Shown here: positions 1 through 64,000 of the stretch, piece by piece | How the letters are laid out: every line of letters starts with the position of its first letter | How positions within the stretch are numbered: the stretch's first letter is position 1 | DNA from: a virus | Reading direction: 5' to 3' (one strand) | DNA length: 64,000 nt | IMG/VR virus record: IMGVR_UViG_3300049825_001003 | Location: 1-64,000 of that record | Notes under the pieces: generated by a model | Database searches by the model: none | What the model saw: only the letters and a program-made list of their open reading frames with translations | What the model was told of the DNA's origin: nothing | Position numbers and translations under genes: made by a program

Positions 1-426
1 GTGCTGCACAGTGACTGTAGAATTCAAAACAATCAGGTCTCTAGGAGTAACAAACACTCTTTCTTTTTCGCCATCAGTATAATGGCCGCTCACATTTACA
101 ACGCAAGAGCCTTCATTATAAACGCCATCAAGTTGCATCTGGTCGCGCAATGGCAGTGAGTAAGGAACTAGCTTGAGCTCTCTTACTTCATGAAAAAGAA
201 CACCGAATTTATTTGCAGTTTCGCTGTTCACATTTACACCGGCAATCATCGCATTTCTATTAGGTGCAAAAGCAAATCTATAATGATAAGCAATTATTCC
301 TTTGGTATTAATTAAGCTTTCAATTTGCTCAATCTGGAATGCAGCTACAGGCGCTTGATTCGGAATAGGTCCTAGTCCCATAAGGCCAGGAGCATCATTA
401 ATGTCGACTAAAGGAATTCCATTCAT
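1..426 (-). CDS. Unrecognised phage protein, C-terminus beyond left edge
   Basis: An open frame on the minus strand runs from an ATG at 426 to the left edge (142 codons, no stop). It begins MNGIPLVDINDAPGLMGLG and contains no motif I recognise; the composition (many V, N, G, few charged clusters) resembles virion proteins. It lies on the same strand as the structural genes at 42-58 kb and 61-64 kb, so a structural role is plausible but inferred. The Shine-Dalgarno is weak (AAGAA). It is divergent from the gene at 497, with only 70 bases between them. Confidence 0.7.
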   Translation of the reverse strand, partial: MNGIPLVDINDAPGLMGLGPIPNQAPVAAFQIEQIESLINTKGIIAYHYRFAFAPNRNAMIAGVNVNSETANKFGVLFHEVRELKLVPYSLPLRDQMQLDGVYNEGSCVVNVSGHYTDGEKERVFVTPRDLIVLNSTVTVQH

Positions 427-496
427 TTCTTGACTTGCTTTCTGGCTTGTGCCACATTCACTCTACTAAAAGGCGAATTACGGCTAATGGTGATTA

Positions 497-1870
497 GTGT
501 CAGTTCTTTCTCATAAAACATCATATCAGGAAAGAAACAAGGAAGCTAAGTCCAAAAACCGAGCATCTAATAAGCATTTGCAATCTAAGAAAATGCACAA
601 AATCGCAATAGACGATTATTATTCAACTTTTACTCACTTTAATAAATACACTCGAAAACTGGTTATTTCCAAGAACTTGCCCCTGACCTTCAGCAATGAA
701 ACCCTGACGGAAATGAGCAATGCTGGTGAATTCCACTGGTACCCGTCGCTTATTGCCATTTGGCTGAACAAGCAAACAGGTTCAGCCTTCAAGGTACAGT
801 CCAAACCGTTCATAGTGATTGAGCTCGCAGGCCAGGTAACTGCAGCCGCACTCTCACTGCTAAACCTACCTACTTTCAGCACTTTCTATTCTTTCGGCAC
901 AACGCGACTCCATTTCAGGGTGGATATTAGCAACGTCCCTGGGATCAATGACTATGGCTCTACAGCCAGAGACGTAAGGTCGAAATACCGAACTGGCCTC
1001 AGGTATCAGATTCTCACCAGCATCAAGGATAAAATTGCACAGCAGCTGCTGGACGCTGGACTTCCTGTCAAAACTCCAATGGAAGACAGAATCACAATCA
1101 CCCCAGAGGAAATTAATTTCCTGAATGTGTTCTGGAAAGCCAAAGAAGCTCCTCTTTTGAGCTCTTTCTTGGGTGGAGAAGTTGATTCCGATTATGCAGA
1201 GAATCCTAAAGTAGCGAAATTTGTAGATAATTTAATTACATTTCTGCAGCAGCCTGCTGCACTTTTAGAAATCCTGAAATGGCATGGAGACCTGCTCACA
1301 GTTTCCCCTGAAGGAGTGAAGAAGGCGATCAAGGTGCTCATTCGCCACAAGCAGGACATGAAGCAGGCAATGTCTGCTAACTTCCATCTTCTGAGTTTCC
1401 TAGCTACAAAGAAAAACAATGTTGGATTAGGGGTTGAGTTCCTTGCTAAGCACTTTTTCTCTTATATGGACCTCACAACTGCCTGCCATATTCGGCCAAT
1501 TATTGCATATGCATTAAGTCTGAAACTCCATGAAAGGTATTTATGTAAAAAAACAACAGATTCCTTCCAATACCACCTCAGAACCACCGGCTCATTTTCC
1601 TCTGCCTGGCTGAAAGCTTATTGGTATGAGTCCAAAGTCTTAAAAATAACCACGCCTCTTTCTCCTGGGAACGGAAATACTTTTGAGTACATTAAGCGCA
1701 CGGCTCCCTTACTACTCCAGCGCCTAGACCCTGCTTCTGTTTCTGAAATAATGAAGGAACAGATTGACTTTTCTAATGCAAATGATAAAACTACCCGCAA
1801 GGCTGAAATAGATTCCTATCTTCAAAAGATCGCAACCAGAAAGAAAAAGAATGTTCAGAACTTACGATGA
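497..1870 (+). CDS. Unrecognised protein, first gene of the chaperonin operon
   Basis: A 457-residue protein with a GTG start; an ATG at residue 33 (MHKIAIDDYY) is an alternative, and neither has a strong ribosome site. The first 35 residues are very basic. No catalytic motif, signal peptide or membrane segment is visible. The frame overlaps the next gene by 20 bases, and that gene overlaps the chaperonin, so all three are probably one transcript. Function not recognised. Confidence 0.75.
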   Translation: MSVLSHKTSYQERNKEAKSKNRASNKHLQSKKMHKIAIDDYYSTFTHFNKYTRKLVISKNLPLTFSNETLTEMSNAGEFHWYPSLIAIWLNKQTGSAFKVQSKPFIVIELAGQVTAAALSLLNLPTFSTFYSFGTTRLHFRVDISNVPGINDYGSTARDVRSKYRTGLRYQILTSIKDKIAQQLLDAGLPVKTPMEDRITITPEEINFLNVFWKAKEAPLLSSFLGGEVDSDYAENPKVAKFVDNLITFLQQPAALLEILKWHGDLLTVSPEGVKKAIKVLIRHKQDMKQAMSANFHLLSFLATKKNNVGLGVEFLAKHFFSYMDLTTACHIRPIIAYALSLKLHERYLCKKTTDSFQYHLRTTGSFSSAWLKAYWYESKVLKITTPLSPGNGNTFEYIKRTAPLLLQRLDPASVSEIMKEQIDFSNANDKTTRKAEIDSYLQKIATRKKKNVQNLR

Positions 1871-2519
1871 CTGTATTCGAATAGAGGTATTAAATAGCCT
1901 ATTAGGCAGTGTACTTCCTCCTGCAGATGTTTCTATTTTAGAAATACCTGAAAATAATCTTGAGTTTAGAGGATTATTGACTAGCCTCTATCACACTCAA
2001 ACTGACAAACAGCTTCTGCTGTTGACTTTAAGAGGGAAGAAGCAAGACAAGCTTTCAGGCTTAATGAACATGGCCGATATTAAGCCATGGAAATTACTTG
2101 ACACTGTGTGCATTACTTATCAGAAACCTGGCCAGAGCAATGGGAACTGTCTAGTGCAACTCGCGGAGATCGGTTTCATTCTTTACAAAGGCCAGAGAGC
2201 TCCAAACATTGCCAACACTAAATGGTTTCGAGATGGCTATGCGAATGCTGGAACCCACTGGGACCTGTCCTCACAACCAGGGGAAACGCACGCAGGAACA
2301 ATTTTCCAGGCTTTCTCTGGAGAGTTAATCAGCTTGCTCACTTCTTTAGCAAGACCCTTGCAAAGTGACCGTGCAGTACTTTGTACCTCCACTCAGTACG
2401 ATGAAAGCATGTTGAATTTTATCCACACTCATAAAATACCTTTCCATGTTTTTGTACCAAATAATGAACAAGCTATGAAGATGGTTGAGTTTTACAATTC
2501 TCTCAAAGGACCTGTCTAA
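1851..2519 (+). CDS. Unrecognised protein upstream of the chaperonin
   Basis: A 222-residue protein whose stop codon shares a base with the chaperonin ATG (taATG), indicating translational coupling. The middle part (residues about 128-165) has a W-D-L, P-G-E-T-H-A and F...EL arrangement that loosely recalls the region before motif I of N4-cytosine/N6-adenine methyltransferases. The glycine-rich SAM motif and a DPPY/SPPY motif are both absent, so an active methyltransferase is not supported. It could be a degenerate relative or something unrelated. Confidence 0.75.
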   Translation: MFRTYDDCIRIEVLNSLLGSVLPPADVSILEIPENNLEFRGLLTSLYHTQTDKQLLLLTLRGKKQDKLSGLMNMADIKPWKLLDTVCITYQKPGQSNGNCLVQLAEIGFILYKGQRAPNIANTKWFRDGYANAGTHWDLSSQPGETHAGTIFQAFSGELISLLTSLARPLQSDRAVLCTSTQYDESMLNFIHTHKIPFHVFVPNNEQAMKMVEFYNSLKGPV

Positions 2520-4597
2520 TGAAAAGTTTAGTTGTTGGCCCAGAAGCTCGAAAGCTTGCTACCTCCAGCCTAGTAAAAATTGCAACTGCAGTTGCGACTA
2601 CATTAGGGCCCAGAGGAATGCCTTTTATTTTTGAAAAAGATTCTGGCCTGGATGGAAAGCCGATGCCAACCATCACAAAAGATGGGCTTACTGTATTGCG
2701 CTCCATGTCATTTGCAGATCCAGCCGATCATGCTGTACATGCGATGTGTGTTCAGGCTTCTAGCCGAACAGTGTTGGCAGGTGGAGATGGACCACAGCCC
2801 CTATGGGCCAGTATCCTCACACCTAATGGGTACATTGAGATGGGTGATGCGAAAGAGGGTATGGAGATTTGCGGTGTCAATGGCACTGTTCAGACCATCT
2901 TGGGAGTATTCCCAAAAGGAAAAAAGAAGCTATGGAAAGTCTCGTTCGATACAAAAGCAGTTCCTTGTTGTGGAGAACATTTATGGCAAGTAACTGACCT
3001 CGTAACTGGCAAAACAGAAGTCATGATGACTAAAGATTTGGCAAAAAATGTGAAGTTTGAAAAAGAAGGGAATTTGTTATCCAGGTATGAAACTCCACTT
3101 GCCAATGCCAATCCAAATCTTCCCTCTGGTGATAAAATTACCTCTATCGAAGAAATAGAAAAAGTGTGCGAGATGCAATGCATTAAGGTGAGCAATCCTG
3201 ACTCTCTTTATATTACTAATGGTGGAATTGTTACCCACAACACAACCTCGACAATAGTTATGGCTGCAGCAGTAGCACAAGTAATGGCTAAGTCTCTAGA
3301 AAGCTCTGACAGACCTCAAAAACTAGCAAGAGATGTACTAAAACAATCTTTAAATGCAATTGCCGAAATCTCCAAGGAAGCTATCAAGTCAAAAGAAATG
3401 GCTAGGTTAGTTGCCCTGACTTCTGCAAATGGTGATGATGAGTTGGCAAAAGTGGCTATGGAAGCTGTATCGGCAAACAATGCGTTCGGTTCTATTATTA
3501 TCGAGCGCAACCCGATGGCAACTGCCAGGTATGAAATTATCAACCAGGAAGGCCTTGTCGGAGGCAGGGGCTATGAATCTGCTAGACAGACAGCCTCTTC
3601 AGTGGACAGCACTTGCGTAGGACAAAACAGCCCATTTAAACTAAACTCACCACTTGTTGTGACTTATGATGGAACCATTACTTACGACCAGGCGCTCAGA
3701 ATACTCTCCACGCTGTCGCGAGAATATGGCGCGAATCCTATTGAAGTAATTCTAGCTGCTTATGATATTGACGTTCCTGTTTATAACATGATCACTCAAG
3801 TCAATCTCACAAATAATTCTGTCAAAGTGTGGGCTCACGAGATGAGAGACACTGGAGAAACTAACTCCCGATGGCACAAGCTTCATGATATTGCAGCTTT
3901 CACTGGAGCATCGGTTCTTAACCCTGCTCAGGTAATTGACTCTTCATGGACAAAAGAATCTTTGGGGACTTGCAAAGAAGCTGTCGTCTCGCGGGACAAG
4001 ACTACTTACTTTGGCCGCTCACCAAATCACACAGTTCCTCAGAGAGCGATACAAAACGAAAACGCTGTGAAGTATGCAGAGTCTGAATTCGACAAAGAGT
4101 TCATTAAATCGCGCAATGCCGAACTTACTTCGGGATTAGTGAAGCTCATTGTAGGAGCTGGCCACACTGCCAATGTTCAAGAGAGAGCAGACCGGGCTGA
4201 TGATGCAATTAAAGCTGCACAGGCTTGTCTGAAAACTGGTGCATTGCCAGGGTGTGGAGCTTCCTACATTCGAGCTGCATCTCTTGCTGGTGTAGGAATT
4301 GAACTCAGCACTGCCCTCCATAAAATCCACCAAACTATCATGGACAATTACGGCGCAGACCCCAAGCTCTCTTTCGAGAAGGGTGAAACCGTGTGCCTCA
4401 GTGATGAAGGACTGTCCTTCGGTGACTTCGAGAAGCTGGAGCTAGCTGACAGTTTTGAAAGCGTAGCTTCGGTGATTCGGAATGGAGTTGAGTTGGGGAT
4501 ATTAGTTAGTACTTTAGGCGGAATGAGTTTGACTACTGACTTAGAAGAAATTGAAAAACTGTCACGCGCAGGAGCGCTTTTAGGGAGCATGCGTTGA
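2519..4597 (+). CDS. GroEL-family chaperonin (60 kDa) carrying a mini-intein
   Basis: ATP-driven protein-folding chamber subunit. The 692-residue translation contains a 150-residue intein (residues 92-241); removing it leaves 542 residues, the usual GroEL length. GroEL hallmarks visible: TLGPRG near residue 29, TKDG near 53, the ATP-site GDG/TTS interrupted exactly by the intein, RADDAI with its catalytic-type Asp, and GALPGCG in place of VVPGGG. The C-terminal GGM tail of cellular GroEL is absent. No GroES gene is visible in this window, so the protein either works alone, as proposed for some large-phage chaperonins, or borrows host GroES. It lies in a tight operon (overlapping on both sides) ending at the terminator at 4939. 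Confidence 0.93.
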   Translation: MKSLVVGPEARKLATSSLVKIATAVATTLGPRGMPFIFEKDSGLDGKPMPTITKDGLTVLRSMSFADPADHAVHAMCVQASSRTVLAGGDGPQPLWASILTPNGYIEMGDAKEGMEICGVNGTVQTILGVFPKGKKKLWKVSFDTKAVPCCGEHLWQVTDLVTGKTEVMMTKDLAKNVKFEKEGNLLSRYETPLANANPNLPSGDKITSIEEIEKVCEMQCIKVSNPDSLYITNGGIVTHNTTSTIVMAAAVAQVMAKSLESSDRPQKLARDVLKQSLNAIAEISKEAIKSKEMARLVALTSANGDDELAKVAMEAVSANNAFGSIIIERNPMATARYEIINQEGLVGGRGYESARQTASSVDSTCVGQNSPFKLNSPLVVTYDGTITYDQALRILSTLSREYGANPIEVILAAYDIDVPVYNMITQVNLTNNSVKVWAHEMRDTGETNSRWHKLHDIAAFTGASVLNPAQVIDSSWTKESLGTCKEAVVSRDKTTYFGRSPNHTVPQRAIQNENAVKYAESEFDKEFIKSRNAELTSGLVKLIVGAGHTANVQERADRADDAIKAAQACLKTGALPGCGASYIRAASLAGVGIELSTALHKIHQTIMDNYGADPKLSFEKGETVCLSDEGLSFGDFEKLELADSFESVASVIRNGVELGILVSTLGGMSLTTDLEEIEKLSRAGALLGSMR
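2792..3241 (+). other. Class 3 mini-intein inside the chaperonin
   Basis: Protein-splicing element of 150 residues (residues 92-241 of the precursor). It begins PQPLWASILTPNGY, so there is no Cys/Ser/Thr at position 1, and it ends VTHN followed by Thr242 of the host protein. The three residues that define class 3 inteins are present: Trp156 in block B (GEHLWQV), Cys221 in block F (EMQCIKV) and Thr at +1. There is no room for a homing endonuclease domain, so this is a splicing-only mini-intein. It lies between GDG and TTS of the ATP-binding GDGTTT motif, so the unspliced protein should lack a working ATP site. Splicing is inferred, not observed. Confidence 0.88.
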
Positions 4598-4911
4598 AAA
4601 AATACATTTGCAAAACATGCCAAAGTCAGGTTATCGGATTTCCTGAAGACGTAGAAGTCTGGCTTCAGTCAGGTTCGCGCTCTGTCGTGTATCAGGCGTC
4701 TCCTGAATCTGGCTGCATAGCGAAGAATTTATGCGACTTAGAAGAAGTAATCGTTTCCGCCTCTGCCATACATGGAGAAGCTGGATTTGCCACCGAAGGC
4801 ACAATGCTTGACAGTGTTAGCTCTATTCATGAAGTTGAGGCTCAGAAGATTTCTGAAGCTGAATTAGAGCGCGAAGGCAAGGCGTATCAAAAGGCAAAAA
4901 TCGAAAAATAA
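4594..4911 (+). CDS. Small CxxC protein at the end of the chaperonin operon
   Basis: A 105-residue protein with a TTG start that overlaps the chaperonin stop (ttga). It begins MKKYICKTCQSQV; the C-x-x-C pair could be half of a zinc site, and a Cys pair near residues 40-47 could complete it. The C-terminal 30 residues are Glu/Lys-rich and probably helical. It is too different from GroES to call it a co-chaperonin. It is the last gene before the terminator at 4939. Confidence 0.75.
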   Translation: MKKYICKTCQSQVIGFPEDVEVWLQSGSRSVVYQASPESGCIAKNLCDLEEVIVSASAIHGEAGFATEGTMLDSVSSIHEVEAQKISEAELEREGKAYQKAKIEK

Positions 4912-4938
4912 TTCTTGACTTCTGATTTCAACCATGAG

Positions 4939-4965
4939 AAGACTGCTTTGATAGCAGTCTTTTTT
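4939..4965 (+). terminator. Intrinsic terminator after the chaperonin operon
   Basis: An 8-base-pair stem AAGACTGC/GCAGTCTT with the 7-base loop TTTGATA is followed by a T run. It separates the chaperonin operon from the helicase operon. Confidence 0.88.
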
Positions 4966-4984
4966 CTTAGCAAGGAAGCGTTAA

Positions 4985-6493
4985 ATGTCCTCTTTAGAAA
5001 ATAAAAACGATAAAACTCATGAGAAGCTTGCGATTATTAAAAGGTTACTTGATGAGCCTCCTTTAATAGGGCAGTTCATGAAGGCACTTACAGCAGGTGC
5101 TCTGTTTTTTGAAGAGCCTGAAGACACTATTGAGCGCAGAGCTTTAAGCAAAATGTGTGATCTTATGCTCCACGCTTATCGAACTAAAGGGAGAATGGCA
5201 GGCTTTGGCACTGCAGCACTTGCTTTGCTTGTCAGGCAGGAAGAAGAAAATGCAGCTCTAGATCCTGAAGTGTTAGCAAAAATTAAAAAATACACTCAGG
5301 CGATTTCCGGCTCAGGAATCCCTGATGTAGACACTAAGCGTAAAGAACATTCCAGATACATCGACACCTTGTCCAAGAACGACTTTATCCTCTCAAGTCT
5401 GTTGGATAGAATTAAACTTAGTTCTTTTTATGCATGGCATAACAGAGAACTGATTCCTCTGATCAAGGGTAAAGATATTAATGGGGCTATTAACTCCATG
5501 AATATTATCAATGAAGACATGGTGAAGCTGCAACTTCACACCAGCAAGCCTTTTAATATTTACCAATTAGACGATCTTATTAATAATATTGACACTGAAG
5601 TAGATAAGAGGTTTTTAGCTCTGGGAATTGACCATGTAGATGCTGAGTTATGCGGAGGCTTCTACAGGAAAACACTAAACGGGTTTATGGCGATTTCTGG
5701 TGGTGGTAAAAGCCAGATGTGTACCTACTTGCTCAGTCAATGCGTTAAACAGAAAATGAGAGCGCATGTTGTTTCGGTAGAAGAAGAAGATCGTCTGTTC
5801 TGTACTAGGCTCATTGCTGCAGTGTCAGGAGTTCCTACTCAAAAGATTCTTTTGGGCACGAAACATCTCACTCCAGAGGAACTAAAAGCCTACCAAGCAG
5901 CGCAGGTCGCCGTTCACAAATACATCGTTATTGAGTTCATCTATGACAAAACCCTAGAAGAAATTCACCGAGTAAAAGCTGAATTCTTTGAAAGTATAAA
6001 ACGAAAAATATTCCTTGCAAAAGAGAATCCAGAGCTGTACGGTATGGACGTTGAAGAGGAGATTGTTGTGGACGTTCTGGATTACTCCGGACACCTTGCT
6101 TCTTCATCTAAAGGCGACAAGATGCATGAAAAAATGCTCGAAGCTTACAGGTCGCGCAAAAACTTTGCATTGAAGCATGGGGTGATTGGTTTTGACTTTA
6201 TTCAGCCTAACCGAGACGGAACGAAAAAAGAAAATGATGATGGAATATTGAGGGCTACCGATATTGCTGGAGGTTTTGATATTGTTCGGGTATTTGATAA
6301 CCTGATGTCCATTAACCGAGGCAAGAATGATATTGAGAAGAAAGAGGCCAGAATATACTTTGACAAGTCCCGTACAGGTGATTTGAAAGGCAGATACTGG
6401 TACGTTGATACTGAGTTCGACAAAGGACGTTTCGATATGACCAATGCGAAATTAGGTAATGGAGGAGCGCTCGAAAATGTCTCAAGCAAATAA
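4985..6493 (+). CDS. DnaB-like replicative DNA helicase
   Basis: Hexameric RecA-fold helicase (502 residues), functional counterpart of T4 gp41 or DnaB. The N-terminal 200 residues are helical. The Walker A loop is SGGGKSQM (about residues 238-245), followed by a conserved EEE acid cluster (VVSVEEEDR). VDVLDYSG (about 355-362) is the Walker B strand. GFDFIQPNRDG and the Asp/Arg-rich stretch FDKSRTGDLKG correspond to the later DnaB motifs and arginine finger region. It starts the operon after the terminator with an AAGGAAG ribosome site. Together with the primase at 41118 it would form the primosome. Confidence 0.88.
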   Translation: MSSLENKNDKTHEKLAIIKRLLDEPPLIGQFMKALTAGALFFEEPEDTIERRALSKMCDLMLHAYRTKGRMAGFGTAALALLVRQEEENAALDPEVLAKIKKYTQAISGSGIPDVDTKRKEHSRYIDTLSKNDFILSSLLDRIKLSSFYAWHNRELIPLIKGKDINGAINSMNIINEDMVKLQLHTSKPFNIYQLDDLINNIDTEVDKRFLALGIDHVDAELCGGFYRKTLNGFMAISGGGKSQMCTYLLSQCVKQKMRAHVVSVEEEDRLFCTRLIAAVSGVPTQKILLGTKHLTPEELKAYQAAQVAVHKYIVIEFIYDKTLEEIHRVKAEFFESIKRKIFLAKENPELYGMDVEEEIVVDVLDYSGHLASSSKGDKMHEKMLEAYRSRKNFALKHGVIGFDFIQPNRDGTKKENDDGILRATDIAGGFDIVRVFDNLMSINRGKNDIEKKEARIYFDKSRTGDLKGRYWYVDTEFDKGRFDMTNAKLGNGGALENVSSK

Positions 6494-6644
6494 TCTAGAA
6501 GAGAAACTTCCTTTAACAAAAGAACAAAAAGAAGCACTTGAGGAGTCAATTGCAAAAAAAATAAACTCTTTATTCGAAGAACAGCAGAAAAAACATCATC
6601 AACTTATGGACCTTCTGGCCAAAACTAAGAAAGAATTCAGATGA
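6477..6644 (+). CDS. Small coiled-coil protein
   Basis: A 55-residue, Glu/Lys/Gln-rich, probably fully helical protein. The ATG at 6477 is chosen over the one at 6459 because GGAGGAG sits nine bases upstream of 6477, inside the end of the helicase gene. It overlaps the helicase by 17 bases and the next gene by ATGA. Function not recognised; its position suggests a helicase or nuclease partner. Confidence 0.75.
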   Translation: MSQANNLEEKLPLTKEQKEALEESIAKKINSLFEEQQKKHHQLMDLLAKTKKEFR

Positions 6645-8239
6645 TCAGTAAAACAATTCCCGTAGTTGCTGCTCCGAAGGCTTTAAAAACAAAAGCCTAT
6701 TTGATTGTTTCGTGTGCGCACTTAGGCATGGCTCCTAGAATTGTCTCTTTACTGAAGAACATTCGAGAGCATTATAAAGCGACTTCTTTTCACCTAGGGC
6801 CCGTGGTCACTGCAGAAGAAAAGAAGATGTATGAAAATCGAGAACGTAAAGTAAGAACATGGGAAAAGCAAACTGCTGAGACTTATAAACAGAGCCAGAA
6901 GCTCGGAGAAGACGCTCCAAATAGCTATTTCAATACAATTGACAAAATCGGTTCTGTACAGAAAGAGCTCGCTCAGCTTTTAAAAGTACAACAATCTCGA
7001 ATCGACTTCCTCAAGACCTCTCTAGATCCAAAGATTCAGTTCATTATCAATGATGAGCAGTGCCTTCCTAACGTTCTCCTAGAAGACGCAAGGCCGGAAG
7101 CTACACTCACTAAGCACCTTCTCCTCTCTTCGATTTCTGCCAATGGCGACAAGATTGCTCACAAGCCAATCTCTCCTCGCTCGTTCAACTACTTCAGGAA
7201 CCGAGGCCACAGCTTCATCATTCCTCACCCTACTCCCTGTCTTTCTTCTTTCAACAAAGAAGGAATTAATCAGGCATTTGTTATGTGCACTACAGGGTCA
7301 TTGAACGACATTGGCACTGTGAAACGTCCTAGTGAATATTACAAAATCAATAATATGCCTGGGGCTATTCTTGTCCTAGTGGATGAGACCAATGGCGAAT
7401 ACCACATCAAGCGCTTGCGTCTCGAACCTATCAATGGCAGGAATTATTCCTGCTCTGACGACGGTTTAGTTTTCTTGAGCAATGGAACAATTATTGAATC
7501 CACTAGCCCTGATAAAGCTCTTGTCTCTAGTGATGACCACGCTCCTCATCAGCATCCCGGAGTATTAGGCGCAGTTGTTGCCCTAGGCGTCCTGCACGAA
7601 CCTGAACTGATGTTCAATAATGGTGACGCTGCAGATTTCGAAAGCGTTTGTCGCCATAATAAAGGAAGGCCTCTGTATCAAGAAAACAAAAGAATTATTG
7701 ATGACGTGATGGCACTCAGAAGACTCTTGACTGTCCAAGGAAGCATCAAGTCAGTCAAGCGCAGAGTGATGGGAGATTCTAACCATGGTGGATGGGTGGA
7801 TGGGTTTGTTGCAGAAAATTCTGCACTGCAAGGTCTATTGGATTGGCCCAGTCTCCAAAGAAACTACTTCCCTGACTGGGAGTTTATTATCCGTGGAGAT
7901 CAGACTGTATTTAAATTTGGTGACTTGAGCATTCGCCATGGTGACCAGGAAAAAGGAGGAATCGCTGCAGGGTCGAGACTGTTCAGTAAGTACCTGTGCG
8001 GCCACTGGCACTCTCACAATGAGTATCTCTGGGCTGGCAGTATGGGCGCTGGATGTAAGTTAGGGCCAAAGTACTTAGAAGGAAGCTTGACTTCTTGGAC
8101 CAGTACAGTAACTTCCTTGACAAAGTACAAGGACAAGACCTCTTTCAACATTAAAACAGTGCTTCATGACTCTATTGCAAAAGTTTCTCGAGTAGCTTAC
8201 CGAGGCCAAGTGTACCAATTCCCTCAAGTTTTCGTCTAA
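6641..8239 (+). CDS. Calcineurin-like metallophosphoesterase, large phage type
   Basis: A 532-residue protein with a dispersed two-metal phosphoesterase signature in its C-terminal half: SDDHAPH (about residue 300), NNGDAADF (about 327), GDSNHGG in place of GNHD (about 378), IRHGDQEK (about 430) and CGHWHSHN (about 453). The N-terminal 170 residues include a charged helical stretch. T5 A1-type phage nucleases have a similar size and fold, so a DNase is possible, but the substrate cannot be read from sequence. It lies directly upstream of the SbcD/gp47-like subunit, giving two metallophosphoesterases in tandem. Confidence 0.82.
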   Translation: MISKTIPVVAAPKALKTKAYLIVSCAHLGMAPRIVSLLKNIREHYKATSFHLGPVVTAEEKKMYENRERKVRTWEKQTAETYKQSQKLGEDAPNSYFNTIDKIGSVQKELAQLLKVQQSRIDFLKTSLDPKIQFIINDEQCLPNVLLEDARPEATLTKHLLLSSISANGDKIAHKPISPRSFNYFRNRGHSFIIPHPTPCLSSFNKEGINQAFVMCTTGSLNDIGTVKRPSEYYKINNMPGAILVLVDETNGEYHIKRLRLEPINGRNYSCSDDGLVFLSNGTIIESTSPDKALVSSDDHAPHQHPGVLGAVVALGVLHEPELMFNNGDAADFESVCRHNKGRPLYQENKRIIDDVMALRRLLTVQGSIKSVKRRVMGDSNHGGWVDGFVAENSALQGLLDWPSLQRNYFPDWEFIIRGDQTVFKFGDLSIRHGDQEKGGIAAGSRLFSKYLCGHWHSHNEYLWAGSMGAGCKLGPKYLEGSLTSWTSTVTSLTKYKDKTSFNIKTVLHDSIAKVSRVAYRGQVYQFPQVFV

Positions 8240-8251
8240 AGAAAGTTTTTT

Positions 8252-9226
8252 ATGACAATTTTAGCTATTGGCGATTTGCACTATAAATCGACAAATACTC
8301 CCATCATGCCTCAGGTAGAACAATCTCTGATTGATTTAGCAAAAGAACATTCTCCGGACAAAATAGTTCTGTTAGGGGATATTCTAGATCGACACGAAAC
8401 TGTTCACACTGACCATCTAAATGCTGCAATGGATTTCATTATCCGGCTGTCGGCCATTGCTGTAGTTTATGTGCTGATTGGGAACCACGACTTGTCTTCT
8501 AATCGGGTATTCCTTGAAGATCGCCACGCTCTGAATGGACTCAAGGGGCGGGCGAATATTAAAATTATAGACAAACCTTTGCTGGAAGATGGCTATCTGT
8601 TTGTTCCTTATGTGCCAAATGGCAGGTTCCTCGAGGCTATAGGAAATCTTCATGAGAGTGCTTCTGTGGTGTTTTGCCATCAAGAGTTCAAAGGCGCAGC
8701 ATTTGGCAACATGAGAAGTGAGAGTCCTGATGAGTGGGCACTCGACGCGCCTCTAGTAATCTCGGGCCACATCCACGAACGTCAGGAGCTTCAGCCTAAT
8801 TTGATTTATGCAGGCACTCCTTTCCAGCAAGCTTTTGGTGAATCAGTTGACAAAACTGTTTGCCTATTGGACGTTTCAAAGTCCGGCGTCCAGTTACAAC
8901 ACATTCGGACAAACGTGCCGAAAAGAATCACTCTGGAAATAACCATTGATGAAATTAGTGAGTTAGAAATTAATCCAAATGACCTTTATCGTATTCAGGT
9001 GAAATGTCCTACAGCCTCCAGCTGGCAAGCATTTAGGAAAACAAAAGAATACAAGAAGCTTCTTGCTATGAATATTAAAGTAATGCCAGTGACTGACAAA
9101 CCTTCAGCTGAAAAACATGCTCTCACGTCTCGAAAAAGCTATTTACAAGTACTCCAGGAGCTGGTAAATCAAGAACCTAGTGGAGCCAAGATGTTGAATT
9201 CTGTACTGCAGGAATTAGTTTCTTGA
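8252..9226 (+). CDS. Mre11/SbcD-like recombination nuclease subunit (gp47-like)
   Basis: Nuclease subunit of the Mre11-Rad50 type complex that resects DNA ends for recombination-dependent replication. Motifs in order: IGDLHYK (residue 6), LLGDILDRHE (about 40), IGNHDLSS (about 76), FCHQEFKG (about 140) and SGHIHERQE (about 172). These are the five metal-binding motifs of the family. Length (324) fits phage gp47. Its partner ATPase follows at 9325 after an intergenic gap that contains a sigma-28-like promoter, so the two subunits can be expressed together or separately. Confidence 0.92.
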   Translation: MTILAIGDLHYKSTNTPIMPQVEQSLIDLAKEHSPDKIVLLGDILDRHETVHTDHLNAAMDFIIRLSAIAVVYVLIGNHDLSSNRVFLEDRHALNGLKGRANIKIIDKPLLEDGYLFVPYVPNGRFLEAIGNLHESASVVFCHQEFKGAAFGNMRSESPDEWALDAPLVISGHIHERQELQPNLIYAGTPFQQAFGESVDKTVCLLDVSKSGVQLQHIRTNVPKRITLEITIDEISELEINPNDLYRIQVKCPTASSWQAFRKTKEYKKLLAMNIKVMPVTDKPSAEKHALTSRKSYLQVLQELVNQEPSGAKMLNSVLQELVS

Positions 9227-9235
9227 GTGGAGAGT

Positions 9236-9262
9236 TAAAGTTCCTAGGCAGAATGCCGATAA
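9236..9262 (+). promoter_or_regulatory. Sigma-28-like promoter P1 (before the Rad50-like gene)
   Basis: TAAAGTTC, then 11 bases, then GCCGATAA: an excellent match to the FliA (sigma-28) pattern TAAAGTTT-N11-GCCGATAA. It is in the 98-base gap before the Rad50-like gene. It is one of eight such sites with identical spacing in this window. Confidence 0.78.
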
Positions 9263-9324
9263 GGTTATTGAGTTCCTTAGTCCTCCTGTCCAGTTAATCA
9301 ATGTTTTTACTTCTGGAGACTTTA

Positions 9325-11784
9325 ATGAGACTTACTCTTGATCGCTTCAAAGCTCATTACTCCAAAACCCTAGACCTGCCAGATACTGGACTTATTCTCC
9401 TAGATGGAAACTCTGGAGCAGGAAAAAGCACAGTATTGAAAGCATTCCTCTATGCAGCCTATGGAGCAGTGTCCAAGCCAGTGAGCTGGAATGAAACTTC
9501 CTGCTCTGTCTCTTGGGAGCTCAAAGGCCAGACTATTACCCGAGGAAAAGGAAAGAACAATATTACCTTTGGCTCGGCCACTGGAGACACTGCTCAGTCA
9601 GCCATTCAAGCATTCCTTGGCATGTCCGAGTCTGAGTTCATGGCTAGCTCTTACATTGCCCAGAAAAACGTAAATTCCTTGCTTACGTTGACACCTGCAG
9701 AACAGCTTAGATTTATCGAAAGTCTGGCTTTTGGAGACCAGTCTCCAGATCTCTTCAAGAAGAAAATACAAGAAAAGAACTTACTCCTCTCTGGACAAAT
9801 ATCGAGCATCGAATCAAAAATCTCAGGTCTCCGTGAGTCCATGGAAGACCTAGAAGAGAATGATTTCTCCTGGCTAGATGTTTTCTCGCAAGAGCTTTCA
9901 GAGGCCAAGTGGCAAATCGCGCAAAAGAAAGCGAAGAAGGAAGCTCTCCAGAAAACCTTAGACGCCTTGAAAACGGAACACTCGAAGCACATGTCCATCC
10001 TTCAAGAGATGAGCCGGATTAAGCAAAAGGCTAGAGACCTGAAAGAGATGGAATCTCATTTTGCTGGGCGTGCAGGAACAGAGCAAATTGAATCCCCGGA
10101 AGAAATAGCGCGAGCTATTAAAACTCTTGAAAACGCCCAAGGCTTAGTAAAAATTAATAGCGCTTTAGCTTCTTTGGATGAATCGCACAAGACCTTAGCT
10201 ACAGAGATAGTCGAGTCCAAGGCCCAGTCCAGCATTGTAGAAGCCTCAATGGCTCTCCTTATAGATGAGCTGAGTAATTCAGATCATCTTGCCCAAAAGC
10301 TCAAAGAACTTAACCAGATCAATACTGACCTGCAGCCCCTCATCGAGCTATACGCAGGACGTACTCTGGTCTTCTCGGAAATAGAAACATTCAGCCTCAA
10401 GATTAAAGAAAAGATCAGTGCTTCTGAAAATAAACTGGCAGACCTTTACAGTAAAAAGTCAGACCTGGAGGCGTCCTCTAGGCTCCAGGATTTAAGCTGC
10501 CCTGCGTGTCATGAGCCATTAATAGTCCATAAAGGGGCTTTATGCTCTGTTAATGAATCAGAGCCTGAATCTTTCAATGTTCAGGCGATTGAAGTCAAGA
10601 TTTCAGAAGAGAAACCTAAGCTATCGAAGTTTCAGTCCATGGAAGTAATTGTTACAAACGTTATGAAGCGGGTAGATTTAGGAGTACTCGTTGATTTTCA
10701 GGATTTAGAAGTACTTCGTGTAGAAATCGACAATTTGAGCACGCTTACAGCTGCCCTCTCTCTGAAAGAAAAAGAACTCTCAAAACTCGCTTACAGCTTT
10801 GAACAGTTAGTTGTTGAAACAAAAAAGAAAGCTGAAGGTTTATCGACAATTAAGTCGCAGATTACCGCGCTTTTGCCAAAAGTGAATACAGTTCAGTTAA
10901 GCGCTGAAGTGCTGGACGCTGCCAAGCATACATCTGAAGAACTGGTGCAAAAAATAGCGGATCAGAAAGCTAGGCACATAAATGCTCTCGGCCTTCAGGA
11001 TGAGCTGGAAAAAGAGAGAGCATTTCGGGAGAAGGTTGGTGCTCAAAAATCCGAACTAGCTTCCTCCTTCCAAGCCCTCCAGATCTCTGCCAATGAATGG
11101 AATAGAAGTGAAAAAGAAGTTGAGATAGACGAAATTGAGAGCAATCTCAGAGACGCCCAGAACTCAATCGCTTCCCTAGAAGGCACAATAGAAAGCCTTG
11201 TGAGTTCCATTAGCTCAGGTGAAAAAGAAAAGGCAAAACATGAGGAGAGAGAGCGGGCTGCTAAAAAGACTGAAGAGAAGATTCTGCAGTATGGCGATGA
11301 GGCTATGCCCTTAATCTGCAAAAGAGCAGCCACCTTAAGGCTTAAAGAGCTTTCTGATGCTGCTCAAATGAAAGCTGTAGCCGTGACTCTGGACGCTCTT
11401 AACTTAGGAGCAAAAGAATACTTGGACGTTCTATTTCAAGATCCTCCAATTTCAGTTGAACTTCGCCCCTTTAAAGAAAACAAAGACAGCTCGGTTAAAG
11501 CAAAGCTAAGTTTGGCTGTGTCCTACAGAGGTATGGAATTAGACAATATTACTGATGATGTGTCAGGAGGAGAGAACGATCGTATTATTCTGGCTTATCA
11601 ATTAGCAATGAACAGTATGTATAACTCGCCAATTCTGCTATTAGACGAGCCATTTACAGGCCTCAATCAAGAACTTATTGACACTTGTCTAGATGCATTA
11701 AAAATATTAAGTCAAAATAAGTTGATTCTGGTTGTGGCACATGGTATCAATAAAGGCGCTTTCGATGACGTGATTGATATTTAA
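9325..11784 (+). CDS. Rad50/SbcC-like ATPase (gp46-like)
   Basis: ATPase/DNA-tethering subunit of the Mre11-Rad50 type nuclease, 819 residues from the chosen start. The ATG at 9325 has GGAG seven bases upstream, whereas the ATG at 9301 has no ribosome site. Walker A GNSGAGKST lies at about residue 28. Long coiled coils flank a zinc-hook motif CPAC (about 391). The ABC signature VSGGEND (about 747) and Walker B LLLDEPFTGL with its D-loop are near the C-terminus. Works with the product of 8252. Confidence 0.93.
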   Translation: MRLTLDRFKAHYSKTLDLPDTGLILLDGNSGAGKSTVLKAFLYAAYGAVSKPVSWNETSCSVSWELKGQTITRGKGKNNITFGSATGDTAQSAIQAFLGMSESEFMASSYIAQKNVNSLLTLTPAEQLRFIESLAFGDQSPDLFKKKIQEKNLLLSGQISSIESKISGLRESMEDLEENDFSWLDVFSQELSEAKWQIAQKKAKKEALQKTLDALKTEHSKHMSILQEMSRIKQKARDLKEMESHFAGRAGTEQIESPEEIARAIKTLENAQGLVKINSALASLDESHKTLATEIVESKAQSSIVEASMALLIDELSNSDHLAQKLKELNQINTDLQPLIELYAGRTLVFSEIETFSLKIKEKISASENKLADLYSKKSDLEASSRLQDLSCPACHEPLIVHKGALCSVNESEPESFNVQAIEVKISEEKPKLSKFQSMEVIVTNVMKRVDLGVLVDFQDLEVLRVEIDNLSTLTAALSLKEKELSKLAYSFEQLVVETKKKAEGLSTIKSQITALLPKVNTVQLSAEVLDAAKHTSEELVQKIADQKARHINALGLQDELEKERAFREKVGAQKSELASSFQALQISANEWNRSEKEVEIDEIESNLRDAQNSIASLEGTIESLVSSISSGEKEKAKHEERERAAKKTEEKILQYGDEAMPLICKRAATLRLKELSDAAQMKAVAVTLDALNLGAKEYLDVLFQDPPISVELRPFKENKDSSVKAKLSLAVSYRGMELDNITDDVSGGENDRIILAYQLAMNSMYNSPILLLDEPFTGLNQELIDTCLDALKILSQNKLILVVAHGINKGAFDDVIDI

Positions 11785-11798
11785 TTTTAAGGAGCTTT

Positions 11799-12878
11799 AT
11801 GGACAGCTTTTTTGCAACAGTTTCGGAGAATATCCCTCTGATATTTCTCGACGTTCCTTTTTTAGTAGGGGCATTTTCTTCTTTTTTGACTGGAGTGGCA
11901 GTCACTTCCATAATCATCTTCTCCCGACAAAACAGAGAACCTAAGAAAAAGAAACCTGCTCCTCAGCCAGAGACAGATCTCTTGCCTGACAGGACTATTG
12001 AGGACTACACGCTCAGCCTAGGAAAATGGGACGCTGATTATGACTGCAGGAATCAGCATCCTGTTTGGCACAGAGACCCTGTCAGTCGCCGATCGGGTTC
12101 TCCAATCACCGGGCCATTGACCGAGACACGAACTAAATTAATCCCGTTCTCGACTCCAATTCTAGATACTGACCATATCGAAGTTCAGCTTAAAGTGAAA
12201 GGTGTGAAAGGTGGATGGGTAACTTCCGGATGCACATTTTTCAATGGTCAGGGATATGGCACTCTAGTCGACACTCTTGATGAAGAGAACAAGAAGAATA
12301 AAATTGTACGTGTGAATTTTTTTAAGAATAATTTTGACCTTGAAACTAAACGCATAGTTTCTTGGACAGATGGCTGGTGGAGAGTTGTAAAAAAAGCAAA
12401 ACCGGCGTTGCCAGAGAAACGGGAATACGACATCAGCCCAGACATTCAGGAAGAACTACTTGCCACGCATCGCGAAGCCCTTTCAAAAAAACAGAAGGAT
12501 GGCGAGTTGAAGGATGTAACTTCCTCCGCCCCACTGACAAAAGAGCCAAAAAAAACTGAGCCTTTAGAACTTACTCTCAGACAATCTCTGATGTTCTGGA
12601 ACTATACTTGGTCAGAATCGGACCCTCTAGTTGAAGTGACTCTGGATGAAGCTATTGATGATTTTAAAACAGCTTTGGAATTCTACAAATCAGTTATGGT
12701 CTGTACCCAAACTATATCCAGACCTACAGTGGCCAAATGGTTTAAAGAGATGGAGCTCTATTCTCGACGCCTAGATGAGAATGGGAAGATTAAAACTTTT
12801 GTCCAGATTAAACAGTTTGTATCTGCAGGTCCTGAGATAGACGCTTTTCCTTTTGTCATGCACTGGCCATTTTTCTAA
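11799..12878 (+). CDS. Membrane-anchored protein of unknown function
   Basis: A 359-residue protein with one clear N-terminal membrane segment (about residues 12-42, VGAFSSFLTGVAVTSIIIFS), then a basic/proline-rich linker (KKKKPAPQPE). A soluble, Trp-rich domain follows, without recognisable motifs. Orientation by the positive-inside rule puts the soluble part in the cytoplasm. Ribosome site AAGGAG. Not recognised. Confidence 0.75.
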   Translation: MDSFFATVSENIPLIFLDVPFLVGAFSSFLTGVAVTSIIIFSRQNREPKKKKPAPQPETDLLPDRTIEDYTLSLGKWDADYDCRNQHPVWHRDPVSRRSGSPITGPLTETRTKLIPFSTPILDTDHIEVQLKVKGVKGGWVTSGCTFFNGQGYGTLVDTLDEENKKNKIVRVNFFKNNFDLETKRIVSWTDGWWRVVKKAKPALPEKREYDISPDIQEELLATHREALSKKQKDGELKDVTSSAPLTKEPKKTEPLELTLRQSLMFWNYTWSESDPLVEVTLDEAIDDFKTALEFYKSVMVCTQTISRPTVAKWFKEMELYSRRLDENGKIKTFVQIKQFVSAGPEIDAFPFVMHWPFF

Positions 12879-12900
12879 CACTATTTGAGGGGGATTTTTC

Positions 12901-13572
12901 ATGAGCAAAGTTACTGTTTTGTTAGTAGGCCACAAAGGTTCAGGTAAGACCACTGTTTTCAACACAATCAAGTCATTTCGTCCTGAAGCAACTGAAGTTC
13001 AGTTTGCAGGGAAGCTTAAGGAAGTTTGCGCTCATGCCTTTAACCTTCCTTTGGAATATTTTGAAGACCAGAGTTTGAAAGAGAAATCGTTTGAGTCAGG
13101 GCTGCCTGAGCTAAAATATGCTCAACTGAATACTATTTACACTCGATTTGGAATACCAACTGTGAGTATCAGCCAGAACACAATCGAGCAACATTATGGC
13201 CGAGTGTTTCAAACTCCCCGCCAAATCGCGCAATACGTAGGCACTGAAGTTCTCAGGGCAGTCAAGGACACGATTCACTCAGACTTGGCCCTTCAGAAAG
13301 CCAGTGAGTTGGACTTCTCAGTTATCACTGACTGTAGGTTCCCTAATGAGTTTCAAAGTACTGTAGAAACCTTCCAAGGAAGTAACCGGAAAGTACTCAC
13401 AGTGGCAATTCACAGAATGACTGCCGAGGCTACTGCTGCCAAGGATCCTCACCCTTCTGAAGCTTATGTGCAAAAAATCCAACAATCTTGTGAATATCAT
13501 TTATCCAACAATGGCACTTTTGAGGACTTGCAGCAGCAAATCAAGGGGCTCTTGTCTTGTACAGGGAACTGA
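12901..13572 (+). CDS. Deoxynucleoside monophosphate kinase (T4 gp1-like)
   Basis: P-loop kinase expected to phosphorylate dNMPs for phage DNA synthesis. Walker A GHKGSGKTT is at residues 10-18. The T4 gp1-type signature around residues 100-120 (RQIAQYVGTEVLR) and TDCRFPNEF (about 143) are typical of the family. Length 223 fits (T4 gp1 is 241). Its presence can mean that the phage uses a modified nucleotide, as T4 does, but no base-modifying synthase is visible here. Confidence 0.85.
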   Translation: MSKVTVLLVGHKGSGKTTVFNTIKSFRPEATEVQFAGKLKEVCAHAFNLPLEYFEDQSLKEKSFESGLPELKYAQLNTIYTRFGIPTVSISQNTIEQHYGRVFQTPRQIAQYVGTEVLRAVKDTIHSDLALQKASELDFSVITDCRFPNEFQSTVETFQGSNRKVLTVAIHRMTAEATAAKDPHPSEAYVQKIQQSCEYHLSNNGTFEDLQQQIKGLLSCTGN

Positions 13573-13575
13573 GAA

Positions 13576-13995
13576 ATGTCGAAAAATCACGCACTTCAAG
13601 ATTCCAAGTTTTTCCAGGATTACAAAGTAGTCGATATTCTGAACTACTATGACGGTCCTAAAATATTTACATTCTTGACAAAAACAAACGACCTATTCCT
13701 TGCCTACTATGTGGATGATTCTGATGATTTCACGGGAGAAGAGTTTCTGTTCGTTCCTACTTCTCAGGAATCCCTAGATCGGCTCACTGAAGGCAAGCTT
13801 TCTATTAAAGGTTTCTTCAGAGAAGCTGGATTTCTCTACAAGGTCACGATGACCAGCACAGAAATATTGGAGATTGAAAACCGATGGTTCTATCAAATCG
13901 AAGACGATATTCCTGAAGAGGGGGTTTTCTTGAAGTATTCTGCCAACTTCGACAGCACCTTGTCAGAAAAAAAGAACTGCCTTAAAAACTCCTAA
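13576..13995 (+). CDS. Small conserved-type protein, resembles DUF6575
   Basis: A 139-residue protein. The pattern DYKVVDILNYYDGPKIFTF followed by an acidic patch and FLFVPTSQE recalls bacterial/phage proteins of the DUF6575 type; I could not verify this. No catalytic motif seen. Its TAA stop (13993-13995) is also the first three bases of the promoter at 13993. Confidence 0.75.
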   Translation: MSKNHALQDSKFFQDYKVVDILNYYDGPKIFTFLTKTNDLFLAYYVDDSDDFTGEEFLFVPTSQESLDRLTEGKLSIKGFFREAGFLYKVTMTSTEILEIENRWFYQIEDDIPEEGVFLKYSANFDSTLSEKKNCLKNS

Positions 13996-14019
13996 AGCTT
14001 CCTTAAAATCTGCCGATAA
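13993..14019 (+). promoter_or_regulatory. Sigma-28-like promoter P2 (before oxygenase/polymerase operon)
   Basis: TAAAGCTT-N11-GCCGATAA. The TAA of the -35 element is the stop codon of the upstream gene. Downstream are 14064, the oxygenase and the polymerase alpha genes. Confidence 0.78.
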
Positions 14020-14063
14020 GTCTTCTAGGTTCTGAGAAATCCTCAAATCTAGGAGACTTTTCC

Positions 14064-14240
14064 ATGATTAAAAATACCTACGCTGTTTATGCTTACGATA
14101 CTCTTGATGAATCTCTCATGACTCTTACGCTCACAGACAAAGAACATTCTAAAATGCTGGCTAATGGCTGGATTCTTAAACCACTTCCTTGCACAAAAGA
14201 TGTTCAAACAGAATCATCCGAACAAGGAGAAGCAGAATGA
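14064..14240 (+). CDS. Small protein, 58 residues
   Basis: Starts ATG with ribosome site AGGAG nine bases upstream; begins MIKNTYAVYAYDTLDESL and ends in an acidic EQGEAE. It overlaps the next gene by ATGA, so it is probably translated and coupled. It is the first gene behind promoter P2. Function unknown. Confidence 0.7.
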   Translation: MIKNTYAVYAYDTLDESLMTLTLTDKEHSKMLANGWILKPLPCTKDVQTESSEQGEAE

Positions 14241-14776
14241 GACCGATCTTTAATCTATTCAATGGGCTCTTCCAGGCTTTTGCGTTCGACACAGAATGGG
14301 TGTCTGGTCGGCAAGTCGGTGGCTACAAAATCAAGCAAGTCTTCAGTTGCTGGTTCTTGCGTTATTTAGTTTTTGATATTTTGCTTATTAAGTATACCGA
14401 AGGGACTGAGATCCCCCCTCACAGAGATCCGGAAGTAGGCTTACGATTTAACTTTGTTTGGAAGAACTCTGCAAAAGGGGGAGAGTTTCATGTGCGGGGG
14501 AAGAAATTAAAGATAGGGCCTTTAATAATTTTCAACCCTAGGAATACTCACTACGTGACAAAAGTCACTTCGGGATCTCGCCACGTGTTCTCTATAGGGT
14601 TTGGAAGTGGAGTGGCTCAGAGTTTTGATTTTGGTTTTTCCGAGAAACTGACACTCTCTCCTGAAGCAGAAGAAAGATTCAACCAGCTCTATGTTGAATC
14701 ACTGAAAAAGCTCGACAAGCCTCAGGATTCGATCTACATTTCTCCTACCTCTCAGCAAAACAGTCAGCTCCATTAA
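14237..14776 (+). CDS. 2-oxoglutarate/Fe(II)-dependent oxygenase
   Basis: A 179-residue protein with the facial-triad pattern of Fe(II)/2OG oxygenases: HRD (IPPHRDPEVG, about residues 57-65), a distal His in PRNTHYV (about 100), and a following Arg (GSRHVFSIGF) suited to bind 2OG. The fold pattern matches the prolyl-hydroxylase/AlkB superfamily. The ATG at 14237 is chosen (AAGGAG upstream, ATGA overlap) over 14189. Substrate unknown: it could hydroxylate a protein, a nucleotide or a DNA base. It lies immediately upstream of the polymerase. Confidence 0.78.
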   Translation: MRPIFNLFNGLFQAFAFDTEWVSGRQVGGYKIKQVFSCWFLRYLVFDILLIKYTEGTEIPPHRDPEVGLRFNFVWKNSAKGGEFHVRGKKLKIGPLIIFNPRNTHYVTKVTSGSRHVFSIGFGSGVAQSFDFGFSEKLTLSPEAEERFNQLYVESLKKLDKPQDSIYISPTSQQNSQLH

Positions 14777-14788
14777 ACAGGAATAGAA

Positions 14789-17683
14789 ATGTCACAAAAT
14801 CTACCCAACCAGAGAACAAAATACCGGCCTATGGCGTGCGGTTTCCATGCTCACTCTGATATGTCTTTGGATGGTGGAGTAACAATTGAACAGAAAATTA
14901 ATAGAGCAATAGAACTAGGCAGGCCTGCAGATTGCCTCACAGACCATGGCAACATGAATGGGCTAGCTCTGCACCACATGTGTTGTTCAAAGAAGAAGAT
15001 TCTGGCTATTATGGGCATCGAAGCCTATGTTATCGACCCTTATGAGCCGACCAAAGTAGTAATGCGCAGAGGCAAAGAAACTACTATTCCTAATTTCGCC
15101 CACATGACAATTCACTTTAAGACTCAAGAAGCTTATCAATACTTTTGCAAGCTCACTCCCATTATGGAATCCAGGGCAGTCACCATTTTCGGTGAGCGTA
15201 AACCTCTTATGATTTGGGAAGAGCTCGAAGGCATTGCAGGGCAGATAGTAATCGGCTCCGGCTGTTTAGTTTCCTTCATACAGAAACACGTCCTGAATGG
15301 CAGAATTGACCGAGCTACTCACATGTACGAAAAGATTCGCTCACTGGCAGGCCCAGAGAACTTCTACGTGGAAGTGTTTGGTCACGAAGTGACTCACAAT
15401 TGGAAAAGCCCTGGCAAAGACACTGCTGGCGATTGGCTTCCGAAGATGTTTGTTCCGAATGAATGTGACGCTGCAGGGATGATAAAAGACATCCAGAAGG
15501 ACCCGAATGATTTTGTCATTATGATGGCAAGAAAGTATGGGGATAAAATCCTCTGCTCGGAAGATTCTCATCTAAGTACTGAAGATAACAAGCAAATTCA
15601 AGATTGTAAATTAAGTAATGGAGAATCTGCCTGGAAGTTCTATAACGCTTATTCTATGGAATCTACAGACTTTTGGGCAGAAAAAATCCAACACCGGCAT
15701 GGGCTTTCTGATAAGAATATCGAAGAAATGGTAGACAATTCTTACCACTTCATCGAACACTTCAAAGATTATAAATTTCACACAGCTAAAGACGGCTGGT
15801 TCTTGCCTAGTGTAAAGACTATCTTCGGTGATAAATATGAGGGGAAATCTAATAAAGAAATCCTCAAAGAACTTATTCGCAAATCAGACAGGATGCCCCC
15901 TAGGGACCACCCGCGCTATCAGGAATACTTAGAGCGTCTGAAGTACGAAGTTTCGGTGATTGCTGACAATGGAAAAATTGACCTACTCCCTTACTTCTTC
16001 ACAGTTGCTGACATCGCAGACTGGTGTCGAGACAATGACGTTCTGATGAACCTAAGAGGATCTGGAGGAGGATGCTTGTTGGCATACCTCCTAGGACTTT
16101 CGGTTACGGATTCAGTCAAGTGGGAATTGCCATTCGAAAGATGTTTGACCCTAGGGCGCGTCAAGTCTGGAATTTTGCCGGATCTCGATTGCGATTTCTC
16201 CAGTAAATCCAAAGTGTTAGAGTACTTAAAGGCAAAATACAACAACAACACAGCTCCAATATCCATCAACTCACTCATTAAAGTGAAGGCCGCGATTCGT
16301 GACGTGGAGCGCATGGAGAAGGGCGAAGTTATTATAGAAACTGAGATGATGTGCCGAGCTTTGCCAAATATCCCCCAGGGAGTAGAAAGCCTCAAGTGGC
16401 TCAACGGTTATATGGACAAAGAAACTGAGACTTGGGTACAAGGTTTCCTCGAAGATCCTTCTGACGCTGCAAAGAAGCTAAAAGAATATTCACAAAATGA
16501 ACCGGTAATATGGCAGACAGTAACAAAATGTTTAGGAATAATGAGACAGAAAAGCCAACACGCTTGTGCGTCGATTATAACCGACCAAGAAGTATCATCT
16601 ATTGTCCCCCTAACAATGATTGGCGATGAGCTAATTACTGGATTCTGTCCTAAATCCTGTGAATATGTCGGCCTAGTGAAGTTCGACTTCCTGGGAGTGC
16701 AGACCTTAGAGTCCATCCGGCTCTCTCTTGCAGAGATTAAAAAAGACACCGGAGAGGACTTTCCTTGGGGCGAGTTTCCTGCCGAGCCTAAAGATTATGA
16801 AAATATAATTCGCCCTATGCAGACTGCAGGATTGTTCCAGATTAAGACTCACACTATGCGCCCCTTTGTTCAGAACACTCAGCCTAGAAGTACAGGAGAC
16901 CTCTCGAACTTAGTTGCTCTTGTGCGCCCTGGTGCTATGGACGCTCCTGCTCCTGATGGCAGTGACATGTCTGCTGCTGAGTACTTTGTTGCAGTGAGAC
17001 AAGGTAGAGCAAAACCTTATTATATTCACTCGGATCTAGCTCCAATATTATCAGAGTCTTACGGCGTGGTGCTCTTTCAAGAGCAAACTTTGAGAGTATT
17101 CCGCGACTTAGCTGGATATTCCTATGAGACTGCAGAAGGGGTGAGAAGGGCTATCGGTAAGAAGGTTAAAGAAGAGATGGAATTGCACTTAGGAGTGCTA
17201 AAAACAAAGCTCTTGGAAAGAGAGTGGAGCTCTAATCAAATCAATGCCTTAGTTGAATCAATTCTTGCAAGTGCCCGCTACAGCTTCAACAAAAGCCACA
17301 GCACATCCTGCGGGATCGTAACAAATAACGGTATTTTCCTGAAATCCAGATACCCTCTTTATTTTTACCTTGGAGAGCTTCAGTCAAATATCGACGACAG
17401 GGATAAGGCGCGAGAAATTATGTCTGAGTGCCGAAGCTTTATTCTGCCTCCAGATATTCTCACTTCCCACCCTACCGAGTGGCGCATTGAGCAAGCAGAG
17501 AAACTGAGAGCTCCTCTGTCAATTGTTAAAGGGGTAGGAGGAAAAGCTGCCTCCAGCATTTCCCTGATTATGCAAAATGGGATTACAGGCCTGGCTCTCA
17601 AACCTGCTCCTGTCAAGAAAGAGAAAGCTCCTCCGAAGCCAACTAAGAAATCGCTTAAAGTCAAAGAGCTTTCTTTAGATTGA
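14789..17683 (+). CDS. DNA polymerase III alpha-like (C family), N-terminal and catalytic part
   Basis: Phage replicative polymerase of the bacterial DnaE class, 964 residues. The N-terminal PHP domain is evident (FHAHSDMSLDGG, LTDHGNMNG). Catalytic palm: GSGGGCLLAYLLGLS (about 424) and PDLDCDFSS (about 463) with the two metal-binding Asp, then KFDFLG (about 631). Later conserved stretches are VRPGAMD, LFQEQTLRVFRDLAGY and RYSFNKSHS. The chain ends just after the first helix-hairpin-helix (IVKGVGGKAASSI), where cellular DnaE would continue into the second hairpin and OB fold. Those parts are in the next gene. Proofreading may come from the DEDDh exonuclease at 40470. Confidence 0.92.
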   Translation: MSQNLPNQRTKYRPMACGFHAHSDMSLDGGVTIEQKINRAIELGRPADCLTDHGNMNGLALHHMCCSKKKILAIMGIEAYVIDPYEPTKVVMRRGKETTIPNFAHMTIHFKTQEAYQYFCKLTPIMESRAVTIFGERKPLMIWEELEGIAGQIVIGSGCLVSFIQKHVLNGRIDRATHMYEKIRSLAGPENFYVEVFGHEVTHNWKSPGKDTAGDWLPKMFVPNECDAAGMIKDIQKDPNDFVIMMARKYGDKILCSEDSHLSTEDNKQIQDCKLSNGESAWKFYNAYSMESTDFWAEKIQHRHGLSDKNIEEMVDNSYHFIEHFKDYKFHTAKDGWFLPSVKTIFGDKYEGKSNKEILKELIRKSDRMPPRDHPRYQEYLERLKYEVSVIADNGKIDLLPYFFTVADIADWCRDNDVLMNLRGSGGGCLLAYLLGLSVTDSVKWELPFERCLTLGRVKSGILPDLDCDFSSKSKVLEYLKAKYNNNTAPISINSLIKVKAAIRDVERMEKGEVIIETEMMCRALPNIPQGVESLKWLNGYMDKETETWVQGFLEDPSDAAKKLKEYSQNEPVIWQTVTKCLGIMRQKSQHACASIITDQEVSSIVPLTMIGDELITGFCPKSCEYVGLVKFDFLGVQTLESIRLSLAEIKKDTGEDFPWGEFPAEPKDYENIIRPMQTAGLFQIKTHTMRPFVQNTQPRSTGDLSNLVALVRPGAMDAPAPDGSDMSAAEYFVAVRQGRAKPYYIHSDLAPILSESYGVVLFQEQTLRVFRDLAGYSYETAEGVRRAIGKKVKEEMELHLGVLKTKLLEREWSSNQINALVESILASARYSFNKSHSTSCGIVTNNGIFLKSRYPLYFYLGELQSNIDDRDKAREIMSECRSFILPPDILTSHPTEWRIEQAEKLRAPLSIVKGVGGKAASSISLIMQNGITGLALKPAPVKKEKAPPKPTKKSLKVKELSLD

Positions 17684-17736
17684 CAAAAAATAGCAACCTC
17701 TCTACTATCCCCGAACATTCTCAACAGGTGACTTAA

Positions 17737-18519
17737 ATGCTTTGGCAAGAATTCCTTCAATTACTAAAAACAGCCAAAACAACAGTAGAGACTGGCGTGC
17801 TGAACTTAGACGCAGGCTCACTAACGACTTTGCTTTACTCAGGAGCAATGGATTCACTCCTGCCTCCAGCTCCTACAGTTCAGGACTATTCTGATTATGC
17901 TCAGCAGATTAAAGACGCTCTAGGCTCCAAAGCAGCTCCCAAGAAAGCTTCGAAAACAGAAGACTATGGCATTGAAGATATTTCTCATGAAATTATTTTA
18001 CATCTCTGGAGAAACCAAGCCGATCCTACTTATCAGTTCGACTGGTCTCACATGCTGGGAGAGAAAATCGAAAGTGAAGGATTCCAGAGATTCCTTAAAA
18101 AACCAGCACTCCTTTATATTAAGCGCACTGACAAAGGAATGAGGCAGGACGTGTGGGCAAGCTGGGGCCACATGATGAACGAACCTCGGGCGATCACTTG
18201 CTACCTATACCCAAAAGCTGGAGAAACTCCAGCCTTCATTGGCTCTATTGTTGAGTCAAAAACCTTCAAATACAGTGGTAATACGAAAGAAGCGGTGAAA
18301 GTGAGGGTGTTCACAGGGGCTGACACTACCGAGTCAATTACTGTCTGGCCTTCCAGAGGCAAAGATGCTCTCACTGCTCACCAGAAGGCATGCCTGAAAG
18401 AAGGTGCTGTAGGCATTGCAGTAGTGTCCTTGAAGATGTGGAATGACCGACTGTCTCCATCTCTTGTTGAGTGGGTACTCTTAGAACCAAGCTTTAAATT
18501 GAAAAAGGCAGGATTATGA
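17737..18519 (+). CDS. C-terminal part of the split DNA polymerase III alpha (HhH/OB region)
   Basis: A 260-residue protein starting 53 bases after the polymerase gene with its own ribosome site (AGGTG). Residues 24-42 (LDAGSLTTLLYSGAMDSLL) match the DnaE segment usually written ALEALIKAGAFDSL, which normally follows the GVG hairpin that ends the previous protein. Residues about 165-255 (FIGSIVESKTF...VEWVLLEP) look like the DnaE OB fold. I infer that alpha is made as two chains that assemble. The split is clean, without an intein or a frameshift signature. Confidence 0.8.
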   Translation: MLWQEFLQLLKTAKTTVETGVLNLDAGSLTTLLYSGAMDSLLPPAPTVQDYSDYAQQIKDALGSKAAPKKASKTEDYGIEDISHEIILHLWRNQADPTYQFDWSHMLGEKIESEGFQRFLKKPALLYIKRTDKGMRQDVWASWGHMMNEPRAITCYLYPKAGETPAFIGSIVESKTFKYSGNTKEAVKVRVFTGADTTESITVWPSRGKDALTAHQKACLKEGAVGIAVVSLKMWNDRLSPSLVEWVLLEPSFKLKKAGL

Positions 18520-19049
18520 AGAAGGTTTTGAAGAAAGACAAGGATGTTGAGAAAAAAGAGAAGAAGTGGGTACTCCGGCCTTTGATGATTAGTGCCCTGA
18601 AGAAATTGTTCGTCCGAAGTCCTATGTTCAGGATTATCAAGAAAATGAACAGAAGGCCTAGGACAGTAATCAATAAAGATGGGAGTGACAGTATTGCCTT
18701 GAGATGGGAATACCAATGCAACATTTGCAAAAACTGGTTTCCTGAGAAAATAAAGAAAGAAGCTCAAATCCAAATTGATCATATCGATCCTGTTATAAAT
18801 CCAGAAACTGGGTTTATAAACATCGATGACTGGAGCCAGAGAGAATTTATTGGAGTGGAGTGTTATGACCCTAAGACAGAGAGTGAAGAAATGTTCTATA
18901 CGCGCATCAAGGACAAGCTGCAAATTGCGTGCCTAAAATGCCATGTAGCTAAAAGTATTGAAGAAAATGCTCGCCGAAGAGAAGTAAAGAAACTAAAAGC
19001 TCCTCCAAAAAACACCTTGACTTTGCCAAAGAAAAAGCCTAAGAACTAA
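18516..19049 (+). CDS. HNH endonuclease
   Basis: A 177-residue basic protein. Zinc knuckle pairs CNICKNWF and CLKCHVAKS flank the core IDHIDPVIN, followed by the Asn-rich INIDDW segment: the beta-beta-alpha-metal arrangement of HNH nucleases. Similar stand-alone phage genes are often homing or packaging-associated nucleases. It overlaps the previous gene by ATGA. Confidence 0.83.
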   Translation: MKKVLKKDKDVEKKEKKWVLRPLMISALKKLFVRSPMFRIIKKMNRRPRTVINKDGSDSIALRWEYQCNICKNWFPEKIKKEAQIQIDHIDPVINPETGFINIDDWSQREFIGVECYDPKTESEEMFYTRIKDKLQIACLKCHVAKSIEENARRREVKKLKAPPKNTLTLPKKKPKN

Positions 19050-19076
19050 TATCTCCATTAACTAGAAGGATATTTA

Positions 19077-19634
19077 ATGTACTACGATCGCTGTATCAAG
19101 GTCCCCGTGTACGTAATCTTGAAGAATCTTTCAGTTAAAGAACTGAAAACTGCTTCTGAGAAATTAAAGAAGTTATTCCCGAGGCGTGTTGATTGGCCAG
19201 GAAGTACATTTTTCGAGACTGCAAATAAATTCAAAAGTCGTGGATATGAGCATATTCTAGGTGCGTTCCCCCAGACAATCGACAATGACCTTCTCTTGAG
19301 AATGGCCAATGCTCACTTGGCTGGAGATGGAGGCTCTGCTTCCTTGCAGCCCCAGAATCATTTAGTGCGCAATCTGAACAGGAACGTACCTACTCAGTTT
19401 GACTACCAGGCAATATTCGACCGATTCTTGGAGTGCTGTACTGATGAGAGTATTTGCTTTTCTATGAAGACAGGAGGATGCACTGGCTTCTGGGGCATTG
19501 GAGAACCTACTCATTTCGACATTTATCGAATTGCTGAACAAGTAATCACAATTGGCCATGGTGAAGATTGCAGTGTGAATCTAGATGGTAAAGATATTAG
19601 CAAAGTGTTAGATGTTGTTTTCCCCCAAGCCTAA
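19077..19634 (+). CDS. Unrecognised protein
   Basis: A 185-residue soluble protein, ribosome site AAGGA before the ATG. Contains a Gly/His-rich centre (HLAGDGGSA) and C-terminal FWGIGEPTHFDIYRIAEQ. No family recognised. Confidence 0.7.
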   Translation: MYYDRCIKVPVYVILKNLSVKELKTASEKLKKLFPRRVDWPGSTFFETANKFKSRGYEHILGAFPQTIDNDLLLRMANAHLAGDGGSASLQPQNHLVRNLNRNVPTQFDYQAIFDRFLECCTDESICFSMKTGGCTGFWGIGEPTHFDIYRIAEQVITIGHGEDCSVNLDGKDISKVLDVVFPQA

Positions 19635-19643
19635 GGACTCCAC

Positions 19644-20438
19644 ATGACAGATAATAATTTTTCTCACATAACTATGACGCCTAAAGCCACTCCTCTTAAG
19701 GAGATTCAGGCTGCAAATCCTAGAGTAAAATTCACTTCTTCTAATGTAGTTACTGAAGAATGGGAAGGATTCCTCTGGAACGAAGGAGAAGCTCCTCTCT
19801 GTTTAGAAAAAATAGCAGAATCTCATGAGAAGTGGGTTAATAAAAAAACGCCGCACTTCACAGAACTTCGACTGCCTGAGGATGTAGTTCTAACAACCGG
19901 CATTACGCTCCAAGAAGCTCTGGATGCTCACAAGAGATGGTTATCTAACCCTCGAACTGGCGCTCGGTTTGTATATGGGGGCGACTTATCAGGAATCAAC
20001 TTGCGCAACTTGAATCTGTCAAAATCAGTACTGGCCGGTGCTGTCCTGTCAGAATCCGATCTCTCTTATACTGACTTTTCTAATGCGACAATGACAGATT
20101 CAGACTTAGTCAGAGCAGTCATTCGCAATACTAATTTTCAGGCAGCTAGCTTACGTTTTGCAAATATGGCTGGAGCAGATGCTTCCTATGCAATTTTCTC
20201 ATTTGCTAAATTAGACCATGCAAATATGTTTAAGGTAAATCTAGGCAGTGCTATTTTCGGAGGCACCTCAATGGAAGGCACTGACCTCCTAGAAGCTTCT
20301 CTCTCAAGCACTCAGTTTAACTACGTAGATTTGAGACTAACTTGCATTTCCGGAGCTGAAATCTTCACCACTACGTCATTTACAGGCTCTCTTATGAGGG
20401 ATTCTTTATTCATAGTTCTTCAGAAATTAAACAGCTAA
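19644..20438 (+). CDS. Pentapeptide-repeat protein
   Basis: A 264-residue protein whose residues about 110-255 are A(D/N)LXX-type pentapeptide repeats (DLSGINLRNLNLS..., ADASY, AKLDHANMF, TDLLEAS). These form a right-handed quadrilateral beta helix. Some family members mimic DNA and bind gyrase (Qnr/MfpA type), which would be useful to a replicating phage, but that is only one possibility. The N-terminal 90 residues are a separate charged domain. Confidence 0.85.
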   Translation: MTDNNFSHITMTPKATPLKEIQAANPRVKFTSSNVVTEEWEGFLWNEGEAPLCLEKIAESHEKWVNKKTPHFTELRLPEDVVLTTGITLQEALDAHKRWLSNPRTGARFVYGGDLSGINLRNLNLSKSVLAGAVLSESDLSYTDFSNATMTDSDLVRAVIRNTNFQAASLRFANMAGADASYAIFSFAKLDHANMFKVNLGSAIFGGTSMEGTDLLEASLSSTQFNYVDLRLTCISGAEIFTTTSFTGSLMRDSLFIVLQKLNS

Positions 20439-20458
20439 AAAAAGAATCGCAAATCCCC

Positions 20459-20485
20459 TAAAGTTCTTCTTTTTTCTTCCGATAA
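20459..20485 (+). promoter_or_regulatory. Sigma-28-like promoter P3
   Basis: TAAAGTTC-N11-TCCGATAA, followed by GTCAAATAGG, a downstream sequence that recurs at other sites. It lies 37 bases before the gene at 20522, in an 83-base gap. Confidence 0.82.
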
Positions 20486-20521
20486 GTCAAATAGGCACTA
20501 ACAATTCGCCGGGAGGCATTC

Positions 20522-21391
20522 ATGTCAGAGAAGTCGATTCATAAGTTTGTTCATGAGGGTTACGGGACTAAAGTAAAAATTACTACTAATGATGTAAGTC
20601 TGAGTAGTATTTTGGAAACATTCACTCATTACCTCAAGGCCTGTGGCTTCGGGATGGATGGACGTTCTGTTGAGGCCGTCTTAGATGAGCCTGAACAAGT
20701 CCCCTATTCAACTCCTTCAGTAAGAGATGCTATTTCTCTTCTTGAGGACGTAGAAACTCCTGACAGTCTTTCTGACTATCACCAAGAAATGCTTCTTGAT
20801 GAAGTTACTAGATTATTTAACGGCAGTGGTGAAAATGACACTCACCGATTATTGGCAGCATTACTGAATCACAGAAGCGCTTCTTTAGAAGCGGTGGTTA
20901 AGTTACGTGACGACCTTGGAGTCATAATCAACAGCTGGCCTGGTGATGAGAATGAAAAGGTGCAGCAAGAAGAACGCCCTATCGATCAAGTGCGCAACGC
21001 TCTAACCGAGGAAGAACTTGAAGAGTTAATTGAAAAAGCTAGAAGTAAGCATGTACCAGTAAGACTTGGAGGAGTAACTGCCTCCGACAAACATTCATTC
21101 TCCTGGAATGGTGAAAAAGCCCCAACTACTGAACAGCTTAATTTAATTGTCAAAGGGTGGCTTGTTGAAAATCGTACAAAAACTACAGAGAATGATTTTC
21201 TTTCAGGGGCATACAGTATAGAACCAGTGGAAAGTTTCACTATTCCTAAAACTGCTTTTTCGACGAAAAGTGAGCCTAGCGATGAGTGTCCATTGACTTG
21301 GAACGAATTTAGGTTGACAGAAGAAGAAATAGAAGCTAAAAAAGCAAAGTCTGATTCGGACAATTTTTTCAGCCCACAATGTAAGTTGTGA
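20522..21391 (+). CDS. Unrecognised acidic protein
   Basis: A 289-residue, acidic protein with ribosome site GGGAGG. N-terminal YGTKVKITTNDVSLSSILETFTHYL is a compact alpha/beta segment; the rest is helical and charged with low-complexity ends. First gene behind promoter P3. Function unknown. Confidence 0.75.
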   Translation: MSEKSIHKFVHEGYGTKVKITTNDVSLSSILETFTHYLKACGFGMDGRSVEAVLDEPEQVPYSTPSVRDAISLLEDVETPDSLSDYHQEMLLDEVTRLFNGSGENDTHRLLAALLNHRSASLEAVVKLRDDLGVIINSWPGDENEKVQQEERPIDQVRNALTEEELEELIEKARSKHVPVRLGGVTASDKHSFSWNGEKAPTTEQLNLIVKGWLVENRTKTTENDFLSGAYSIEPVESFTIPKTAFSTKSEPSDECPLTWNEFRLTEEEIEAKKAKSDSDNFFSPQCKL

Positions 21392-21409
21392 TTTTACAAA
21401 GGAGTTCTT

Positions 21410-21445
21410 GTGAGTAGTAATCTGATGAGCGGTTCTCCAAAATGA
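21410..21445 (+). CDS. Leader mini-ORF (11 residues) coupled to the fusion gene
   Basis: A strong ribosome site AAAGGAG precedes GTG, and the 11-codon frame (MSSNLMSGSPK) ends in TGA that overlaps the ATG of the next gene. The large gene has no good ribosome site of its own, so its translation probably depends on this leader. The same arrangement precedes the homing endonuclease at 34839. Confidence 0.5.
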   Translation: MSSNLMSGSPK

Positions 21446-23448
21446 CCAACAGTTCAAAGGCTAAACGCTTATCAGAAATGCTGGATAGGATGGAGGAGAA
21501 GGTTAGGAAGATTAACCCAGATATCTCTCTAGATAGAAGTACTTACATAAAACAGAAAGATCTGTGCCGCTGGATAGATTCTAAAGTAGGTGAATTTTAT
21601 CGCACTCCTAATTCAGTTATCAACGGGTCTGCATTCCATCCCGACACTTTACAAGACAGAAAAAAAGCAACTTCTCTGGCAAAGTTTGGCACTGAAAACC
21701 CCGCACAAAGCGAAGAGATTATTCGCAAGATAAAAGAAACTATCTGTAAAAAGTATGGAGAGGGTGGCCATATGAAAAATAGTGACGTCGTGAACAGATA
21801 TAAAGATACAATGAACGAACGGTATGGTGTTGATTATCCTGCACAAAACCAAACCATTCTTAAAAAACAATGGTCCACAAATCTAGAGCGATACGGCCAC
21901 AGGAGCTCCTTAGGGAATTCCGATGTTGTGCAAAAGGTGCGTGACACAAATCTCGAGCGGCACGGTTTTAGTTTTCCTGTCCAGAACATCGAGATTAAGG
22001 AAAAAATGCAGAAAACTAATCTAGAGAAATACGGGACTAGATACCCAATTCTGAATCCAGATGTCATGAAGAAGATAAAGGAGACAAATATAGAAAGGTT
22101 CGGGATGGAATACGCCGTAGCCTCCCCCCCAGTGAGAGCCAAGATAGAAAAATCTCACATTGAGAGAACAGGCTTCAAAAACTCCCTCCAGAATCCTGCT
22201 ATAAGGGAAGCTATAAAGAAAACGATGCTCAGCAGGTATGGATCCGAGCATCCGGGTGGAAGCCACGCAATCCAACAGAAGATTCATCAAAAACAAAAAA
22301 ACACCGGGCCTGAAGTCTACGTAAAGAAGTTTCTTGTTAATGCCGGAATTGATGTGCGAGACCAGGTTTTCTTGAATGGAAAAATGTGGGATTTAGGAAT
22401 TTTCAAAAACAATCAGCTCGATCTTATAATTGAAATAGACGGTGAGTTCCACCACTCGCTTATTTCCGATCCTTACTCTCTCAAGAATCAATTCGTCCCT
22501 GATGATACTCGATATTCACGACTTCCTGAGAATGTAAAATTCTTGGCAATAGACTCACAGAAAGTGAAGAAGTCGTTTCCAGAAATATCTCGTTTGTTGA
22601 ATATGGACTGCTCCGATCAGGTGAATGAGATAGTCACATCCTTAACAGGCAGCCCCTTCCCATTTCCTGCTTATGATTCAAAAAGGATGGCCAAGGACTG
22701 GACAAACCTGTGCAAAATGAAACCAATAGATAAATTCAATAACAAGCTTATGCCTGCTAATTCATTAGTCACTAATTTTCATAAGTCCATTTATTTTTCC
22801 AAGGTAGGTAAAAACCCCAGCCCCGCTGAAGCGTGGAGCGATAAAAAACTACTGAAGAAATGTATTGAGAATAGATTTCTATATGCATCCTCGCTTTCAA
22901 GCCAAACTATAGCCAGAGGTTTCGAAAGGAGCAAGATTGCTCCTAGAGTTACAGTGTTTCAGCCATATCTAGCTAGATGGCTATTGCAAACTTACACACC
23001 TGAAGCAAAAATAGTCACAGATCCGTTTTCTGGATTCTCAGGAAGAATGCTGGGAGCTGCCAGTCTGGGCATGCACTATTACGGTTCTGATATTAGATGT
23101 GAAGTAATTGAAGAAAGCCAAAAGATTTCTGATTTTCTAAAATTAGAGAATATTTTTCTCTCACAGGTGTCCAGTGAGGCGGCGGTGTTGCCTGATGCCG
23201 ACACTCTGCTGACTTGCCCACCTTATGGGAATAAGGAAGTTTGGTTTCATGGTCAAGATTGCATGTCTGCAGACGATTACATAGACCAATGTTTGTCTAG
23301 GTTCAAGGCTAAAACTTATATTTTTGTTATTGACAAGACTGTGAAGTACAACGATTTTATAAGACTGTCAATTGACAGAACAAGTCATATAAGTTCAAGT
23401 TCTAAAGAATTAGTTGTTGTGATTGAACCTTGTGAGAAAAAAAATTAA
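21442..23448 (+). CDS. Fusion: 23-residue repeats + Vsr-like nuclease + DNA methyltransferase
   Basis: A 668-residue three-module protein. Residues 77-283 are nine uninterrupted 23-residue repeats of the type TNLERYG...P.QNP.I..KIKE, presumably DNA-binding. Residues about 290-395 resemble a Vsr/PD-(D/E)XK nuclease: an early Glu (TGPEVYVKKFL) and the core MWDLGIFK...LIIEIDGEFHH. Residues about 515-660 are a SAM-dependent amino-methyltransferase: motif I DPFSGFSGRMLGAASLG and catalytic motif LTCPPYGN. Nuclease plus methylase on one chain suggests a self-protecting restriction or homing enzyme. The nuclease architecture is shared with the Hef-like protein at 34839, which lacks the methylase. It may be mobile DNA inserted upstream of the ssDNA-binding gene. 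Confidence 0.85.
   Translation: MTNSSKAKRLSEMLDRMEEKVRKINPDISLDRSTYIKQKDLCRWIDSKVGEFYRTPNSVINGSAFHPDTLQDRKKATSLAKFGTENPAQSEEIIRKIKETICKKYGEGGHMKNSDVVNRYKDTMNERYGVDYPAQNQTILKKQWSTNLERYGHRSSLGNSDVVQKVRDTNLERHGFSFPVQNIEIKEKMQKTNLEKYGTRYPILNPDVMKKIKETNIERFGMEYAVASPPVRAKIEKSHIERTGFKNSLQNPAIREAIKKTMLSRYGSEHPGGSHAIQQKIHQKQKNTGPEVYVKKFLVNAGIDVRDQVFLNGKMWDLGIFKNNQLDLIIEIDGEFHHSLISDPYSLKNQFVPDDTRYSRLPENVKFLAIDSQKVKKSFPEISRLLNMDCSDQVNEIVTSLTGSPFPFPAYDSKRMAKDWTNLCKMKPIDKFNNKLMPANSLVTNFHKSIYFSKVGKNPSPAEAWSDKKLLKKCIENRFLYASSLSSQTIARGFERSKIAPRVTVFQPYLARWLLQTYTPEAKIVTDPFSGFSGRMLGAASLGMHYYGSDIRCEVIEESQKISDFLKLENIFLSQVSSEAAVLPDADTLLTCPPYGNKEVWFHGQDCMSADDYIDQCLSRFKAKTYIFVIDKTVKYNDFIRLSIDRTSHISSSSKELVVVIEPCEKKN
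21670..22290 (+). repeat. Nine tandem 69-base coding repeats (23 residues each)
   Basis: The repeat unit is conserved at T-N-L-E-R/K-Y-G at the start and K-I-K at the end, with variable centres (positions 8-16). The register is exact over all nine copies at protein level. DNA identity between copies is low, so the array is old or under diversifying selection. Confidence 0.88.
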
Positions 23449-23458
23449 AAAAAAGACT

Positions 23459-23485
23459 TGACTTTTGATAATAAAAAGCCGAAAA
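23459..23485 (+). promoter_or_regulatory. Possible diverged promoter before the ssDNA-binding gene
   Basis: The 129-base gap holds TTGACTTTT, 12 bases, then GCCGAAAAG and a downstream GCTATAGG that resembles the tails of the sigma-28-like sites. The -35 part matches the pattern poorly (5 of 8), and TTGACT also suggests a sigma-70 -35. The long untranslated leader that would follow (about 90 bases) has no strong hairpin. Confidence 0.4.
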
Positions 23486-23577
23486 GAGCTATAGGAGAGG
23501 AACTGATTAATAACAGAGGACTGTTGAGAATTAAGAAATATTTTTTTACAAACGCATAATAGCAAAGGAAATAGATT

Positions 23578-24582
23578 ATGCAAAGCCCTTTAGATTTGAT
23601 AGATGGTGATGTGGATTATGACAGAGCTGGCCAATCGGCAGGCAGCTTCAGGTCGGCAATATTGCGCCTACCGAAAGCCGGTGAAGTATTAATCGGGAAG
23701 TTTGTTGTTATACCTGATGGCTCTAGACGTCCGTACCTTCCGGCACCCTATTACGATTTTATGGTTGGGGATGACCCTACAAAAGATGGTCGTTCTCACT
23801 TCTCTCTCAAAATGGTCCAGGCAGATTGTCCGAAAGACGCTGTCTACTGGGCTCAGATGAAAGCTCGTAAAAAGCTTAAAGAAGAAGGAAAGCAAGACAC
23901 ACGTGAATATAAACGCGCCGAGGCGTTGATTGCCGCGAATCGTCCTAAGACAGGGGCCCTTCTCTTGTTTGTCGAGAAAGGACAGAAGACTGTAAAACCT
24001 CTCTTCATAAAAGAGCAAATGATTCAAGAACTTTTCGGTGTTAAAGACCACTGGCAAAAACCTGACTCTCCTGGTCTTTTCCGGAAGCTGAAAGAAGAAG
24101 GTCATTCTCCTTATGACATGCGCAGCTCCACCGGATGGATCAAGCTCTATAAGTCGGGCAGTGGCAAAGACACTAAGTTTAATGCAGAGCTTGATCAGCA
24201 CTCTACCGAAGCAGTGATCAATGGCAAAACTGTGAAAGTTCGTGCTCCTACTGAACATGAAGTTGACCCTGCAATTATCGAAATGATAAAAGGAGGCAAA
24301 CTTCCTGACCTCATCACTTTAGCCTCAGACCCTAAAGAAATGTGGACAAATGATGAGTGTGAAGATTATGCAAAAAATCTCACTATTCCTGACAGGTTCA
24401 AGAAGAACAGTAAAGCTGCTGCAGTTGTGCGTTCATCTCCTGTAGCTGAAGAGAATGACTTGCTCTCTGGTGACTATGCAGATGCTGCTGACGAGGTTAC
24501 TCAGGCTGTAGTTGCCCCTAAAGCAAAGGCAGCTCCTGTACAGAAAGTCTCGAGCAGTGATGATTTCGACGATTTATTTTAA
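23578..24582 (+). CDS. Single-stranded DNA-binding protein (gp32-like)
   Basis: A 334-residue protein with the layout of T4-type gp32: basic N-terminus and core (FRSAILRLPKAGEVLIGKF), a KARKKLKEE stretch and FVEKGQKTVKPLFI. It ends with an Ala/Pro-rich linker and the acidic, aromatic-ended tail SSSDDFDDLF, typical of ssDNA-binding proteins that recruit partners. It would coat replication and recombination intermediates and act with the products of 24593 (UvsY-like) and 36540 (UvsX-like). Confidence 0.8.
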   Translation: MQSPLDLIDGDVDYDRAGQSAGSFRSAILRLPKAGEVLIGKFVVIPDGSRRPYLPAPYYDFMVGDDPTKDGRSHFSLKMVQADCPKDAVYWAQMKARKKLKEEGKQDTREYKRAEALIAANRPKTGALLLFVEKGQKTVKPLFIKEQMIQELFGVKDHWQKPDSPGLFRKLKEEGHSPYDMRSSTGWIKLYKSGSGKDTKFNAELDQHSTEAVINGKTVKVRAPTEHEVDPAIIEMIKGGKLPDLITLASDPKEMWTNDECEDYAKNLTIPDRFKKNSKAAAVVRSSPVAEENDLLSGDYADAADEVTQAVVAPKAKAAPVQKVSSSDDFDDLF

Positions 24583-24592
24583 GGAAAACTAA

Positions 24593-25144
24593 ATGACTGA
24601 CGTGTTGGAATCTATCTTGTCGGGAAATTTCGAGGACTCTGGGAAGCCAGTAGGACGCAGCAATTTCTTTGACATTACAAAGTCACCAGTCACCCCACAG
24701 CACATTCAGATGCTAGCCCCTTACCTTGCAGCTATTTCCGACATGGAAACTGCCAATGAGGGGAATGCACCTGGGCTACTTGTCAAGCTTTCCAAGGGCT
24801 TGGAATTAGCATCTTCTGCTTGCGCTTCGGCCACTTTTCATTACAATAAGGCCAAGTCGAAGCTGAAGAAAATTCAAGGCATCTTCTTTCTCGAGCGATT
24901 TTATGAGTATGTTAAAGAACAGGAGGCTTTAGGAATCAAAATCAAGGAGACTGATTCGTCTCGAGAGCATTACGTTAACACCAGGGATGAAGTAATTACT
25001 GCATCTGCTGAGGTTGCCTACTACGAAGCTGTACAAGAGCAACTGTCCGGAATGAAAATGACGCTCACCATGGCGATCTCCGGTACAAAAGCAATTGTTT
25101 ATAGCGCCCGTCATTCTGACAGTCTCTCATCTTTTTCAAGCTAA
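24593..25144 (+). CDS. UvsY-like recombination mediator (tentative)
   Basis: A 183-residue, mostly helical protein directly after the ssDNA-binding gene. The central part (residues about 85-160: YNKAKSKLKKIQG, FLERFYEYVKEQ, then EHYVNTRDEV) has the pattern of T4 UvsY-type mediators, which load UvsX onto gp32-coated DNA. Sequence similarity is weak by eye; the call rests on pattern plus neighbourhood. It could instead be a helicase loader. Confidence 0.55.
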   Translation: MTDVLESILSGNFEDSGKPVGRSNFFDITKSPVTPQHIQMLAPYLAAISDMETANEGNAPGLLVKLSKGLELASSACASATFHYNKAKSKLKKIQGIFFLERFYEYVKEQEALGIKIKETDSSREHYVNTRDEVITASAEVAYYEAVQEQLSGMKMTLTMAISGTKAIVYSARHSDSLSSFSS

Positions 25145-25155
25145 GGAACTTTTCA

Positions 25156-26040
25156 ATGAACTTTAAGAAACTCGCTTTAGGTTTGGTTACTGTTGTCCTC
25201 TCTTTGACTTCAGCAGTTGGCTTTGCAGTGCCTATGAAAGCACAGTATGCAAAATCTAAGCCTACGACATCAGTCGAATATGATGTGAACAACACAGTCA
25301 CATTGCGTGGCGTCATCAACTCTGCAAGCGTGTCTAAGGCTGTAGAAGGCATTGCTTTGTCTAAAAGTGATGAAGTCTACTTGTTCATCCAGAGCCCAGG
25401 AGGATCGATTATTGATGGAATGACTTTGGTCAATTTCATTCGCTCTACAGACAAGAAAGTTATCTGCGTTGCTGACATTGCAATCTCGATGGCATTCGTG
25501 ATTTTACAATCGTGCGACGAGCGATTGAGTACAGCAAACTCCATCACTATGCAGCACCACGCAAGCTTTGGGGCTCAACGTGGTGAGTCTCCTAACGTTG
25601 TGAACTTTGTAAACTTCTTGTTAAAGATGGACAAAGAGTTAGACATCGCTCAAGCTGCGCGCATTGGCATCACAGTCGAGAAATTCCAGAAGAACATTGA
25701 CCGTGACTGGTGGTTGTTTGGCTCAGACGTTTCTAAAGAAAATGTTACTGACCGGACCGTAACTGCTGTTTGTAGCCGAAAACTCCTTGAGTCCACAGTT
25801 ACCGAGAAGATCTCTGTGATGGGAGGCTTGTTTGAGGTGACCTTGACTTGGAGTGGATGTCCTGAAATCTTGGACCCTAAGAGTATTGAAATTACTAAGG
25901 AATTTACTAATCAGTTCGGGTACCGTGAGCGAGTGGCTGTAACTGGTGAAACACGTGTGAATATCGAACAAGAGTTATTGGCACGTCGATTCGTAAGCGC
26001 GAAGCTTGGCTTCGGTGAGCAACTCACAGTAGCTCCTTAA
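25156..26040 (+). CDS. Exported ClpP-like serine protease
   Basis: A 294-residue protein with a Sec signal peptide (residues 1-28, KKLALGLVTVVLSLTSAVGFA) followed by a ClpP/SppA crotonase-fold domain. Visible: IQSPGGSIIDGM (oxyanion-loop motif, about residue 78), the nucleophile region IAISMAFV (Ser about 113) and TMQHHASFG with the catalytic His (about 134-138). An Asp in RDWWLFGSD is a candidate third residue. The C-terminal 80 residues are a beta-rich extension not found in ClpP. Phage ClpP-like enzymes are normally cytoplasmic prohead proteases; this one is predicted to be periplasmic. Ribosome site AAGGAAC. Confidence 0.82.
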   Translation: MNFKKLALGLVTVVLSLTSAVGFAVPMKAQYAKSKPTTSVEYDVNNTVTLRGVINSASVSKAVEGIALSKSDEVYLFIQSPGGSIIDGMTLVNFIRSTDKKVICVADIAISMAFVILQSCDERLSTANSITMQHHASFGAQRGESPNVVNFVNFLLKMDKELDIAQAARIGITVEKFQKNIDRDWWLFGSDVSKENVTDRTVTAVCSRKLLESTVTEKISVMGGLFEVTLTWSGCPEILDPKSIEITKEFTNQFGYRERVAVTGETRVNIEQELLARRFVSAKLGFGEQLTVAP

Positions 26041-26065
26041 GGGAATCTGGACTAGAATTTGACTT

Positions 26066-26088
26066 AAAGGCCTTCAGGGCCTTTTTTC
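26066..26088 (+). terminator. Intrinsic terminator after the ClpP-like gene
   Basis: Stem AAAGGCC/GGCCTTT with loop TTCAG followed by a T-rich run. It ends the ssDNA-binding/UvsY-like/protease transcript. Confidence 0.87.
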
Positions 26089-26105
26089 TTTTTAAGGAGC
26101 TTTTC

Positions 26106-26762
26106 ATGTTTGAAATAACATTGATGCCAAGTGGAATTGTCTGTGTTAGGTCAGATGCGGACGACCGAGTTTCTAGAGCTTTTAAGAGGGTTCAGGAGTA
26201 CTACGAAAATCCTGTCATGGCTGGAAGGCTGGACATTACTAGAAAGGACATTGATGCCTGGTGGGCTGATATTTCGGAAACTCCATATGAAGAGTACTGG
26301 GGAGGCTTTAACATTCCTGGCTCTGTGTGGAAATCCTTTCAGGAAAACTACCCAGAGAAGAACATGAGCTTAATAGAAAAAGTACTGTTCTTGGAAGTTA
26401 GAATCCGCTGTCTCGAACCTTCCTACGTCATAGGCGTAAATGGACTGGGACTGAACGATGGGCAGGTTGAGGAACTTCTGAACCACGAACTTTCCCACGC
26501 TCTTTTTTCTGTCAATAGTGATTATCGGGAAGCAGCTCTGGCATTAATCGCTTCAAGCGAGCCTGAAGTTCTGGATGTTTTAGTCCCAGTCCGGTCAGAT
26601 TTAATCGCAATGGGGTATGGTTCTGAAGTTCTGGATGATGAGATCGTTGCCTATCTAGCTACAGGTGGTATAGAGATGGTCTCGAACAATGAAGAGTATC
26701 GACATATACTAGAACCTTTATCTGCTCAACTAGCTGAATTATTTCAGAAAACTATTTCTTAG
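26106..26762 (+). CDS. HExxH zinc metallopeptidase-like protein
   Basis: A 218-residue protein without a signal peptide. The zinc-binding helix NHELSHALF lies at about residues 126-134, and a later DDEIVAYLA (about 178) offers an acidic third ligand as in gluzincins. N-terminal half has WWADI and YWGGF aromatic stretches. Substrate unknown. Good AAGGAG site; it begins right after the terminator, so it probably depends on read-through or an undetected promoter. Confidence 0.72.
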   Translation: MFEITLMPSGIVCVRSDADDRVSRAFKRVQEYYENPVMAGRLDITRKDIDAWWADISETPYEEYWGGFNIPGSVWKSFQENYPEKNMSLIEKVLFLEVRIRCLEPSYVIGVNGLGLNDGQVEELLNHELSHALFSVNSDYREAALALIASSEPEVLDVLVPVRSDLIAMGYGSEVLDDEIVAYLATGGIEMVSNNEEYRHILEPLSAQLAELFQKTIS

Positions 26763-26782
26763 AAAAACCTGCCAAGAACCTC

Positions 26783-26809
26783 TTAAGTTTTCTCAAAACA
26801 CTCCGATAA
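26783..26809 (+). promoter_or_regulatory. Sigma-28-like promoter P4
   Basis: TTAAGTTT-N11-TCCGATAA followed by GTAAAATAGGC, nearly identical to the downstream part of the site at 40095. First site of the accessory gene region; the gene at 26854 follows. Confidence 0.8.
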
Positions 26810-26853
26810 GTAAAATAGGCTTTTCAGTAATAGACCTAACAAGGAGATTGATT

Positions 26854-27009
26854 ATGGCTGCGTTAACGTTATTTTTTGTTGCTCTTGTAACTCTAGGGCT
26901 CGGGATTGTCTTCGGGATTGTAGTTTGTGTTATTGAGGCAGTACTGGAACAGAAAAACGTCGAGCAAGAAAGAACCTGTAATAAGCTAATTAATTCACAT
27001 CATGACTAG
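26854..27009 (+). CDS. Small single-span membrane protein, 51 residues
   Basis: ATG with AAGGAG eight bases upstream. Residues 3-30 (ALTLFFVALVTLGLGIVFGI) form one hydrophobic span, followed by a short charged tail (EQKNVEQERTCNK). First gene behind P4. Could act in the inner membrane (exclusion, holin-like); not determinable. Confidence 0.75.
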   Translation: MAALTLFFVALVTLGLGIVFGIVVCVIEAVLEQKNVEQERTCNKLINSHHD

Positions 27010-27031
27010 AACAAATATAAAACAAGGAGAC

Positions 27032-27368
27032 ATGTATCAAAACAATCATAGACAAAAGAAACACTGTCTGTAAGATCTACAACTCAGAAGAGATTTCTCG
27101 AATTGCAATTATTGAGTTCAATAGGAACATTGCTGAAATAACAGGCAAAATCATTATTGAATTTAAAGATGGGACTCTTGCGGTCCCTGAGGCCATAAAC
27201 TCAGAAGAGACTCGCTTCCTGTATCTAAAAACCATCAATGGTAGACAAGTCGTTGGTGAAGAAGAAGATGGATGTTTTATAGAAGAGTACTATTCAGAGC
27301 ACCGGGATAAATATCCTGACGACTTCGAAAGATTGCTTAAAGAGTTCAGGATTCCTGACGATGAGTAG
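27032..27368 (+). pseudogene. Small gene with a frame break at its start codon
   Basis: A clean coding frame of about 110 codons runs 27036-27368 (beginning IKTIIDKRNTVCK, ending IPDDE), but it has no ATG/GTG/TTG near its start. The only start with a ribosome site (AAGGAG, ATG at 27032) is one base out of frame and stops after 13 codons. Deleting one T after the ATG would give MIKTIIDKRN. It is therefore a frameshifted gene, a sequencing error, a non-standard (ATC) start or a programmed slip. The body looks intact: alpha/beta, acidic, with IIIEFKDGTLAVPEA. Confidence 0.55.
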
Positions 27369-27383
27369 AAAAGGAGGATCTTC

Positions 27384-27644
27384 ATGACTTCATCTCTAGA
27401 ACTGCCGACCATTTACCACGTTATAGATATTCGCAAAAAGAGGCACCTCATGACAACTCTGTCTCTTGATTATGCCAGAGACTGCCTGCAACGCCTTGGG
27501 AATCCTGCTGATATGGCGATTTATCGCAACGATGAGACTGTCAAGTCCATTCTAAAACCTGATGCACACTTTTTCATGTTCTGCCACAGCCTTGCAGAAT
27601 TTAAGCATAAATTATCAAAAATAGAATATGAGTTAATAAAATGA
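27384..27644 (+). CDS. Small unrecognised protein, 86 residues
   Basis: Strong ribosome site AAAGGAGG. Soluble, mixed composition, begins MTSSLELPTIYHVIDIRKK. Ends with ATGA overlap into the next gene. Not recognised. Confidence 0.7.
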   Translation: MTSSLELPTIYHVIDIRKKRHLMTTLSLDYARDCLQRLGNPADMAIYRNDETVKSILKPDAHFFMFCHSLAEFKHKLSKIEYELIK

Positions 27645-27862
27645 CACAAGATGAAGTTGATAATATAGTCAAAGAAGAGTGCAGTGTACTTAATAACGTC
27701 ATCTCTCTATCGGCTGTGAAGCACGAGAGGCAGCGCAAGGCTGCTGTAAAGGATCCTGAAAGCCTTCCTGTCGACAATCTGTCTTTCCGAATTGAGAGAA
27801 TAAAGAAGTCAGTCGATCGAATAAATGATCTAATGGCAGAACTCAGAGGAGCGGGAAAATGA
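27641..27862 (+). CDS. Small coiled-coil protein, 73 residues
   Basis: Overlaps both neighbours by ATGA. Charged and helical, with a heptad-like C-terminus (LSFRIERIKKSVDRINDLMAEL). Its role is unknown. Confidence 0.68.
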   Translation: MTQDEVDNIVKEECSVLNNVISLSAVKHERQRKAAVKDPESLPVDNLSFRIERIKKSVDRINDLMAELRGAGK

Positions 27863-28323
27863 TATTCCTAGGTCTTGGTGTGTTTGATGCAGGGTATTAT
27901 GCCCAAATCCAGGCAAAGTTGCTCACAGCAACTCATCAGTCTGTCAGGTATCAGTCCGAAACTTACACCAGAGACCTGGTCGGCCTCCGGTACAATCTCA
28001 AGCTCAATCACTTTGTTTCAGTAGCCAGTGAGTTGAACGTAGGCTATGAGCACCACTACGACTCCAAGCTCTACGCCAGGTCCTACGCTGTCACCATTCC
28101 CGAGTTCGGGATTCAGACAAACCAGGACTATATAAATGTAAAAATGTTATGGACTCCAGCAAAATACTTTGTTAAGCTCTCGCGCGAACCAAAGTTCACT
28201 ACTCATTTGTTCCGGGCAGAACCTAGTGTGTCTATAGGCATATTCATAAACCTAGAACATACTCTTTGGATTCCGAAACCAGTAAATGTGAACTATCTGA
28301 ACAAAAAGAAAAAACTTCCTTAA
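27859..28323 (+). CDS. Unrecognised beta-rich protein
   Basis: A 154-residue protein with alternating aromatic/polar strands (LVGLRYNLKLNHFVSVASELNVGYEHHY, VSIGIFINLEHTLWI) reminiscent of an outer-membrane-type barrel fragment, although no signal peptide is present. Its stop (TAA 28321-28323) is embedded in the -35 region of the next promoter. Confidence 0.68.
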   Translation: MIFLGLGVFDAGYYAQIQAKLLTATHQSVRYQSETYTRDLVGLRYNLKLNHFVSVASELNVGYEHHYDSKLYARSYAVTIPEFGIQTNQDYINVKMLWTPAKYFVKLSREPKFTTHLFRAEPSVSIGIFINLEHTLWIPKPVNVNYLNKKKKLP

Positions 28324-28346
28324 GGTTTTTACGATTATTCCGATAA
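28320..28346 (+). promoter_or_regulatory. Sigma-28-like promoter P5 (before lipoprotein gene)
   Basis: TTAAGGTT-N11-TCCGATAA. The TAA stop of the preceding gene is inside the -35 element. The lipoprotein gene starts 48 bases downstream. Confidence 0.75.
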
Positions 28347-28394
28347 GTCTTTTGAGCTTCTAAACTGTCTTCTTTTCAAGAAAGTGAGATTCCT

Positions 28395-29594
28395 ATGAAA
28401 AAGTTACTAGTAATTGCATCCTTATTGTCTGTTGCTTGCGGTCGTCAGGAAATTCCTGCTGCATCTCCTCACGTTGACGAGATTGACGAGGTTGAGAAGT
28501 TACGCCAGCAAGTTTTAGATTTGAGCGGTTCAGTATCTCAAATCAACAGTCTGGTTCTTTCGGACTGGTCTACTTGTACAGCAGCCGGAGCTGACGCTCT
28601 TTCTACACTCCAACAGAACATTTGCCGGATTGCCCAAGCAGCAACAATTGAAGCAAAGACCCAGCTCAAGGGCGAACTTGCTTCATACGTGACTGAGCAA
28701 GAAAGAGAAATCACAGCTTTGTCGAACCGTCTAGACTCTGTTGCCAGTGCTTCGGATGTTGTTCAGCTCAAGACAGACCTCTACGGAAATGCCACTGGAG
28801 CTACTTGTGCAGTTCCTTTGGCAGGTTCTGTGTGTGCGCGTTTGAACTCCATTGAAGGTCGAGTTACTACTCTCGAGTCCACAGTGAATAATCCGAGTAC
28901 CGGTGTAGGCGCTTTGAACACAGCAGTTGCAAACATTAATGCGCAACTGGTGCAAGTGATTAATGGAGCAATGATAGAGATTACCATTGGACGTGAGAAC
29001 TTATTAGCTAGCCCTTTATATGAAAGCGTTTTAAGAAATCCAGCGCGCTCTAGAATAACTGCGTACATTGACTCAAATGATGCAAACAAAACAGTATCGA
29101 GTGTCGCAACGACAAACGCCAGCAGCACAGTAGTAGTGACTTCCACAGCTCATGGATACTTAGTAGGCAACACAATCAAGCATAATGGTGTGTTGGCTGT
29201 TGGTGGGCTGAGCTCTGCTCAATTGAATGACCAAGTAATCATTACCGCAGTAACTGCAAACACTTATAGCTACGTAGCAAGCACTGCTGCAACATCTACA
29301 GCAACCGGAGGCGGTTCGAATGGATATGTGTTTCGGGTGAATGGACGTGGGCTGGGGATGGCTTGGCAAACTGTTGATGGAGAAGTGCTTTTACAAACAA
29401 CTTTCAGCTACAAGCCTTATAAATTCCTAGTCACTGGAGCGTCTACAGTATTTGCTGCAGCTCCTGGTGGCGCCTTGCCGAATGGCTGGGCTGGCTTGAC
29501 GCCTGGCAGTGGATTTGTTTGCTACAGCATTACATTGCAAAACACTACAGCTTCAGTTATTAAGGCCGGTGGCTCTGATATTCGCTGCTACTAA
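28395..29594 (+). CDS. Lipoprotein with coiled coil and fibre-like C-terminal domain
   Basis: A 399-residue protein with a type II signal peptide (KKLLVIASLLSVAC, lipid-attached Cys at 15). Residues about 30-190 are heptad-rich (VEKLRQQVLDLSGSVSQINSL; LNSIEGRVTTLESTVN), suggesting a trimeric stalk. The C-terminal part includes HGYLVGNTIKHNG...VTANTYSYV, a beta domain that resembles those repeated in phage tail fibres, then a Gly-rich end. A membrane-anchored fibre-like stalk made in infected cells, from its own promoter, could block receptors (superinfection exclusion) or alter the cell surface; this is inference. Confidence 0.75.
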   Translation: MKKLLVIASLLSVACGRQEIPAASPHVDEIDEVEKLRQQVLDLSGSVSQINSLVLSDWSTCTAAGADALSTLQQNICRIAQAATIEAKTQLKGELASYVTEQEREITALSNRLDSVASASDVVQLKTDLYGNATGATCAVPLAGSVCARLNSIEGRVTTLESTVNNPSTGVGALNTAVANINAQLVQVINGAMIEITIGRENLLASPLYESVLRNPARSRITAYIDSNDANKTVSSVATTNASSTVVVTSTAHGYLVGNTIKHNGVLAVGGLSSAQLNDQVIITAVTANTYSYVASTAATSTATGGGSNGYVFRVNGRGLGMAWQTVDGEVLLQTTFSYKPYKFLVTGASTVFAAAPGGALPNGWAGLTPGSGFVCYSITLQNTTASVIKAGGSDIRCY

Positions 29595-29611
29595 AAACCA
29601 AGGAGATTCTC

Positions 29612-30013
29612 ATGGGCGTCGACATTCATGACATTTTACAAGTAAGAAAAGATGGTGTCTGGAAGACAGTCTGTCAGAATCTCTTCAATGGAAGAAGCTA
29701 CAAGCTGTTTAGTGTCTTGGCTGGAGTGCGCAGTATTGACGATGATGAGCAGTTGAAGCCCTGTGCAGGACTTCCTAAGGATTATGACTTTTACATGTCA
29801 GGCCAGGACACTCTAGCCTTTGATGGTGAATACTGGATGGGGTTCTTTAACTTCACTTATTACACTCTGGCCGAACTTACAGTCTATAAAGAAAGACTTG
29901 AGAGGGGAGAAGACGGAGAGGTGTCCTTGGAGTACATCTTCCTCACTGCCTATGAATATGCACCTGGCTGTAATCCTGAGGACATTCGATACGTGTGTGG
30001 ATTCGACGCTTAA
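29612..30013 (+). CDS. Conserved phage-type protein, 133 residues
   Basis: Begins MGVDIHDILQVRKDGVWKTV and continues NGRSYKLFSVLAGVR, a layout that I recognise from many phage and actinomycete hypothetical proteins (single alpha/beta domain, unknown role). Ribosome site AAGGAG. Probably co-transcribed with the lipoprotein. Confidence 0.72.
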   Translation: MGVDIHDILQVRKDGVWKTVCQNLFNGRSYKLFSVLAGVRSIDDDEQLKPCAGLPKDYDFYMSGQDTLAFDGEYWMGFFNFTYYTLAELTVYKERLERGEDGEVSLEYIFLTAYEYAPGCNPEDIRYVCGFDA

Positions 30014-30017
30014 TTGC

Positions 30018-30044
30018 TAAAGTCTTTCTGTGGTTTGCCGATAA
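30018..30044 (+). promoter_or_regulatory. Sigma-28-like promoter P6
   Basis: TAAAGTCT-N11-GCCGATAA, starting five bases after the stop of the previous gene. It precedes the cluster 30087-33918. Confidence 0.8.
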
Positions 30045-30086
30045 GAGAGATGTAGGCGGCAGTTAAGGAAAAAGGACTGATTATAA

Positions 30087-30317
30087 ATGAGAAAATTTCG
30101 CATTGTCCAGGTAAGTGCCTCTATGACCTACGTCGACAAGAAGAGAGAAGGAATATGTGTCCGAACTTTTCTACATCCTGACGGATCTTTTCAGATGGAG
30201 AGTAAGGATGCTGCTCTTTTTCATTTAGAAGATGCAGCTATCTTGTTAAGAATTGACGAAGATTGGTATTGCCAGGACACGAGACATCCAAACTCCCCTC
30301 TTACAAAAGAGAATTAA
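30087..30317 (+). CDS. Small unrecognised protein, 76 residues
   Basis: Begins MRKFRIVQVSASMTYVDKK; beta-rich, soluble. First gene behind P6. Ribosome site AAGGA is rather far (about 12 bases). Confidence 0.65.
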   Translation: MRKFRIVQVSASMTYVDKKREGICVRTFLHPDGSFQMESKDAALFHLEDAAILLRIDEDWYCQDTRHPNSPLTKEN

Positions 30318-30336
30318 TTGGAAGGCAGGAATCACT

Positions 30337-30546
30337 GTGACTAAAATTGAACACACGTACCAATCTGCAACACTTGCGCTTCGGGACATTGAAAAAATAT
30401 TGAAATACATTACAGATAATATGATGTATGTTCCAAACGATGGACTCGCTCACGACGAACTCACAGCTATCTACAAGAGTCTTATTAGATGGCAAAAAGA
30501 ATTAGTTAAAATATCCACACAGCGTGCATTTGAGGTGACAAAATGA
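30337..30546 (+). CDS. Small helical protein, 69 residues
   Basis: GTG at 30337 is preferred over the ATG at 30253, which lies inside the previous gene and lacks a ribosome site; AGGCAGGA precedes the GTG. The protein is helical (LALRDIEKILKYI; LIRWQKELVKI). ATGA overlap with the next gene. Confidence 0.65.
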   Translation: MTKIEHTYQSATLALRDIEKILKYITDNMMYVPNDGLAHDELTAIYKSLIRWQKELVKISTQRAFEVTK

Positions 30547-30926
30547 CTGAGAAATTTAAAGTTGGCGACAGGGTTTACGATATTTTAAAAGGTATTGGCA
30601 CTATCAAGCGAAATCCTGACTGTGGTGTATATACCTGGGTGGTAATATTTCCTCTCGCGTCTGCCCGGACGTACACTGAGCAGGGGTTTTTAACCGAATA
30701 TGATGTCAATCCCGCTCTCCTGACACTCACAGAAGCGAGGGCTAAAGGGTATGACGTGCCGAAGGAGAAGGTTACACATAAAGATGTTGGGTACAGAAAA
30801 ATATTAGAAGACGGAACTCTCTCCAGGTGCTGGAGAAGTGCAGAGAATCTAGTAGCTCTCGGGATAGATCCGACGGATAGAACTAATTACGCTGAAGTGG
30901 TCACGACATGGGAAGAGGAGATTTAA
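30543..30926 (+). CDS. Unrecognised phage-type protein with an SH3-like start
   Basis: A 127-residue protein starting MTEKFKVGDRVYDILKGIGTI, a pattern of small SH3-like barrel modules seen at the start of many phage hypothetical proteins. The C-terminal half (LTEARAKGYDVPKEKV) is helical. Role unknown. Confidence 0.7.
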   Translation: MTEKFKVGDRVYDILKGIGTIKRNPDCGVYTWVVIFPLASARTYTEQGFLTEYDVNPALLTLTEARAKGYDVPKEKVTHKDVGYRKILEDGTLSRCWRSAENLVALGIDPTDRTNYAEVVTTWEEEI

Positions 30927-30927
30927 A

Positions 30928-31809
30928 ATGAAACACGTTCTCATGTCCGCTTGCTTACTTTTTATGTCCGCCTGTGGAAAACCTGACACGAAATCAACAC
31001 CTTCCGATATGGAAGTATTGTCCGAACGTGTCCGGAATTTAGAATTGTCTTACTGCAAGACCGGTGAAGTTCAATGGGTATGCCAGCGCGAGGCTGACGG
31101 TGACGCTGCTCTCTGGAATGGACTCACTTGTCTAGGCACTGGAGATTCAGTCGCTTGCTCAAACATGAAGTCATTTATAGAAGAAGATGGCAGACCTCGC
31201 CGCACTCCAGCCAGGCGTGGTACTTATGAGGAAGATTCATACTCACGGGATATGTTCCTAGGCTTCCTTGCCGGCACCCTTAAGACCCGCGATGTAAATA
31301 CTTTCAATAGAGTATTGAATTACCTAGAAGCTAACAATGAAAAACTTTGCCCAATCAGTGAAGATGGTAGGTGCAATATGACTTATGCCACTAGAACTTT
31401 AGCGGTTAAAGTCGGTAAGGAAATAAAATCACTGCATCCATTGCTTGCAAAATGGGGTGATGGGGATTTAAACATTCAATTCTTTGCCCAGTCAAAAGTA
31501 GTGCGCCCTGGATATGAATCGCATTTGGTTGGAGTAAGCCTTTGGCTCCTTAAAGAAATGCGTCAAATGGACGCCAGAGGTGAATCCGCAGCAGAAGCCC
31601 TGCACAAATCTCAGTCTAGGAACGCCTTCTTTGCGTGGTTGTCTGGGGATAATGCTTCTGCTGCAAACTTAGCTGCAGGTCAAGTCCCTAATGTGAAGAC
31701 CGAAGCTCATAACCGGTGGACCTTTAATACTCGAGACGATGAAGAGCCTTGGACTGGCTCTATCGGGTGGGAATTTAAAGTACTACTTAATTTGCTGGAG
31801 AGAAAATGA
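30928..31809 (+). CDS. Lipoprotein, possibly an alpha/alpha-toroid enzyme
   Basis: A 293-residue protein with a type II signal peptide (HVLMSACLLFMSAC, Cys at 16). The mature part has GDAALWNGL, YSRDMFLGFLAGTL and HNRWTFNTRDDEEPWTGS, paired-helix segments rich in Trp/Arg/Asp that recall alpha/alpha-toroid carbohydrate-active enzymes. This resemblance is only a visual impression. Expected location: outer- or inner-membrane surface, periplasmic side. One base separates it from the preceding gene. Confidence 0.7.
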   Translation: MKHVLMSACLLFMSACGKPDTKSTPSDMEVLSERVRNLELSYCKTGEVQWVCQREADGDAALWNGLTCLGTGDSVACSNMKSFIEEDGRPRRTPARRGTYEEDSYSRDMFLGFLAGTLKTRDVNTFNRVLNYLEANNEKLCPISEDGRCNMTYATRTLAVKVGKEIKSLHPLLAKWGDGDLNIQFFAQSKVVRPGYESHLVGVSLWLLKEMRQMDARGESAAEALHKSQSRNAFFAWLSGDNASAANLAAGQVPNVKTEAHNRWTFNTRDDEEPWTGSIGWEFKVLLNLLERK

Positions 31810-32048
31810 CCAGACGAGTAAATAAAAGTGACAAGGTTGTAGGTGCAGGACTTCTCAGAGATGACATAGATTTGCTCCAGCGCATCCAAATTCGCTTAAA
31901 AACCATGGAGAGTCTGTCGGTATTCAACAGCACCGGAACTTCTCATTCTCTGGCTGAGGCCAATAAATATCTTGCAAAAGCGCATGCGCTTTTGTTATGG
32001 GCTGAAGTATCACTACTGGAGGGCTTAGGCAATGAACAATCTCTATAA
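31806..32048 (+). CDS. Small helical protein, 80 residues
   Basis: ATGA overlap with the lipoprotein gene, and its end overlaps the next lipoprotein gene by 17 bases. Helical, Leu/Ala-rich C-terminus (YLAKAHALLLWAEVSLLEGL). Not recognised. Confidence 0.65.
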   Translation: MTRRVNKSDKVVGAGLLRDDIDLLQRIQIRLKTMESLSVFNSTGTSHSLAEANKYLAKAHALLLWAEVSLLEGLGNEQSL

Positions 32049-32613
32049 AACAGGATTTCTCTTCCTGTCTCTTGTTGGGTGCCAGAACATCACGCAGCAG
32101 CAATATGACTGGGCCGTGCAGGCCAATGTAAAGCTTCGGGAGGAAGTTGCAACTCTGAAAAAACAATCGGGAAAATGTGAAGTTCCTGAAAAAGAAACCG
32201 TTAAGAACCTCACTATTCCTTCAAAAGTACCTTCCAAGCAAGGAGAAAAGTCTATTCAGTCGGAAGGTCCTGAGGAAGTTGCTGCTCATCTAGGAACTAA
32301 CGCCACTTCTGCAGAAGCTAAACTGGACGCTGCTGTGGAATATTTTAAAGCATCCAAAAAAGACATTGATGAAAAAACAGCAGAGTGTCTGAAATGGATC
32401 GTTGCCGAGACTTTCGATCCTCCACTTAATGAACGTGCCGCATCAAAATTGTGTAGCGAGTCTGCTGATTTCATGCTAGAAAAGAAAGACCTGAATTACA
32501 TCGCGTGCGTAAATCGATTTATAGCGTCTCCAGCTCATTTTTACTGGGGAGACATCGAGACAGACTGCCTTAAAGATTCGAGTAAGATTCCTCCAACGCC
32601 TTCTCCTAAATAA
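32032..32613 (+). CDS. Lipoprotein with coiled-coil start
   Basis: A 193-residue protein with lipobox LSLVGC (Cys at 17), then a helical QYDWAVQANVKLREEVATLKKQ and a proline/lysine-rich spacer. The C-terminal domain has six Cys, possibly disulfide-bonded. Start ATG 32032 has GGAGGG upstream within the previous gene. Third predicted lipoprotein of this region; it could be a spanin-like or exclusion factor. Confidence 0.68.
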   Translation: MNNLYKTGFLFLSLVGCQNITQQQYDWAVQANVKLREEVATLKKQSGKCEVPEKETVKNLTIPSKVPSKQGEKSIQSEGPEEVAAHLGTNATSAEAKLDAAVEYFKASKKDIDEKTAECLKWIVAETFDPPLNERAASKLCSESADFMLEKKDLNYIACVNRFIASPAHFYWGDIETDCLKDSSKIPPTPSPK

Positions 32614-32624
32614 AGGGTTTTATT

Positions 32625-33083
32625 ATGAAATTGCCAGTACGTCCCGCACATCCGCTTTCCTATTGCGAGCTGCCGGAGGGCTGGGAAGGCACCGCTCTTG
32701 ACCTCCTAAATCTTAAAGACGAGCCTCTTGATTATATTCTTGAAGATGTTCTTTATCCGGGGTTTTTAGAAGATGAGGTATGTCATCAGTTTACTCTTAA
32801 GTGTAAAGAGCGTCTCATGTCGAGGCTTGCTATCTTGGAATACAGCACTCAACCGTTCATGGATGAGGGGGAACAGGAATGCTCCTATGAAGAGTTTCTG
32901 GCCGGGTATACACGAGACATAGACGCTGCCATCCTTGAAAGGAACGCCCAGAAGGCTTTCTGGTTGGCCGCAGGTACCTTTATGGACCCTGACGAGGAGT
33001 CATATTATGATTTTGACACATTAGAAGCGCTTGTTAAGGATCTGAAAGAGTTAATTTCTAAACATTATGAGGTTTCATTATGA
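32625..33083 (+). CDS. Unrecognised acidic protein, 152 residues
   Basis: Acidic and soluble, with many Glu/Asp and aromatic residues (YDFDTLEALVKDLKELI at the end). Overlaps the next gene by ATGA. No family recognised. Confidence 0.68.
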   Translation: MKLPVRPAHPLSYCELPEGWEGTALDLLNLKDEPLDYILEDVLYPGFLEDEVCHQFTLKCKERLMSRLAILEYSTQPFMDEGEQECSYEEFLAGYTRDIDAAILERNAQKAFWLAAGTFMDPDEESYYDFDTLEALVKDLKELISKHYEVSL

Positions 33084-33307
33084 AAAGTTTTCAAATCATC
33101 TGCATCTATTTGGCTACAATTCCCTGCATAGCTTTTGCTAAAGACAAGGAAACTCCGAACACCAAGCCTCCTACGACTTGTGCTGTGATTGCCAAGCCTA
33201 AAGGCAAGCAGAAATCGCCTGACCAGGACACTACAGCCACAAAGCCAGGCGTCTGCTCAGAGAAGCCTCAAAAGCCAAAAGGCAAAGTGAAAGCTAACAA
33301 TAACTGA
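33080..33307 (+). CDS. Small exported basic protein, 75 residues
   Basis: Predicted Sec signal peptide (SFQIICIYLATIPCIAFA, cut near residue 20), then a Lys/Pro-rich, low-complexity mature part with two Cys. Probably periplasmic. Role unknown. Confidence 0.65.
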   Translation: MKSFQIICIYLATIPCIAFAKDKETPNTKPPTTCAVIAKPKGKQKSPDQDTTATKPGVCSEKPQKPKGKVKANNN

Positions 33308-33318
33308 GGATTCTAAAA

Positions 33319-33918
33319 ATGCAAACCTTCTTCTCTTCAGATCATCATTTTGGGCACGCAAACATTATCAAGTACTGCAATCGCCCTTTCAAAGACGTTG
33401 AAGAAATGAATGAGGAGATGGTTGCCAGGTGGAATTCAAGAGTAGGAGTAGACGACTGTGTAATGTACTTAGGAGATTTCTCCCTGTCTGAAGCTGCAGT
33501 CATCCAATACTCACATCGCCTAAATGGCAAGAAAGTACTGATTCCTGGAAATCATGACCAATGTTTTCCCCACAAGCGCTCACCTGCAAAAATAGAAAGA
33601 GCGACAGCTCTTTATGAGAAGAACGGCTGGACTGTTTATCCTCTGGACTGTCACATGACAAACACTCAAGGAACTTTCCGGCTCTGCCATTTCCCTTACC
33701 TCACTCAGAAAGAGAATGAGGAATACGATGTCCGGTATAAGCAGTATCGGCCTGAAAGAACAGATGAGAGAGAGCTTCTTTTTCATGGTCACGTTCATGG
33801 AACTTGGAAAACACTGACAGGAATGGTCAATGTAGGAGTGGATGTCTGGGACTTCTACCCTGTGACTATTCAAGAGATTCTGGATTTTAAATTCTCTGAG
33901 CACTCCAAATACTACTAA
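33319..33918 (+). CDS. Calcineurin-like phosphoesterase
   Basis: A 199-residue protein with all metal motifs: SSDHHFGHANI (residues 6-16), YLGDFSL (about 50), IPGNHDQC (about 74), LCHFPY (about 113) and FHGHVHGTW (about 154). This small family is common in phages and bacteria; substrates are usually nucleotides or phosphodiesters, not deducible here. Its TAA stop doubles as the start of the next promoter. Confidence 0.87.
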   Translation: MQTFFSSDHHFGHANIIKYCNRPFKDVEEMNEEMVARWNSRVGVDDCVMYLGDFSLSEAAVIQYSHRLNGKKVLIPGNHDQCFPHKRSPAKIERATALYEKNGWTVYPLDCHMTNTQGTFRLCHFPYLTQKENEEYDVRYKQYRPERTDERELLFHGHVHGTWKTLTGMVNVGVDVWDFYPVTIQEILDFKFSEHSKYY

Positions 33919-33942
33919 AGAGTTTCTTCTAAACACCGATAA
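33916..33942 (+). promoter_or_regulatory. Sigma-28-like promoter P7
   Basis: TAAAGAGT-N11-ACCGATAA followed by GCAAAATAGA. The TAA is the stop codon of the phosphoesterase gene. Confidence 0.76.
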
Positions 33943-33988
33943 GCAAAATAGAAGAACATTTCTCTTCTAACAGCAAAAAGGAACAGTC

Positions 33989-34417
33989 ATGCCTAAAGAC
34001 AACAGGAAGATACTAGACGCAGTTATTCGTGCATTCACAGTCACTAAGAAAGACGTGATTTTGTTTGTGGTGAGTATGGTTGTTATATTTGGGAGCATCA
34101 TCGCGATTGACAAGATCTATCAGCCTGTCGACAACAAGACATTAGAATGCACTGATTTTATTCAGAGCTTTGCTTTATCGAAGGCAGCTGATGAGGCTAT
34201 AGTTCCGGTGCAGTCTACTCCCGATGGTGGAGTCATGGTTGGAATCACAAGCACTACCAAACTAAGAATGCTCGTTATTGTGAATGACAAAATTGCCGAA
34301 GATTTACGCAGTCGACTGACTTTAAAACAGAAAGGCATTTGCATCCACAGCGCCACTGGATGGAAATACAATGTTTTTAATGCTGAAGTGGAAATCAATA
34401 ATAATCAAACGTTGTAA
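33989..34417 (+). CDS. Single-span membrane protein, 142 residues
   Basis: Basic N-terminus, one membrane span (about residues 22-42, VILFVVSMVVIFGSIIAI), then a soluble domain that should face the periplasm by the positive-inside rule, with two Cys. First gene behind P7. AAGGAAC ribosome site. Confidence 0.72.
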   Translation: MPKDNRKILDAVIRAFTVTKKDVILFVVSMVVIFGSIIAIDKIYQPVDNKTLECTDFIQSFALSKAADEAIVPVQSTPDGGVMVGITSTTKLRMLVIVNDKIAEDLRSRLTLKQKGICIHSATGWKYNVFNAEVEINNNQTL

Positions 34418-34422
34418 ATAAG

Positions 34423-34440
34423 CAGTTCCATATGGAACTG
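34423..34440. promoter_or_regulatory. 18-base perfect palindrome, possible operator
   Basis: CAGTTCCATATGGAACTG is a perfect inverted repeat in the 57-base gap after 34417. A half-site GGAACT followed by AAAACT recurs about 23 bases downstream. There is no T run after the stem, so a protein-binding site is as likely as a terminator. Confidence 0.5.
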
Positions 34441-34474
34441 AAAACTTTCAAGTGCCGATTGGAACTAAAACTTC

Positions 34475-34726
34475 ATGAGCTACCAGAAACGCAAAAAAGC
34501 AAAATGGTATTTAAGACCAGCGTATATCGATAAGTCGCCAAAGCAGGTTAAAAAATTGACCTTCTGGCGGCGAATCGGCGTTGTCATTGACAGGGCTAAG
34601 TGTTCATTAGGCTTTCACAATGAGAGGACTGTTGCTCAATACAGTGGTAGGATTTTCTCCTATTGCCTTTGCTGTGGCAAAAAAGGCTCTCGAAAAGCTG
34701 CGAAAAAACTTGTTGACAACAATTAG
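34475..34726 (+). CDS. Small basic Cys-rich protein, 83 residues
   Basis: Very basic N-terminus (YQKRKKAKWYLRP) and a putative zinc site CSLGFH...CLCCGKKG near the C-terminus. Could bind nucleic acid. Ribosome site GGAAC is modest. Confidence 0.62.
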   Translation: MSYQKRKKAKWYLRPAYIDKSPKQVKKLTFWRRIGVVIDRAKCSLGFHNERTVAQYSGRIFSYCLCCGKKGSRKAAKKLVDNN

Positions 34727-34788
34727 AAAAACAATAGTCTGTCAAAGCAATCAACTTTCTTCTCTCTCTTCCTTAAAGGAGTTTTTTA

Positions 34789-34842
34789 ATGAGTATTGAC
34801 GGGGGTACAAAGTTCATGTTCTCCAGGGTTGGTATTCAATGA
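34789..34842 (+). CDS. Leader mini-ORF (17 residues) coupled to homing endonuclease
   Basis: Very strong ribosome site AAAGGAG, then ATG and 17 codons (MSIDGGTKFMFSRVGIQ). The TGA stop overlaps the ATG of the endonuclease, which has no ribosome site of its own. Same arrangement as at 21410. Confidence 0.5.
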   Translation: MSIDGGTKFMFSRVGIQ

Positions 34843-36488
34843 AAGCACAAAAATGGACAAAAGAATCTTTCCAGGCATGGTTAGATGAAAATATGTTAAA
34901 GATTCAAGTCATTGAGTTTAATGGATATCAAGAAAAATCCCTGCTTAGACATGATCAGTATGGGAATTGGTACAAATCAGTAAAACAGGCACTGTCAGAC
35001 ATGAAAAGAAGGGGACATGTGTCTCATCCATCATCAGGAACATTACGTCTCAAACAAACCATGCTGGCCAAGTATGGGGTAGAAAGCCCATCTCAATTAC
35101 CTGACTATAAAGAAAAAACAAAAAAAACCAGCCTAAAAAGATATGGCGTTGATAATCCTGCCAAAAGTCCTGAAATTCAAAAAAAAATTAAACAAACTAA
35201 TTTAGAAAAATATGGAACTGAGTGCGTTTTTGAAAATAAAAACATAAAACAGCAAATCCGTGCAACAAACTTAGAAAAATATGGACACGAGCACGCTCTG
35301 TCATCCCCAGACATTAAACAGAAAGCTAAAGATGCCTATTTTTCGAAATACGGCGTTGAGCATGTAAAGGACATTCCGGGAAGTACAGAAAAGGCAAAAA
35401 AAACTAATTTGGAAAAATACGGCACTGAGTGCACTCTTAATAGACCTGGCATTAGAGAAAAAATCAAGCAAGATTGTTTAGAAAAACATGGGGTGGAGTA
35501 TTTTTATCAAACATCAGAATTCAAAGAAAAGTCTGCAAAAACTAACATGCAGAAATATGGAGTAGAGAACATCTTTCATTCCAAGGATTTTCAGGATGCT
35601 GCTTTTTTAATCAAGCAAAATAACGGGCAGACAAGAAAGTCCAAGGCTGAGATTGAGATACTGGAGTTCTGTAAAGCTACAATTGACCCGGATACGTCAT
35701 CCACTATCGTGAAAAACAAAGAAAGGAATTTTCAGATTGACGTTAAAATCCCAAGTAAAAACATATGCATAGAATTCAATGGATCTTATTGGCATTCTGA
35801 GGCAAATTCAAAAATCTACCCAAGGTATCATTTAGAAAAAACTTTGGCTTGTCAAAGCCAAGGACTGAGACTTGTTCACATATGGGAGCATGAATGGAAA
35901 GAAAAGAAACCTCAAATATTGTCTTATATAAAATCAATATCTGGAATTTTCGAAAGGAGAATCTTTGCCAGAAAAACTACGTGCAAGCTGGTAGATGCAA
36001 TTACTGCCAATGAATTCTTGGAAGGGAACCATCTTTTGGGCAAAGTGACCCACTTGCATGCTCATGGGCTGTTCTTCAATGAAGAGTTGGTAGGCCTGGC
36101 TACTTTAGGAAGACATCACAGGAAAACAGACATACTTGTACTTTCCAGAATGTCCTTTAAAAGTGGGGTGCAGATAATCGGAGGAATGTCAAAGCTATCT
36201 CAGGTTGTATTAATCAACTCTTCCTCTGATCAGATCATTACTTGGGCAGACAGGCGACTTGGGGCACTAGAGGGGTATCTGCAATCTGGGTGGTCAGTTG
36301 AAGAGGAGATGCCTCCTGATTATTTTTACTGGGATGACAAGAACAAGAAGGCTGTTTCTAAGCAATCAAGACGTAAATCTGCAGTTGGCACCCCAGAAGG
36401 AATGACCGAGCACGAACATGCTTTACAAGACAGACTTTACCGGATCTATGATTGTGGGAAAATTCGTCTGGTATTAAAAAAACCTTGA
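34839..36488 (+). CDS. Hef-like homing endonuclease with 23-residue repeats
   Basis: A 549-residue protein. Residues 74-257 are eight exact-length 23-residue repeats (TNLEKYG.E......I..KIKQ), homologous to those at 21442. Residues about 268-345 carry a Vsr/EDxHD-type nuclease core: AEIEILEF, then FQIDVKIPSKNICIEFNGSYWHSE. The C-terminal 190 residues (GNHLLGKVTHLHAHGLFF, TWADRRLGALEGY) match the C-terminal domain of phage Hef-type free-standing homing endonucleases. It lies directly upstream of the recombinase gene, a typical location for such elements. The DNA here is more A-rich than its neighbours, consistent with separate origin. Confidence 0.85.
   Translation: MKAQKWTKESFQAWLDENMLKIQVIEFNGYQEKSLLRHDQYGNWYKSVKQALSDMKRRGHVSHPSSGTLRLKQTMLAKYGVESPSQLPDYKEKTKKTSLKRYGVDNPAKSPEIQKKIKQTNLEKYGTECVFENKNIKQQIRATNLEKYGHEHALSSPDIKQKAKDAYFSKYGVEHVKDIPGSTEKAKKTNLEKYGTECTLNRPGIREKIKQDCLEKHGVEYFYQTSEFKEKSAKTNMQKYGVENIFHSKDFQDAAFLIKQNNGQTRKSKAEIEILEFCKATIDPDTSSTIVKNKERNFQIDVKIPSKNICIEFNGSYWHSEANSKIYPRYHLEKTLACQSQGLRLVHIWEHEWKEKKPQILSYIKSISGIFERRIFARKTTCKLVDAITANEFLEGNHLLGKVTHLHAHGLFFNEELVGLATLGRHHRKTDILVLSRMSFKSGVQIIGGMSKLSQVVLINSSSDQIITWADRRLGALEGYLQSGWSVEEEMPPDYFYWDDKNKKAVSKQSRRKSAVGTPEGMTEHEHALQDRLYRIYDCGKIRLVLKKP
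35058..35609 (+). repeat. Eight tandem 69-base coding repeats (23 residues each)
   Basis: Same unit as at 21670 (T-N-L-E-K-Y-G core). Copies 3, 4 and 6 are closest to each other. Confidence 0.87.
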
Positions 36489-36539
36489 TTTTATTTTTTA
36501 ATATGATAACACTGAACCTGTTAAATAAGGAGAATCTGA

Positions 36540-37712
36540 ATGAGTATCAGTATACTGTCGAAGCTTTTTAAAGATGAAATGTCTACAGTAGCTTCTGTAG
36601 GAGCGGCGGCTCAAATAGTCAACAAGCTTGAATGTGGGGACCCTGCTCTTTCTTGGTGTTTGGGAAGTTGGACCCTAAACCGTCCAAATTTAATATACGG
36701 ACCTTCGGGAAGCGGAAAGAGCGCCCTGGCTAGTATTGGAGCAGGAAAGGCTCAAAAGAAACGCCCAGGTTCTTTAGTAATTTTTAATGATACTGAATTT
36801 TACTACCATGAGCAGCCAGATCGTATTAAGCGTCTTGAGAAATACGGAATAGACATTGACAATACAATGATTATTCCAGGGAACACGCTTGACGATGCTT
36901 TTGGTAAATTAGCTCAAATTGAAAATTTATTAAAGGAAGGGAAGATAGATGTTTCGGCCTGGGTTATTGACTCATGGCAGGGTATCGAAAATATATCTGC
37001 TGCAAAAAAACTTGATGAAAACAAAAATGGAGAAGGCGCTTCCGATGCTGGGAATGCCCATCGTGGTAACGCGAAATCAATGAACCCGATTCTAACTCGA
37101 ATCCTCGGACTCTGTGCTAAATACAAAATTACCCTCTTCATCGTTCAGCACGTGATGGTGTCTCAGGACCAATACGGGCCTAAGTTCCAAATGCTTGGTG
37201 GCGAGAAGCTTCGTCACTTGTGCGACTCCATTCTTTATGTGGAATCCATTTCGGCTAAAGACTCGAAACTCAATGCAGATGGAGAGGTCGCCGGTCAGGA
37301 TGATATTGTTGTAGGCAAAAAAATCCGTGGCAGAGGTGAGAAAACTCGCAACACTGTAGAAGGTAAAAAAGTCGAGTTCTGGATGGACTTCGAGAATTGT
37401 TCTTTTGCCAAAGCAGAAGAGAGTTTACTTTCCCTAGCCGAGAATCTTGGTGTGGTTTATACGCCATTTGAATTAGAAGTCGATGCCAATGGTAAGCCTG
37501 TGATTGACAAGAAAACTGGCAAACAGAAAAAGAAAGAAGAACGTGGTTATTACGAAGCTAATTTGGAAAATGGAGTGTTCAAGGTGTTTGGACGCCCTAA
37601 GATGCTTGAGAAACTGAAAGATCCTTCTGTGTTTGCTCAAGTACAGAAAGCCTGTATGCAGTCCAACAGTATGAATGCTAGTAAAGGAACTGACGAAGAT
37701 GCAGCTGATTAA
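36540..37712 (+). CDS. UvsX/RecA-like recombinase
   Basis: A 390-residue strand-exchange ATPase. Walker A GPSGSGKSA at about residues 55-63; VIFNDTEFYYHE (about 80) corresponds to the catalytic-Glu strand; VIDSWQGIE (about 142) is Walker B; FIVQHVMVSQDQYG is the L1/Q-motif area and GGEKLRHLCDSILYVE follows. The C-terminus is acidic. With gp32-, UvsY-, UvsW- and gp46/47-like proteins it completes a T4-like recombination pathway. Ribosome site AAGGAG. Confidence 0.88.
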   Translation: MSISILSKLFKDEMSTVASVGAAAQIVNKLECGDPALSWCLGSWTLNRPNLIYGPSGSGKSALASIGAGKAQKKRPGSLVIFNDTEFYYHEQPDRIKRLEKYGIDIDNTMIIPGNTLDDAFGKLAQIENLLKEGKIDVSAWVIDSWQGIENISAAKKLDENKNGEGASDAGNAHRGNAKSMNPILTRILGLCAKYKITLFIVQHVMVSQDQYGPKFQMLGGEKLRHLCDSILYVESISAKDSKLNADGEVAGQDDIVVGKKIRGRGEKTRNTVEGKKVEFWMDFENCSFAKAEESLLSLAENLGVVYTPFELEVDANGKPVIDKKTGKQKKKEERGYYEANLENGVFKVFGRPKMLEKLKDPSVFAQVQKACMQSNSMNASKGTDEDAAD

Positions 37713-38196
37713 GCTTTTTCTCGTTCTCATTTCTTTGACTTTCTTTAAGGGGAGTGGAGCTTTTGTCTACTCTAGGCTCATTGTAGTTTCAGACCTTGAG
37801 CCTTTAGCCGTGCGCTACATGGAAGCTTGTACTTCTGCAGGTAGAAAATGTGCAGAGCGCTTAGATTCCCAATTCCTTTACTTGAAAGTCACTTGGGCAA
37901 GCTCCTTGCCGAATGGATTCATTGGCCTCTGTGAAGGATGGAAGAAAAAAACTGGAGATTTCTATGGGACAGTTTATATTTCCACTTCTCTAAGAAAGGC
38001 AGATCCCGAGTTCTTGTATTTGGTTTTGGCGCACGAAATGGAACACTGCTTGCGTCGTGTCGATCATTCTCCTGAGGGGCAAGACACTTTGATGTCAGTT
38101 CGGATGATGACTCTTGATCAGGTCAATAAGAAATTCGGCTCAGCTGACGGTGCAGTTTCCAGTTCTCTCATTTCTAACAACCCTGACCAGTGGTGA
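37699..38196 (+). CDS. Exported HExxH metalloprotease
   Basis: A 165-residue protein from the ATG at 37699 (AGGAAC upstream; the 37675 start adds eight residues without support). It has a signal peptide (LIKLFLVLISLTFFKGSGAF). The zinc helix is LAHEMEHCLRRVDHS: HExxH with Asp at position 11 and His at 12, close to the HExxHxxGxxD/H of metzincins and snapalysins, although the Gly is missing. It begins inside the end of the recombinase gene. Probably periplasmic; target unknown. Confidence 0.75.
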   Translation: MQLIKLFLVLISLTFFKGSGAFVYSRLIVVSDLEPLAVRYMEACTSAGRKCAERLDSQFLYLKVTWASSLPNGFIGLCEGWKKKTGDFYGTVYISTSLRKADPEFLYLVLAHEMEHCLRRVDHSPEGQDTLMSVRMMTLDQVNKKFGSADGAVSSSLISNNPDQW

Positions 38197-38200
38197 TTCA

Positions 38201-38740
38201 ATGGAACTCGAAGAAGCTGAACAGCCAGAACCGACTTCCTACTCTGCTGTCTTTGTCGGGCCTCTAAAGGGCGACGTTGGAGCAATATCCCTTCTTCTGG
38301 CAACAGTGATTGAAGGATGTTTTCGTCGAGCCTACGAACTAGACGACATCTGGAAATGGAACACAAAGAGTGAAGTTGCACTGCTGGAAGAAAGAAGGGC
38401 TTTTATTTTTGAGAAAATCGAAACTCTCCTAAAGGATAAAAAACTTCGCCACGTGCCAAGTTTCCTAAGTAAGTCCGGTCTCCCTATGGAAGGCAAAATC
38501 AGAATACCTTCAGGAGTGAGTTTTTTCTCTGACAGTAGTCTTTCTCCTGATTTTTTCGGCAATGGAAAAAAAGCAAAAAAAAGACTTGCGTTCTTCAAAA
38601 TTTTAATAAAGAATGAGCTCACGAAACTAACAAAAGGCTTAGAAAATGACAAAAAAGAGAAGCTCAGGAACCTTATCTCCAGAAAACCTAGAGCAAAGTC
38701 CATTAGAAAAACAGGAACCACCAACAGTGCAAGCACCTAG
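38201..38740 (+). CDS. Unrecognised protein with very basic C-terminus
   Basis: Taken from the ATG at 38201 (MELEEAEQPEP, 179 residues) just after the previous stop. Acidic start, Lys/Arg-rich end (KKAKKRLAFFKIL, SRKPRAKSIRKTG). Two A runs (A7, A8) near 38566-38582 could be slippery, but the +1 frame is closed by a TAG at 38640. Its last 95 bases overlap the next gene in another frame. Confidence 0.65.
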   Translation: MELEEAEQPEPTSYSAVFVGPLKGDVGAISLLLATVIEGCFRRAYELDDIWKWNTKSEVALLEERRAFIFEKIETLLKDKKLRHVPSFLSKSGLPMEGKIRIPSGVSFFSDSSLSPDFFGNGKKAKKRLAFFKILIKNELTKLTKGLENDKKEKLRNLISRKPRAKSIRKTGTTNSAST

Positions 38741-39194
38741 TCCTGTCGGCATGACCTCATTACAAAAGATGAGACTTGTGAGTGCTCTTACTGGAGCGTG
38801 CAGGAACGATGCTCTCCTCAAGGCTTTCTCTTCTATGGAAGAAGGAAATGTTTTGCTCGAAATATTTGCAGAAGCTGTGAATAGAAAGATGGAGGAAATG
38901 TTTACAAAAGCCGATAAGAGTGATGGGGCTGGAGTAGTTCCTTTGGCTGAAAAGATTGACGAGCTTTACGCGAAGGTTTCGGCAATTAGTCAGTCTGGAG
39001 CCATTCAGGCAATTGAAGTGTTAGCTCGGAACATAGGAGGAGGTGGAGTGGCTCCTCAGCGTGCACCTCAACCGCAGGCGCATTCACAAGACCAGCTAAT
39101 TGCTCAGGCGCACATGGCTCAGTCTAGGGCTTTAGCTCAACAACCTCAGATCAATACCGGCGGTCTAGAAATGCTCGGTGGATTTAATTTTTAA
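38646..39194 (+). CDS. Unrecognised protein with Gln/Ala/Pro-rich tail
   Basis: 182 residues from the ATG at 38646; an internal ATG at 38751 would remove the overlap. Helical middle (LRVSALTG-like, LEIFAEAVNRKMEEMF) and a low-complexity end (APQRAPQPQAHSQ) finishing LEMLGGFNF. Its role is unknown. Confidence 0.65.
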   Translation: MTKKRSSGTLSPENLEQSPLEKQEPPTVQAPSPVGMTSLQKMRLVSALTGACRNDALLKAFSSMEEGNVLLEIFAEAVNRKMEEMFTKADKSDGAGVVPLAEKIDELYAKVSAISQSGAIQAIEVLARNIGGGGVAPQRAPQPQAHSQDQLIAQAHMAQSRALAQQPQINTGGLEMLGGFNF

Positions 39195-39200
39195 TCAGTT

Positions 39201-39223
39201 TTAGCCAATGTGGCTAATTGTTT
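39201..39223 (+). terminator. Possible weak terminator
   Basis: Stem TTAGCCA/TGGCTAA with loop ATG followed by TTGTTT. The stem is short (7 bp) and the T run interrupted. Confidence 0.45.
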
Positions 39224-39246
39224 CCTTAACTTAGACAGGAGTTTTT

Positions 39247-39651
39247 ATGACAAAGTTTAGTGGTTCTGGCGAACATACACTTGTTATGGATGAAAAAGTT
39301 TCAAAAAAGCTTAAGTCTCTTAGCGAAAAGCTTTCTGGTGGCCGAGAAGATGACGACACTCCTATCGAAGACCGAAAGGCTTATAAAGCTTTTGCCAAAA
39401 AATTCGGAACAGAAGGTGCTGAAATTTTCTTGAACAAAACCCGCCAAGAACTTGAAGACGTAATTTCTTACAATGTTCTTGAAATCTCGAAAGCTAAGGA
39501 TGAAGTCGAGACAACTCCTTCTTATATTAGTGCTGCTCAGGCATTGAAGGATTTAAAAGGTGGACTGAAGGAAGTCACTGACCCTATGAAGAGTGCAATC
39601 AGCCTTGCGACTCTAATCATCAACCAAAAATACCCTGACAAAGAAGCTTAA
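39247..39651 (+). CDS. Unrecognised charged helical protein, 134 residues
   Basis: Ribosome site AGGAG. Soluble, Lys/Glu-rich, helical (VSKKLKSLSEKLSGG; AAQALKDLKGGLKEV). No motif recognised. Confidence 0.72.
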   Translation: MTKFSGSGEHTLVMDEKVSKKLKSLSEKLSGGREDDDTPIEDRKAYKAFAKKFGTEGAEIFLNKTRQELEDVISYNVLEISKAKDEVETTPSYISAAQALKDLKGGLKEVTDPMKSAISLATLIINQKYPDKEA

Positions 39652-39707
39652 AATTCCACTTGCAGCAATTATCTGCAAATCTATTTGCACTTACAGGATT
39701 TAAAAAA

Positions 39708-40097
39708 ATGACACTAATCTCTAAAATTAATGACGTAGTCGAGAAGCTTAAACCTGTATTGAAAGTTTCACGAGTAGAAATATATAGGCTACTGGCTATC
39801 AATGAGCACGAAGCTCCTTTGAAAGTAGAGTCAATCGCCAAGATTATGCGCCTGGCCGAGGTAGTTGATTATATTAGCAGTTCCGATCCTGAAGTACATC
39901 TCATGACAGCTCTAGCAGATGGAGAGATTCCTACAATGATTGGTGGAGATCCTGGCTACATGTACTTGCTCGATTACATTATTGATTATCCAGTTGACTT
40001 TGGTTGGGTAGCAAATGTTGGGTTTGCCCTGTCAGCAGATCTAGAATCAGCAGAGATCTCTTCTGCCTTGTCTGAAGGATTTGACGTTTTAAACTAA
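39708..40097 (+). CDS. Unrecognised acidic protein, 129 residues
   Basis: ATG at 39708 chosen (AGGA upstream) over the TTG at 39660. Helical N-terminus (LISKINDVVEKLKPVLKVS) and acidic C-terminus. A TTGCAG...CTGCAA inverted repeat lies in the leader. The TAA stop is part of the next promoter. Confidence 0.68.
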   Translation: MTLISKINDVVEKLKPVLKVSRVEIYRLLAINEHEAPLKVESIAKIMRLAEVVDYISSSDPEVHLMTALADGEIPTMIGGDPGYMYLLDYIIDYPVDFGWVANVGFALSADLESAEISSALSEGFDVLN

Positions 40098-40121
40098 AGA
40101 TTCTCTAAAAACCTCCGATAA
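40095..40121 (+). promoter_or_regulatory. Sigma-28-like promoter P8
   Basis: TAAAGATT-N11-TCCGATAA followed by GTAAAATAGG. The TAA is the stop codon of the gene ending at 40097. Serves 40158 and probably the exonuclease/primase operon. Confidence 0.82.
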
Positions 40122-40157
40122 GTAAAATAGGTTCTCAAACTTACTTCGGAGGTTTTT

Positions 40158-40421
40158 ATGAAATTAGCATTAATTTGCGTTTTTGGAGTAGTTGCTCTGG
40201 CTGATATGGTCAACTTCTACTTGTCTATCCAAGATCGAGAAATTGCCTCTCACCAATCTGCCATCGTAAAAGCCAATAATGATTACAAAATTGAAATATT
40301 ATGTAAAAGCCTATTGCCAGATCGTGCATCTGCATGCCTAAAACTCTCTGTCCATGAGCGTTACAAATACGACGCATTTATCAATTCGCGTCCTGGTGAA
40401 GATTTCAACTGGACACGCTAA
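40158..40421 (+). CDS. Small membrane or exported protein, 87 residues
   Basis: Strong ribosome site CGGAGG. N-terminal hydrophobic segment (LALICVFGVVALADMVNFYL) serves as anchor or uncleaved signal; the rest is soluble with two Cys. First gene behind P8. Confidence 0.72.
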   Translation: MKLALICVFGVVALADMVNFYLSIQDREIASHQSAIVKANNDYKIEILCKSLLPDRASACLKLSVHERYKYDAFINSRPGEDFNWTR

Positions 40422-40428
40422 CAAAATC

Positions 40429-40452
40429 ATGCTTAATGTTAGGCATCATTCT
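40429..40452 (+). terminator. Possible hairpin terminator
   Basis: ATGCTTAA/TTAGGCAT, an 8-bp stem with one G-T pair and a 2-base loop, followed by CATTCTTT. Such a tight loop is unusual; regulatory role uncertain. Confidence 0.35.
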
Positions 40453-40469
40453 TTATAGAAAGAGACCTT

Positions 40470-41108
40470 ATGAAATATTTATCCATTGACCTGGAAACAT
40501 CCAGACTGAATCCTAAAGCTCCTGATGGCATCCTCATGGCTTCTTTTGTGGTCGAGGATACTGAGAATCAATTGCCTATCAGTGAACTGCCTCACCTGAC
40601 CCTATTAGTGGATCAAGGAGAAGGTTCTACAGCTCCTTGGAGCCGAGTGGCTATTTCCATGAATGCGTGGATTTTAATGGCTATAGAAATCAACTCAAAA
40701 ACAAACAAAAAACAGACAATTGAGCGTCTCCGATCAATAATCGCAGCTGAAACCTTAGACCGGGCAATTGCAGCTTCAGAAAACTATCAAGTAGTTTTAG
40801 GCGCTGCTGGTCTTGAACAAGCGGTTCTCCCCTGGTTCGATGAACATTTTGGTCCTAAGTCAAGAATCAATGTAGCTGGGAAAAATGCTGCAGGATTTGA
40901 CATTCCTTTTCTTCCTACACGAATCTCCAGCAGGTTCAGAGCTCGGGTTATTGACCCTGGCAGTCTTTTCGTTAATTTCAAGACAGACTCTGAACTTCCT
41001 GCAATGGACCAGTGCCTTGCGCGCAGTGGTGTCGAGATGACTGGTACTGCTCATGACGCTTTGGCCGATGCCAGAGCGACTATTGCGATACTCAGAACAA
41101 AATATTGA
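40470..41108 (+). CDS. DEDDh 3'-5' exonuclease (DnaQ-like)
   Basis: A 212-residue nuclease. Exo I motif SIDLETSRL (residues 5-13), exo II-like NAAGFDIPF (about 137) and exo III AHDALADARAT (about 193) provide the four acidic residues and the catalytic His. Best guess is the proofreading subunit for the C-family polymerase at 14789; it could also act on RNA ends. Located just upstream of the primase. Confidence 0.87.
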   Translation: MKYLSIDLETSRLNPKAPDGILMASFVVEDTENQLPISELPHLTLLVDQGEGSTAPWSRVAISMNAWILMAIEINSKTNKKQTIERLRSIIAAETLDRAIAASENYQVVLGAAGLEQAVLPWFDEHFGPKSRINVAGKNAAGFDIPFLPTRISSRFRARVIDPGSLFVNFKTDSELPAMDQCLARSGVEMTGTAHDALADARATIAILRTKY

Positions 41109-41117
41109 GGTTGAACT

Positions 41118-42065
41118 GTGCAAGACATTTCACGTAACGCTCAAAAGTTCATAGACGTGTGTGAGACATCCGGAATTGCTTTTAAGCTTTCGGGCTCAAA
41201 TGGAATGCGCATTAAAGAGTGTCCTCATTGTGGGGACAAGCAATGGAAAGCTTGGGTCTACACGATGGAAGACGCTCGAGGCGGAGCTTGTGCAAAGTGT
41301 GGAGTGAAGTACAGTTTCAGAGGCTTTTTGCTGGCCTGTGGAGTAGACAAGGACGTAGTTGATGCTCACCTGCAGCCTCACAGCACTTCACTAATTCTGG
41401 AAGAAGAGGAAGAGTCGGATGATGAGGAAAAGCCTGAACCTGTAGTTGTAGTAATTCCTCCTCTCTGGGCATACATAAGTGAAATGCCTAATCACCCGGC
41501 TTCACTTTACGCCAAGCAGCGGGGAGTTCCTGAATCTCTCTATGACAAAATCATGATCTCTCCTGCCAGCAACTCAGTGGCCTTTCTCTGTCATGACTTC
41601 GAAGGGAATTTAGTCGGATACCAGGTGCGTTTTGTAGATACTCCAATCAAAGGCCCGAAAGTTTCCACCATGAAAGATTTCAAAACTCATGAAAATATTC
41701 TGCTCTACGTGAAGGAAGGCAAGCCTTTGGTAGTGTGCGAAGGACCTTTCGATGCGGTCAGTGCTTACGTCCTTGGCTACTCAGCAGCGTGCTGCTTTGG
41801 CTCTTCTATGGGACGTGGGCAAATGGACTTAATAAATCGCGCAATAGGAATGTGCAAAGCTCCTTTTGTTATTGCTGGACTGGACCTGGACGATGCAGGT
41901 AAGAAGGCTAAGAATAAATTACTTGGCTATTGTGAAGACAGAGGCCTTCCTGTAAAAGTAGGGTATCCGGAAACCGGCAAGGATTTGAATGAGAGTCTCA
42001 TGGCAGGAAAAGGTATTTTTCTTGCAGATGAAAAACCTGAAATGTTTTTAGGCAGTTTGTTCTAA
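41118..42065 (+). CDS. DNA primase with zinc ribbon and TOPRIM domain
   Basis: A 315-residue protein, GTG start. N-terminal zinc ribbon CPHCGD...CAKCGVKYS (residues about 34-66), acidic linker EEEEESDDEEKPE, then a TOPRIM core: VVCEGPFDAVSAY (catalytic Glu, about 203) and GLDLDDAGKKA (DxD, about 255). Makes RNA primers with the helicase at 4985, like T4 gp61 with gp41. Confidence 0.9.
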   Translation: MQDISRNAQKFIDVCETSGIAFKLSGSNGMRIKECPHCGDKQWKAWVYTMEDARGGACAKCGVKYSFRGFLLACGVDKDVVDAHLQPHSTSLILEEEEESDDEEKPEPVVVVIPPLWAYISEMPNHPASLYAKQRGVPESLYDKIMISPASNSVAFLCHDFEGNLVGYQVRFVDTPIKGPKVSTMKDFKTHENILLYVKEGKPLVVCEGPFDAVSAYVLGYSAACCFGSSMGRGQMDLINRAIGMCKAPFVIAGLDLDDAGKKAKNKLLGYCEDRGLPVKVGYPETGKDLNESLMAGKGIFLADEKPEMFLGSLF

Positions 42066-42075
42066 GGAGAAGAGA

Positions 42076-42507
42076 ATGCGTCTTACTAGGAAAGTAATTA
42101 CTCAAATAGAAGAAGAAGTTGTCTTTGCAATATTGTGCAATGGCTGTGGGAAGTCGATGGTTACACACAGTTATGACCCGGACAAAGCAAACAGAGTCAC
42201 GGAAAGAGTTTGCTATAACGGCCTAGATGCTTCTGTCGAAGGGAATATGAAATCTTCTGTTTTAGAAGACACGATTAAATATGAATTTAGCTTGTGCGAG
42301 CCTTGCTGTGTCAAGTTGTTCGACGGCTTTAAAATCCAGCCCACTACAAGCTGCTACATGGGTGACTGTATTGACGAGCGCTATGCAACTGATGAGCAAA
42401 AGAAGGAATATGCAGCTTTTGTTAAGGAGATGGAAGAGTTAGAACTCGAAATGCGCGGTTACTCCGATGGCGCTGGTTCCGAACTGGTAGGAGACCCCAA
42501 CCCATAA
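42076..42507 (+). CDS. Zinc-ribbon-like protein, 143 residues
   Basis: CNGCGK (about residue 21) and CEPCCVKLF (about 74) form a probable zinc site; another Cys pair is at CYMGDC. Acidic C-terminus. AAGGAG site. The last plus-strand gene of the block; its final 69 bases overlap the convergent gene at 42439. Confidence 0.72.
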   Translation: MRLTRKVITQIEEEVVFAILCNGCGKSMVTHSYDPDKANRVTERVCYNGLDASVEGNMKSSVLEDTIKYEFSLCEPCCVKLFDGFKIQPTTSCYMGDCIDERYATDEQKKEYAAFVKEMEELELEMRGYSDGAGSELVGDPNP

Positions 42508-43086
42508 AGGCAAACTGCCTACTCGAGAAGCTGCTTTTACTGAATAAAGAATCTCTGCTTGAGGCAAAACAGTAATCCATTTCTTGGCAGGTTTTGCTAC
42601 TTCAAGTCCTAAGGAGAACCGAGGCTGAGAAGTTTTCGAGACTATGGAAGAAACTATCTTTTTCTCGACAACAGTTTCTTTACTTGCAGACTCTTTCTCC
42701 TTCACCTCTTCTTTTGCAACTTTCTTCTCTTCTTCCTGTTTGACTACTTTTGTCTCAGAAGCTACAGCTTCCTTTTTCTCTTCAATCTTGGTCTCTTTGG
42801 TAGAACCATCCTTCTTTCTCTCGGTGATGGTTATCACCTTTTCACTCTTCTCAGCTTTGTACTTCTGCAGCTCTTCGGAAAGTTTCTTCTTGTAGTCTTC
42901 GGTGAAGACCAGAATCATCTTTTCCTTTTCAGAGGCAATAATCTCACTCATCTTAGCTTCATCTACTGTCTTAACTTCGACAATGTCCTTATTATTGACA
43001 AAAGTACCGGCAACGAATGCCGATATTATAGCAACAACTACAGCTATTTCTTTCCAAAATCTCTTTAACAATTCTACGAATAACAT
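42439..43086 (-). CDS. Membrane-anchored coiled-coil protein, spanin-like
   Basis: 215 residues from the ATG at 43086 (the upstream start at 43203 is inside the lysozyme gene). N-terminal span FWKEIAVVVAIISAFVAGTFV, then a long, extremely Lys/Glu-rich coiled coil (about residues 35-140) and a beta-rich C-terminal domain. Placed directly after the lysozyme, the layout suits an inner-membrane spanin or another lysis component, although it is longer than Rz. No partner lipoprotein is nested inside it. Confidence 0.7.
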   Translation of the reverse strand: MLFVELLKRFWKEIAVVVAIISAFVAGTFVNNKDIVEVKTVDEAKMSEIIASEKEKMILVFTEDYKKKLSEELQKYKAEKSEKVITITERKKDGSTKETKIEEKKEAVASETKVVKQEEEKKVAKEEVKEKESASKETVVEKKIVSSIVSKTSQPRFSLGLEVAKPAKKWITVLPQAEILYSVKAASRVGSLPLWVGVSYQFGTSAIGVTAHFEF

Positions 43087-43103
43087 GATGTTTTCTTTCT
43101 TCT

Positions 43104-43631
43104 TTAAGGGACTGTACAAATTGAACCGGTGTTGAAAAGTGCCATCTCGGCAGTACGCCTTCTGGTCAATCCTGCCATTACCTGTCCACCAGCCTTGTTC
43201 CATTTCAAGAATTCTAATGCAGCGCCAGGAAAATCACCAGAGTTCATCTTCTTGAGGAGTGTGGATTTTTGTAAGGCAGAAAGGCCTACGTTAAAAGCGA
43301 AACAGATGAGGGCTGCTAATTGGGTGTCAGTGCACTTTATTTGGACCATTTTTATTACGCTGTCAGCATAGTGCTGGACTTCTGCCTGAAGACGATCTTC
43401 AGCTTGCTTTTGAGTCCACACTAGACCAGGAACTACATCTTTACCTGTCTGGCCATATCCGATCGTGATCGGGGCGCCTGAGAGCGATTCCCAGCCAGCT
43501 TTTCTAGCTGCAGGCTTCTTGCGTTTCTCTATTCCCTGGGGACTGGCAGGATCTGGATATGCTGTGAGAACACACCCTTCGAATTCTTTTATCAGTTTAA
43601 TGGCAGGAGCTAGGTATCCAGGTGTGTTCAT
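43104..43631 (-). CDS. Endolysin, T4-type lysozyme (GH24)
   Basis: Muramidase that cleaves peptidoglycan at the end of infection; 175 residues. Catalytic triad pattern E-8aa-D-T: IKEFEGCVLTAYPDP near the start and ITIGYGQTGKD (about 56). No signal peptide or SAR domain, so it needs a holin. ATGA-type overlap with the repeat protein gene upstream. Confidence 0.9.
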   Translation of the reverse strand: MNTPGYLAPAIKLIKEFEGCVLTAYPDPASPQGIEKRKKPAARKAGWESLSGAPITIGYGQTGKDVVPGLVWTQKQAEDRLQAEVQHYADSVIKMVQIKCTDTQLAALICFAFNVGLSALQKSTLLKKMNSGDFPGAALEFLKWNKAGGQVMAGLTRRRTAEMALFNTGSICTVP

Positions 43632-46600
43632 TTTTTTGCCCTTCTTTTAGCAAGTGATTTTGTCAATTTCTGCGCCCATGTAGGTTCATTGTTGTGTTCA
43701 GGATTTGTCTGAGTTACTAAATCGCCATATTTTGCAGGCTTATATCCCATCTTCTTTGGAATGTCTCCATAGCCTTCTCTAATATGCACAGGGAGTTTTG
43801 GCTTTTTCAGAGTAACCGGATGGCCTAATGCAGTTAGTTCGGAAGTTTCTGGATTTACTCTTATTTGAGAAAAGAAAGGAGTTTGATCTCCTGGCACTGA
43901 CACGTAAGGAATAGGATCGCGCAGCTGAGCTTCTGCACGCTCATCTCTATCTATAGCTTCAGCTGCGTGCTCTTTGGTAAAGTGAGGATTGTTATGCAAA
44001 AAACTAGCAGCTGCCACAGGAGCGCGCTCAACAATCCTACTGATATGCTCTGCATTAAGATGAGGATTACTATGTAGATGTCTAGCGGCTGACTCAGCAG
44101 CGTATGTAATAATATCGTCAATGTGCTCTGCATTAAGATGAGAATTATTAGCCAAATATTCTGCTGCAGAAGCAGGTTTTCTTTCTACAATGCTATCGAC
44201 ATGTTCTTTAGTGAGATTAGGATGGCTGTGAAGATATTTTGCTGCTGTATTTGGGGATTGCTCTACAATCCTATCAATATGTTCTTTAGACAGTAACGGA
44301 CTGTCCTTAAAATTCAGAGCCGCAGTAGTAGGATCCGCATTCACATAATCATCAATATGCTCTTTGGTAAAATAAGGACTGTCCGCGAGATATTTCTTCA
44401 GGTGAGGGCGATTCTTAATAATACTGTCAAAATGCTCCTTCGTGAAATAAGGATTATTAGTCATGCCGTCTGCCGTTGCAACAATTTCCGGAGAATTAGC
44501 CACCATCTCATTCATATGTTCTTTGGTAAAATAAGGGGTGTTGTGTAAAATACCAAGCGCCTCATCTACTCCCAAACCTACTATTGTATGATTGAAATGC
44601 TCTTGATTAAAATTAGGATTATTCCTAAGGTATCTGACAGTGCTGCCTGCATCATGTCCAAGGATCTTACTAATGTGCTCTGCATTAAGATGAGGATTAT
44701 TAGCCAAGTATTTAGCTGCAATAAGAGGCCTATCATCAACAATTTTATCCACATGTTCTTTAGAGAAATGTGGATTATCCCCTAAATGTTTTGCAGCCAG
44801 AGCAGGATTATCCTTAACAATTTTATCTACATTTTCTTTACTCAAATGAGGATTCATTTTAGAAAAAATATCTGTAGATGTCTCAAAAGGCATTGCTGAA
44901 TTCGTCAGCATTTTGAAGTAATCTTCAGGAGGCTGGCCATTAGGATATTTAGAAAGGTCAGCGTATATCGAAAGATCTCCTGCTTTTTTCCAGTCCATAT
45001 CGGGGGTTGTTTTCAGCCCTGAAAGCTCTGCCCGAGGTTCAGATTGCCAGATATGAACATTCTTTCCTACATTCCCTGAATTTCTCAAAGACTGTAAGAA
45101 CCCCTCATGGATAACCTGTGAAGGATGAACTCCTTGAAACAGCACATCGTTCATTTTATGAATAGAATCTAAAGTCAGTCCTTGTTTTGCAAACTGATCT
45201 GCAGATTCAGGATCTTTCTTTATTGCATCTTCTATGTGGCGAGATAAGGTTTGTCCGAAGTCAGACTGAATCTCATCAATATGAACATCGGAAGGAGTGT
45301 TGGTATATCTCACCCAGCCAAGAGTGTCATCGGTTGTAGGGTGTCCAGACTTTTTCGATATTTCCTGAATTTTTTCATATATGGGCATAAGACCAGATTC
45401 ATTTAATTTGTTTTTGGTCTCTGGAGAGATCTCTAGGCGGAACACTTTAGAAGGTTGCTTCAGATCATGCCTTTGAACATCATTCGTGTACTTACCTCTT
45501 GACACTCCAAATTTCATCTTAGGAGTGTTGTCAATAGCTTCCTGGATTTTACTTGCAGCAATATGGCCTTTATTGTCCTTCAGGTGCTCTATTTTTAAAC
45601 CTGCAGGATCTAGTCCGGCATTTCTAAAAGCAGACACATGAGCAGCTCCTCCATTGTGCTCAGCTAGGTCTCTAGCCTGGCGCAGCTTGCCAGTGCCTAT
45701 AGCAACATCAACTGAATTATTCTGTTCATGCCTTAGGTCATGCTTGAGGTTGATTGTGGGGTCATCAGTTTTAGATTTCCTGATTGTAGACAAAAGAAGT
45801 TTTTCATAGGCTTTTTGGTTAGCAGGATTGCCTCTGAGCATTGCCAGTGAAGCTGCAGAAGGCGCAAAGGGAGAGCCTGAGCTTCCTATTGTTTTTATAG
45901 CAGATGCAATGTCCTTCTTTTTACTGGAAGGATTTGTAATCACATTATTCAAATTCTCATTCATCTGTTTGAATTCATTGCCATGGAATGCTTTAAAATG
46001 ATGAGCAATTTGGTGATTTGAAGGATCTTCAGCTAATTGTCTTGAGTACCAATCTGCAGGTAAATGCCTAGCTATACTGGCAGGTAGATTCTCTTTGTGT
46101 GAAGTTAAAATCTCAGGAGTATTACTAACCTTCTCGGCAATTGCTTGCATGTGGGCGGGATGAGTATTGCCATGGTCCATCAAATCTGCCATTTTTTCTG
46201 CTTGCTCAGGATTCTGAGAATGAGTGTGTGCGAAATGACCTGCAAGTTCTTCAGGCCCAATCTTTCCTTCCTTGGCAGCATTCACAATACTATAAGTAAG
46301 CCACATGTTAGGAGGAACTGCCCTTACTAATTGATTTCTGACATCATCGCTAGGCGCAAAAGGCATTGCTTCTGCAGCAAGAAGAGGGTTGTGATATTTA
46401 TGCGCATAGTCGGCAAATATTCTAGGAGAAGCTCCATGTTCACCCACAAGTGTCTTGGCTACAGATTTTTGAGTCACCTGGTCATCCGGACTCAAGTTGT
46501 CCAGAATCGTATGAAGGTCTAACTTAGAAAGAGGGTGGTCGGTGTGAAGCCAACCTGGTTTTGGCAAAGTAGGAATTTCGGCAAGTTTCTTTGAAGTCGT

Positions 46601-46924
46601 TTCGGGTATTGTGCTATGCGACAGTTCTGTGGAAATTATTTTTGCCTTAGGGTGGTCCTTATGAGTGTCCAGAAAATGGTTCAACACTGCTGCTGTGTCT
46701 GAAGGTTGAGCACCACTTGTACTTTCAGCTCTTCTGATGATTGGCATCATTGCTGCTCCAACTCCTCCAGGAGAGTATTCAGATATCAGAGCAGCGCCTC
46801 TGTCCAGAACATTTTTATCTTTTGGACGTTTCTTGTAATCAGCAAACCATTTTTGCCAAGCTTCCACTGTGAAGCTATCGCTTTTCATTAAACGCTCTAT
46901 TTTCTGTGCCCAAATCGGTTTCAT
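43628..46924 (-). CDS. Large protein with 12 tandem 26-residue helical repeats
   Basis: A 1098-residue protein in the late block. Residues about 690-1002 are some twelve 26-residue repeats (NPHFTKEHVDKIVDDRPLIAAKYLA type), probably an alpha-solenoid. Before them, WVRYTNTPSDVHIDEIQSDFGQTL (about 545) resembles a stretch found in phage large polyvalent proteins; other parts are helical and His-rich. Not a lysis enzyme by sequence. It may be an internal virion protein injected with DNA or a host-interaction protein. Function unknown. Confidence 0.8.
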   Translation of the reverse strand: MKPIWAQKIERLMKSDSFTVEAWQKWFADYKKRPKDKNVLDRGAALISEYSPGGVGAAMMPIIRRAESTSGAQPSDTAAVLNHFLDTHKDHPKAKIISTELSHSTIPETTSKKLAEIPTLPKPGWLHTDHPLSKLDLHTILDNLSPDDQVTQKSVAKTLVGEHGASPRIFADYAHKYHNPLLAAEAMPFAPSDDVRNQLVRAVPPNMWLTYSIVNAAKEGKIGPEELAGHFAHTHSQNPEQAEKMADLMDHGNTHPAHMQAIAEKVSNTPEILTSHKENLPASIARHLPADWYSRQLAEDPSNHQIAHHFKAFHGNEFKQMNENLNNVITNPSSKKKDIASAIKTIGSSGSPFAPSAASLAMLRGNPANQKAYEKLLLSTIRKSKTDDPTINLKHDLRHEQNNSVDVAIGTGKLRQARDLAEHNGGAAHVSAFRNAGLDPAGLKIEHLKDNKGHIAASKIQEAIDNTPKMKFGVSRGKYTNDVQRHDLKQPSKVFRLEISPETKNKLNESGLMPIYEKIQEISKKSGHPTTDDTLGWVRYTNTPSDVHIDEIQSDFGQTLSRHIEDAIKKDPESADQFAKQGLTLDSIHKMNDVLFQGVHPSQVIHEGFLQSLRNSGNVGKNVHIWQSEPRAELSGLKTTPDMDWKKAGDLSIYADLSKYPNGQPPEDYFKMLTNSAMPFETSTDIFSKMNPHLSKENVDKIVKDNPALAAKHLGDNPHFSKEHVDKIVDDRPLIAAKYLANNPHLNAEHISKILGHDAGSTVRYLRNNPNFNQEHFNHTIVGLGVDEALGILHNTPYFTKEHMNEMVANSPEIVATADGMTNNPYFTKEHFDSIIKNRPHLKKYLADSPYFTKEHIDDYVNADPTTAALNFKDSPLLSKEHIDRIVEQSPNTAAKYLHSHPNLTKEHVDSIVERKPASAAEYLANNSHLNAEHIDDIITYAAESAARHLHSNPHLNAEHISRIVERAPVAAASFLHNNPHFTKEHAAEAIDRDERAEAQLRDPIPYVSVPGDQTPFFSQIRVNPETSELTALGHPVTLKKPKLPVHIREGYGDIPKKMGYKPAKYGDLVTQTNPEHNNEPTWAQKLTKSLAKRRAKK
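43916..44854 (-). repeat. Twelve 78-base coding repeats (26 residues each)
   Basis: Core N-P-H-(L/F)-x-K-E-H-(V/I)-D-x-I-V...A-A-x-x-L. Two copies differ in length by one or two residues. Several copies share close DNA identity, which favours expansion and contraction. Confidence 0.85.
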
Positions 46925-46933
46925 TTTTTGTCC

Positions 46934-47932
46934 TTAAAAGATAGCTAATGCGTTGATTGTAGGGGGCATTGAATTGTCTAAACTGTTGTCACCATTCTGA
47001 GCAAGGTCATTGATTGCTAAACGAAGACCTTGGCGGTCCTGTTCGTAATCTGCAGCTTCCTGGGGGGTGATTTTTACTTTCATCGAATTATCATCACTGA
47101 TTAGAAGATGCCACCACTTCTGCCGGAACTTGCGGAGAATCCCAGTTGCTCTGAAATCTTCTAGAGGTGCTCCAGGTGCCTGAGCATCTGCCAGGATTTT
47201 CTTTAAATTTCTGAGCCAAGTAAGTTGTTTCAAAGTGTAGCGTGTTGGGAATTCTGCCATGGACTTCTCCAAAGCGTCTGCCTTCTGGTCAGCTTCTCTC
47301 AGAAAGCTAGATTCGTCTATGGAGTAATATCTCTCCAAAGCTCTCAGGACTTTCATGAAAGCTTTCTTGGAGAGTTTCGGTGCATAAACAGACATGCTTC
47401 CTGAGTCCTGGGGGAAGAGATGCACAGGAGAAAGACTGTTGCCTGCAGCGTCGAAGAATTGCCAAGACTCGGAGGCCTTGTCAGTGGCAGGAATTTTCTT
47501 GAGATATTCTCCAGTCCGGAGAGTTATCTTTTTCAGTAAGTGAGAGAACTTGAGAGTCTGGGGGACTATAGGACTTCGGTATTGTGCAACTACAGGTCTG
47601 ACTTGCTCTCCTGCTTTTTTTATACAAATGTCTTTAAAGATTGAAGTCAGAGTTCTTAGGATTTCCAAATCCAGACCAATTCCTTTGCCATGGAGATAAA
47701 GGTCTTCTATGGAGTGTGTGACTTTAGGAGCTGAAGTAGATTTGTGGAGAACTGTATGGTCCAGTTTTTCAGCCACAGAGGCAGGAGCGGATTTGATTTT
47801 GACACTTCCTGAGCGTCCTGAGCTTTTATGAAGCAGTTTGAAATAGGAAACGGATGAGCCGTCTTCATTTCTACAAGACTTTTTCTCATCTTTTTTTAGA
47901 ATCATGTCGGAATTGACCTGGAGAATAGTCAT
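46934..47932 (-). CDS. Unrecognised late protein, 332 residues
   Basis: Basic, soluble; low-complexity Ser/Lys start, helical core (LKKITLRTGEYLKKI; ALERYYSIDESSFLREADQKADALEKS) and a C-terminal KITPQEAADYEQDRQGLRLAINDL. Lies between the repeat protein and small gene 47935, two bases from the latter. Probably virion-associated. Confidence 0.72.
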   Translation of the reverse strand: MTILQVNSDMILKKDEKKSCRNEDGSSVSYFKLLHKSSGRSGSVKIKSAPASVAEKLDHTVLHKSTSAPKVTHSIEDLYLHGKGIGLDLEILRTLTSIFKDICIKKAGEQVRPVVAQYRSPIVPQTLKFSHLLKKITLRTGEYLKKIPATDKASESWQFFDAAGNSLSPVHLFPQDSGSMSVYAPKLSKKAFMKVLRALERYYSIDESSFLREADQKADALEKSMAEFPTRYTLKQLTWLRNLKKILADAQAPGAPLEDFRATGILRKFRQKWWHLLISDDNSMKVKITPQEAADYEQDRQGLRLAINDLAQNGDNSLDNSMPPTINALAIF

Positions 47933-47934
47933 AA

Positions 47935-48249
47935 TTATTCTTCCAGTTTTATGATTTTATTAGGATTTTCTGATTTAGAATTATAAAAACCTTTATACCC
48001 TTGAGTCTTTATTAAATCCCTGAGGGCGGACTTCACGTCCTTAGGAGAAGCTGACTTTGCCAAAGGAATGAGACCTTTCTCATCCTGCCCAATGTCATAA
48101 GCATCTTGCTTCTTGGACTCGAAAGAGCGCACAGTTTCTAGTGACTGAGACAGAGACATGTTCTTCTTTTTTGCATCTAGAGATTCTGAAGATTTTTTCA
48201 AGACTTCAATATAAGCACTTGCAACAGCACTGAGTTTTCTATTTTCCAT
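47935..48249 (-). CDS. Small unrecognised late protein, 104 residues
   Basis: Helical and Lys/Ser-rich (LSAVASAYIEVLKKSSESLDAKK). Ribosome site AAGGAC. An extended -10 element (TGCTATTGC) lies 28 bases upstream. Confidence 0.68.
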   Translation of the reverse strand: MENRKLSAVASAYIEVLKKSSESLDAKKKNMSLSQSLETVRSFESKKQDAYDIGQDEKGLIPLAKSASPKDVKSALRDLIKTQGYKGFYNSKSENPNKIIKLEE

Positions 48250-48268
48250 GAAAAAGTCCTTTGATAAT

Positions 48269-48277
48269 GCAATAGCA
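48269..48277 (-). promoter_or_regulatory. Possible extended -10 element before 48249
   Basis: On the minus strand TGCTATTGC, resembling TGnTATAAT. Similar elements lie at 48735, 55232 and 58109. No convincing -35. Confidence 0.3.
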
Positions 48278-48318
48278 ACATAATATCATGGAGGTTGGAG
48301 TGAGGCAAACGGCCGGCG

Positions 48319-48696
48319 TTAAAAGAAAACTTGCCAAACAGTGGTGACGATGGTTGCTGCCACTGTAATGATGCTGGCTGCTAGCTTGAGCGTCTTCATA
48401 TTATTTGCAGAAATAGCTTCACTTGCGATTTTGTCGGTGTGAAGTTGGGAAGTGATCACTTCAAATGCGTCTAGGCGTTTCTGAGCTGTTCGTACTCCAT
48501 CGATATGAACCTCAAGCTCTTGATTATACTTATCTAATCGTGAACAAATTTCTAAATGGCGAACTTCTGCTCTCTTGTCATGGTCGGCAAATGTAGCTTT
48601 GAGCTCTTCTTGCTCTCCACGCAAATCGCGCATATCGTCAAGCTGACGTTTTGCATTGTCATGGAGTATTTCGATAATCTTACCTTGGGTATCCAT
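48319..48696 (-). CDS. Coiled-coil protein with C-terminal membrane anchor, XhlA-like
   Basis: 125 residues from the ATG at 48696, chosen because GGAGTGG lies upstream (the TTG at 48720 has no site). Long heptad region (LRGEQEELKATFADHDKRAEV; ICSRLDKYNQELEVHIDGV) and one C-terminal span (LKLAASIITVAATIVTTVW). This is the layout of haemolysin XhlA-type lysis helpers, so it may be part of the holin system for the lysozyme at 43104. Confidence 0.65.
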   Translation of the reverse strand: MDTQGKIIEILHDNAKRQLDDMRDLRGEQEELKATFADHDKRAEVRHLEICSRLDKYNQELEVHIDGVRTAQKRLDAFEVITSQLHTDKIASEAISANNMKTLKLAASIITVAATIVTTVWQVFF

Positions 48697-48734
48697 AGCA
48701 AAAACCACTCCATTGACCAACTAGCCACTGGCTA

Positions 48735-48743
48735 ATAATAGCA
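48735..48743 (-). promoter_or_regulatory. Possible extended -10 element before 48696
   Basis: TGCTATTAT on the minus strand, one mismatch from TGnTATAAT, in the gap between two late genes. Confidence 0.35.
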
Positions 48744-48747
48744 CTTT

Positions 48748-49203
48748 TTAAGAATTCTGATCGCGCAACTCCCAAACCTTGTCAACCAGCTCTTCCGGCA
48801 AGATAGTTTCAGTATTACCGAAAATGATATAGTTTGCGTATTCACTGCACACTGTCCATTTTGGATTCACTACAATCTTAGGGACAATGATGGAAAATGT
48901 CTTCATCAGGAGTGTGAAGCCAAACCAGAGAATGGCGGGGAAATCATACTTAGCTCCAACCTTGGATTGGGCTCTCTCAAGCATTGCTTTGTAGTTGCCA
49001 TCATTAGGAATAGAATAGGAACCAGCTTCAGCTCCATGGCAGAACTTCTCCAAAGTGTCTTTGTGTGCCCCTTTAGAATCCGCATGATAAACGAACCCGT
49101 CTTCGCAAATGACTCCCACGTGTGACCAGTGGTATTGGGTTGCCCAACTGATGATTCGTGAACCTATCTTGTTGCTTCTGCGAACTATTAGTGAGGTGGT
49201 CAT
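48748..49203 (-). CDS. Permuted papain-fold amidase/peptidase (YiiX/NlpC-P60 group)
   Basis: 151 residues from the ATG at 49203 (the TTG at 49230 is less likely). Motifs of the circularly permuted papain fold: catalytic His in YHWSHVGVI (about residue 26), GFVYHADS, then KYDFPAILWF and the catalytic Cys in TVCSEYANYI (about 120). Such phage proteins are thought to cut peptide or amide bonds in the cell wall; a hydrophobic stretch (LWFGFTLLMKTFSIIV) could touch the membrane. Confidence 0.72.
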   Translation of the reverse strand: MTTSLIVRRSNKIGSRIISWATQYHWSHVGVICEDGFVYHADSKGAHKDTLEKFCHGAEAGSYSIPNDGNYKAMLERAQSKVGAKYDFPAILWFGFTLLMKTFSIIVPKIVVNPKWTVCSEYANYIIFGNTETILPEELVDKVWELRDQNS

Positions 49204-49248
49204 TTTGTTGCCTATAATGTGAGAACTCAATTGATATTAAATTGTATC

Positions 49249-49923
49249 TTAGGTTGCGTCCATGTGACGGAATAAGTTAACTACAAGATTCACGTCGACG
49301 CTTCCTGTGGAAGTATACTTGAGCCGGACATGAAGTCCAGGAACAAGCAATGCTCTGTAAAGAGAAATCTGGTTTTGTTCATTTGGCATCATTGCCCAGT
49401 CCTTCCCAAACTCTTCCACCACATAGCAATTCCCCATGGCGTCAAAAGTGGCTTGGCTGTACCAGCCTGCCAATACTCCAAATCCAGTCTTATCAACAAC
49501 TTGAAACTGAGCCCTATCCCCCACCTTGGCATTTTCAGCAAAATATTCTATTCCATCAAAAATTGAAGGCTTGTTGACTCCTTTGTATGTGAGCTGAGGA
49601 ACAAGCCAATCACAGTTCACAGTCTGTCCTGCTGTGATGGTTTGGTTGATGGCCCCGACAAGCCTAGCTCTCATGCCATTCGGCTCTTTTACTCCAGAGA
49701 GTGAAGTTGCTGAGGACATCTTAACTTCCTGAGCAGCTCCACTGAGAGAGTAGTAATAGGAAAGGATTGCATTTTCCTGTTCTCCATTTAGAGGAGAATT
49801 AGTGTTGATATAAAGATAACCGCCATCGTCCACCAGCCCGTCTAGTTGGCTTCCTATTAGCGTCTGCAGGTAGGTATGGAATTCGCCCAGTGTTATTTTA
49901 GGATTTCCCCAATTCAGTCTCAT
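49249..49923 (-). CDS. Unrecognised virion-type protein, 224 residues
   Basis: Beta-rich, low Lys, Asn/Ser/Gly-rich, starts MRLNWGNPKITLGEFHTYL. Follows the long fibre gene directly, so a fibre cap or chaperone-like baseplate component is possible. Not recognised. Confidence 0.72.
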   Translation of the reverse strand: MRLNWGNPKITLGEFHTYLQTLIGSQLDGLVDDGGYLYINTNSPLNGEQENAILSYYYSLSGAAQEVKMSSATSLSGVKEPNGMRARLVGAINQTITAGQTVNCDWLVPQLTYKGVNKPSIFDGIEYFAENAKVGDRAQFQVVDKTGFGVLAGWYSQATFDAMGNCYVVEEFGKDWAMMPNEQNQISLYRALLVPGLHVRLKYTSTGSVDVNLVVNLFRHMDAT

Positions 49924-49947
49924 AAAAATTCCTTTAATTCTAAATAA

Positions 49948-52900
49948 TTATCTTGCGTATGCCACAAGAAGCATTTGGCGTTCTGTTGTGGTTACTGTTC
50001 CGGTTCCAGAAACCCGACGGAATTGAACATCCACTGCTTGCGATCCATTCACAGTGACTGTTGTGGAAATAGAAACTGGCACTTGGATTGTAGTTGTGCT
50101 TACTGAAGCAACTCTTCTGTTCGTGACTGTCTGTTGCACTCCGCCTACAAATACAGCCCATTCACCAACCGCAACGTTTGCTGATATTTGAGCTGATGCA
50201 GAGAAGTTGAGAACATAAGAGCCTGCAGCGGGGGTAGTCGTGATTCCACTGAGTGATGCAAATGTCGCACTTGTAGAGTTCACTGCAGCTGATGATGAAG
50301 TGCTTATTGGGGTGTTTGTAATAGGTTTCCAAGTTGCGCTTTCACGAACTTGGAACTCACCCCCCACAAACTTCACTCGACCATTGGTAGTGTCGGAAGT
50401 ATTCCCTATTAAAAGTCCATTGACTAAATCCACATCACCGCTGTTTCGGACATAAAGTCTCTCAACGCCAGAAGCGGTTCCGTTGGGTGTTGTGGTGATT
50501 CTGATTTCCCCACCCTGTGCTGTAGATGTGTGATTTTCTGTGGCATATACAACAAATTCCCCAGAAGGAAGAACGTCAGGTCCTGTGGAGTTCCATCCGT
50601 AATAACCATTGCCGCCAAGGCGATCTGTGGAAAGTACTGCAGTAGGAGATGCAATTGTCCCTCTGGATCGGTATTGGCGAATGTACGCGCTGCCTGCTGA
50701 ATTATTCTGAACTACAGCTAAATCTTCACCTGTCTGATCTGTCCAGGTCAACAGGCCGCCTGCGTCGATATTTGTGGCATTAACCCAATCAGATGAAAAT
50801 GTTGTGGGAGTGATGTTAGTAACTCGGCCTTGAGCATCAGTAGTAATGACAGGGATTTGAGTTCCAGATCCATAAGTTCCGGCTGTGCCTGTGTTAGGCA
50901 TAGAAATTGTTCTTGTGGCAGTAATATCTCCGCCACCAGTTAAACCTGTTCCTGCTGTTATTGAAACTGTCGAATGATCGGTGTGTTTATTTGCTACAAA
51001 GTTTAGAAGGGAATTGTGATCTATGCCTGCAGGGAGAGCGACTGCAGTAATTGAACCGCCAGCATCGTTATAAGTAAAGTCGATTGAGGATGAGTCGGTG
51101 AGTATTCCACCGACTGCATCTTGAGCTGCTTCTGCAAAATCAAAAACTCCTGCCGATGTAATAGAGATTGCAGTATTCGTGACTGCAGTTACCTGGCCCT
51201 GGGCATTTGTGGTTAATACAGGGATTTGCGAAGACGATCCGTAAGTTCCGGCTGTGCCTGTATTTGAAATCAAGACTGTAGGGTTTCCGCTAATCCCATC
51301 TCCATTATTGATCGTGATTCCAGTTCCGGCAGTTATCGTTCGTAATGTCCAAGTGTCAGTTGCAGTTCTAGCTAAAAGTCCTGTTCCTGTAAGAGCAGCA
51401 ACTGCTGTCAAGTCTGCATCTAAAGGTTGAGCTCCAATCGATACTGGGGTGATAGTGACATTCGCTGCAGAGGTTAATTGTCCCTGAGCGTTGACTGTGA
51501 ATGTTCCTACTTGAGATGAAGAACCATAGCTGGCAGCTGTGACAGTAGTGTTTGCCAAGTTCAAAGTTCTTGTGGCAGTAATATCTCCGCCACCAGTTAA
51601 GCCTGTTCCTGCTGTTATTGAAACTGTTGAGTGATCTATGTGTTTATTTGCGGCGAAATTAAGAAGGGAGTTGTGGTCTACTCCTCCAGGTAAAACAACT
51701 GCAGTAATCGAATTCCCTGCATCGTTATAAGTGAAGTCGATCGAGGATGAGTCAGTGAGTATTCCTCCTACTGCGTCTTGAGCTGCTTCTGTGAAGTCTG
51801 TAACCGCTGCTGATGTAATTGCAATTGCAGTACTGACTGCTGCCGTGAGTCTGCCTTGGGCATCTACCGTGAATGTCCCTACTTGAGATGAAGAACCGTA
51901 AGATCCAGCTGTGACAGAAGTAGGCGTCAAAACTGCAGTGATGGAATTTCCAGCGTCGTTATAGGTGAAGTCAATTGAAGATGAATCCACCAGAGCATTG
52001 CCTACAGCATCCTGAGCGTCTTCATTTGTATATTGGGTAATTGTCGAGGCAATAGTGAGCGTATTTGCCGGGTCATTGTAGGTTGCAGTAATCCCAGTTC
52101 CTGGAATTATCAATGCAGCAACTCTGTCATCTACGGCTTCACTGAAATCAGAGACAGCTGATGAAGTGACCGAAATAGCAGCGTTTGCCGCAGAGGTTAA
52201 TTGTCCTTGAGCATTAACTGTGAATGTTCCTACTTGAGATGAAGAGCCGTAAGAAGCCCCCGTGACTCCAGTTGCAGTGATACTCAGAGTTCTTGTGGCA
52301 GTAATATCTCCGCCACCAGTTAAACCCGTCCCCGCAGTAATTGAAACTGTCGAATGATCGATGTGTTTATTTGCTACAAAGTTTTGCAAGGCGTCATGAT
52401 TAACACCCCCAGGCAAGACAATTGCAGTAATTGAGTTTCCGGCGTCATTGTATGTGAAATCTACTGAGGATGAGTCTATTAATGAACCTCCTACTGCGTC
52501 CTGAGCAGCTTCAGTGAAATCAGAAATAGACGAGGAGGTTATAGCAATCGCAGTATTCGTGACTGCAGTTACTTGGCCCTGGGCATTGGTAGTGATGACG
52601 GGAATTTGAGTTCCTGATCCATAAGTTCCAGCTGTGCCTGTATTCGAGATGGCAACTGTAGGATTGCCGCTAATTCCATCTCCATTGCTTACAGAAAGTC
52701 CAGTTCCTGCAGTTATTGTGCGCAATGTCCAAGTATCAGTTGCAGTTCTCGCAAGAATGCCAGTGCCTGCCTGAGCTGCAATTGCAGTAAGGTCAGCGTC
52801 TAAAGGCTGCGCTCCGATTGCAGCTGGAGTAATCGTAACGTTTGCCGCTGCCGTGAGTCTGCCTTGGGCATCTACTGTGAATGTCCCTACTTGAGAAGCT

Positions 52901-53658
52901 GAGCCATAGCTGGCAGGAGTAACTGCCGTATTGGCAAGATTGAGAGTTCTTGTAGCAGTAATATCTCCACCGCCAGTTAAACCTGTTCCTGCTGTCATTG
53001 AAACTGTGGAGTGATCAATGTGCTTATTTGCTACAAAGTTTTGCAAAGAGTTATGGTCTACTCCTCCAGGTAAAACAACTGCAGTAATTGAGTTACCTGC
53101 GTCATTATATGTGAAATCTACTGAGGATGAGTCAGTGATAATAGAGCCAATAATATCCTGAGTTGCCTCAGTAAGGTCAGAAATTTGAGTTGAAGTTATC
53201 GATATCTTTGATTGGTCGAATTGGAAATTTAATTTTTCATCAGCAGCTGGAGAGGTTATTGTTTTTTCTAAAGCGCTAGTCGGATTCGTTCCATTACTTA
53301 CAGTGATTTCAGTATTCAAATATCCTGCAGTTGTGTCTGCTGAAGATACTTTTACTTTTTCGTCAGTGGTAGAACCAGGAGCTGAAATAGAAATAGATTC
53401 ATTTGCTCCAGGGTTGAGAATTGTCAGTGCAATTCCTGCTCCAGCAGCGAGTTTATTATTGAGATAGTTGGCTGTAGTGTCAGATGCAGTAATTTTGACT
53501 GTGGGCGAGTCACCTGTCAAAATCCAATCACCAACCGTGGCTGTGCCAACTGAAAGCCAGGTCTGTTTAGTAACTTCATTTACCCAGTGTTGCCCAGATC
53601 GTGTAGGGGCTGAATTGGGGCTTACTTGTGCTCTTATTACGTGAACAATATCAGTCAT
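49948..53658 (-). CDS. Long tail fibre protein with repeated modules
   Basis: A 1236-residue fibre. The N-terminus (SGQHWVNEVTKQTWLSVGT) resembles virion-attachment domains. The shaft consists of repeated modules with TAGTGLTGGGDITATRTL, FTYNDAGNSITAV, QVGTFTVDAQGRLTAA and HIDHSTVS. The C-terminal 300 residues have GEFQVRESATWKP and a beta-sandwich ending (AVFVGGVQQTVTNRRV), presumably the receptor-binding tip. No intramolecular chaperone domain is seen. Confidence 0.85.
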   Translation of the reverse strand: MTDIVHVIRAQVSPNSAPTRSGQHWVNEVTKQTWLSVGTATVGDWILTGDSPTVKITASDTTANYLNNKLAAGAGIALTILNPGANESISISAPGSTTDEKVKVSSADTTAGYLNTEITVSNGTNPTSALEKTITSPAADEKLNFQFDQSKISITSTQISDLTEATQDIIGSIITDSSSVDFTYNDAGNSITAVVLPGGVDHNSLQNFVANKHIDHSTVSMTAGTGLTGGGDITATRTLNLANTAVTPASYGSASQVGTFTVDAQGRLTAAANVTITPAAIGAQPLDADLTAIAAQAGTGILARTATDTWTLRTITAGTGLSVSNGDGISGNPTVAISNTGTAGTYGSGTQIPVITTNAQGQVTAVTNTAIAITSSSISDFTEAAQDAVGGSLIDSSSVDFTYNDAGNSITAIVLPGGVNHDALQNFVANKHIDHSTVSITAGTGLTGGGDITATRTLSITATGVTGASYGSSSQVGTFTVNAQGQLTSAANAAISVTSSAVSDFSEAVDDRVAALIIPGTGITATYNDPANTLTIASTITQYTNEDAQDAVGNALVDSSSIDFTYNDAGNSITAVLTPTSVTAGSYGSSSQVGTFTVDAQGRLTAAVSTAIAITSAAVTDFTEAAQDAVGGILTDSSSIDFTYNDAGNSITAVVLPGGVDHNSLLNFAANKHIDHSTVSITAGTGLTGGGDITATRTLNLANTTVTAASYGSSSQVGTFTVNAQGQLTSAANVTITPVSIGAQPLDADLTAVAALTGTGLLARTATDTWTLRTITAGTGITINNGDGISGNPTVLISNTGTAGTYGSSSQIPVLTTNAQGQVTAVTNTAISITSAGVFDFAEAAQDAVGGILTDSSSIDFTYNDAGGSITAVALPAGIDHNSLLNFVANKHTDHSTVSITAGTGLTGGGDITATRTISMPNTGTAGTYGSGTQIPVITTDAQGRVTNITPTTFSSDWVNATNIDAGGLLTWTDQTGEDLAVVQNNSAGSAYIRQYRSRGTIASPTAVLSTDRLGGNGYYGWNSTGPDVLPSGEFVVYATENHTSTAQGGEIRITTTPNGTASGVERLYVRNSGDVDLVNGLLIGNTSDTTNGRVKFVGGEFQVRESATWKPITNTPISTSSSAAVNSTSATFASLSGITTTPAAGSYVLNFSASAQISANVAVGEWAVFVGGVQQTVTNRRVASVSTTTIQVPVSISTTVTVNGSQAVDVQFRRVSGTGTVTTTERQMLLVAYAR
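50931..52977 (-). repeat. Long imperfect repeats in the fibre gene
   Basis: The stretch encoding GLTGGGDITATRT occurs four times, beginning near 50931, 51588, 52311 and 52968. The spacings are 657, 723 and 657 bases (219, 241, 219 residues). DNA identity between copies is high enough for recombination. Confidence 0.85.
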
Positions 53659-54140
53659 TGAATTAGCTCCGAAAGGAAAAGAATTGTGTCGTTTATAGGA
53701 TCAGGTTCAAACAAAAGAACCGATTCTATGTTCAGGGGAATAGTTCCTCCAAGCAGAACATAAGTTACTTCTCGGAGTCGGGGCGTTCCAGACCCAGTAG
53801 CAACATCGACAGTCGCCTTCCCATTCCCATTATCAGTGACCGTGACCGCCCCAGTAAAGTTCAATGTAGTTGCGACTTGAGTTATGTCCACTCCACTGCC
53901 CTGAATCTTGGCCCTGTCTGCATACTCGATATAACGGATTCCGTCAGCCGGCGCAAGATCTATTGTTCCATTATTTACAATTAATGTGCCTGCAGTCACG
54001 AGAGGTTGATAGTCGAGTGAAGATGCCCAAAGCATGTACTCTTGCGTTGTGAGCTGATAATTTCCGCTTGCTGGTATAGAAACACCAACATCAGTTATGA
54101 AAACAATAGAAGCTGTGGTGTTTTTAAGGAGTTTAATCAT
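53655..54140 (-). CDS. Fibre/baseplate-associated virion protein, 161 residues
   Basis: ATG at 54140 is chosen because it overlaps the preceding stop (ATGA); the 54242 start is inside that gene. Contains IRYIEYADRAKIQGSGVD and the NFTGAVTVTDNGNGKATVDV motif common in phage fibre-attachment proteins. Overlaps the fibre start by four bases, so the two are co-translated. Confidence 0.75.
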   Translation of the reverse strand: MIKLLKNTTASIVFITDVGVSIPASGNYQLTTQEYMLWASSLDYQPLVTAGTLIVNNGTIDLAPADGIRYIEYADRAKIQGSGVDITQVATTLNFTGAVTVTDNGNGKATVDVATGSGTPRLREVTYVLLGGTIPLNIESVLLFEPDPINDTILFLSELIQ

Positions 54141-54631
54141 AGAGTGCCTGAAAGCTGTAAACCACAAACAATATTCTTTGGTGAATTCGCTGTAGATGTC
54201 CCTATCCGGATCGCTATCTGTCGTCCTGTAGGCACTGGCCAATTAACGCTAAATGCTCCTCCATAGGCTGCAGTCACGGTCACTGAACCTAAAGAAGTGA
54301 GCCCTGTTCCGTTCCCATTATGATACATTGCCTCTATGGTATATGTAGTCGAAAGCTCGTTACTGACAAAAACTTTCTTAACCGCAGCGCTATTAATGTA
54401 CACCCAACGGCCTGAAATATTGCTAGGAACTGTTTCATTTTGCATGAAAATACCTGCAGAACATACCCCCGTACGTCCATATGAAAAACCTGGGGATGCC
54501 GAAGTAGAAATTACTGTACCTAATTCCTCAATAGCTGTTTGAACATCTGTAGCAATAAATCCATTAATTGCATTATCAAACGGAATACTCTCCGCGACTT
54601 CTTCATAATTGTCTCTACCTGTGCCTGCCAT
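54137..54631 (-). CDS. Fibre/baseplate-associated virion protein, 164 residues
   Basis: Starts MAGTGRDNYEEVAE and contains IPFDNAINGFIATDVQTAIEE, a motif typical of phage fibre and appendage proteins, then a beta-sandwich-like part. Same module as neighbours in the fibre operon. Confidence 0.78.
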   Translation of the reverse strand: MAGTGRDNYEEVAESIPFDNAINGFIATDVQTAIEELGTVISTSASPGFSYGRTGVCSAGIFMQNETVPSNISGRWVYINSAAVKKVFVSNELSTTYTIEAMYHNGNGTGLTSLGSVTVTAAYGGAFSVNWPVPTGRQIAIRIGTSTANSPKNIVCGLQLSGTL

Positions 54632-54633
54632 AC

Positions 54634-54948
54634 TTAGGCCCTCTCAGCAATCACAACATTTACCGTGCCGGTTTCTGCAACGATATAAACTACCTGCTGG
54701 TCTGAAGCTTCATAAGATCGCATTGCAGTCTTTGGATGCTTAAACCCTTTCGTCAGTACATCAGAAAGTGTAGGAGTAACTCCTTCATTTGCAAAAAACA
54801 CTCTGATCTTTCCATCTAGAGGCTGCAAAGTAAGCACCTTCCTTTCCGGAAAAGCAGAAGCCCCGGCTTTAGCAATAATTGCCGTAGTCGAGGTAACTGA
54901 CAGAAGGGTTTGGCTGGATGGACCATCTAAAGGAGAAAGCATGAGCAA
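54634..54948 (-). CDS. Small virion-type protein, 104 residues
   Basis: Beta-rich (TSTTAIIAKAGASAFPERKVLTLQ; VVYIVAETGTVNVVIAERA), resembling small head or tail decoration proteins. Start may be TTG 54948 or ATG 54942; AAAAGGAAA is better spaced for the former. Confidence 0.7.
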   Translation of the reverse strand: MLMLSPLDGPSSQTLLSVTSTTAIIAKAGASAFPERKVLTLQPLDGKIRVFFANEGVTPTLSDVLTKGFKHPKTAMRSYEASDQQVVYIVAETGTVNVVIAERA

Positions 54949-55212
54949 TTATTTCCTTTTAGGTATTTTCTGAACTGGCTTTTCAGCAGGAACGGGTGCT
55001 TCTGGTTTTGCAACAGAAACAACTTTCTTCACTTCCATAATATGATCTTCAACCTTTTTCAAGAAAACTTGTTGGACGAAGGCTAGAGACTTGAAATAAG
55101 CAATCACTTCTTTCTGGGTCATGTTGCCAAAAACTGCATGTTTATCAACCATGTTTAAATAATTTACAAGGCTCTTATGATCTTCTTCAGTAAAATGCTG
55201 TTGCAGGTCCAT
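54949..55212 (-). CDS. Small helical protein with basic Pro-rich tail, 87 residues
   Basis: ATG at 55212 has GGAGG seven bases upstream and is preferred over 55227. Helical N-terminal domain and a KPEAPVPAEKPVQKIPKRK-like tail. Possibly a scaffold or assembly factor; not recognised. Confidence 0.7.
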   Translation of the reverse strand: MDLQQHFTEEDHKSLVNYLNMVDKHAVFGNMTQKEVIAYFKSLAFVQQVFLKKVEDHIMEVKKVVSVAKPEAPVPAEKPVQKIPKRK

Positions 55213-55231
55213 AAAAAAATCCTCCATGCCT

Positions 55232-55240
55232 ATAACAGCA
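55232..55240 (-). promoter_or_regulatory. Possible extended -10 element before 55212
   Basis: TGCTGTTAT on the minus strand followed by AGGCA; a TTATAGGCA nonamer is shared with the region upstream of 49203. Confidence 0.3.
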
Positions 55241-55255
55241 TAGAGGATATGGTCG

Positions 55256-55280
55256 AAAAGTCAAACGCTTAGATTAAGCG
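55256..55280 (-). terminator. Terminator-like hairpin after the major structural gene
   Basis: On the minus strand CGCTTA-ATC-TAAGCG followed by TTTGACTTTT. The stop codon of the gene at 55274 is within the stem. Confidence 0.6.
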
Positions 55281-56371
55281 AGTTGCAAAGTACGGATTTC
55301 TTTACCAGCGTCAGGTCCTACGAATTGAACTCCAACTGCAGCGCCTACGCGAAGCTCGATGTAAGTATTTGTAGGAAGAGGGAATCCGTTTGCTACAGTT
55401 ACGCCAGTAGCGCCAATGTACTGCTCTTTGTTGCTTTTGTTGTATACATACAACATCTTACGGTTTGCAAGTACAGATGCTACAACATTTTGCGCTGTAT
55501 TTGCAACTGAGAGAGTCGAGGAGGCATTGGAGATAGCTGTGTTAGCCACTGAAGGATCGTTGATTTGGAAAACGTCTAATCCTAAGTCAGCTCCCACAGT
55601 AGTGGAAGTAAAGAGTCCTGTTCCGTCACCAAGGCGAATCGAATCTTGAGTATGAACCAAGTCGCGAATATCAAGGTTCGTTGCAGTTATAGTTACGCCA
55701 GCTGTCAATTGTGCCAAAACTGCAGAGTCAGCTACTTTAAGAGCGCCTGTGCTGTTTGTAACAAAAGGAGCGTAGTCATAGTTTGCGTTTGTGAAAATAG
55801 TATTAGCAGAGCCACCGGTCAAAGTTACTGTCTGAGCTGAAGGAACTGTTGCTCCAGAGCCAGTGAATGCAACGGTATTTGCGGGGTTGGCACTGTTCCA
55901 GGCAGTAACAACTGTCGACACACTGTTAGCGCCAGTAAAGACCAAAGAGATGGAGTTGCCGATTGTCCCAGGAACAACTGCAGTGAACACGTTAGGTCCA
56001 ACAGTTGCAGATGCATAAGAGCCATCATCACGAACAGTCAGGACAAAGTTACCAATGTCACCAGTAGTGTGAGCTGAGTCTTCTGCACGTTCAGCATTTA
56101 CCTGAACGTCAATGTTCATAGGACCAGAAACGTTAACATCAAGGCCGCCATTCGTAATACGAAGACGGTCCCAGTTGCCACCAACTGCGTCATAGCCAAA
56201 CATGAAGCTTCGAACGTCGAGACCTTCGAATGTGTTAGCCACATCGTCAGAAGCTCCGCTACCGGAAGAAATTAAAGCACCTGTACCGGACAGGGTGTGA
56301 GCACCAACGTGGTGGCTGTCCGCAATGGTGCCAGCGTCGGTGGTGTCAAAAGATAAACGTCCAAAACTCAT
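55274..56371 (-). CDS. Abundant virion protein candidate, 365 residues
   Basis: Ala/Thr/Val/Gly-rich, beta-rich, very few Lys/Glu clusters; strong ribosome site AGAGGAG and a terminator just after it. This is the pattern of a highly expressed structural protein. Residues about 125-190 (FTAVVPGTIGNSISLVFTGAN...VTLTGGS) look like an Ig-like or tail-sheath insertion domain. Could be a tail or decoration protein; no family is certain, and a major capsid protein cannot be excluded. Confidence 0.78.
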   Translation of the reverse strand: MSFGRLSFDTTDAGTIADSHHVGAHTLSGTGALISSGSGASDDVANTFEGLDVRSFMFGYDAVGGNWDRLRITNGGLDVNVSGPMNIDVQVNAERAEDSAHTTGDIGNFVLTVRDDGSYASATVGPNVFTAVVPGTIGNSISLVFTGANSVSTVVTAWNSANPANTVAFTGSGATVPSAQTVTLTGGSANTIFTNANYDYAPFVTNSTGALKVADSAVLAQLTAGVTITATNLDIRDLVHTQDSIRLGDGTGLFTSTTVGADLGLDVFQINDPSVANTAISNASSTLSVANTAQNVVASVLANRKMLYVYNKSNKEQYIGATGVTVANGFPLPTNTYIELRVGAAVGVQFVGPDAGKEIRTLQLA

Positions 56372-56390
56372 AATAAATCTCCTCTAAAGA

Positions 56391-56927
56391 TTAAATCGAA
56401 ATTGTTAGTATTTCTATCGTGGTATTTGGCTTATTTACCTGGAAATACAATGTCTTGCCAGTTAAAATCGCACCAGATATGTCTTCTACAATTCCAGGGT
56501 CTAGAGTGAAGTATATACTATTTGAAGCGCCAGACGTAAAAGTGTATTGCAATTTGGCATTATTCCTGCATCTGAAGCGTATGGTACCAGTGTCTGCTGG
56601 GACTACAAATGCGTATTCTGTTGCTGCCAGTAATGCAATTGGGTTAAAAATCTGAACATTTGTAAAGGGAGTAGGTGAAGCAGCGACAGGAAGCGGGTTG
56701 CTGATAGAGAAAGGATTTCCATTTGCATCTCGAATCGAAACGTCAGCGGGAAAAACTGTGGGATTGGCTGAACTCTGAACTCCTGTCTGCCTTATGGTCT
56801 CATTCGCAGGAGCCTGAGGAAGAACTCGTTCATGCAAAATAACGCCTGTAGACGAAGGGGTCTGATTTTGACCACCATCGTACACTCCGGAATTCGCATT
56901 ACCATCTCCCCAACCTTGCTGTGACAT
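56391..56927 (-). CDS. Virion-type protein, 178 residues
   Basis: Gly/Asn/Gln-rich start (SQQGWGDGNANSGVYDGGQNQ), then beta-sandwich-like sequence (IALLAATEYAFVVPADTGTIRFRCRNNAKLQY... split here by eye). The similar AAT(E)Y and NNA.L pattern in fibre-region proteins suggests a decoration or tail protein. Function not certain. Confidence 0.72.
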   Translation of the reverse strand: MSQQGWGDGNANSGVYDGGQNQTPSSTGVILHERVLPQAPANETIRQTGVQSSANPTVFPADVSIRDANGNPFSISNPLPVAASPTPFTNVQIFNPIALLAATEYAFVVPADTGTIRFRCRNNAKLQYTFTSGASNSIYFTLDPGIVEDISGAILTGKTLYFQVNKPNTTIEILTISI

Positions 56928-56933
56928 TAGCTA

Positions 56934-57308
56934 TTAGCCCCATGAAGTGAAGCGTAATCTGCCTGCTGATGCAGTTGCTGCCGCACCTGCCAAAGTTATT
57001 CCAGAGATGTAGATTTTTGTTTGAGGAGGAAGATTGAACTGTTGAGCTGAGGATGACATGTCCCATCCAAAGGTTTCTCCAGGGTCAATCTCAGTCCATC
57101 CAACAACCTCATCTAAAGGGTTGTCGGGGTTAGCCACAAATAATTTAATAATTACATCAGTGGTGTTCTTGAAAGCAAATGCACGACCGTCTCTTTGCAT
57201 CGTATGGAAATGCTTAGGAGCTGCTGGAGTTGCTCCAGTCATATCTGCAGCCAAAACTGCCTTGTATTCCATTCGCAGAGATTTTAGTCCTAGAAATAAA
57301 CTTGTCAT
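56934..57308 (-). CDS. Virion-type protein, 124 residues
   Basis: Beta-rich small protein (VIIKLFVANPDNPLDEVVGW; TKIYISGITLAGAAA). Six bases from each neighbour in the same operon. Likely decoration or tail component. Confidence 0.72.
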   Translation of the reverse strand: MTSLFLGLKSLRMEYKAVLAADMTGATPAAPKHFHTMQRDGRAFAFKNTTDVIIKLFVANPDNPLDEVVGWTEIDPGETFGWDMSSSAQQFNLPPQTKIYISGITLAGAAATASAGRLRFTSWG

Positions 57309-57313
57309 TTTCG

Positions 57314-58081
57314 TTATCCTTTCAAAGCCTTATATATGTCTTTCATCTTATATCCATTGCCACACTTATGACAAGCATTTGGCCACTCATGGCTTGATTT
57401 GAACAGTCTAGTGCTCTGACCGCACTTTTTGCAACTAATGTGAGTAATGCCGTCGACAAACTGCTCCATTGATTTTTTCAATTTTTCTAATTTAGGTAAT
57501 AATTGCGTATACTTAGTTTCTTTAAAAGAAGGTGTATACCCAGACTTCTTTAGAGCTTCTATGTACTTAGGAGGCATGTCGATCGGCACAAGGGACTTCA
57601 TCAAGTCGTTTTGTAGAAAGAGCTGAACGTCTGGGTGGCAAGGTTTCACAGTGAGGGAAACTCCCTCTCCTTGAGTCTTTTCCAGAGTAGAATGTTGTTT
57701 GCCTTCTCCTCTTTGTAGAATTCCACCCTCAATTGAGAATCCTACTTTTAAGGGAAGCTCTGGATGTTGATGGGTGAATTTCAAAAGGGCAGCAGCTGCC
57801 TGAGCGTTTGGATGGTCATGTTCGTCTGCAAGCTCTCCCTCTACATAGAGGAAAGGTTTTTGTACTTTGTCCCAGCACTTGATGTGACGAGGGCTTACGC
57901 AGTCATTGCGCGAGAGGATTTTCTTGTGAGCAGTAATTGCACCAAGCATGGAGAACATGTCTCCAGAGTGCTCATCGTTGATATAGCGCAAAGCGTCAGT
58001 GTTGATGTCTTTGATAATAATCGTTTCACCGACCCTGTCTGGCGACTGAACTGCTGCGACTCCGTATATTTTCAATCCCAT
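57314..58081 (-). CDS. Prohead protease with C-terminal zinc ribbon
   Basis: A 255-residue serine protease of the herpesvirus-like prohead class that processes the capsid scaffold. Candidates: His in ELADEHDHPNAQ (about 90) and Ser in KVGFSIEGGI (about 117), followed by VSLTVKPCHPD, the usual strand after the active Ser. The last 45 residues add a four-Cys ribbon, CKKCG...CHKCGNGYK, which the family normally lacks. Ribosome site AGGAAAG. Confidence 0.8.
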   Translation of the reverse strand: MGLKIYGVAAVQSPDRVGETIIIKDINTDALRYINDEHSGDMFSMLGAITAHKKILSRNDCVSPRHIKCWDKVQKPFLYVEGELADEHDHPNAQAAAALLKFTHQHPELPLKVGFSIEGGILQRGEGKQHSTLEKTQGEGVSLTVKPCHPDVQLFLQNDLMKSLVPIDMPPKYIEALKKSGYTPSFKETKYTQLLPKLEKLKKSMEQFVDGITHISCKKCGQSTRLFKSSHEWPNACHKCGNGYKMKDIYKALKG

Positions 58082-58108
58082 GTTTTCGGCTTTCCTGAAG
58101 TGTAATCA

Positions 58109-58117
58109 ACAATAGCA
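58109..58117 (-). promoter_or_regulatory. Possible extended -10 element before the prohead protease
   Basis: TGCTATTGT on the minus strand, just after a hairpin of two AGCGCT palindromes separated by four bases (about 58121-58136). Confidence 0.35.
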
Positions 58118-58141
58118 TTCTAGCGCTTTTGAGCGCTTAAC

Positions 58142-58408
58142 TTAAATGACAGCAAGAATCTGATGCTGTGTTACTAGAGAGAGCAGTCCATCTCTGATTA
58201 CTACCGCTCTTTGTTCATCCCTGATGTGAGGGTCGGAGGAGGCTAGGACGTTCAAGGTGCATTTCAAACTCTGGGTATTGTCGTGGGCAAAGATTCCGTC
58301 TTTATGGAGAACAGTATTCCCGTCCCTTTTTACCAGGTCGATTACTGCCTGGGGGATCTGAGACCTATAGAGAAAGGAGATTGCTTTGATGACAGGCTGA
58401 GTGAGCAT
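58142..58408 (-). CDS. Small unrecognised protein, first gene of the late block
   Basis: An 88-residue soluble protein (MLTQPVIKAISFLYRSQIPQ). It is the first minus-strand gene next to the divergent region with paired palindromes. Not recognised; because it is first in the block and small, a regulatory role is possible. Confidence 0.68.
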   Translation of the reverse strand: MLTQPVIKAISFLYRSQIPQAVIDLVKRDGNTVLHKDGIFAHDNTQSLKCTLNVLASSDPHIRDEQRAVVIRDGLLSLVTQHQILAVI

Positions 58409-58444
58409 TGAGGAAGTCTTTCTGTTCTAACTTCTTCATTTTAG

Positions 58445-58454
58445 CCCGATCGGG
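58445..58454. promoter_or_regulatory. Operator-like palindrome, copy 1
   Basis: CCCGATCGGG, perfect 10-base palindrome in the 179-base divergent gap. Second copy 49 bases away. Confidence 0.62.
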
Positions 58455-58491
58455 AAAAATCTGCAATGATTTGTTCTATGAAGTCAGTTTG

Positions 58492-58505
58492 TTCCCGATC
58501 GGGAA
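58492..58505. promoter_or_regulatory. Operator-like palindrome, copy 2
   Basis: TTCCCGATCGGGAA, perfect 14-base palindrome that contains the same core as copy 1 and lies just upstream of the candidate plus-strand promoter. Confidence 0.65.
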
Positions 58506-58529
58506 GGGAAAATTGTTAAAAATAGTTCT

Positions 58530-58556
58530 TGATTTTAAAGTCGGAAACGTCGATAA
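58530..58556 (+). promoter_or_regulatory. Diverged sigma-28-like promoter before the UvsW operon
   Basis: TTGATTTTA, then GTCGATAAG and TAGG at the expected distance. The -10 half is good, the -35 half poor (resembles the site at 23459). It starts 32 bases before the GTG at 58588. Confidence 0.45.
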
Positions 58557-58587
58557 GTAGGAAGAACCATTAAACAGGAGGCTTTTT

Positions 58588-58974
58588 GTGAAAAAAAATA
58601 GCAGGAATCGAACCGGTGGTTACATTTTCTTTGTTTTGCACTGGATAGATTCTGCCTACAGCATCATAAAACCTACTTGCATGTCTCAGGACGAACTAAA
58701 ACGCGCTCTTGAGTATCACTACAATTATAAAAATGACGCTCCTTATATGTCCATCAACCAAGATGAAACTATCGACATGTGGGAGAACTGGACGGATGGA
58801 AAGCTATACCAGACTGCCTCTGAAGCTCTAGGCGCGATGAGCCGGGAATTGAAGCAATGGAAGGCATCTAGAAAACGTGTAGAAATTGCTGAACGTTCAG
58901 GAACGAAACGAAAAATGATTACAACTGGGCAGCGCAATAGAAATAGCCACAAGAGCAGGTTAGTAAATGTTTGA
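58588..58974 (+). CDS. Unrecognised basic protein, 128 residues
   Basis: GTG start with ribosome site AGGAGG. Basic C-terminus (RKRVEIAERSGTKRKMITTG). Eight-base overlap with the helicase gene. Function not recognised; may bind nucleic acid. Confidence 0.7.
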   Translation: MKKNSRNRTGGYIFFVLHWIDSAYSIIKPTCMSQDELKRALEYHYNYKNDAPYMSINQDETIDMWENWTDGKLYQTASEALGAMSRELKQWKASRKRVEIAERSGTKRKMITTGQRNRNSHKSRLVNV

Positions 58975-60355
58975 CCCCATTCCTGGCACTTCAGGCACAT
59001 ATGTGAACTTCCGAGTTATCGAGGTAACTGGCTTTGGGTCAGATGCCTTGAAGAAAAAACTTTCTGTGACAAATGTGGCAGTGAAATGGGAAATAGAGAA
59101 AAAGAAAAAAGGCCTAGGCATCTCCGAAAAGAGAGATGAGATGCTCAGGGCAGAAATTGCCGAGCTGATGCCTAAGCTGCAAATGGAATATTTCATTGTT
59201 GAAGACGGAAGACTTCTTATTCCTGCAGGGTATTGGTATCTGGTCGAGAAGCTGTCGGGGAATCTAAATACTGATGTCGCTCCAATCTACTCAGAGAGAG
59301 CGCGAGATTATCAGCGCTTGGCTGTCGGCAATGCCATGAAGTACAAAAGGGCAACGATCGTTGCTGCTACAGGCACTGGCAAGTCCCAGATGATATATGA
59401 CCTTTGCAAGTCGTTTGTGGTTGCCGGAAAACGTGTGTGCATTATTGTTCCTACAGTGGACCTTATAAGCCAGATGTACAACCAGCTCAAGGAAGACTTC
59501 AATGTCTCTGGAGCTGGAGGAAAGTTCAAGTACAAAGTAGGGAATGATGTTCTTGTTACTACTCCAATTACAGCAATGCAATACGTCGATAGATATCAGG
59601 CAGTTACTATCGATGAAGCCCACCATGCACCGGCAAGTACCTGGTTCCGTTTAGGTTTTGCTGCAAAAGAGGCGGAATATTTTTACGGGTTGACCGCTAC
59701 TCCAGTTCGTTCAGACAACCTAGAAATCGGAATTCACGCTTGGTGTGGGCCAGTTGTTATCAATCTAGACGCTGCGTGGGGCATTGAGAACAAATGGTTA
59801 GTTCCTACTGAAGTGACAATAGTCAAAATCGGAGGCCTGAGACCTATTCCTGACAGCGTCCAGTCAATTGTCGCTTATGGCATTGCCATGAAAACAGAAA
59901 AGGCTCAGGCAGCTATTTATAAAATAATTGCCTCTCTGCTGCGCAAAGGACATAAAGTGATGGTCCTAATGGCCACAGTAAAGGCTGGAGAAGCTCTAGC
60001 CGTTTATTGCAAAAAACAAGGTTTGGAATTCTCAGTTGCTCATGCAGGATTCCGCGCTCCTTTTTACGCCTTCAAGAAAGGCGACACAGATTTGCTTGTA
60101 GGGAACCACAAGCTCTTTGGAGAAGGAGTGGACGTTCCAAACATCACTGCCGTCTTGAATTGTTGCAACATAAAAAGTGAAAGTTTAACTAGACAAATTG
60201 TGGGGAGGGCTGTAAGACTTTATCCAGGTAAAGAGAAGGCGATTGTCGTTGATGTAGTTCTTCCAAATTACCAGCAATTCAAAAGAAGTGCAGATTTCAG
60301 AAAAGCGATTTATAAAACAATAACTGAATCTATTAAGGAGGTTACCGTCGAATGA
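58967..60355 (+). CDS. Superfamily 2 helicase, UvsW-like
   Basis: A 462-residue DNA translocase that in T4 unwinds recombination intermediates and R-loops. N-terminal 110 residues form the UvsW-type DNA-binding module. Then Q-like YQRLAVGNAMK, Walker A ATGTGKSQ (about 133), DEAHHAP (about 215), GLTATPVRSD (motif III, about 243), LVGNHKLFGEGVDVP (motif V) and RQIVGRAVRLYPGK (motif VI, arginine finger). The first substantial gene of the plus-strand block at 58.6 kb. Confidence 0.9.
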   Translation: MFDPIPGTSGTYVNFRVIEVTGFGSDALKKKLSVTNVAVKWEIEKKKKGLGISEKRDEMLRAEIAELMPKLQMEYFIVEDGRLLIPAGYWYLVEKLSGNLNTDVAPIYSERARDYQRLAVGNAMKYKRATIVAATGTGKSQMIYDLCKSFVVAGKRVCIIVPTVDLISQMYNQLKEDFNVSGAGGKFKYKVGNDVLVTTPITAMQYVDRYQAVTIDEAHHAPASTWFRLGFAAKEAEYFYGLTATPVRSDNLEIGIHAWCGPVVINLDAAWGIENKWLVPTEVTIVKIGGLRPIPDSVQSIVAYGIAMKTEKAQAAIYKIIASLLRKGHKVMVLMATVKAGEALAVYCKKQGLEFSVAHAGFRAPFYAFKKGDTDLLVGNHKLFGEGVDVPNITAVLNCCNIKSESLTRQIVGRAVRLYPGKEKAIVVDVVLPNYQQFKRSADFRKAIYKTITESIKEVTVE

Positions 60356-60660
60356 AAGCAGAAGAATTAAAGCTTGGTGAGATGATTTGGCATGTTGAAA
60401 CTGGAGATTTATTAAGGCTTAAGGAGACTGTGGCTTATAACTCCACAGGAGACATAGAACTTGACGTCATTTTCTCCCTAGGGACAGACAAGTCATCCAA
60501 GTCAGTGTCAATTGAGGAACTGAACTCTCAATATGAGAATTTAAATGCCTTGATGGTTTCTATGGGACCTGTACAAAGAGCTGCTTTTGGCCTGCTTCTA
60601 GTAGATGTGAACAGTATCAAGATGGCGATGGTTTCAGCCTTTAATGGGGTGCAGAAATGA
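60352..60660 (+). CDS. Unrecognised protein, 102 residues
   Basis: ATGA overlap with the helicase gene; GGAGG site inside it. Alpha/beta, begins MKAEELKLGEMIWHVETGD. Role unknown. Confidence 0.7.
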   Translation: MKAEELKLGEMIWHVETGDLLRLKETVAYNSTGDIELDVIFSLGTDKSSKSVSIEELNSQYENLNALMVSMGPVQRAAFGLLLVDVNSIKMAMVSAFNGVQK

Positions 60661-60836
60661 TCAAAGACAATAAAGAAGAGCTGGCTTTTAGTCAAGTCAT
60701 GGACAATTTTTATAACAATTTTTATGCGTTAGTTCTTGCTACAAACGATACAGCGACTTTGGATAAACTCGAAATATTGTCAAAGTCTTTTAATGAACTG
60801 GTGGCTAAGTACGAAACTGTTTTGTTCGAAAATTAA
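60657..60836 (+). CDS. Small helical protein, 59 residues
   Basis: ATGA overlap with the preceding gene. Acidic, aromatic-rich helix (FSQVMDNFYNNFYALVLATND). Translational coupling is the main support. Confidence 0.65.
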   Translation: MIKDNKEELAFSQVMDNFYNNFYALVLATNDTATLDKLEILSKSFNELVAKYETVLFEN

Positions 60837-60860
60837 TTCTTAACCTTAAGGAGACTTTCT

Positions 60861-61187
60861 ATGGAAGCTGAATCCAGCGGTTCTTATACTCACTTCGAAA
60901 TGTGGTGCCAGGCTTGCGATGTTGAGCCAGGAGATACTTTGAACATTCTAATCAGGCCTACTCAAGACCCTGACGCAGAGTCTTTTATGTCCCGAGGCAT
61001 CTTCAAGAACGTAGTGAAAAAGAAAGCGGTCATTGTTTTAGAATCCGGTTCAACATTGTTTTTCAATACTGAAGAGCCTGATTGTGGAATCGTCACTGTC
61101 CGTGATGGAATTGAGTATGCCTGCAGAATCAGCTCTCCGAATCACAAAAACCCTCTTAGGTTAAAGGACATTGTAAGTGAAAAGTAA
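60861..61187 (+). CDS. Unrecognised protein, 108 residues
   Basis: AAGGAG site. Beta-rich (DTLNILIRPTQDPDAES; KKKAVIVLESGSTLFF), two Cys near the start. Function not recognised. Confidence 0.7.
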   Translation: MEAESSGSYTHFEMWCQACDVEPGDTLNILIRPTQDPDAESFMSRGIFKNVVKKKAVIVLESGSTLFFNTEEPDCGIVTVRDGIEYACRISSPNHKNPLRLKDIVSEK

Positions 61188-61515
61188 TATTCGAACTATG
61201 GTTTACAAAGTCATATCTGACGCAATATCTCCTGGCGGTTACTATTATAAAACCGTCCAGGACGCTATTGAAGACATCGCGCGCAGGGCTCTGGAAAAGA
61301 CAGTCATTAAAATCGAGAAGTCTCTTGAGAAGAACGAACATTTCGTTAAGGTCATGGAGCAGAACAGAACAAACGCATTAAGACAGAACACTGAACTGTC
61401 CAGGTTGGATATTTACAATATTTTTAGCAAAGAAATGGCAAGGTATATTCGAGAAGAATTGACTGTAGATATTAAAGAAATTGAAATTAAAATGAAGAAG
61501 AAAAAGGCCGAATAA
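61177..61515 (+). CDS. Unrecognised helical protein, 112 residues
   Basis: GTG start overlapping the previous gene by 11 bases; first candidates downstream lack better sites. Lys/Glu-rich, helical, ends KMKKKKAE. It converges with the minus-strand gene at 61517 with one base between them. Confidence 0.66.
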   Translation: MKSNIRTMVYKVISDAISPGGYYYKTVQDAIEDIARRALEKTVIKIEKSLEKNEHFVKVMEQNRTNALRQNTELSRLDIYNIFSKEMARYIREELTVDIKEIEIKMKKKKAE

Positions 61516-61516
61516 T

Positions 61517-62014
61517 TCAGTGAGACTCTTCAGAAATCTCCAAAGGCACGTAAACAACTTCCTGATCTTCACCCACCCTTACAAACCATCCAGCACTGTC
61601 TTTAATATTCTCAAGCTCTGCAAAAGCTAAAGAGCCAGGCGGAATCATATCTGTGTCGGCTATAACTATGTAAGGGCCAGTAGCGTGAGAGTAGACTGTG
61701 TTCTTTGTTGACATGATTCTGGAACTGGCCTCAATCAGTTTCTTCTCGACAGCATATCCAGCCCATCCATTCATCACACTGTCATAACGACTTCTGGCCA
61801 TAAACAAAGAAGCTTTCTTTTCTTCCTCATTAAAATCCAAACCATTTTCCCAAATCAAACCTAGCCGGAAAACTCTCTCAGTGACGTAAACAATTTCATC
61901 TTTCTCTTTAAGCAGAGAACTCGCAGCATCCCAGTCTTGTCCCATAGCCATCAGCTCGATTACTTGTTGAAGTTTCTTCTCGTGCACAGCATTGAAAATC
62001 ATTCGCATCCGCAT
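61517..62014 (-). CDS. Unrecognised late protein, 165 residues
   Basis: ATG with GGAG eight bases upstream. Helical first half (HEKKLQQVIELMAMGQDW), C-terminal beta part (TGPYIVIADTDMIPPGSLAF). Follows head genes, so a head-completion or structural role is plausible but unproven. Confidence 0.7.
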   Translation of the reverse strand: MRMRMIFNAVHEKKLQQVIELMAMGQDWDAASSLLKEKDEIVYVTERVFRLGLIWENGLDFNEEEKKASLFMARSRYDSVMNGWAGYAVEKKLIEASSRIMSTKNTVYSHATGPYIVIADTDMIPPGSLAFAELENIKDSAGWFVRVGEDQEVVYVPLEISEESH

Positions 62015-62037
62015 TCTACAATCTCCGCAACAAGGCT

Positions 62038-62358
62038 TTAGCGCAAAACTATCAATCCGCTCTCAGGGTTATTCAGTACAGGACCTAGGTTTGCTTGACG
62101 TGCTAAGTGCGACTTAATCACATCAACCACTTCTTTTCCTATGGCCGCTGAGTCAACTCTCATTATAGACAGCCCTTTCTCTGCTTGGCAAATCAAAGCG
62201 TAAAGAGCTCGTTCATATTGAGTTCCGTTAGGCATCTTGGCCCATTGTTCTTTCAGGGCGACTACAGCTTCAGCAGCCTTAATCTCTTCTTGAATAGCAA
62301 ACCATTCGGCATCTAAAGCCTTGATATGTTTCGGTAATAAAGCAAAAACATTATCCAT
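62038..62358 (-). CDS. Small helical late protein, 106 residues
   Basis: ATG at 62358 preferred because AAAGGAG lies just upstream; 62400 has no site and is inside the head gene. Helical, Ala/Glu-rich (ALDAEWFAIQEEIKAAEAVVAL). Possibly a scaffold or head-assembly factor. Confidence 0.68.
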   Translation of the reverse strand: MDNVFALLPKHIKALDAEWFAIQEEIKAAEAVVALKEQWAKMPNGTQYERALYALICQAEKGLSIMRVDSAAIGKEVVDVIKSHLARQANLGPVLNNPESGLIVLR

Positions 62359-62368
62359 AAATTCTCCT

Positions 62369-63478
62369 TTAATCTCTTTGAACGATCTGGTCATCTTCAT
62401 TTACAGTAAATCCAGGCGGAATGTAAATAGGCTCACATCTGCATCTAGGGTGCATCTTTAAAGCAGGCACCCATTGATTACGCTTCTTGCCGTAATTTGT
62501 TCCTGCAGAGGCCACTTCACTTAGCTTGTAGATTTTGAGAGTTCCGTCTGGATTGCGCGTGATTCTCTCGCACTCGTCACAGCATCTGCTGTCTTTTATA
62601 CTCACCAAGGCAATTCTTATCTCTGCATCTGCAGCTCCGAACACTTCCTGCAACGCTACGTGAGTTCCTGAGGATGCTGCAGCTGAGAGTTCATTAGAAA
62701 GAAGAGTTGCAGTCTTGTCGCTGAAGTCATCAGCCAATTCAGTTAAAGCTCTCTTGGCTTTGCTTATAGATATTCTCTTACTCGCAACATCCTCAATAAT
62801 CCCTTCAAGCATTTCAGTCTTTTCTTTTGACGTAGAGACCTTTTCTTTCAAGTCTGAGAGAGCGGAGTGCATTGTGGAGTGAACGTCTTGCAGGTTCTTA
62901 AGGTTCTGTTGCGCGATTTGCTCCTGAATAGTGTCGACGATTCTGTTCTTGAATTGAGAAATGCCTTGGTCGACATATCTCGAAGTCTTGCTCTGCGTGA
63001 GCTTGAGAGCAAATTCCAGAAAGTCATTTGGCACTGCAGGGGCAAGTTTGCCTGTGAGGTAGGAATAGTAATCACGCTGAGTGTCTACTGCATTCAGGAA
63101 AGAACCGTAGACAAGTCCAGCAGGAATCTTATTCATGAGGCCGAGGGCTTCAACCAAGTCCTCAGTTTTCTTCCCAGCCCCTTTGCCAAGGAATATCCAG
63201 CGAATGCATTCCAGATAGTCGTCAATTACAGGAAGAACTTTGTTCAAATCTATCTCGATGCGAGGAACTTCTCCAGTGTAGCCTCTGGGGAGCTTAGTAG
63301 GAATGTCGTCTGATTTTGCTAACTTCTCTATTTTTAAAGCCTTGAGAACAGCAGCAATCATTTTGTCTGAGATAAGCTCGATTGCATCTAAAGCGTTGTC
63401 CACTGCGTCTTCTATGAATTCTACGTGCTGTTGATGAGGCAAGTTTTTAGTTGTGATTTTTTCAGGAATTATTTTCAT
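62369..63478 (-). CDS. Mu gpF/SPP1 gp7-like minor head protein
   Basis: A 369-residue head-morphogenesis protein, usually found next to the portal. The diagnostic C-terminal part has DSRCCDECERI (about 297), a DGTLKIYKLSE loop, and MHPRCRCEPIYIPPGF (about 345). This Cys/His cluster is typical of the Mu F-like domain. The N-terminal 290 residues are long helices. ATGA overlap with the gene upstream. Confidence 0.83.
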   Translation of the reverse strand: MKIIPEKITTKNLPHQQHVEFIEDAVDNALDAIELISDKMIAAVLKALKIEKLAKSDDIPTKLPRGYTGEVPRIEIDLNKVLPVIDDYLECIRWIFLGKGAGKKTEDLVEALGLMNKIPAGLVYGSFLNAVDTQRDYYSYLTGKLAPAVPNDFLEFALKLTQSKTSRYVDQGISQFKNRIVDTIQEQIAQQNLKNLQDVHSTMHSALSDLKEKVSTSKEKTEMLEGIIEDVASKRISISKAKRALTELADDFSDKTATLLSNELSAAASSGTHVALQEVFGAADAEIRIALVSIKDSRCCDECERITRNPDGTLKIYKLSEVASAGTNYGKKRNQWVPALKMHPRCRCEPIYIPPGFTVNEDDQIVQRD

Positions 63479-64000
63479 GAAGGTTTCTTTTTGTTTTTGT
63501 TCTGGCGCGCTTTAAGGATAAGAGAAAGGTCTTCTACAGAGAGATCGTCACTGGTGTGTGCGATAGCTCCAGACTCTTTAGCAATGCCCTCAATTTGTTC
63601 TACACCCCAAGCAGCAGTGACGTAGATAGAATCATCGTGCTGGTTCATGTTCAGGTCGTGCATTTGCTCCAACATATTCTGGAGAACTTCTTTACTGTCT
63701 CTGTTTGATTTGATTTGAAGGAGAGCTTCTTGTTCTGTCTTTACTGCTTGAGCAGAAGAGAGTGAGAGAGCTTCTGAGATTTCTTTGGTAGACATGGGAC
63801 TGAAATCATCTCGATTTGCCATAGACCAGAAGCAATAGGAATCTTGAGCCGAAGTGCAAGCCCATGCGCAGCCAGGGAGGTCAGTAGTTTCGCGCTTCCC
63901 AAGCCTTACCATCTCTAGACGTAGGAGTGCTAAAGGACAAGCCTTTGCCGGAAGGTTTTGCAGTTTTCTCGGGCACACTTCATGGAAGCGTGATTCCTTA
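63475..64000 (-). CDS. Cys-rich protein with sigma-region-4-like helix-turn-helix, N-terminus beyond right edge
   Basis: The frame stays open to the right edge; GTG at 63978 is a possible internal start, but the coding pattern seems to continue upstream. A Cys/Trp cluster (LPGCAWACTSAQDSYCFW, about 45 residues after the GTG) may bind zinc. Next, MSTKEISEALSLSSAQAVK plus TEQEALLQIK matches the helix-turn-helix pattern of sigma-70 region 4 (T.EEI...L.LS...V...E.EAL..I). It may be a DNA-binding or transcription factor, possibly for late genes. The rest is charged and ends in a KNKKKPS tail. Confidence 0.62.
   Translation of the reverse strand, partial: KESRFHEVCPRKLQNLPAKACPLALLRLEMVRLGKRETTDLPGCAWACTSAQDSYCFWSMANRDDFSPMSTKEISEALSLSSAQAVKTEQEALLQIKSNRDSKEVLQNMLEQMHDLNMNQHDDSIYVTAAWGVEQIEGIAKESGAIAHTSDDLSVEDLSLILKARQNKNKKKPS

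Follow-up and report, generated by a model that had tools for sequence, protein, structure and literature searches.

A candidate self-protecting homing endonuclease gene in a phage: repeat array, EDxHD nuclease and methyltransferase in one reading frame

Free-standing homing endonucleases must spare the genome that carries them, and usually they do so because the insertion breaks their site or because the sequence differs. A gene in a viral stretch of 64,000 nucleotides (positions 1 to 64,000 of IMG/VR record IMGVR_UViG_3300049825_001003, hereafter the window) raises the question of whether a modification domain on the same polypeptide as the nuclease might serve this end, which would be a third way of sparing the own genome. 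The joining of a repeat array, a nuclease and a methyltransferase (MTase) in one gene, proposed in the original prediction, is borne out by a single uninterrupted reading frame of 668 amino acids that contains all three modules. The features of the locus are as follows:

21410..21445, plus strand: leader ORF of 11 codons (VSSNLMSGSPK), with AAAGGAG ahead of it and a stop that overlaps the ATG of the following gene (ATGA)
21442..23448, plus strand: gene for the 668-aa protein with DUF7487 array, EDxHD nuclease and N-methyltransferase
21682..22302, plus strand: nine 23-residue repeats (aa 81-287), a predicted DNA-reading array
22303..22605, plus strand: EDxHD (Vsr-like) nuclease domain (aa 288-388; E291, D317, E331, H338, D354)
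22633..23433, plus strand: amino-methyltransferase domain (aa 398-664), including an N-terminal helper region that is also present in phage MTases standing alone
23020..23043, plus strand: MTase motif I, DPFSGFSG, SAM binding (aa 527-534)
23212..23226, plus strand: MTase motif IV, TCPPY, catalytic (aa 591-595)

The repeats had been described as nine exact units of 23 residues. Their number and their pitch are indeed exact, with units beginning at residues 81, 104, 127, 150, 173, 196, 219, 242 and 265 as read from [KRE][YHF]G marks (once RTG), but their sequences are not identical: the units are divergent, and any word shared from one unit to another has at most five residues. The protein matches Pfam family DUF7487 at 3e-37 (129 bits against a curated cut-off of 27), and in the predicted structure each unit forms one long helix followed by a short turn.

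The nuclease yields weak Pfam matches as a single sequence (MTES_1575 at 0.012, Vsr at 0.15). A profile of 16 divergent nuclease domains from the window and its relatives (denoted below by L numbers) has as its best PDB match the homing endonuclease 3r3p, a 'mobile intron protein' which we take to be I-Bth0305I, at 6.5e-6, and the same profile matches Vsr itself (1cw0) far more weakly. E291, D317, G334 and H338 are invariant across the 16 domains; D354 is common to the window protein, L091, L094, L097, L175, L020 and L010 and is not evident in the Mom-type set described below. The model shows the order alpha-beta-beta-beta...beta-alpha, and this matching secondary-structure order, together with the profile match and the invariant residues, upholds the assignment as a Vsr-like nuclease. 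EDxHD is counted among six known homing endonuclease families (PMC6083498).

The methyltransferase was likewise identified correctly: beside the two motifs there are profile matches to PF01555 (3e-4) and phrog_12517 (6e-13), and a Foldseek search with a model of high confidence (pLDDT mostly >90) retrieved Rossmann N-methyltransferases at 1e-6. The fold matches are headed by RNA N-methyltransferases. Standalone phage homologues, for example from Vibrio, Staphylococcus and Bacteroides phages, include the N-terminal helper region, and because the Staphylococcus-type homologue is a clear PF01555 DNA methylase (1e-18), DNA is, by kinship, the likely substrate. In some relatives TCSPY or TSIPY replaces the catalytic motif TCPPY.

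The window contains a further gene with such an array, preceded by a leader of the same kind:

34789..34842, plus strand: leader ORF of 17 codons, with AAAGGAG and ATGA overlap as at 21442
34839..36488, plus strand: second putative homing endonuclease gene, with eight repeats, EDxHD nuclease and Mom-like GNAT domain

For this gene, the original prediction of repeats, of the same nuclease type and of a different last domain holds, but the description of that domain as 'Hef-type' has to be replaced. Its only Pfam match is Mom (0.007), and in two of its relatives Mom is the sole Pfam match below 0.01 (2.7e-5 and 7e-5), all three values being under the curated cut-off. Among solved structures, Foldseek with the domain model gives the first two places to Mom of phage Mu (8bv8, 4e-7), and generic GNAT enzymes come after it. 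A PDB sequence search with a 3-sequence alignment of the Mom-like domains gave no match. With Pfam and the search with the predicted fold agreeing as two independent tests, the domain is best described as Mom-like, and both window genes hence follow one plan, consisting of array, EDxHD nuclease and DNA-modifying domain. At 4e-97, the 34839 protein belongs to the phage homing endonucleases phrog_3339 / phrog_559 ('Hef-type'), which resemble the 21442 protein in array and nuclease and differ from it in the last domain, which is Mom-like there and a methyltransferase here. This common phage family would accordingly be reinterpreted as nuclease-modification fusions; one IMG/VR scan found 433 stretches that encode a relative of the 34839-type last domain.

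Both genes lack a Shine-Dalgarno sequence of their own and start via the stop-start overlap with their leader, and among 53 genes tested only these two are preceded by such a short leader ORF. This suggests translational coupling, which may limit their expression. In the window we found no Group I intron or other structured RNA at the Rfam gathering threshold, and the Hint domain of inteins is absent from the Pfam matches of the window protein and its relatives. A comparison with the PADLOC defence families gave weak methyltransferase and mads_2 (mad2) matches only.

Is the fusion peculiar to this phage? The whole window protein as a single query against viral contigs revealed no relatives, but alignment-based searches did, and the proposed search for the same architecture in other viral sequences thereby yielded seven further distinct phage proteins with nuclease and MTase (L010, L020, L091, L092, L094, L097 and L175). 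They share 29-36% identity with the window protein and have unrelated flanks; between the window and the related loci only the 21442 and 34839 proteins match, plus a shadow ORF that lies within the 21442 gene on its reverse strand. The modules also occur in other combinations. L007 (LR756508, from an uncultured 484-kb phage) joins MucR-like zinc fingers, a NUMOD3 match and a Vsr domain that scores over the Pfam cut-off to the same MTase family; L104 and L258 keep array and MTase with a nuclease that is PD-(D/E)XK by motif ('PDF...EIKG'); Lak phages have the MTase with zinc-finger-like N-terminal segments and no nuclease seen. More distant members of the MTase family are joined to LAGLIDADG_2 (L014, L015, L022, L030, L039, L040), to LAGLIDADG_3 (L011, L016, L027) or to a TnsA-like nuclease (L017). 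Two of these LAGLIDADG-methyltransferase fusions (L040, 2789-5380, and L039, 990-3599) have a further C-terminal extension, which in L040 weakly matches HNH_repeat ('homing endonuclease associated repeat'). In the MTase tree the clade of the window protein comprises 14 members, none of them standalone, and over the whole tree the labels fused, alone and ParB require at least five changes. ParB-methyltransferase fusions among the scan matches form a separate clade in this tree and were set aside. A scan of bacterial and archaeal genomes (one genome per species, ~85,000) turned up a single close relative, located on a MAG contig of 65 kb, which argues that the fusion is a phage-borne element. 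In L097 a second array-plus-Vsr-like gene (6748-7857) lies a few kb from the nuclease-MTase gene, with no MTase or Mom-like domain visible.

The mobility of such genes can be followed in relatives of L094, in which the major capsid gene, T4-like by its sequence, ends in a terminator-like hairpin that the fused gene follows immediately. Three lineages offer occupied and empty versions of this site: L105/L093/L132 are occupied and L108 is empty in one; L119 is occupied and L116, L117, L120, L133, L166 and L172 are empty in another; L175 is occupied and L156 is empty in the third. The empty sites contain neither nuclease nor MTase, and the insert is therefore the whole fused gene. The capsid genes of L119 and the empty L117 are 98-100% identical, but only 85% so across the last ~117 bp; on its left side L119 has a terminator similar to the one in the first lineage, and on its right side it retains the resident one. 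Such a short replaced flank beside the insert would be the trace expected from repair of a homing cut.

L109 and L148 have a nuclease gene of the Mom type at this site. The arrays of the MTase-type L094 and the Mom-type L109 are 50% identical, in comparison to about 30% likeness among arrays of MTase-type proteins at other sites, and this resemblance despite different last domains suggests that the array sets the insertion site. L148 is an exception, as its array is less similar although it is located at the capsid site. Taken at the level of compared sequences, these loci show both mobility and module swapping in relatives of the 21442 gene. For the window itself, we sought relatives of the gene that follows the 21442 gene (23578) in order to locate an empty site, and found none. 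The capsid site of L111 is filled by a 401-aa protein (~6084-7289) that is TnpB-like by its first residues alone.

Both enzymatic domains appear to be maintained. For the pairs L091 vs L092 and L094 vs L097, dN/dS is 0.03-0.08 in the nuclease and 0.17-0.19 in the MTase; these values are rough, with synonymous distances near saturation, and show purifying selection on both domains as far as sequence comparison goes. MTase motifs are intact in Lak phages, L102, L103 and L095, all of which either lack the nuclease or have one that looks damaged. L095 (1143-2861) is near-identical to L094, with 15 nt differences in the gene, and its EIDG motif in the nuclease is altered by E247K, which may reflect an allele with an inactive nuclease or a mistake in the assembly. 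The reverse case, in which the MTase is lost and the nuclease is kept, was not seen in the window's clade, where numbers are small; its absence is as would be expected if losing the protection first were harmful. The frame of L100 (3725-4768) appears broken, with no ATG before the nuclease and a stop inside the MTase past which the tblastn match continues; either this copy is decaying or its sequence contains an error.

We consider it probable that the 21442 gene is a free-standing, site-specific homing endonuclease gene with a built-in, self-protecting DNA-modifying domain. The 23-residue array would act as an address by binding a long target located within a conserved gene or close to one; the EDxHD nuclease would cut the genome of a recipient phage at this address where the modification is absent; recombination or repair would copy the fused gene into the break; and the C-terminal MTase, or the Mom-like domain in the 34839 protein, would mark the same or a nearby site, so that the carrier remains uncut. 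We infer cleavage, methylation, a target common to both activities, and self-protection for the 21442 protein. The original prediction had offered, as one of two readings, that a homing endonuclease marks the allele of the recipient. This idea finds support in the fixed-site mobility of relatives, in the EDxHD nuclease and in its repeated pairing with DNA-modifying domains, with self-protection as a predicted element. A counterpoint is that protection is unneeded if the insertion destroys the target, as in ordinary homing.

The other reading, a restriction-modification weapon on a single polypeptide, would cut many short sites in a host or competitor while the own genome is methylated, and site-specific spread would be incidental. 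It draws on the combination of cutting with modification in a single chain, known from Type IIC/IIG enzymes and TstI (PMC4027205), on the interpretation of jumbo-phage Mom-REase fusions in this sense by Iyer 2021 (PMC7824862), and on the conservation of both nuclease and MTase. The closest relative of the nuclease is, however, a homing endonuclease and not a restriction enzyme, the long array suggests a long and rare target, and presence or absence at a fixed site with array similarity tracking that site are features of homing; we regard this explanation as unlikely. Slightly less likely is that a homing endonuclease carries an unrelated MTase as useful cargo, which would guard the phage against host restriction of any kind while the nuclease acts on a different target. 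In favour of this reading, most members of the MTase family stand alone in phages and have the same helper region, but MTase and Mom-like domains, whose chemistries are unrelated, are found at one and the same place after this array and nuclease, and EDxHD, PD-(D/E)XK and LAGLIDADG nucleases have all been joined to this MTase family; the repeated pairing of nuclease and modification suggests a functional link. Finally, a homing endonuclease gene might have inserted at the 5' end of an MTase gene already in place, and the fusion would be accidental. Standalone MTases of the family do exist, and a complete MTase follows the nuclease in the fusions, yet the empty capsid sites also lack the MTase and the insert is the whole fused gene, which already contradicts such an origin for the capsid-site lineages; with no Hint domain among the Pfam matches and no standalone MTase in the window's clade, we regard it as highly improbable.

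A homing gene that protects itself could settle beside an essential gene and leave its own target intact, and it could resist loss, like a toxin-antitoxin or restriction-modification system. It would be a direct intermediate linking homing endonucleases and restriction-modification, and the pairs of occupied and empty capsid sites make the idea directly testable. More tentatively, there may be a general class of self-immune phage homing elements in which the address (repeat or zinc-finger array), the nuclease (EDxHD, PD-(D/E)XK or LAGLIDADG) and the modifier that marks the target (methyltransferase or Mom-like) are all swappable.

How does the 21442 protein compare to systems already known? 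It resembles EDxHD homing endonucleases of the I-Bth0305I type (3r3p) in its nuclease profile, in the E-D-x-H-D residues and in the link to mobile phage genes, and the fixed-site mobility of such enzymes is found in its relatives (three occupied/empty pairs). In contrast to the crystal chain of 3r3p, which consists of 105 aa of nuclease only, it has a DUF7487 array before the nuclease and a methyltransferase after it, and it does not lie in an intron. With TstI, Type IIG/IIC enzymes and fused Eco29kI it shares cutting and methylation in one polypeptide. The order in Type IIG/IIC is nuclease, methyltransferase and recognition domain, whereas here it is array, nuclease and methyltransferase; the nuclease is of the homing kind, the gene of the relatives spreads at a fixed phage site, and the residence in bacterial genomes that is typical of Type IIG/IIC was not found (one close relative in ~85,000 species genomes).

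The original prediction knew of no standard family with this order of domains, which holds for the methyltransferase version but not for the plan as a whole: Iyer et al. 2021 had described REase-Mom fusions in jumbo phages, predicted to act in restriction-modification and without mention of homing (PMC7824862). These likewise combine nuclease and DNA modification in one chain, and the 34839 protein fits their description; the 21442 protein has a methyltransferase instead of the Mom-family domain. In the open-access literature we found no description of the nuclease-methyltransferase version, nor of either version as a homing element. Homing elements and inteins interrupt resident methylases of phages, including actinophages (Gosselin 2023, PMC9957025; PMC11855218), and there too homing endonuclease and methylase share one ORF. 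While those elements interrupt a resident methylase, the complete fused gene is mobile in 21442-type elements at the capsid site.

Two other genes of the window may be mentioned. The one at 2519-4597 encodes a protein of 692 aa, part of which is GroEL/cpn60-like (phrog_5725, 8e-57) and whose N-terminal stretch weakly matches helicase-loader and terminase families, and 14789-17683 encodes the phage's own bacterial-type DNA polymerase III alpha with a PHP domain.
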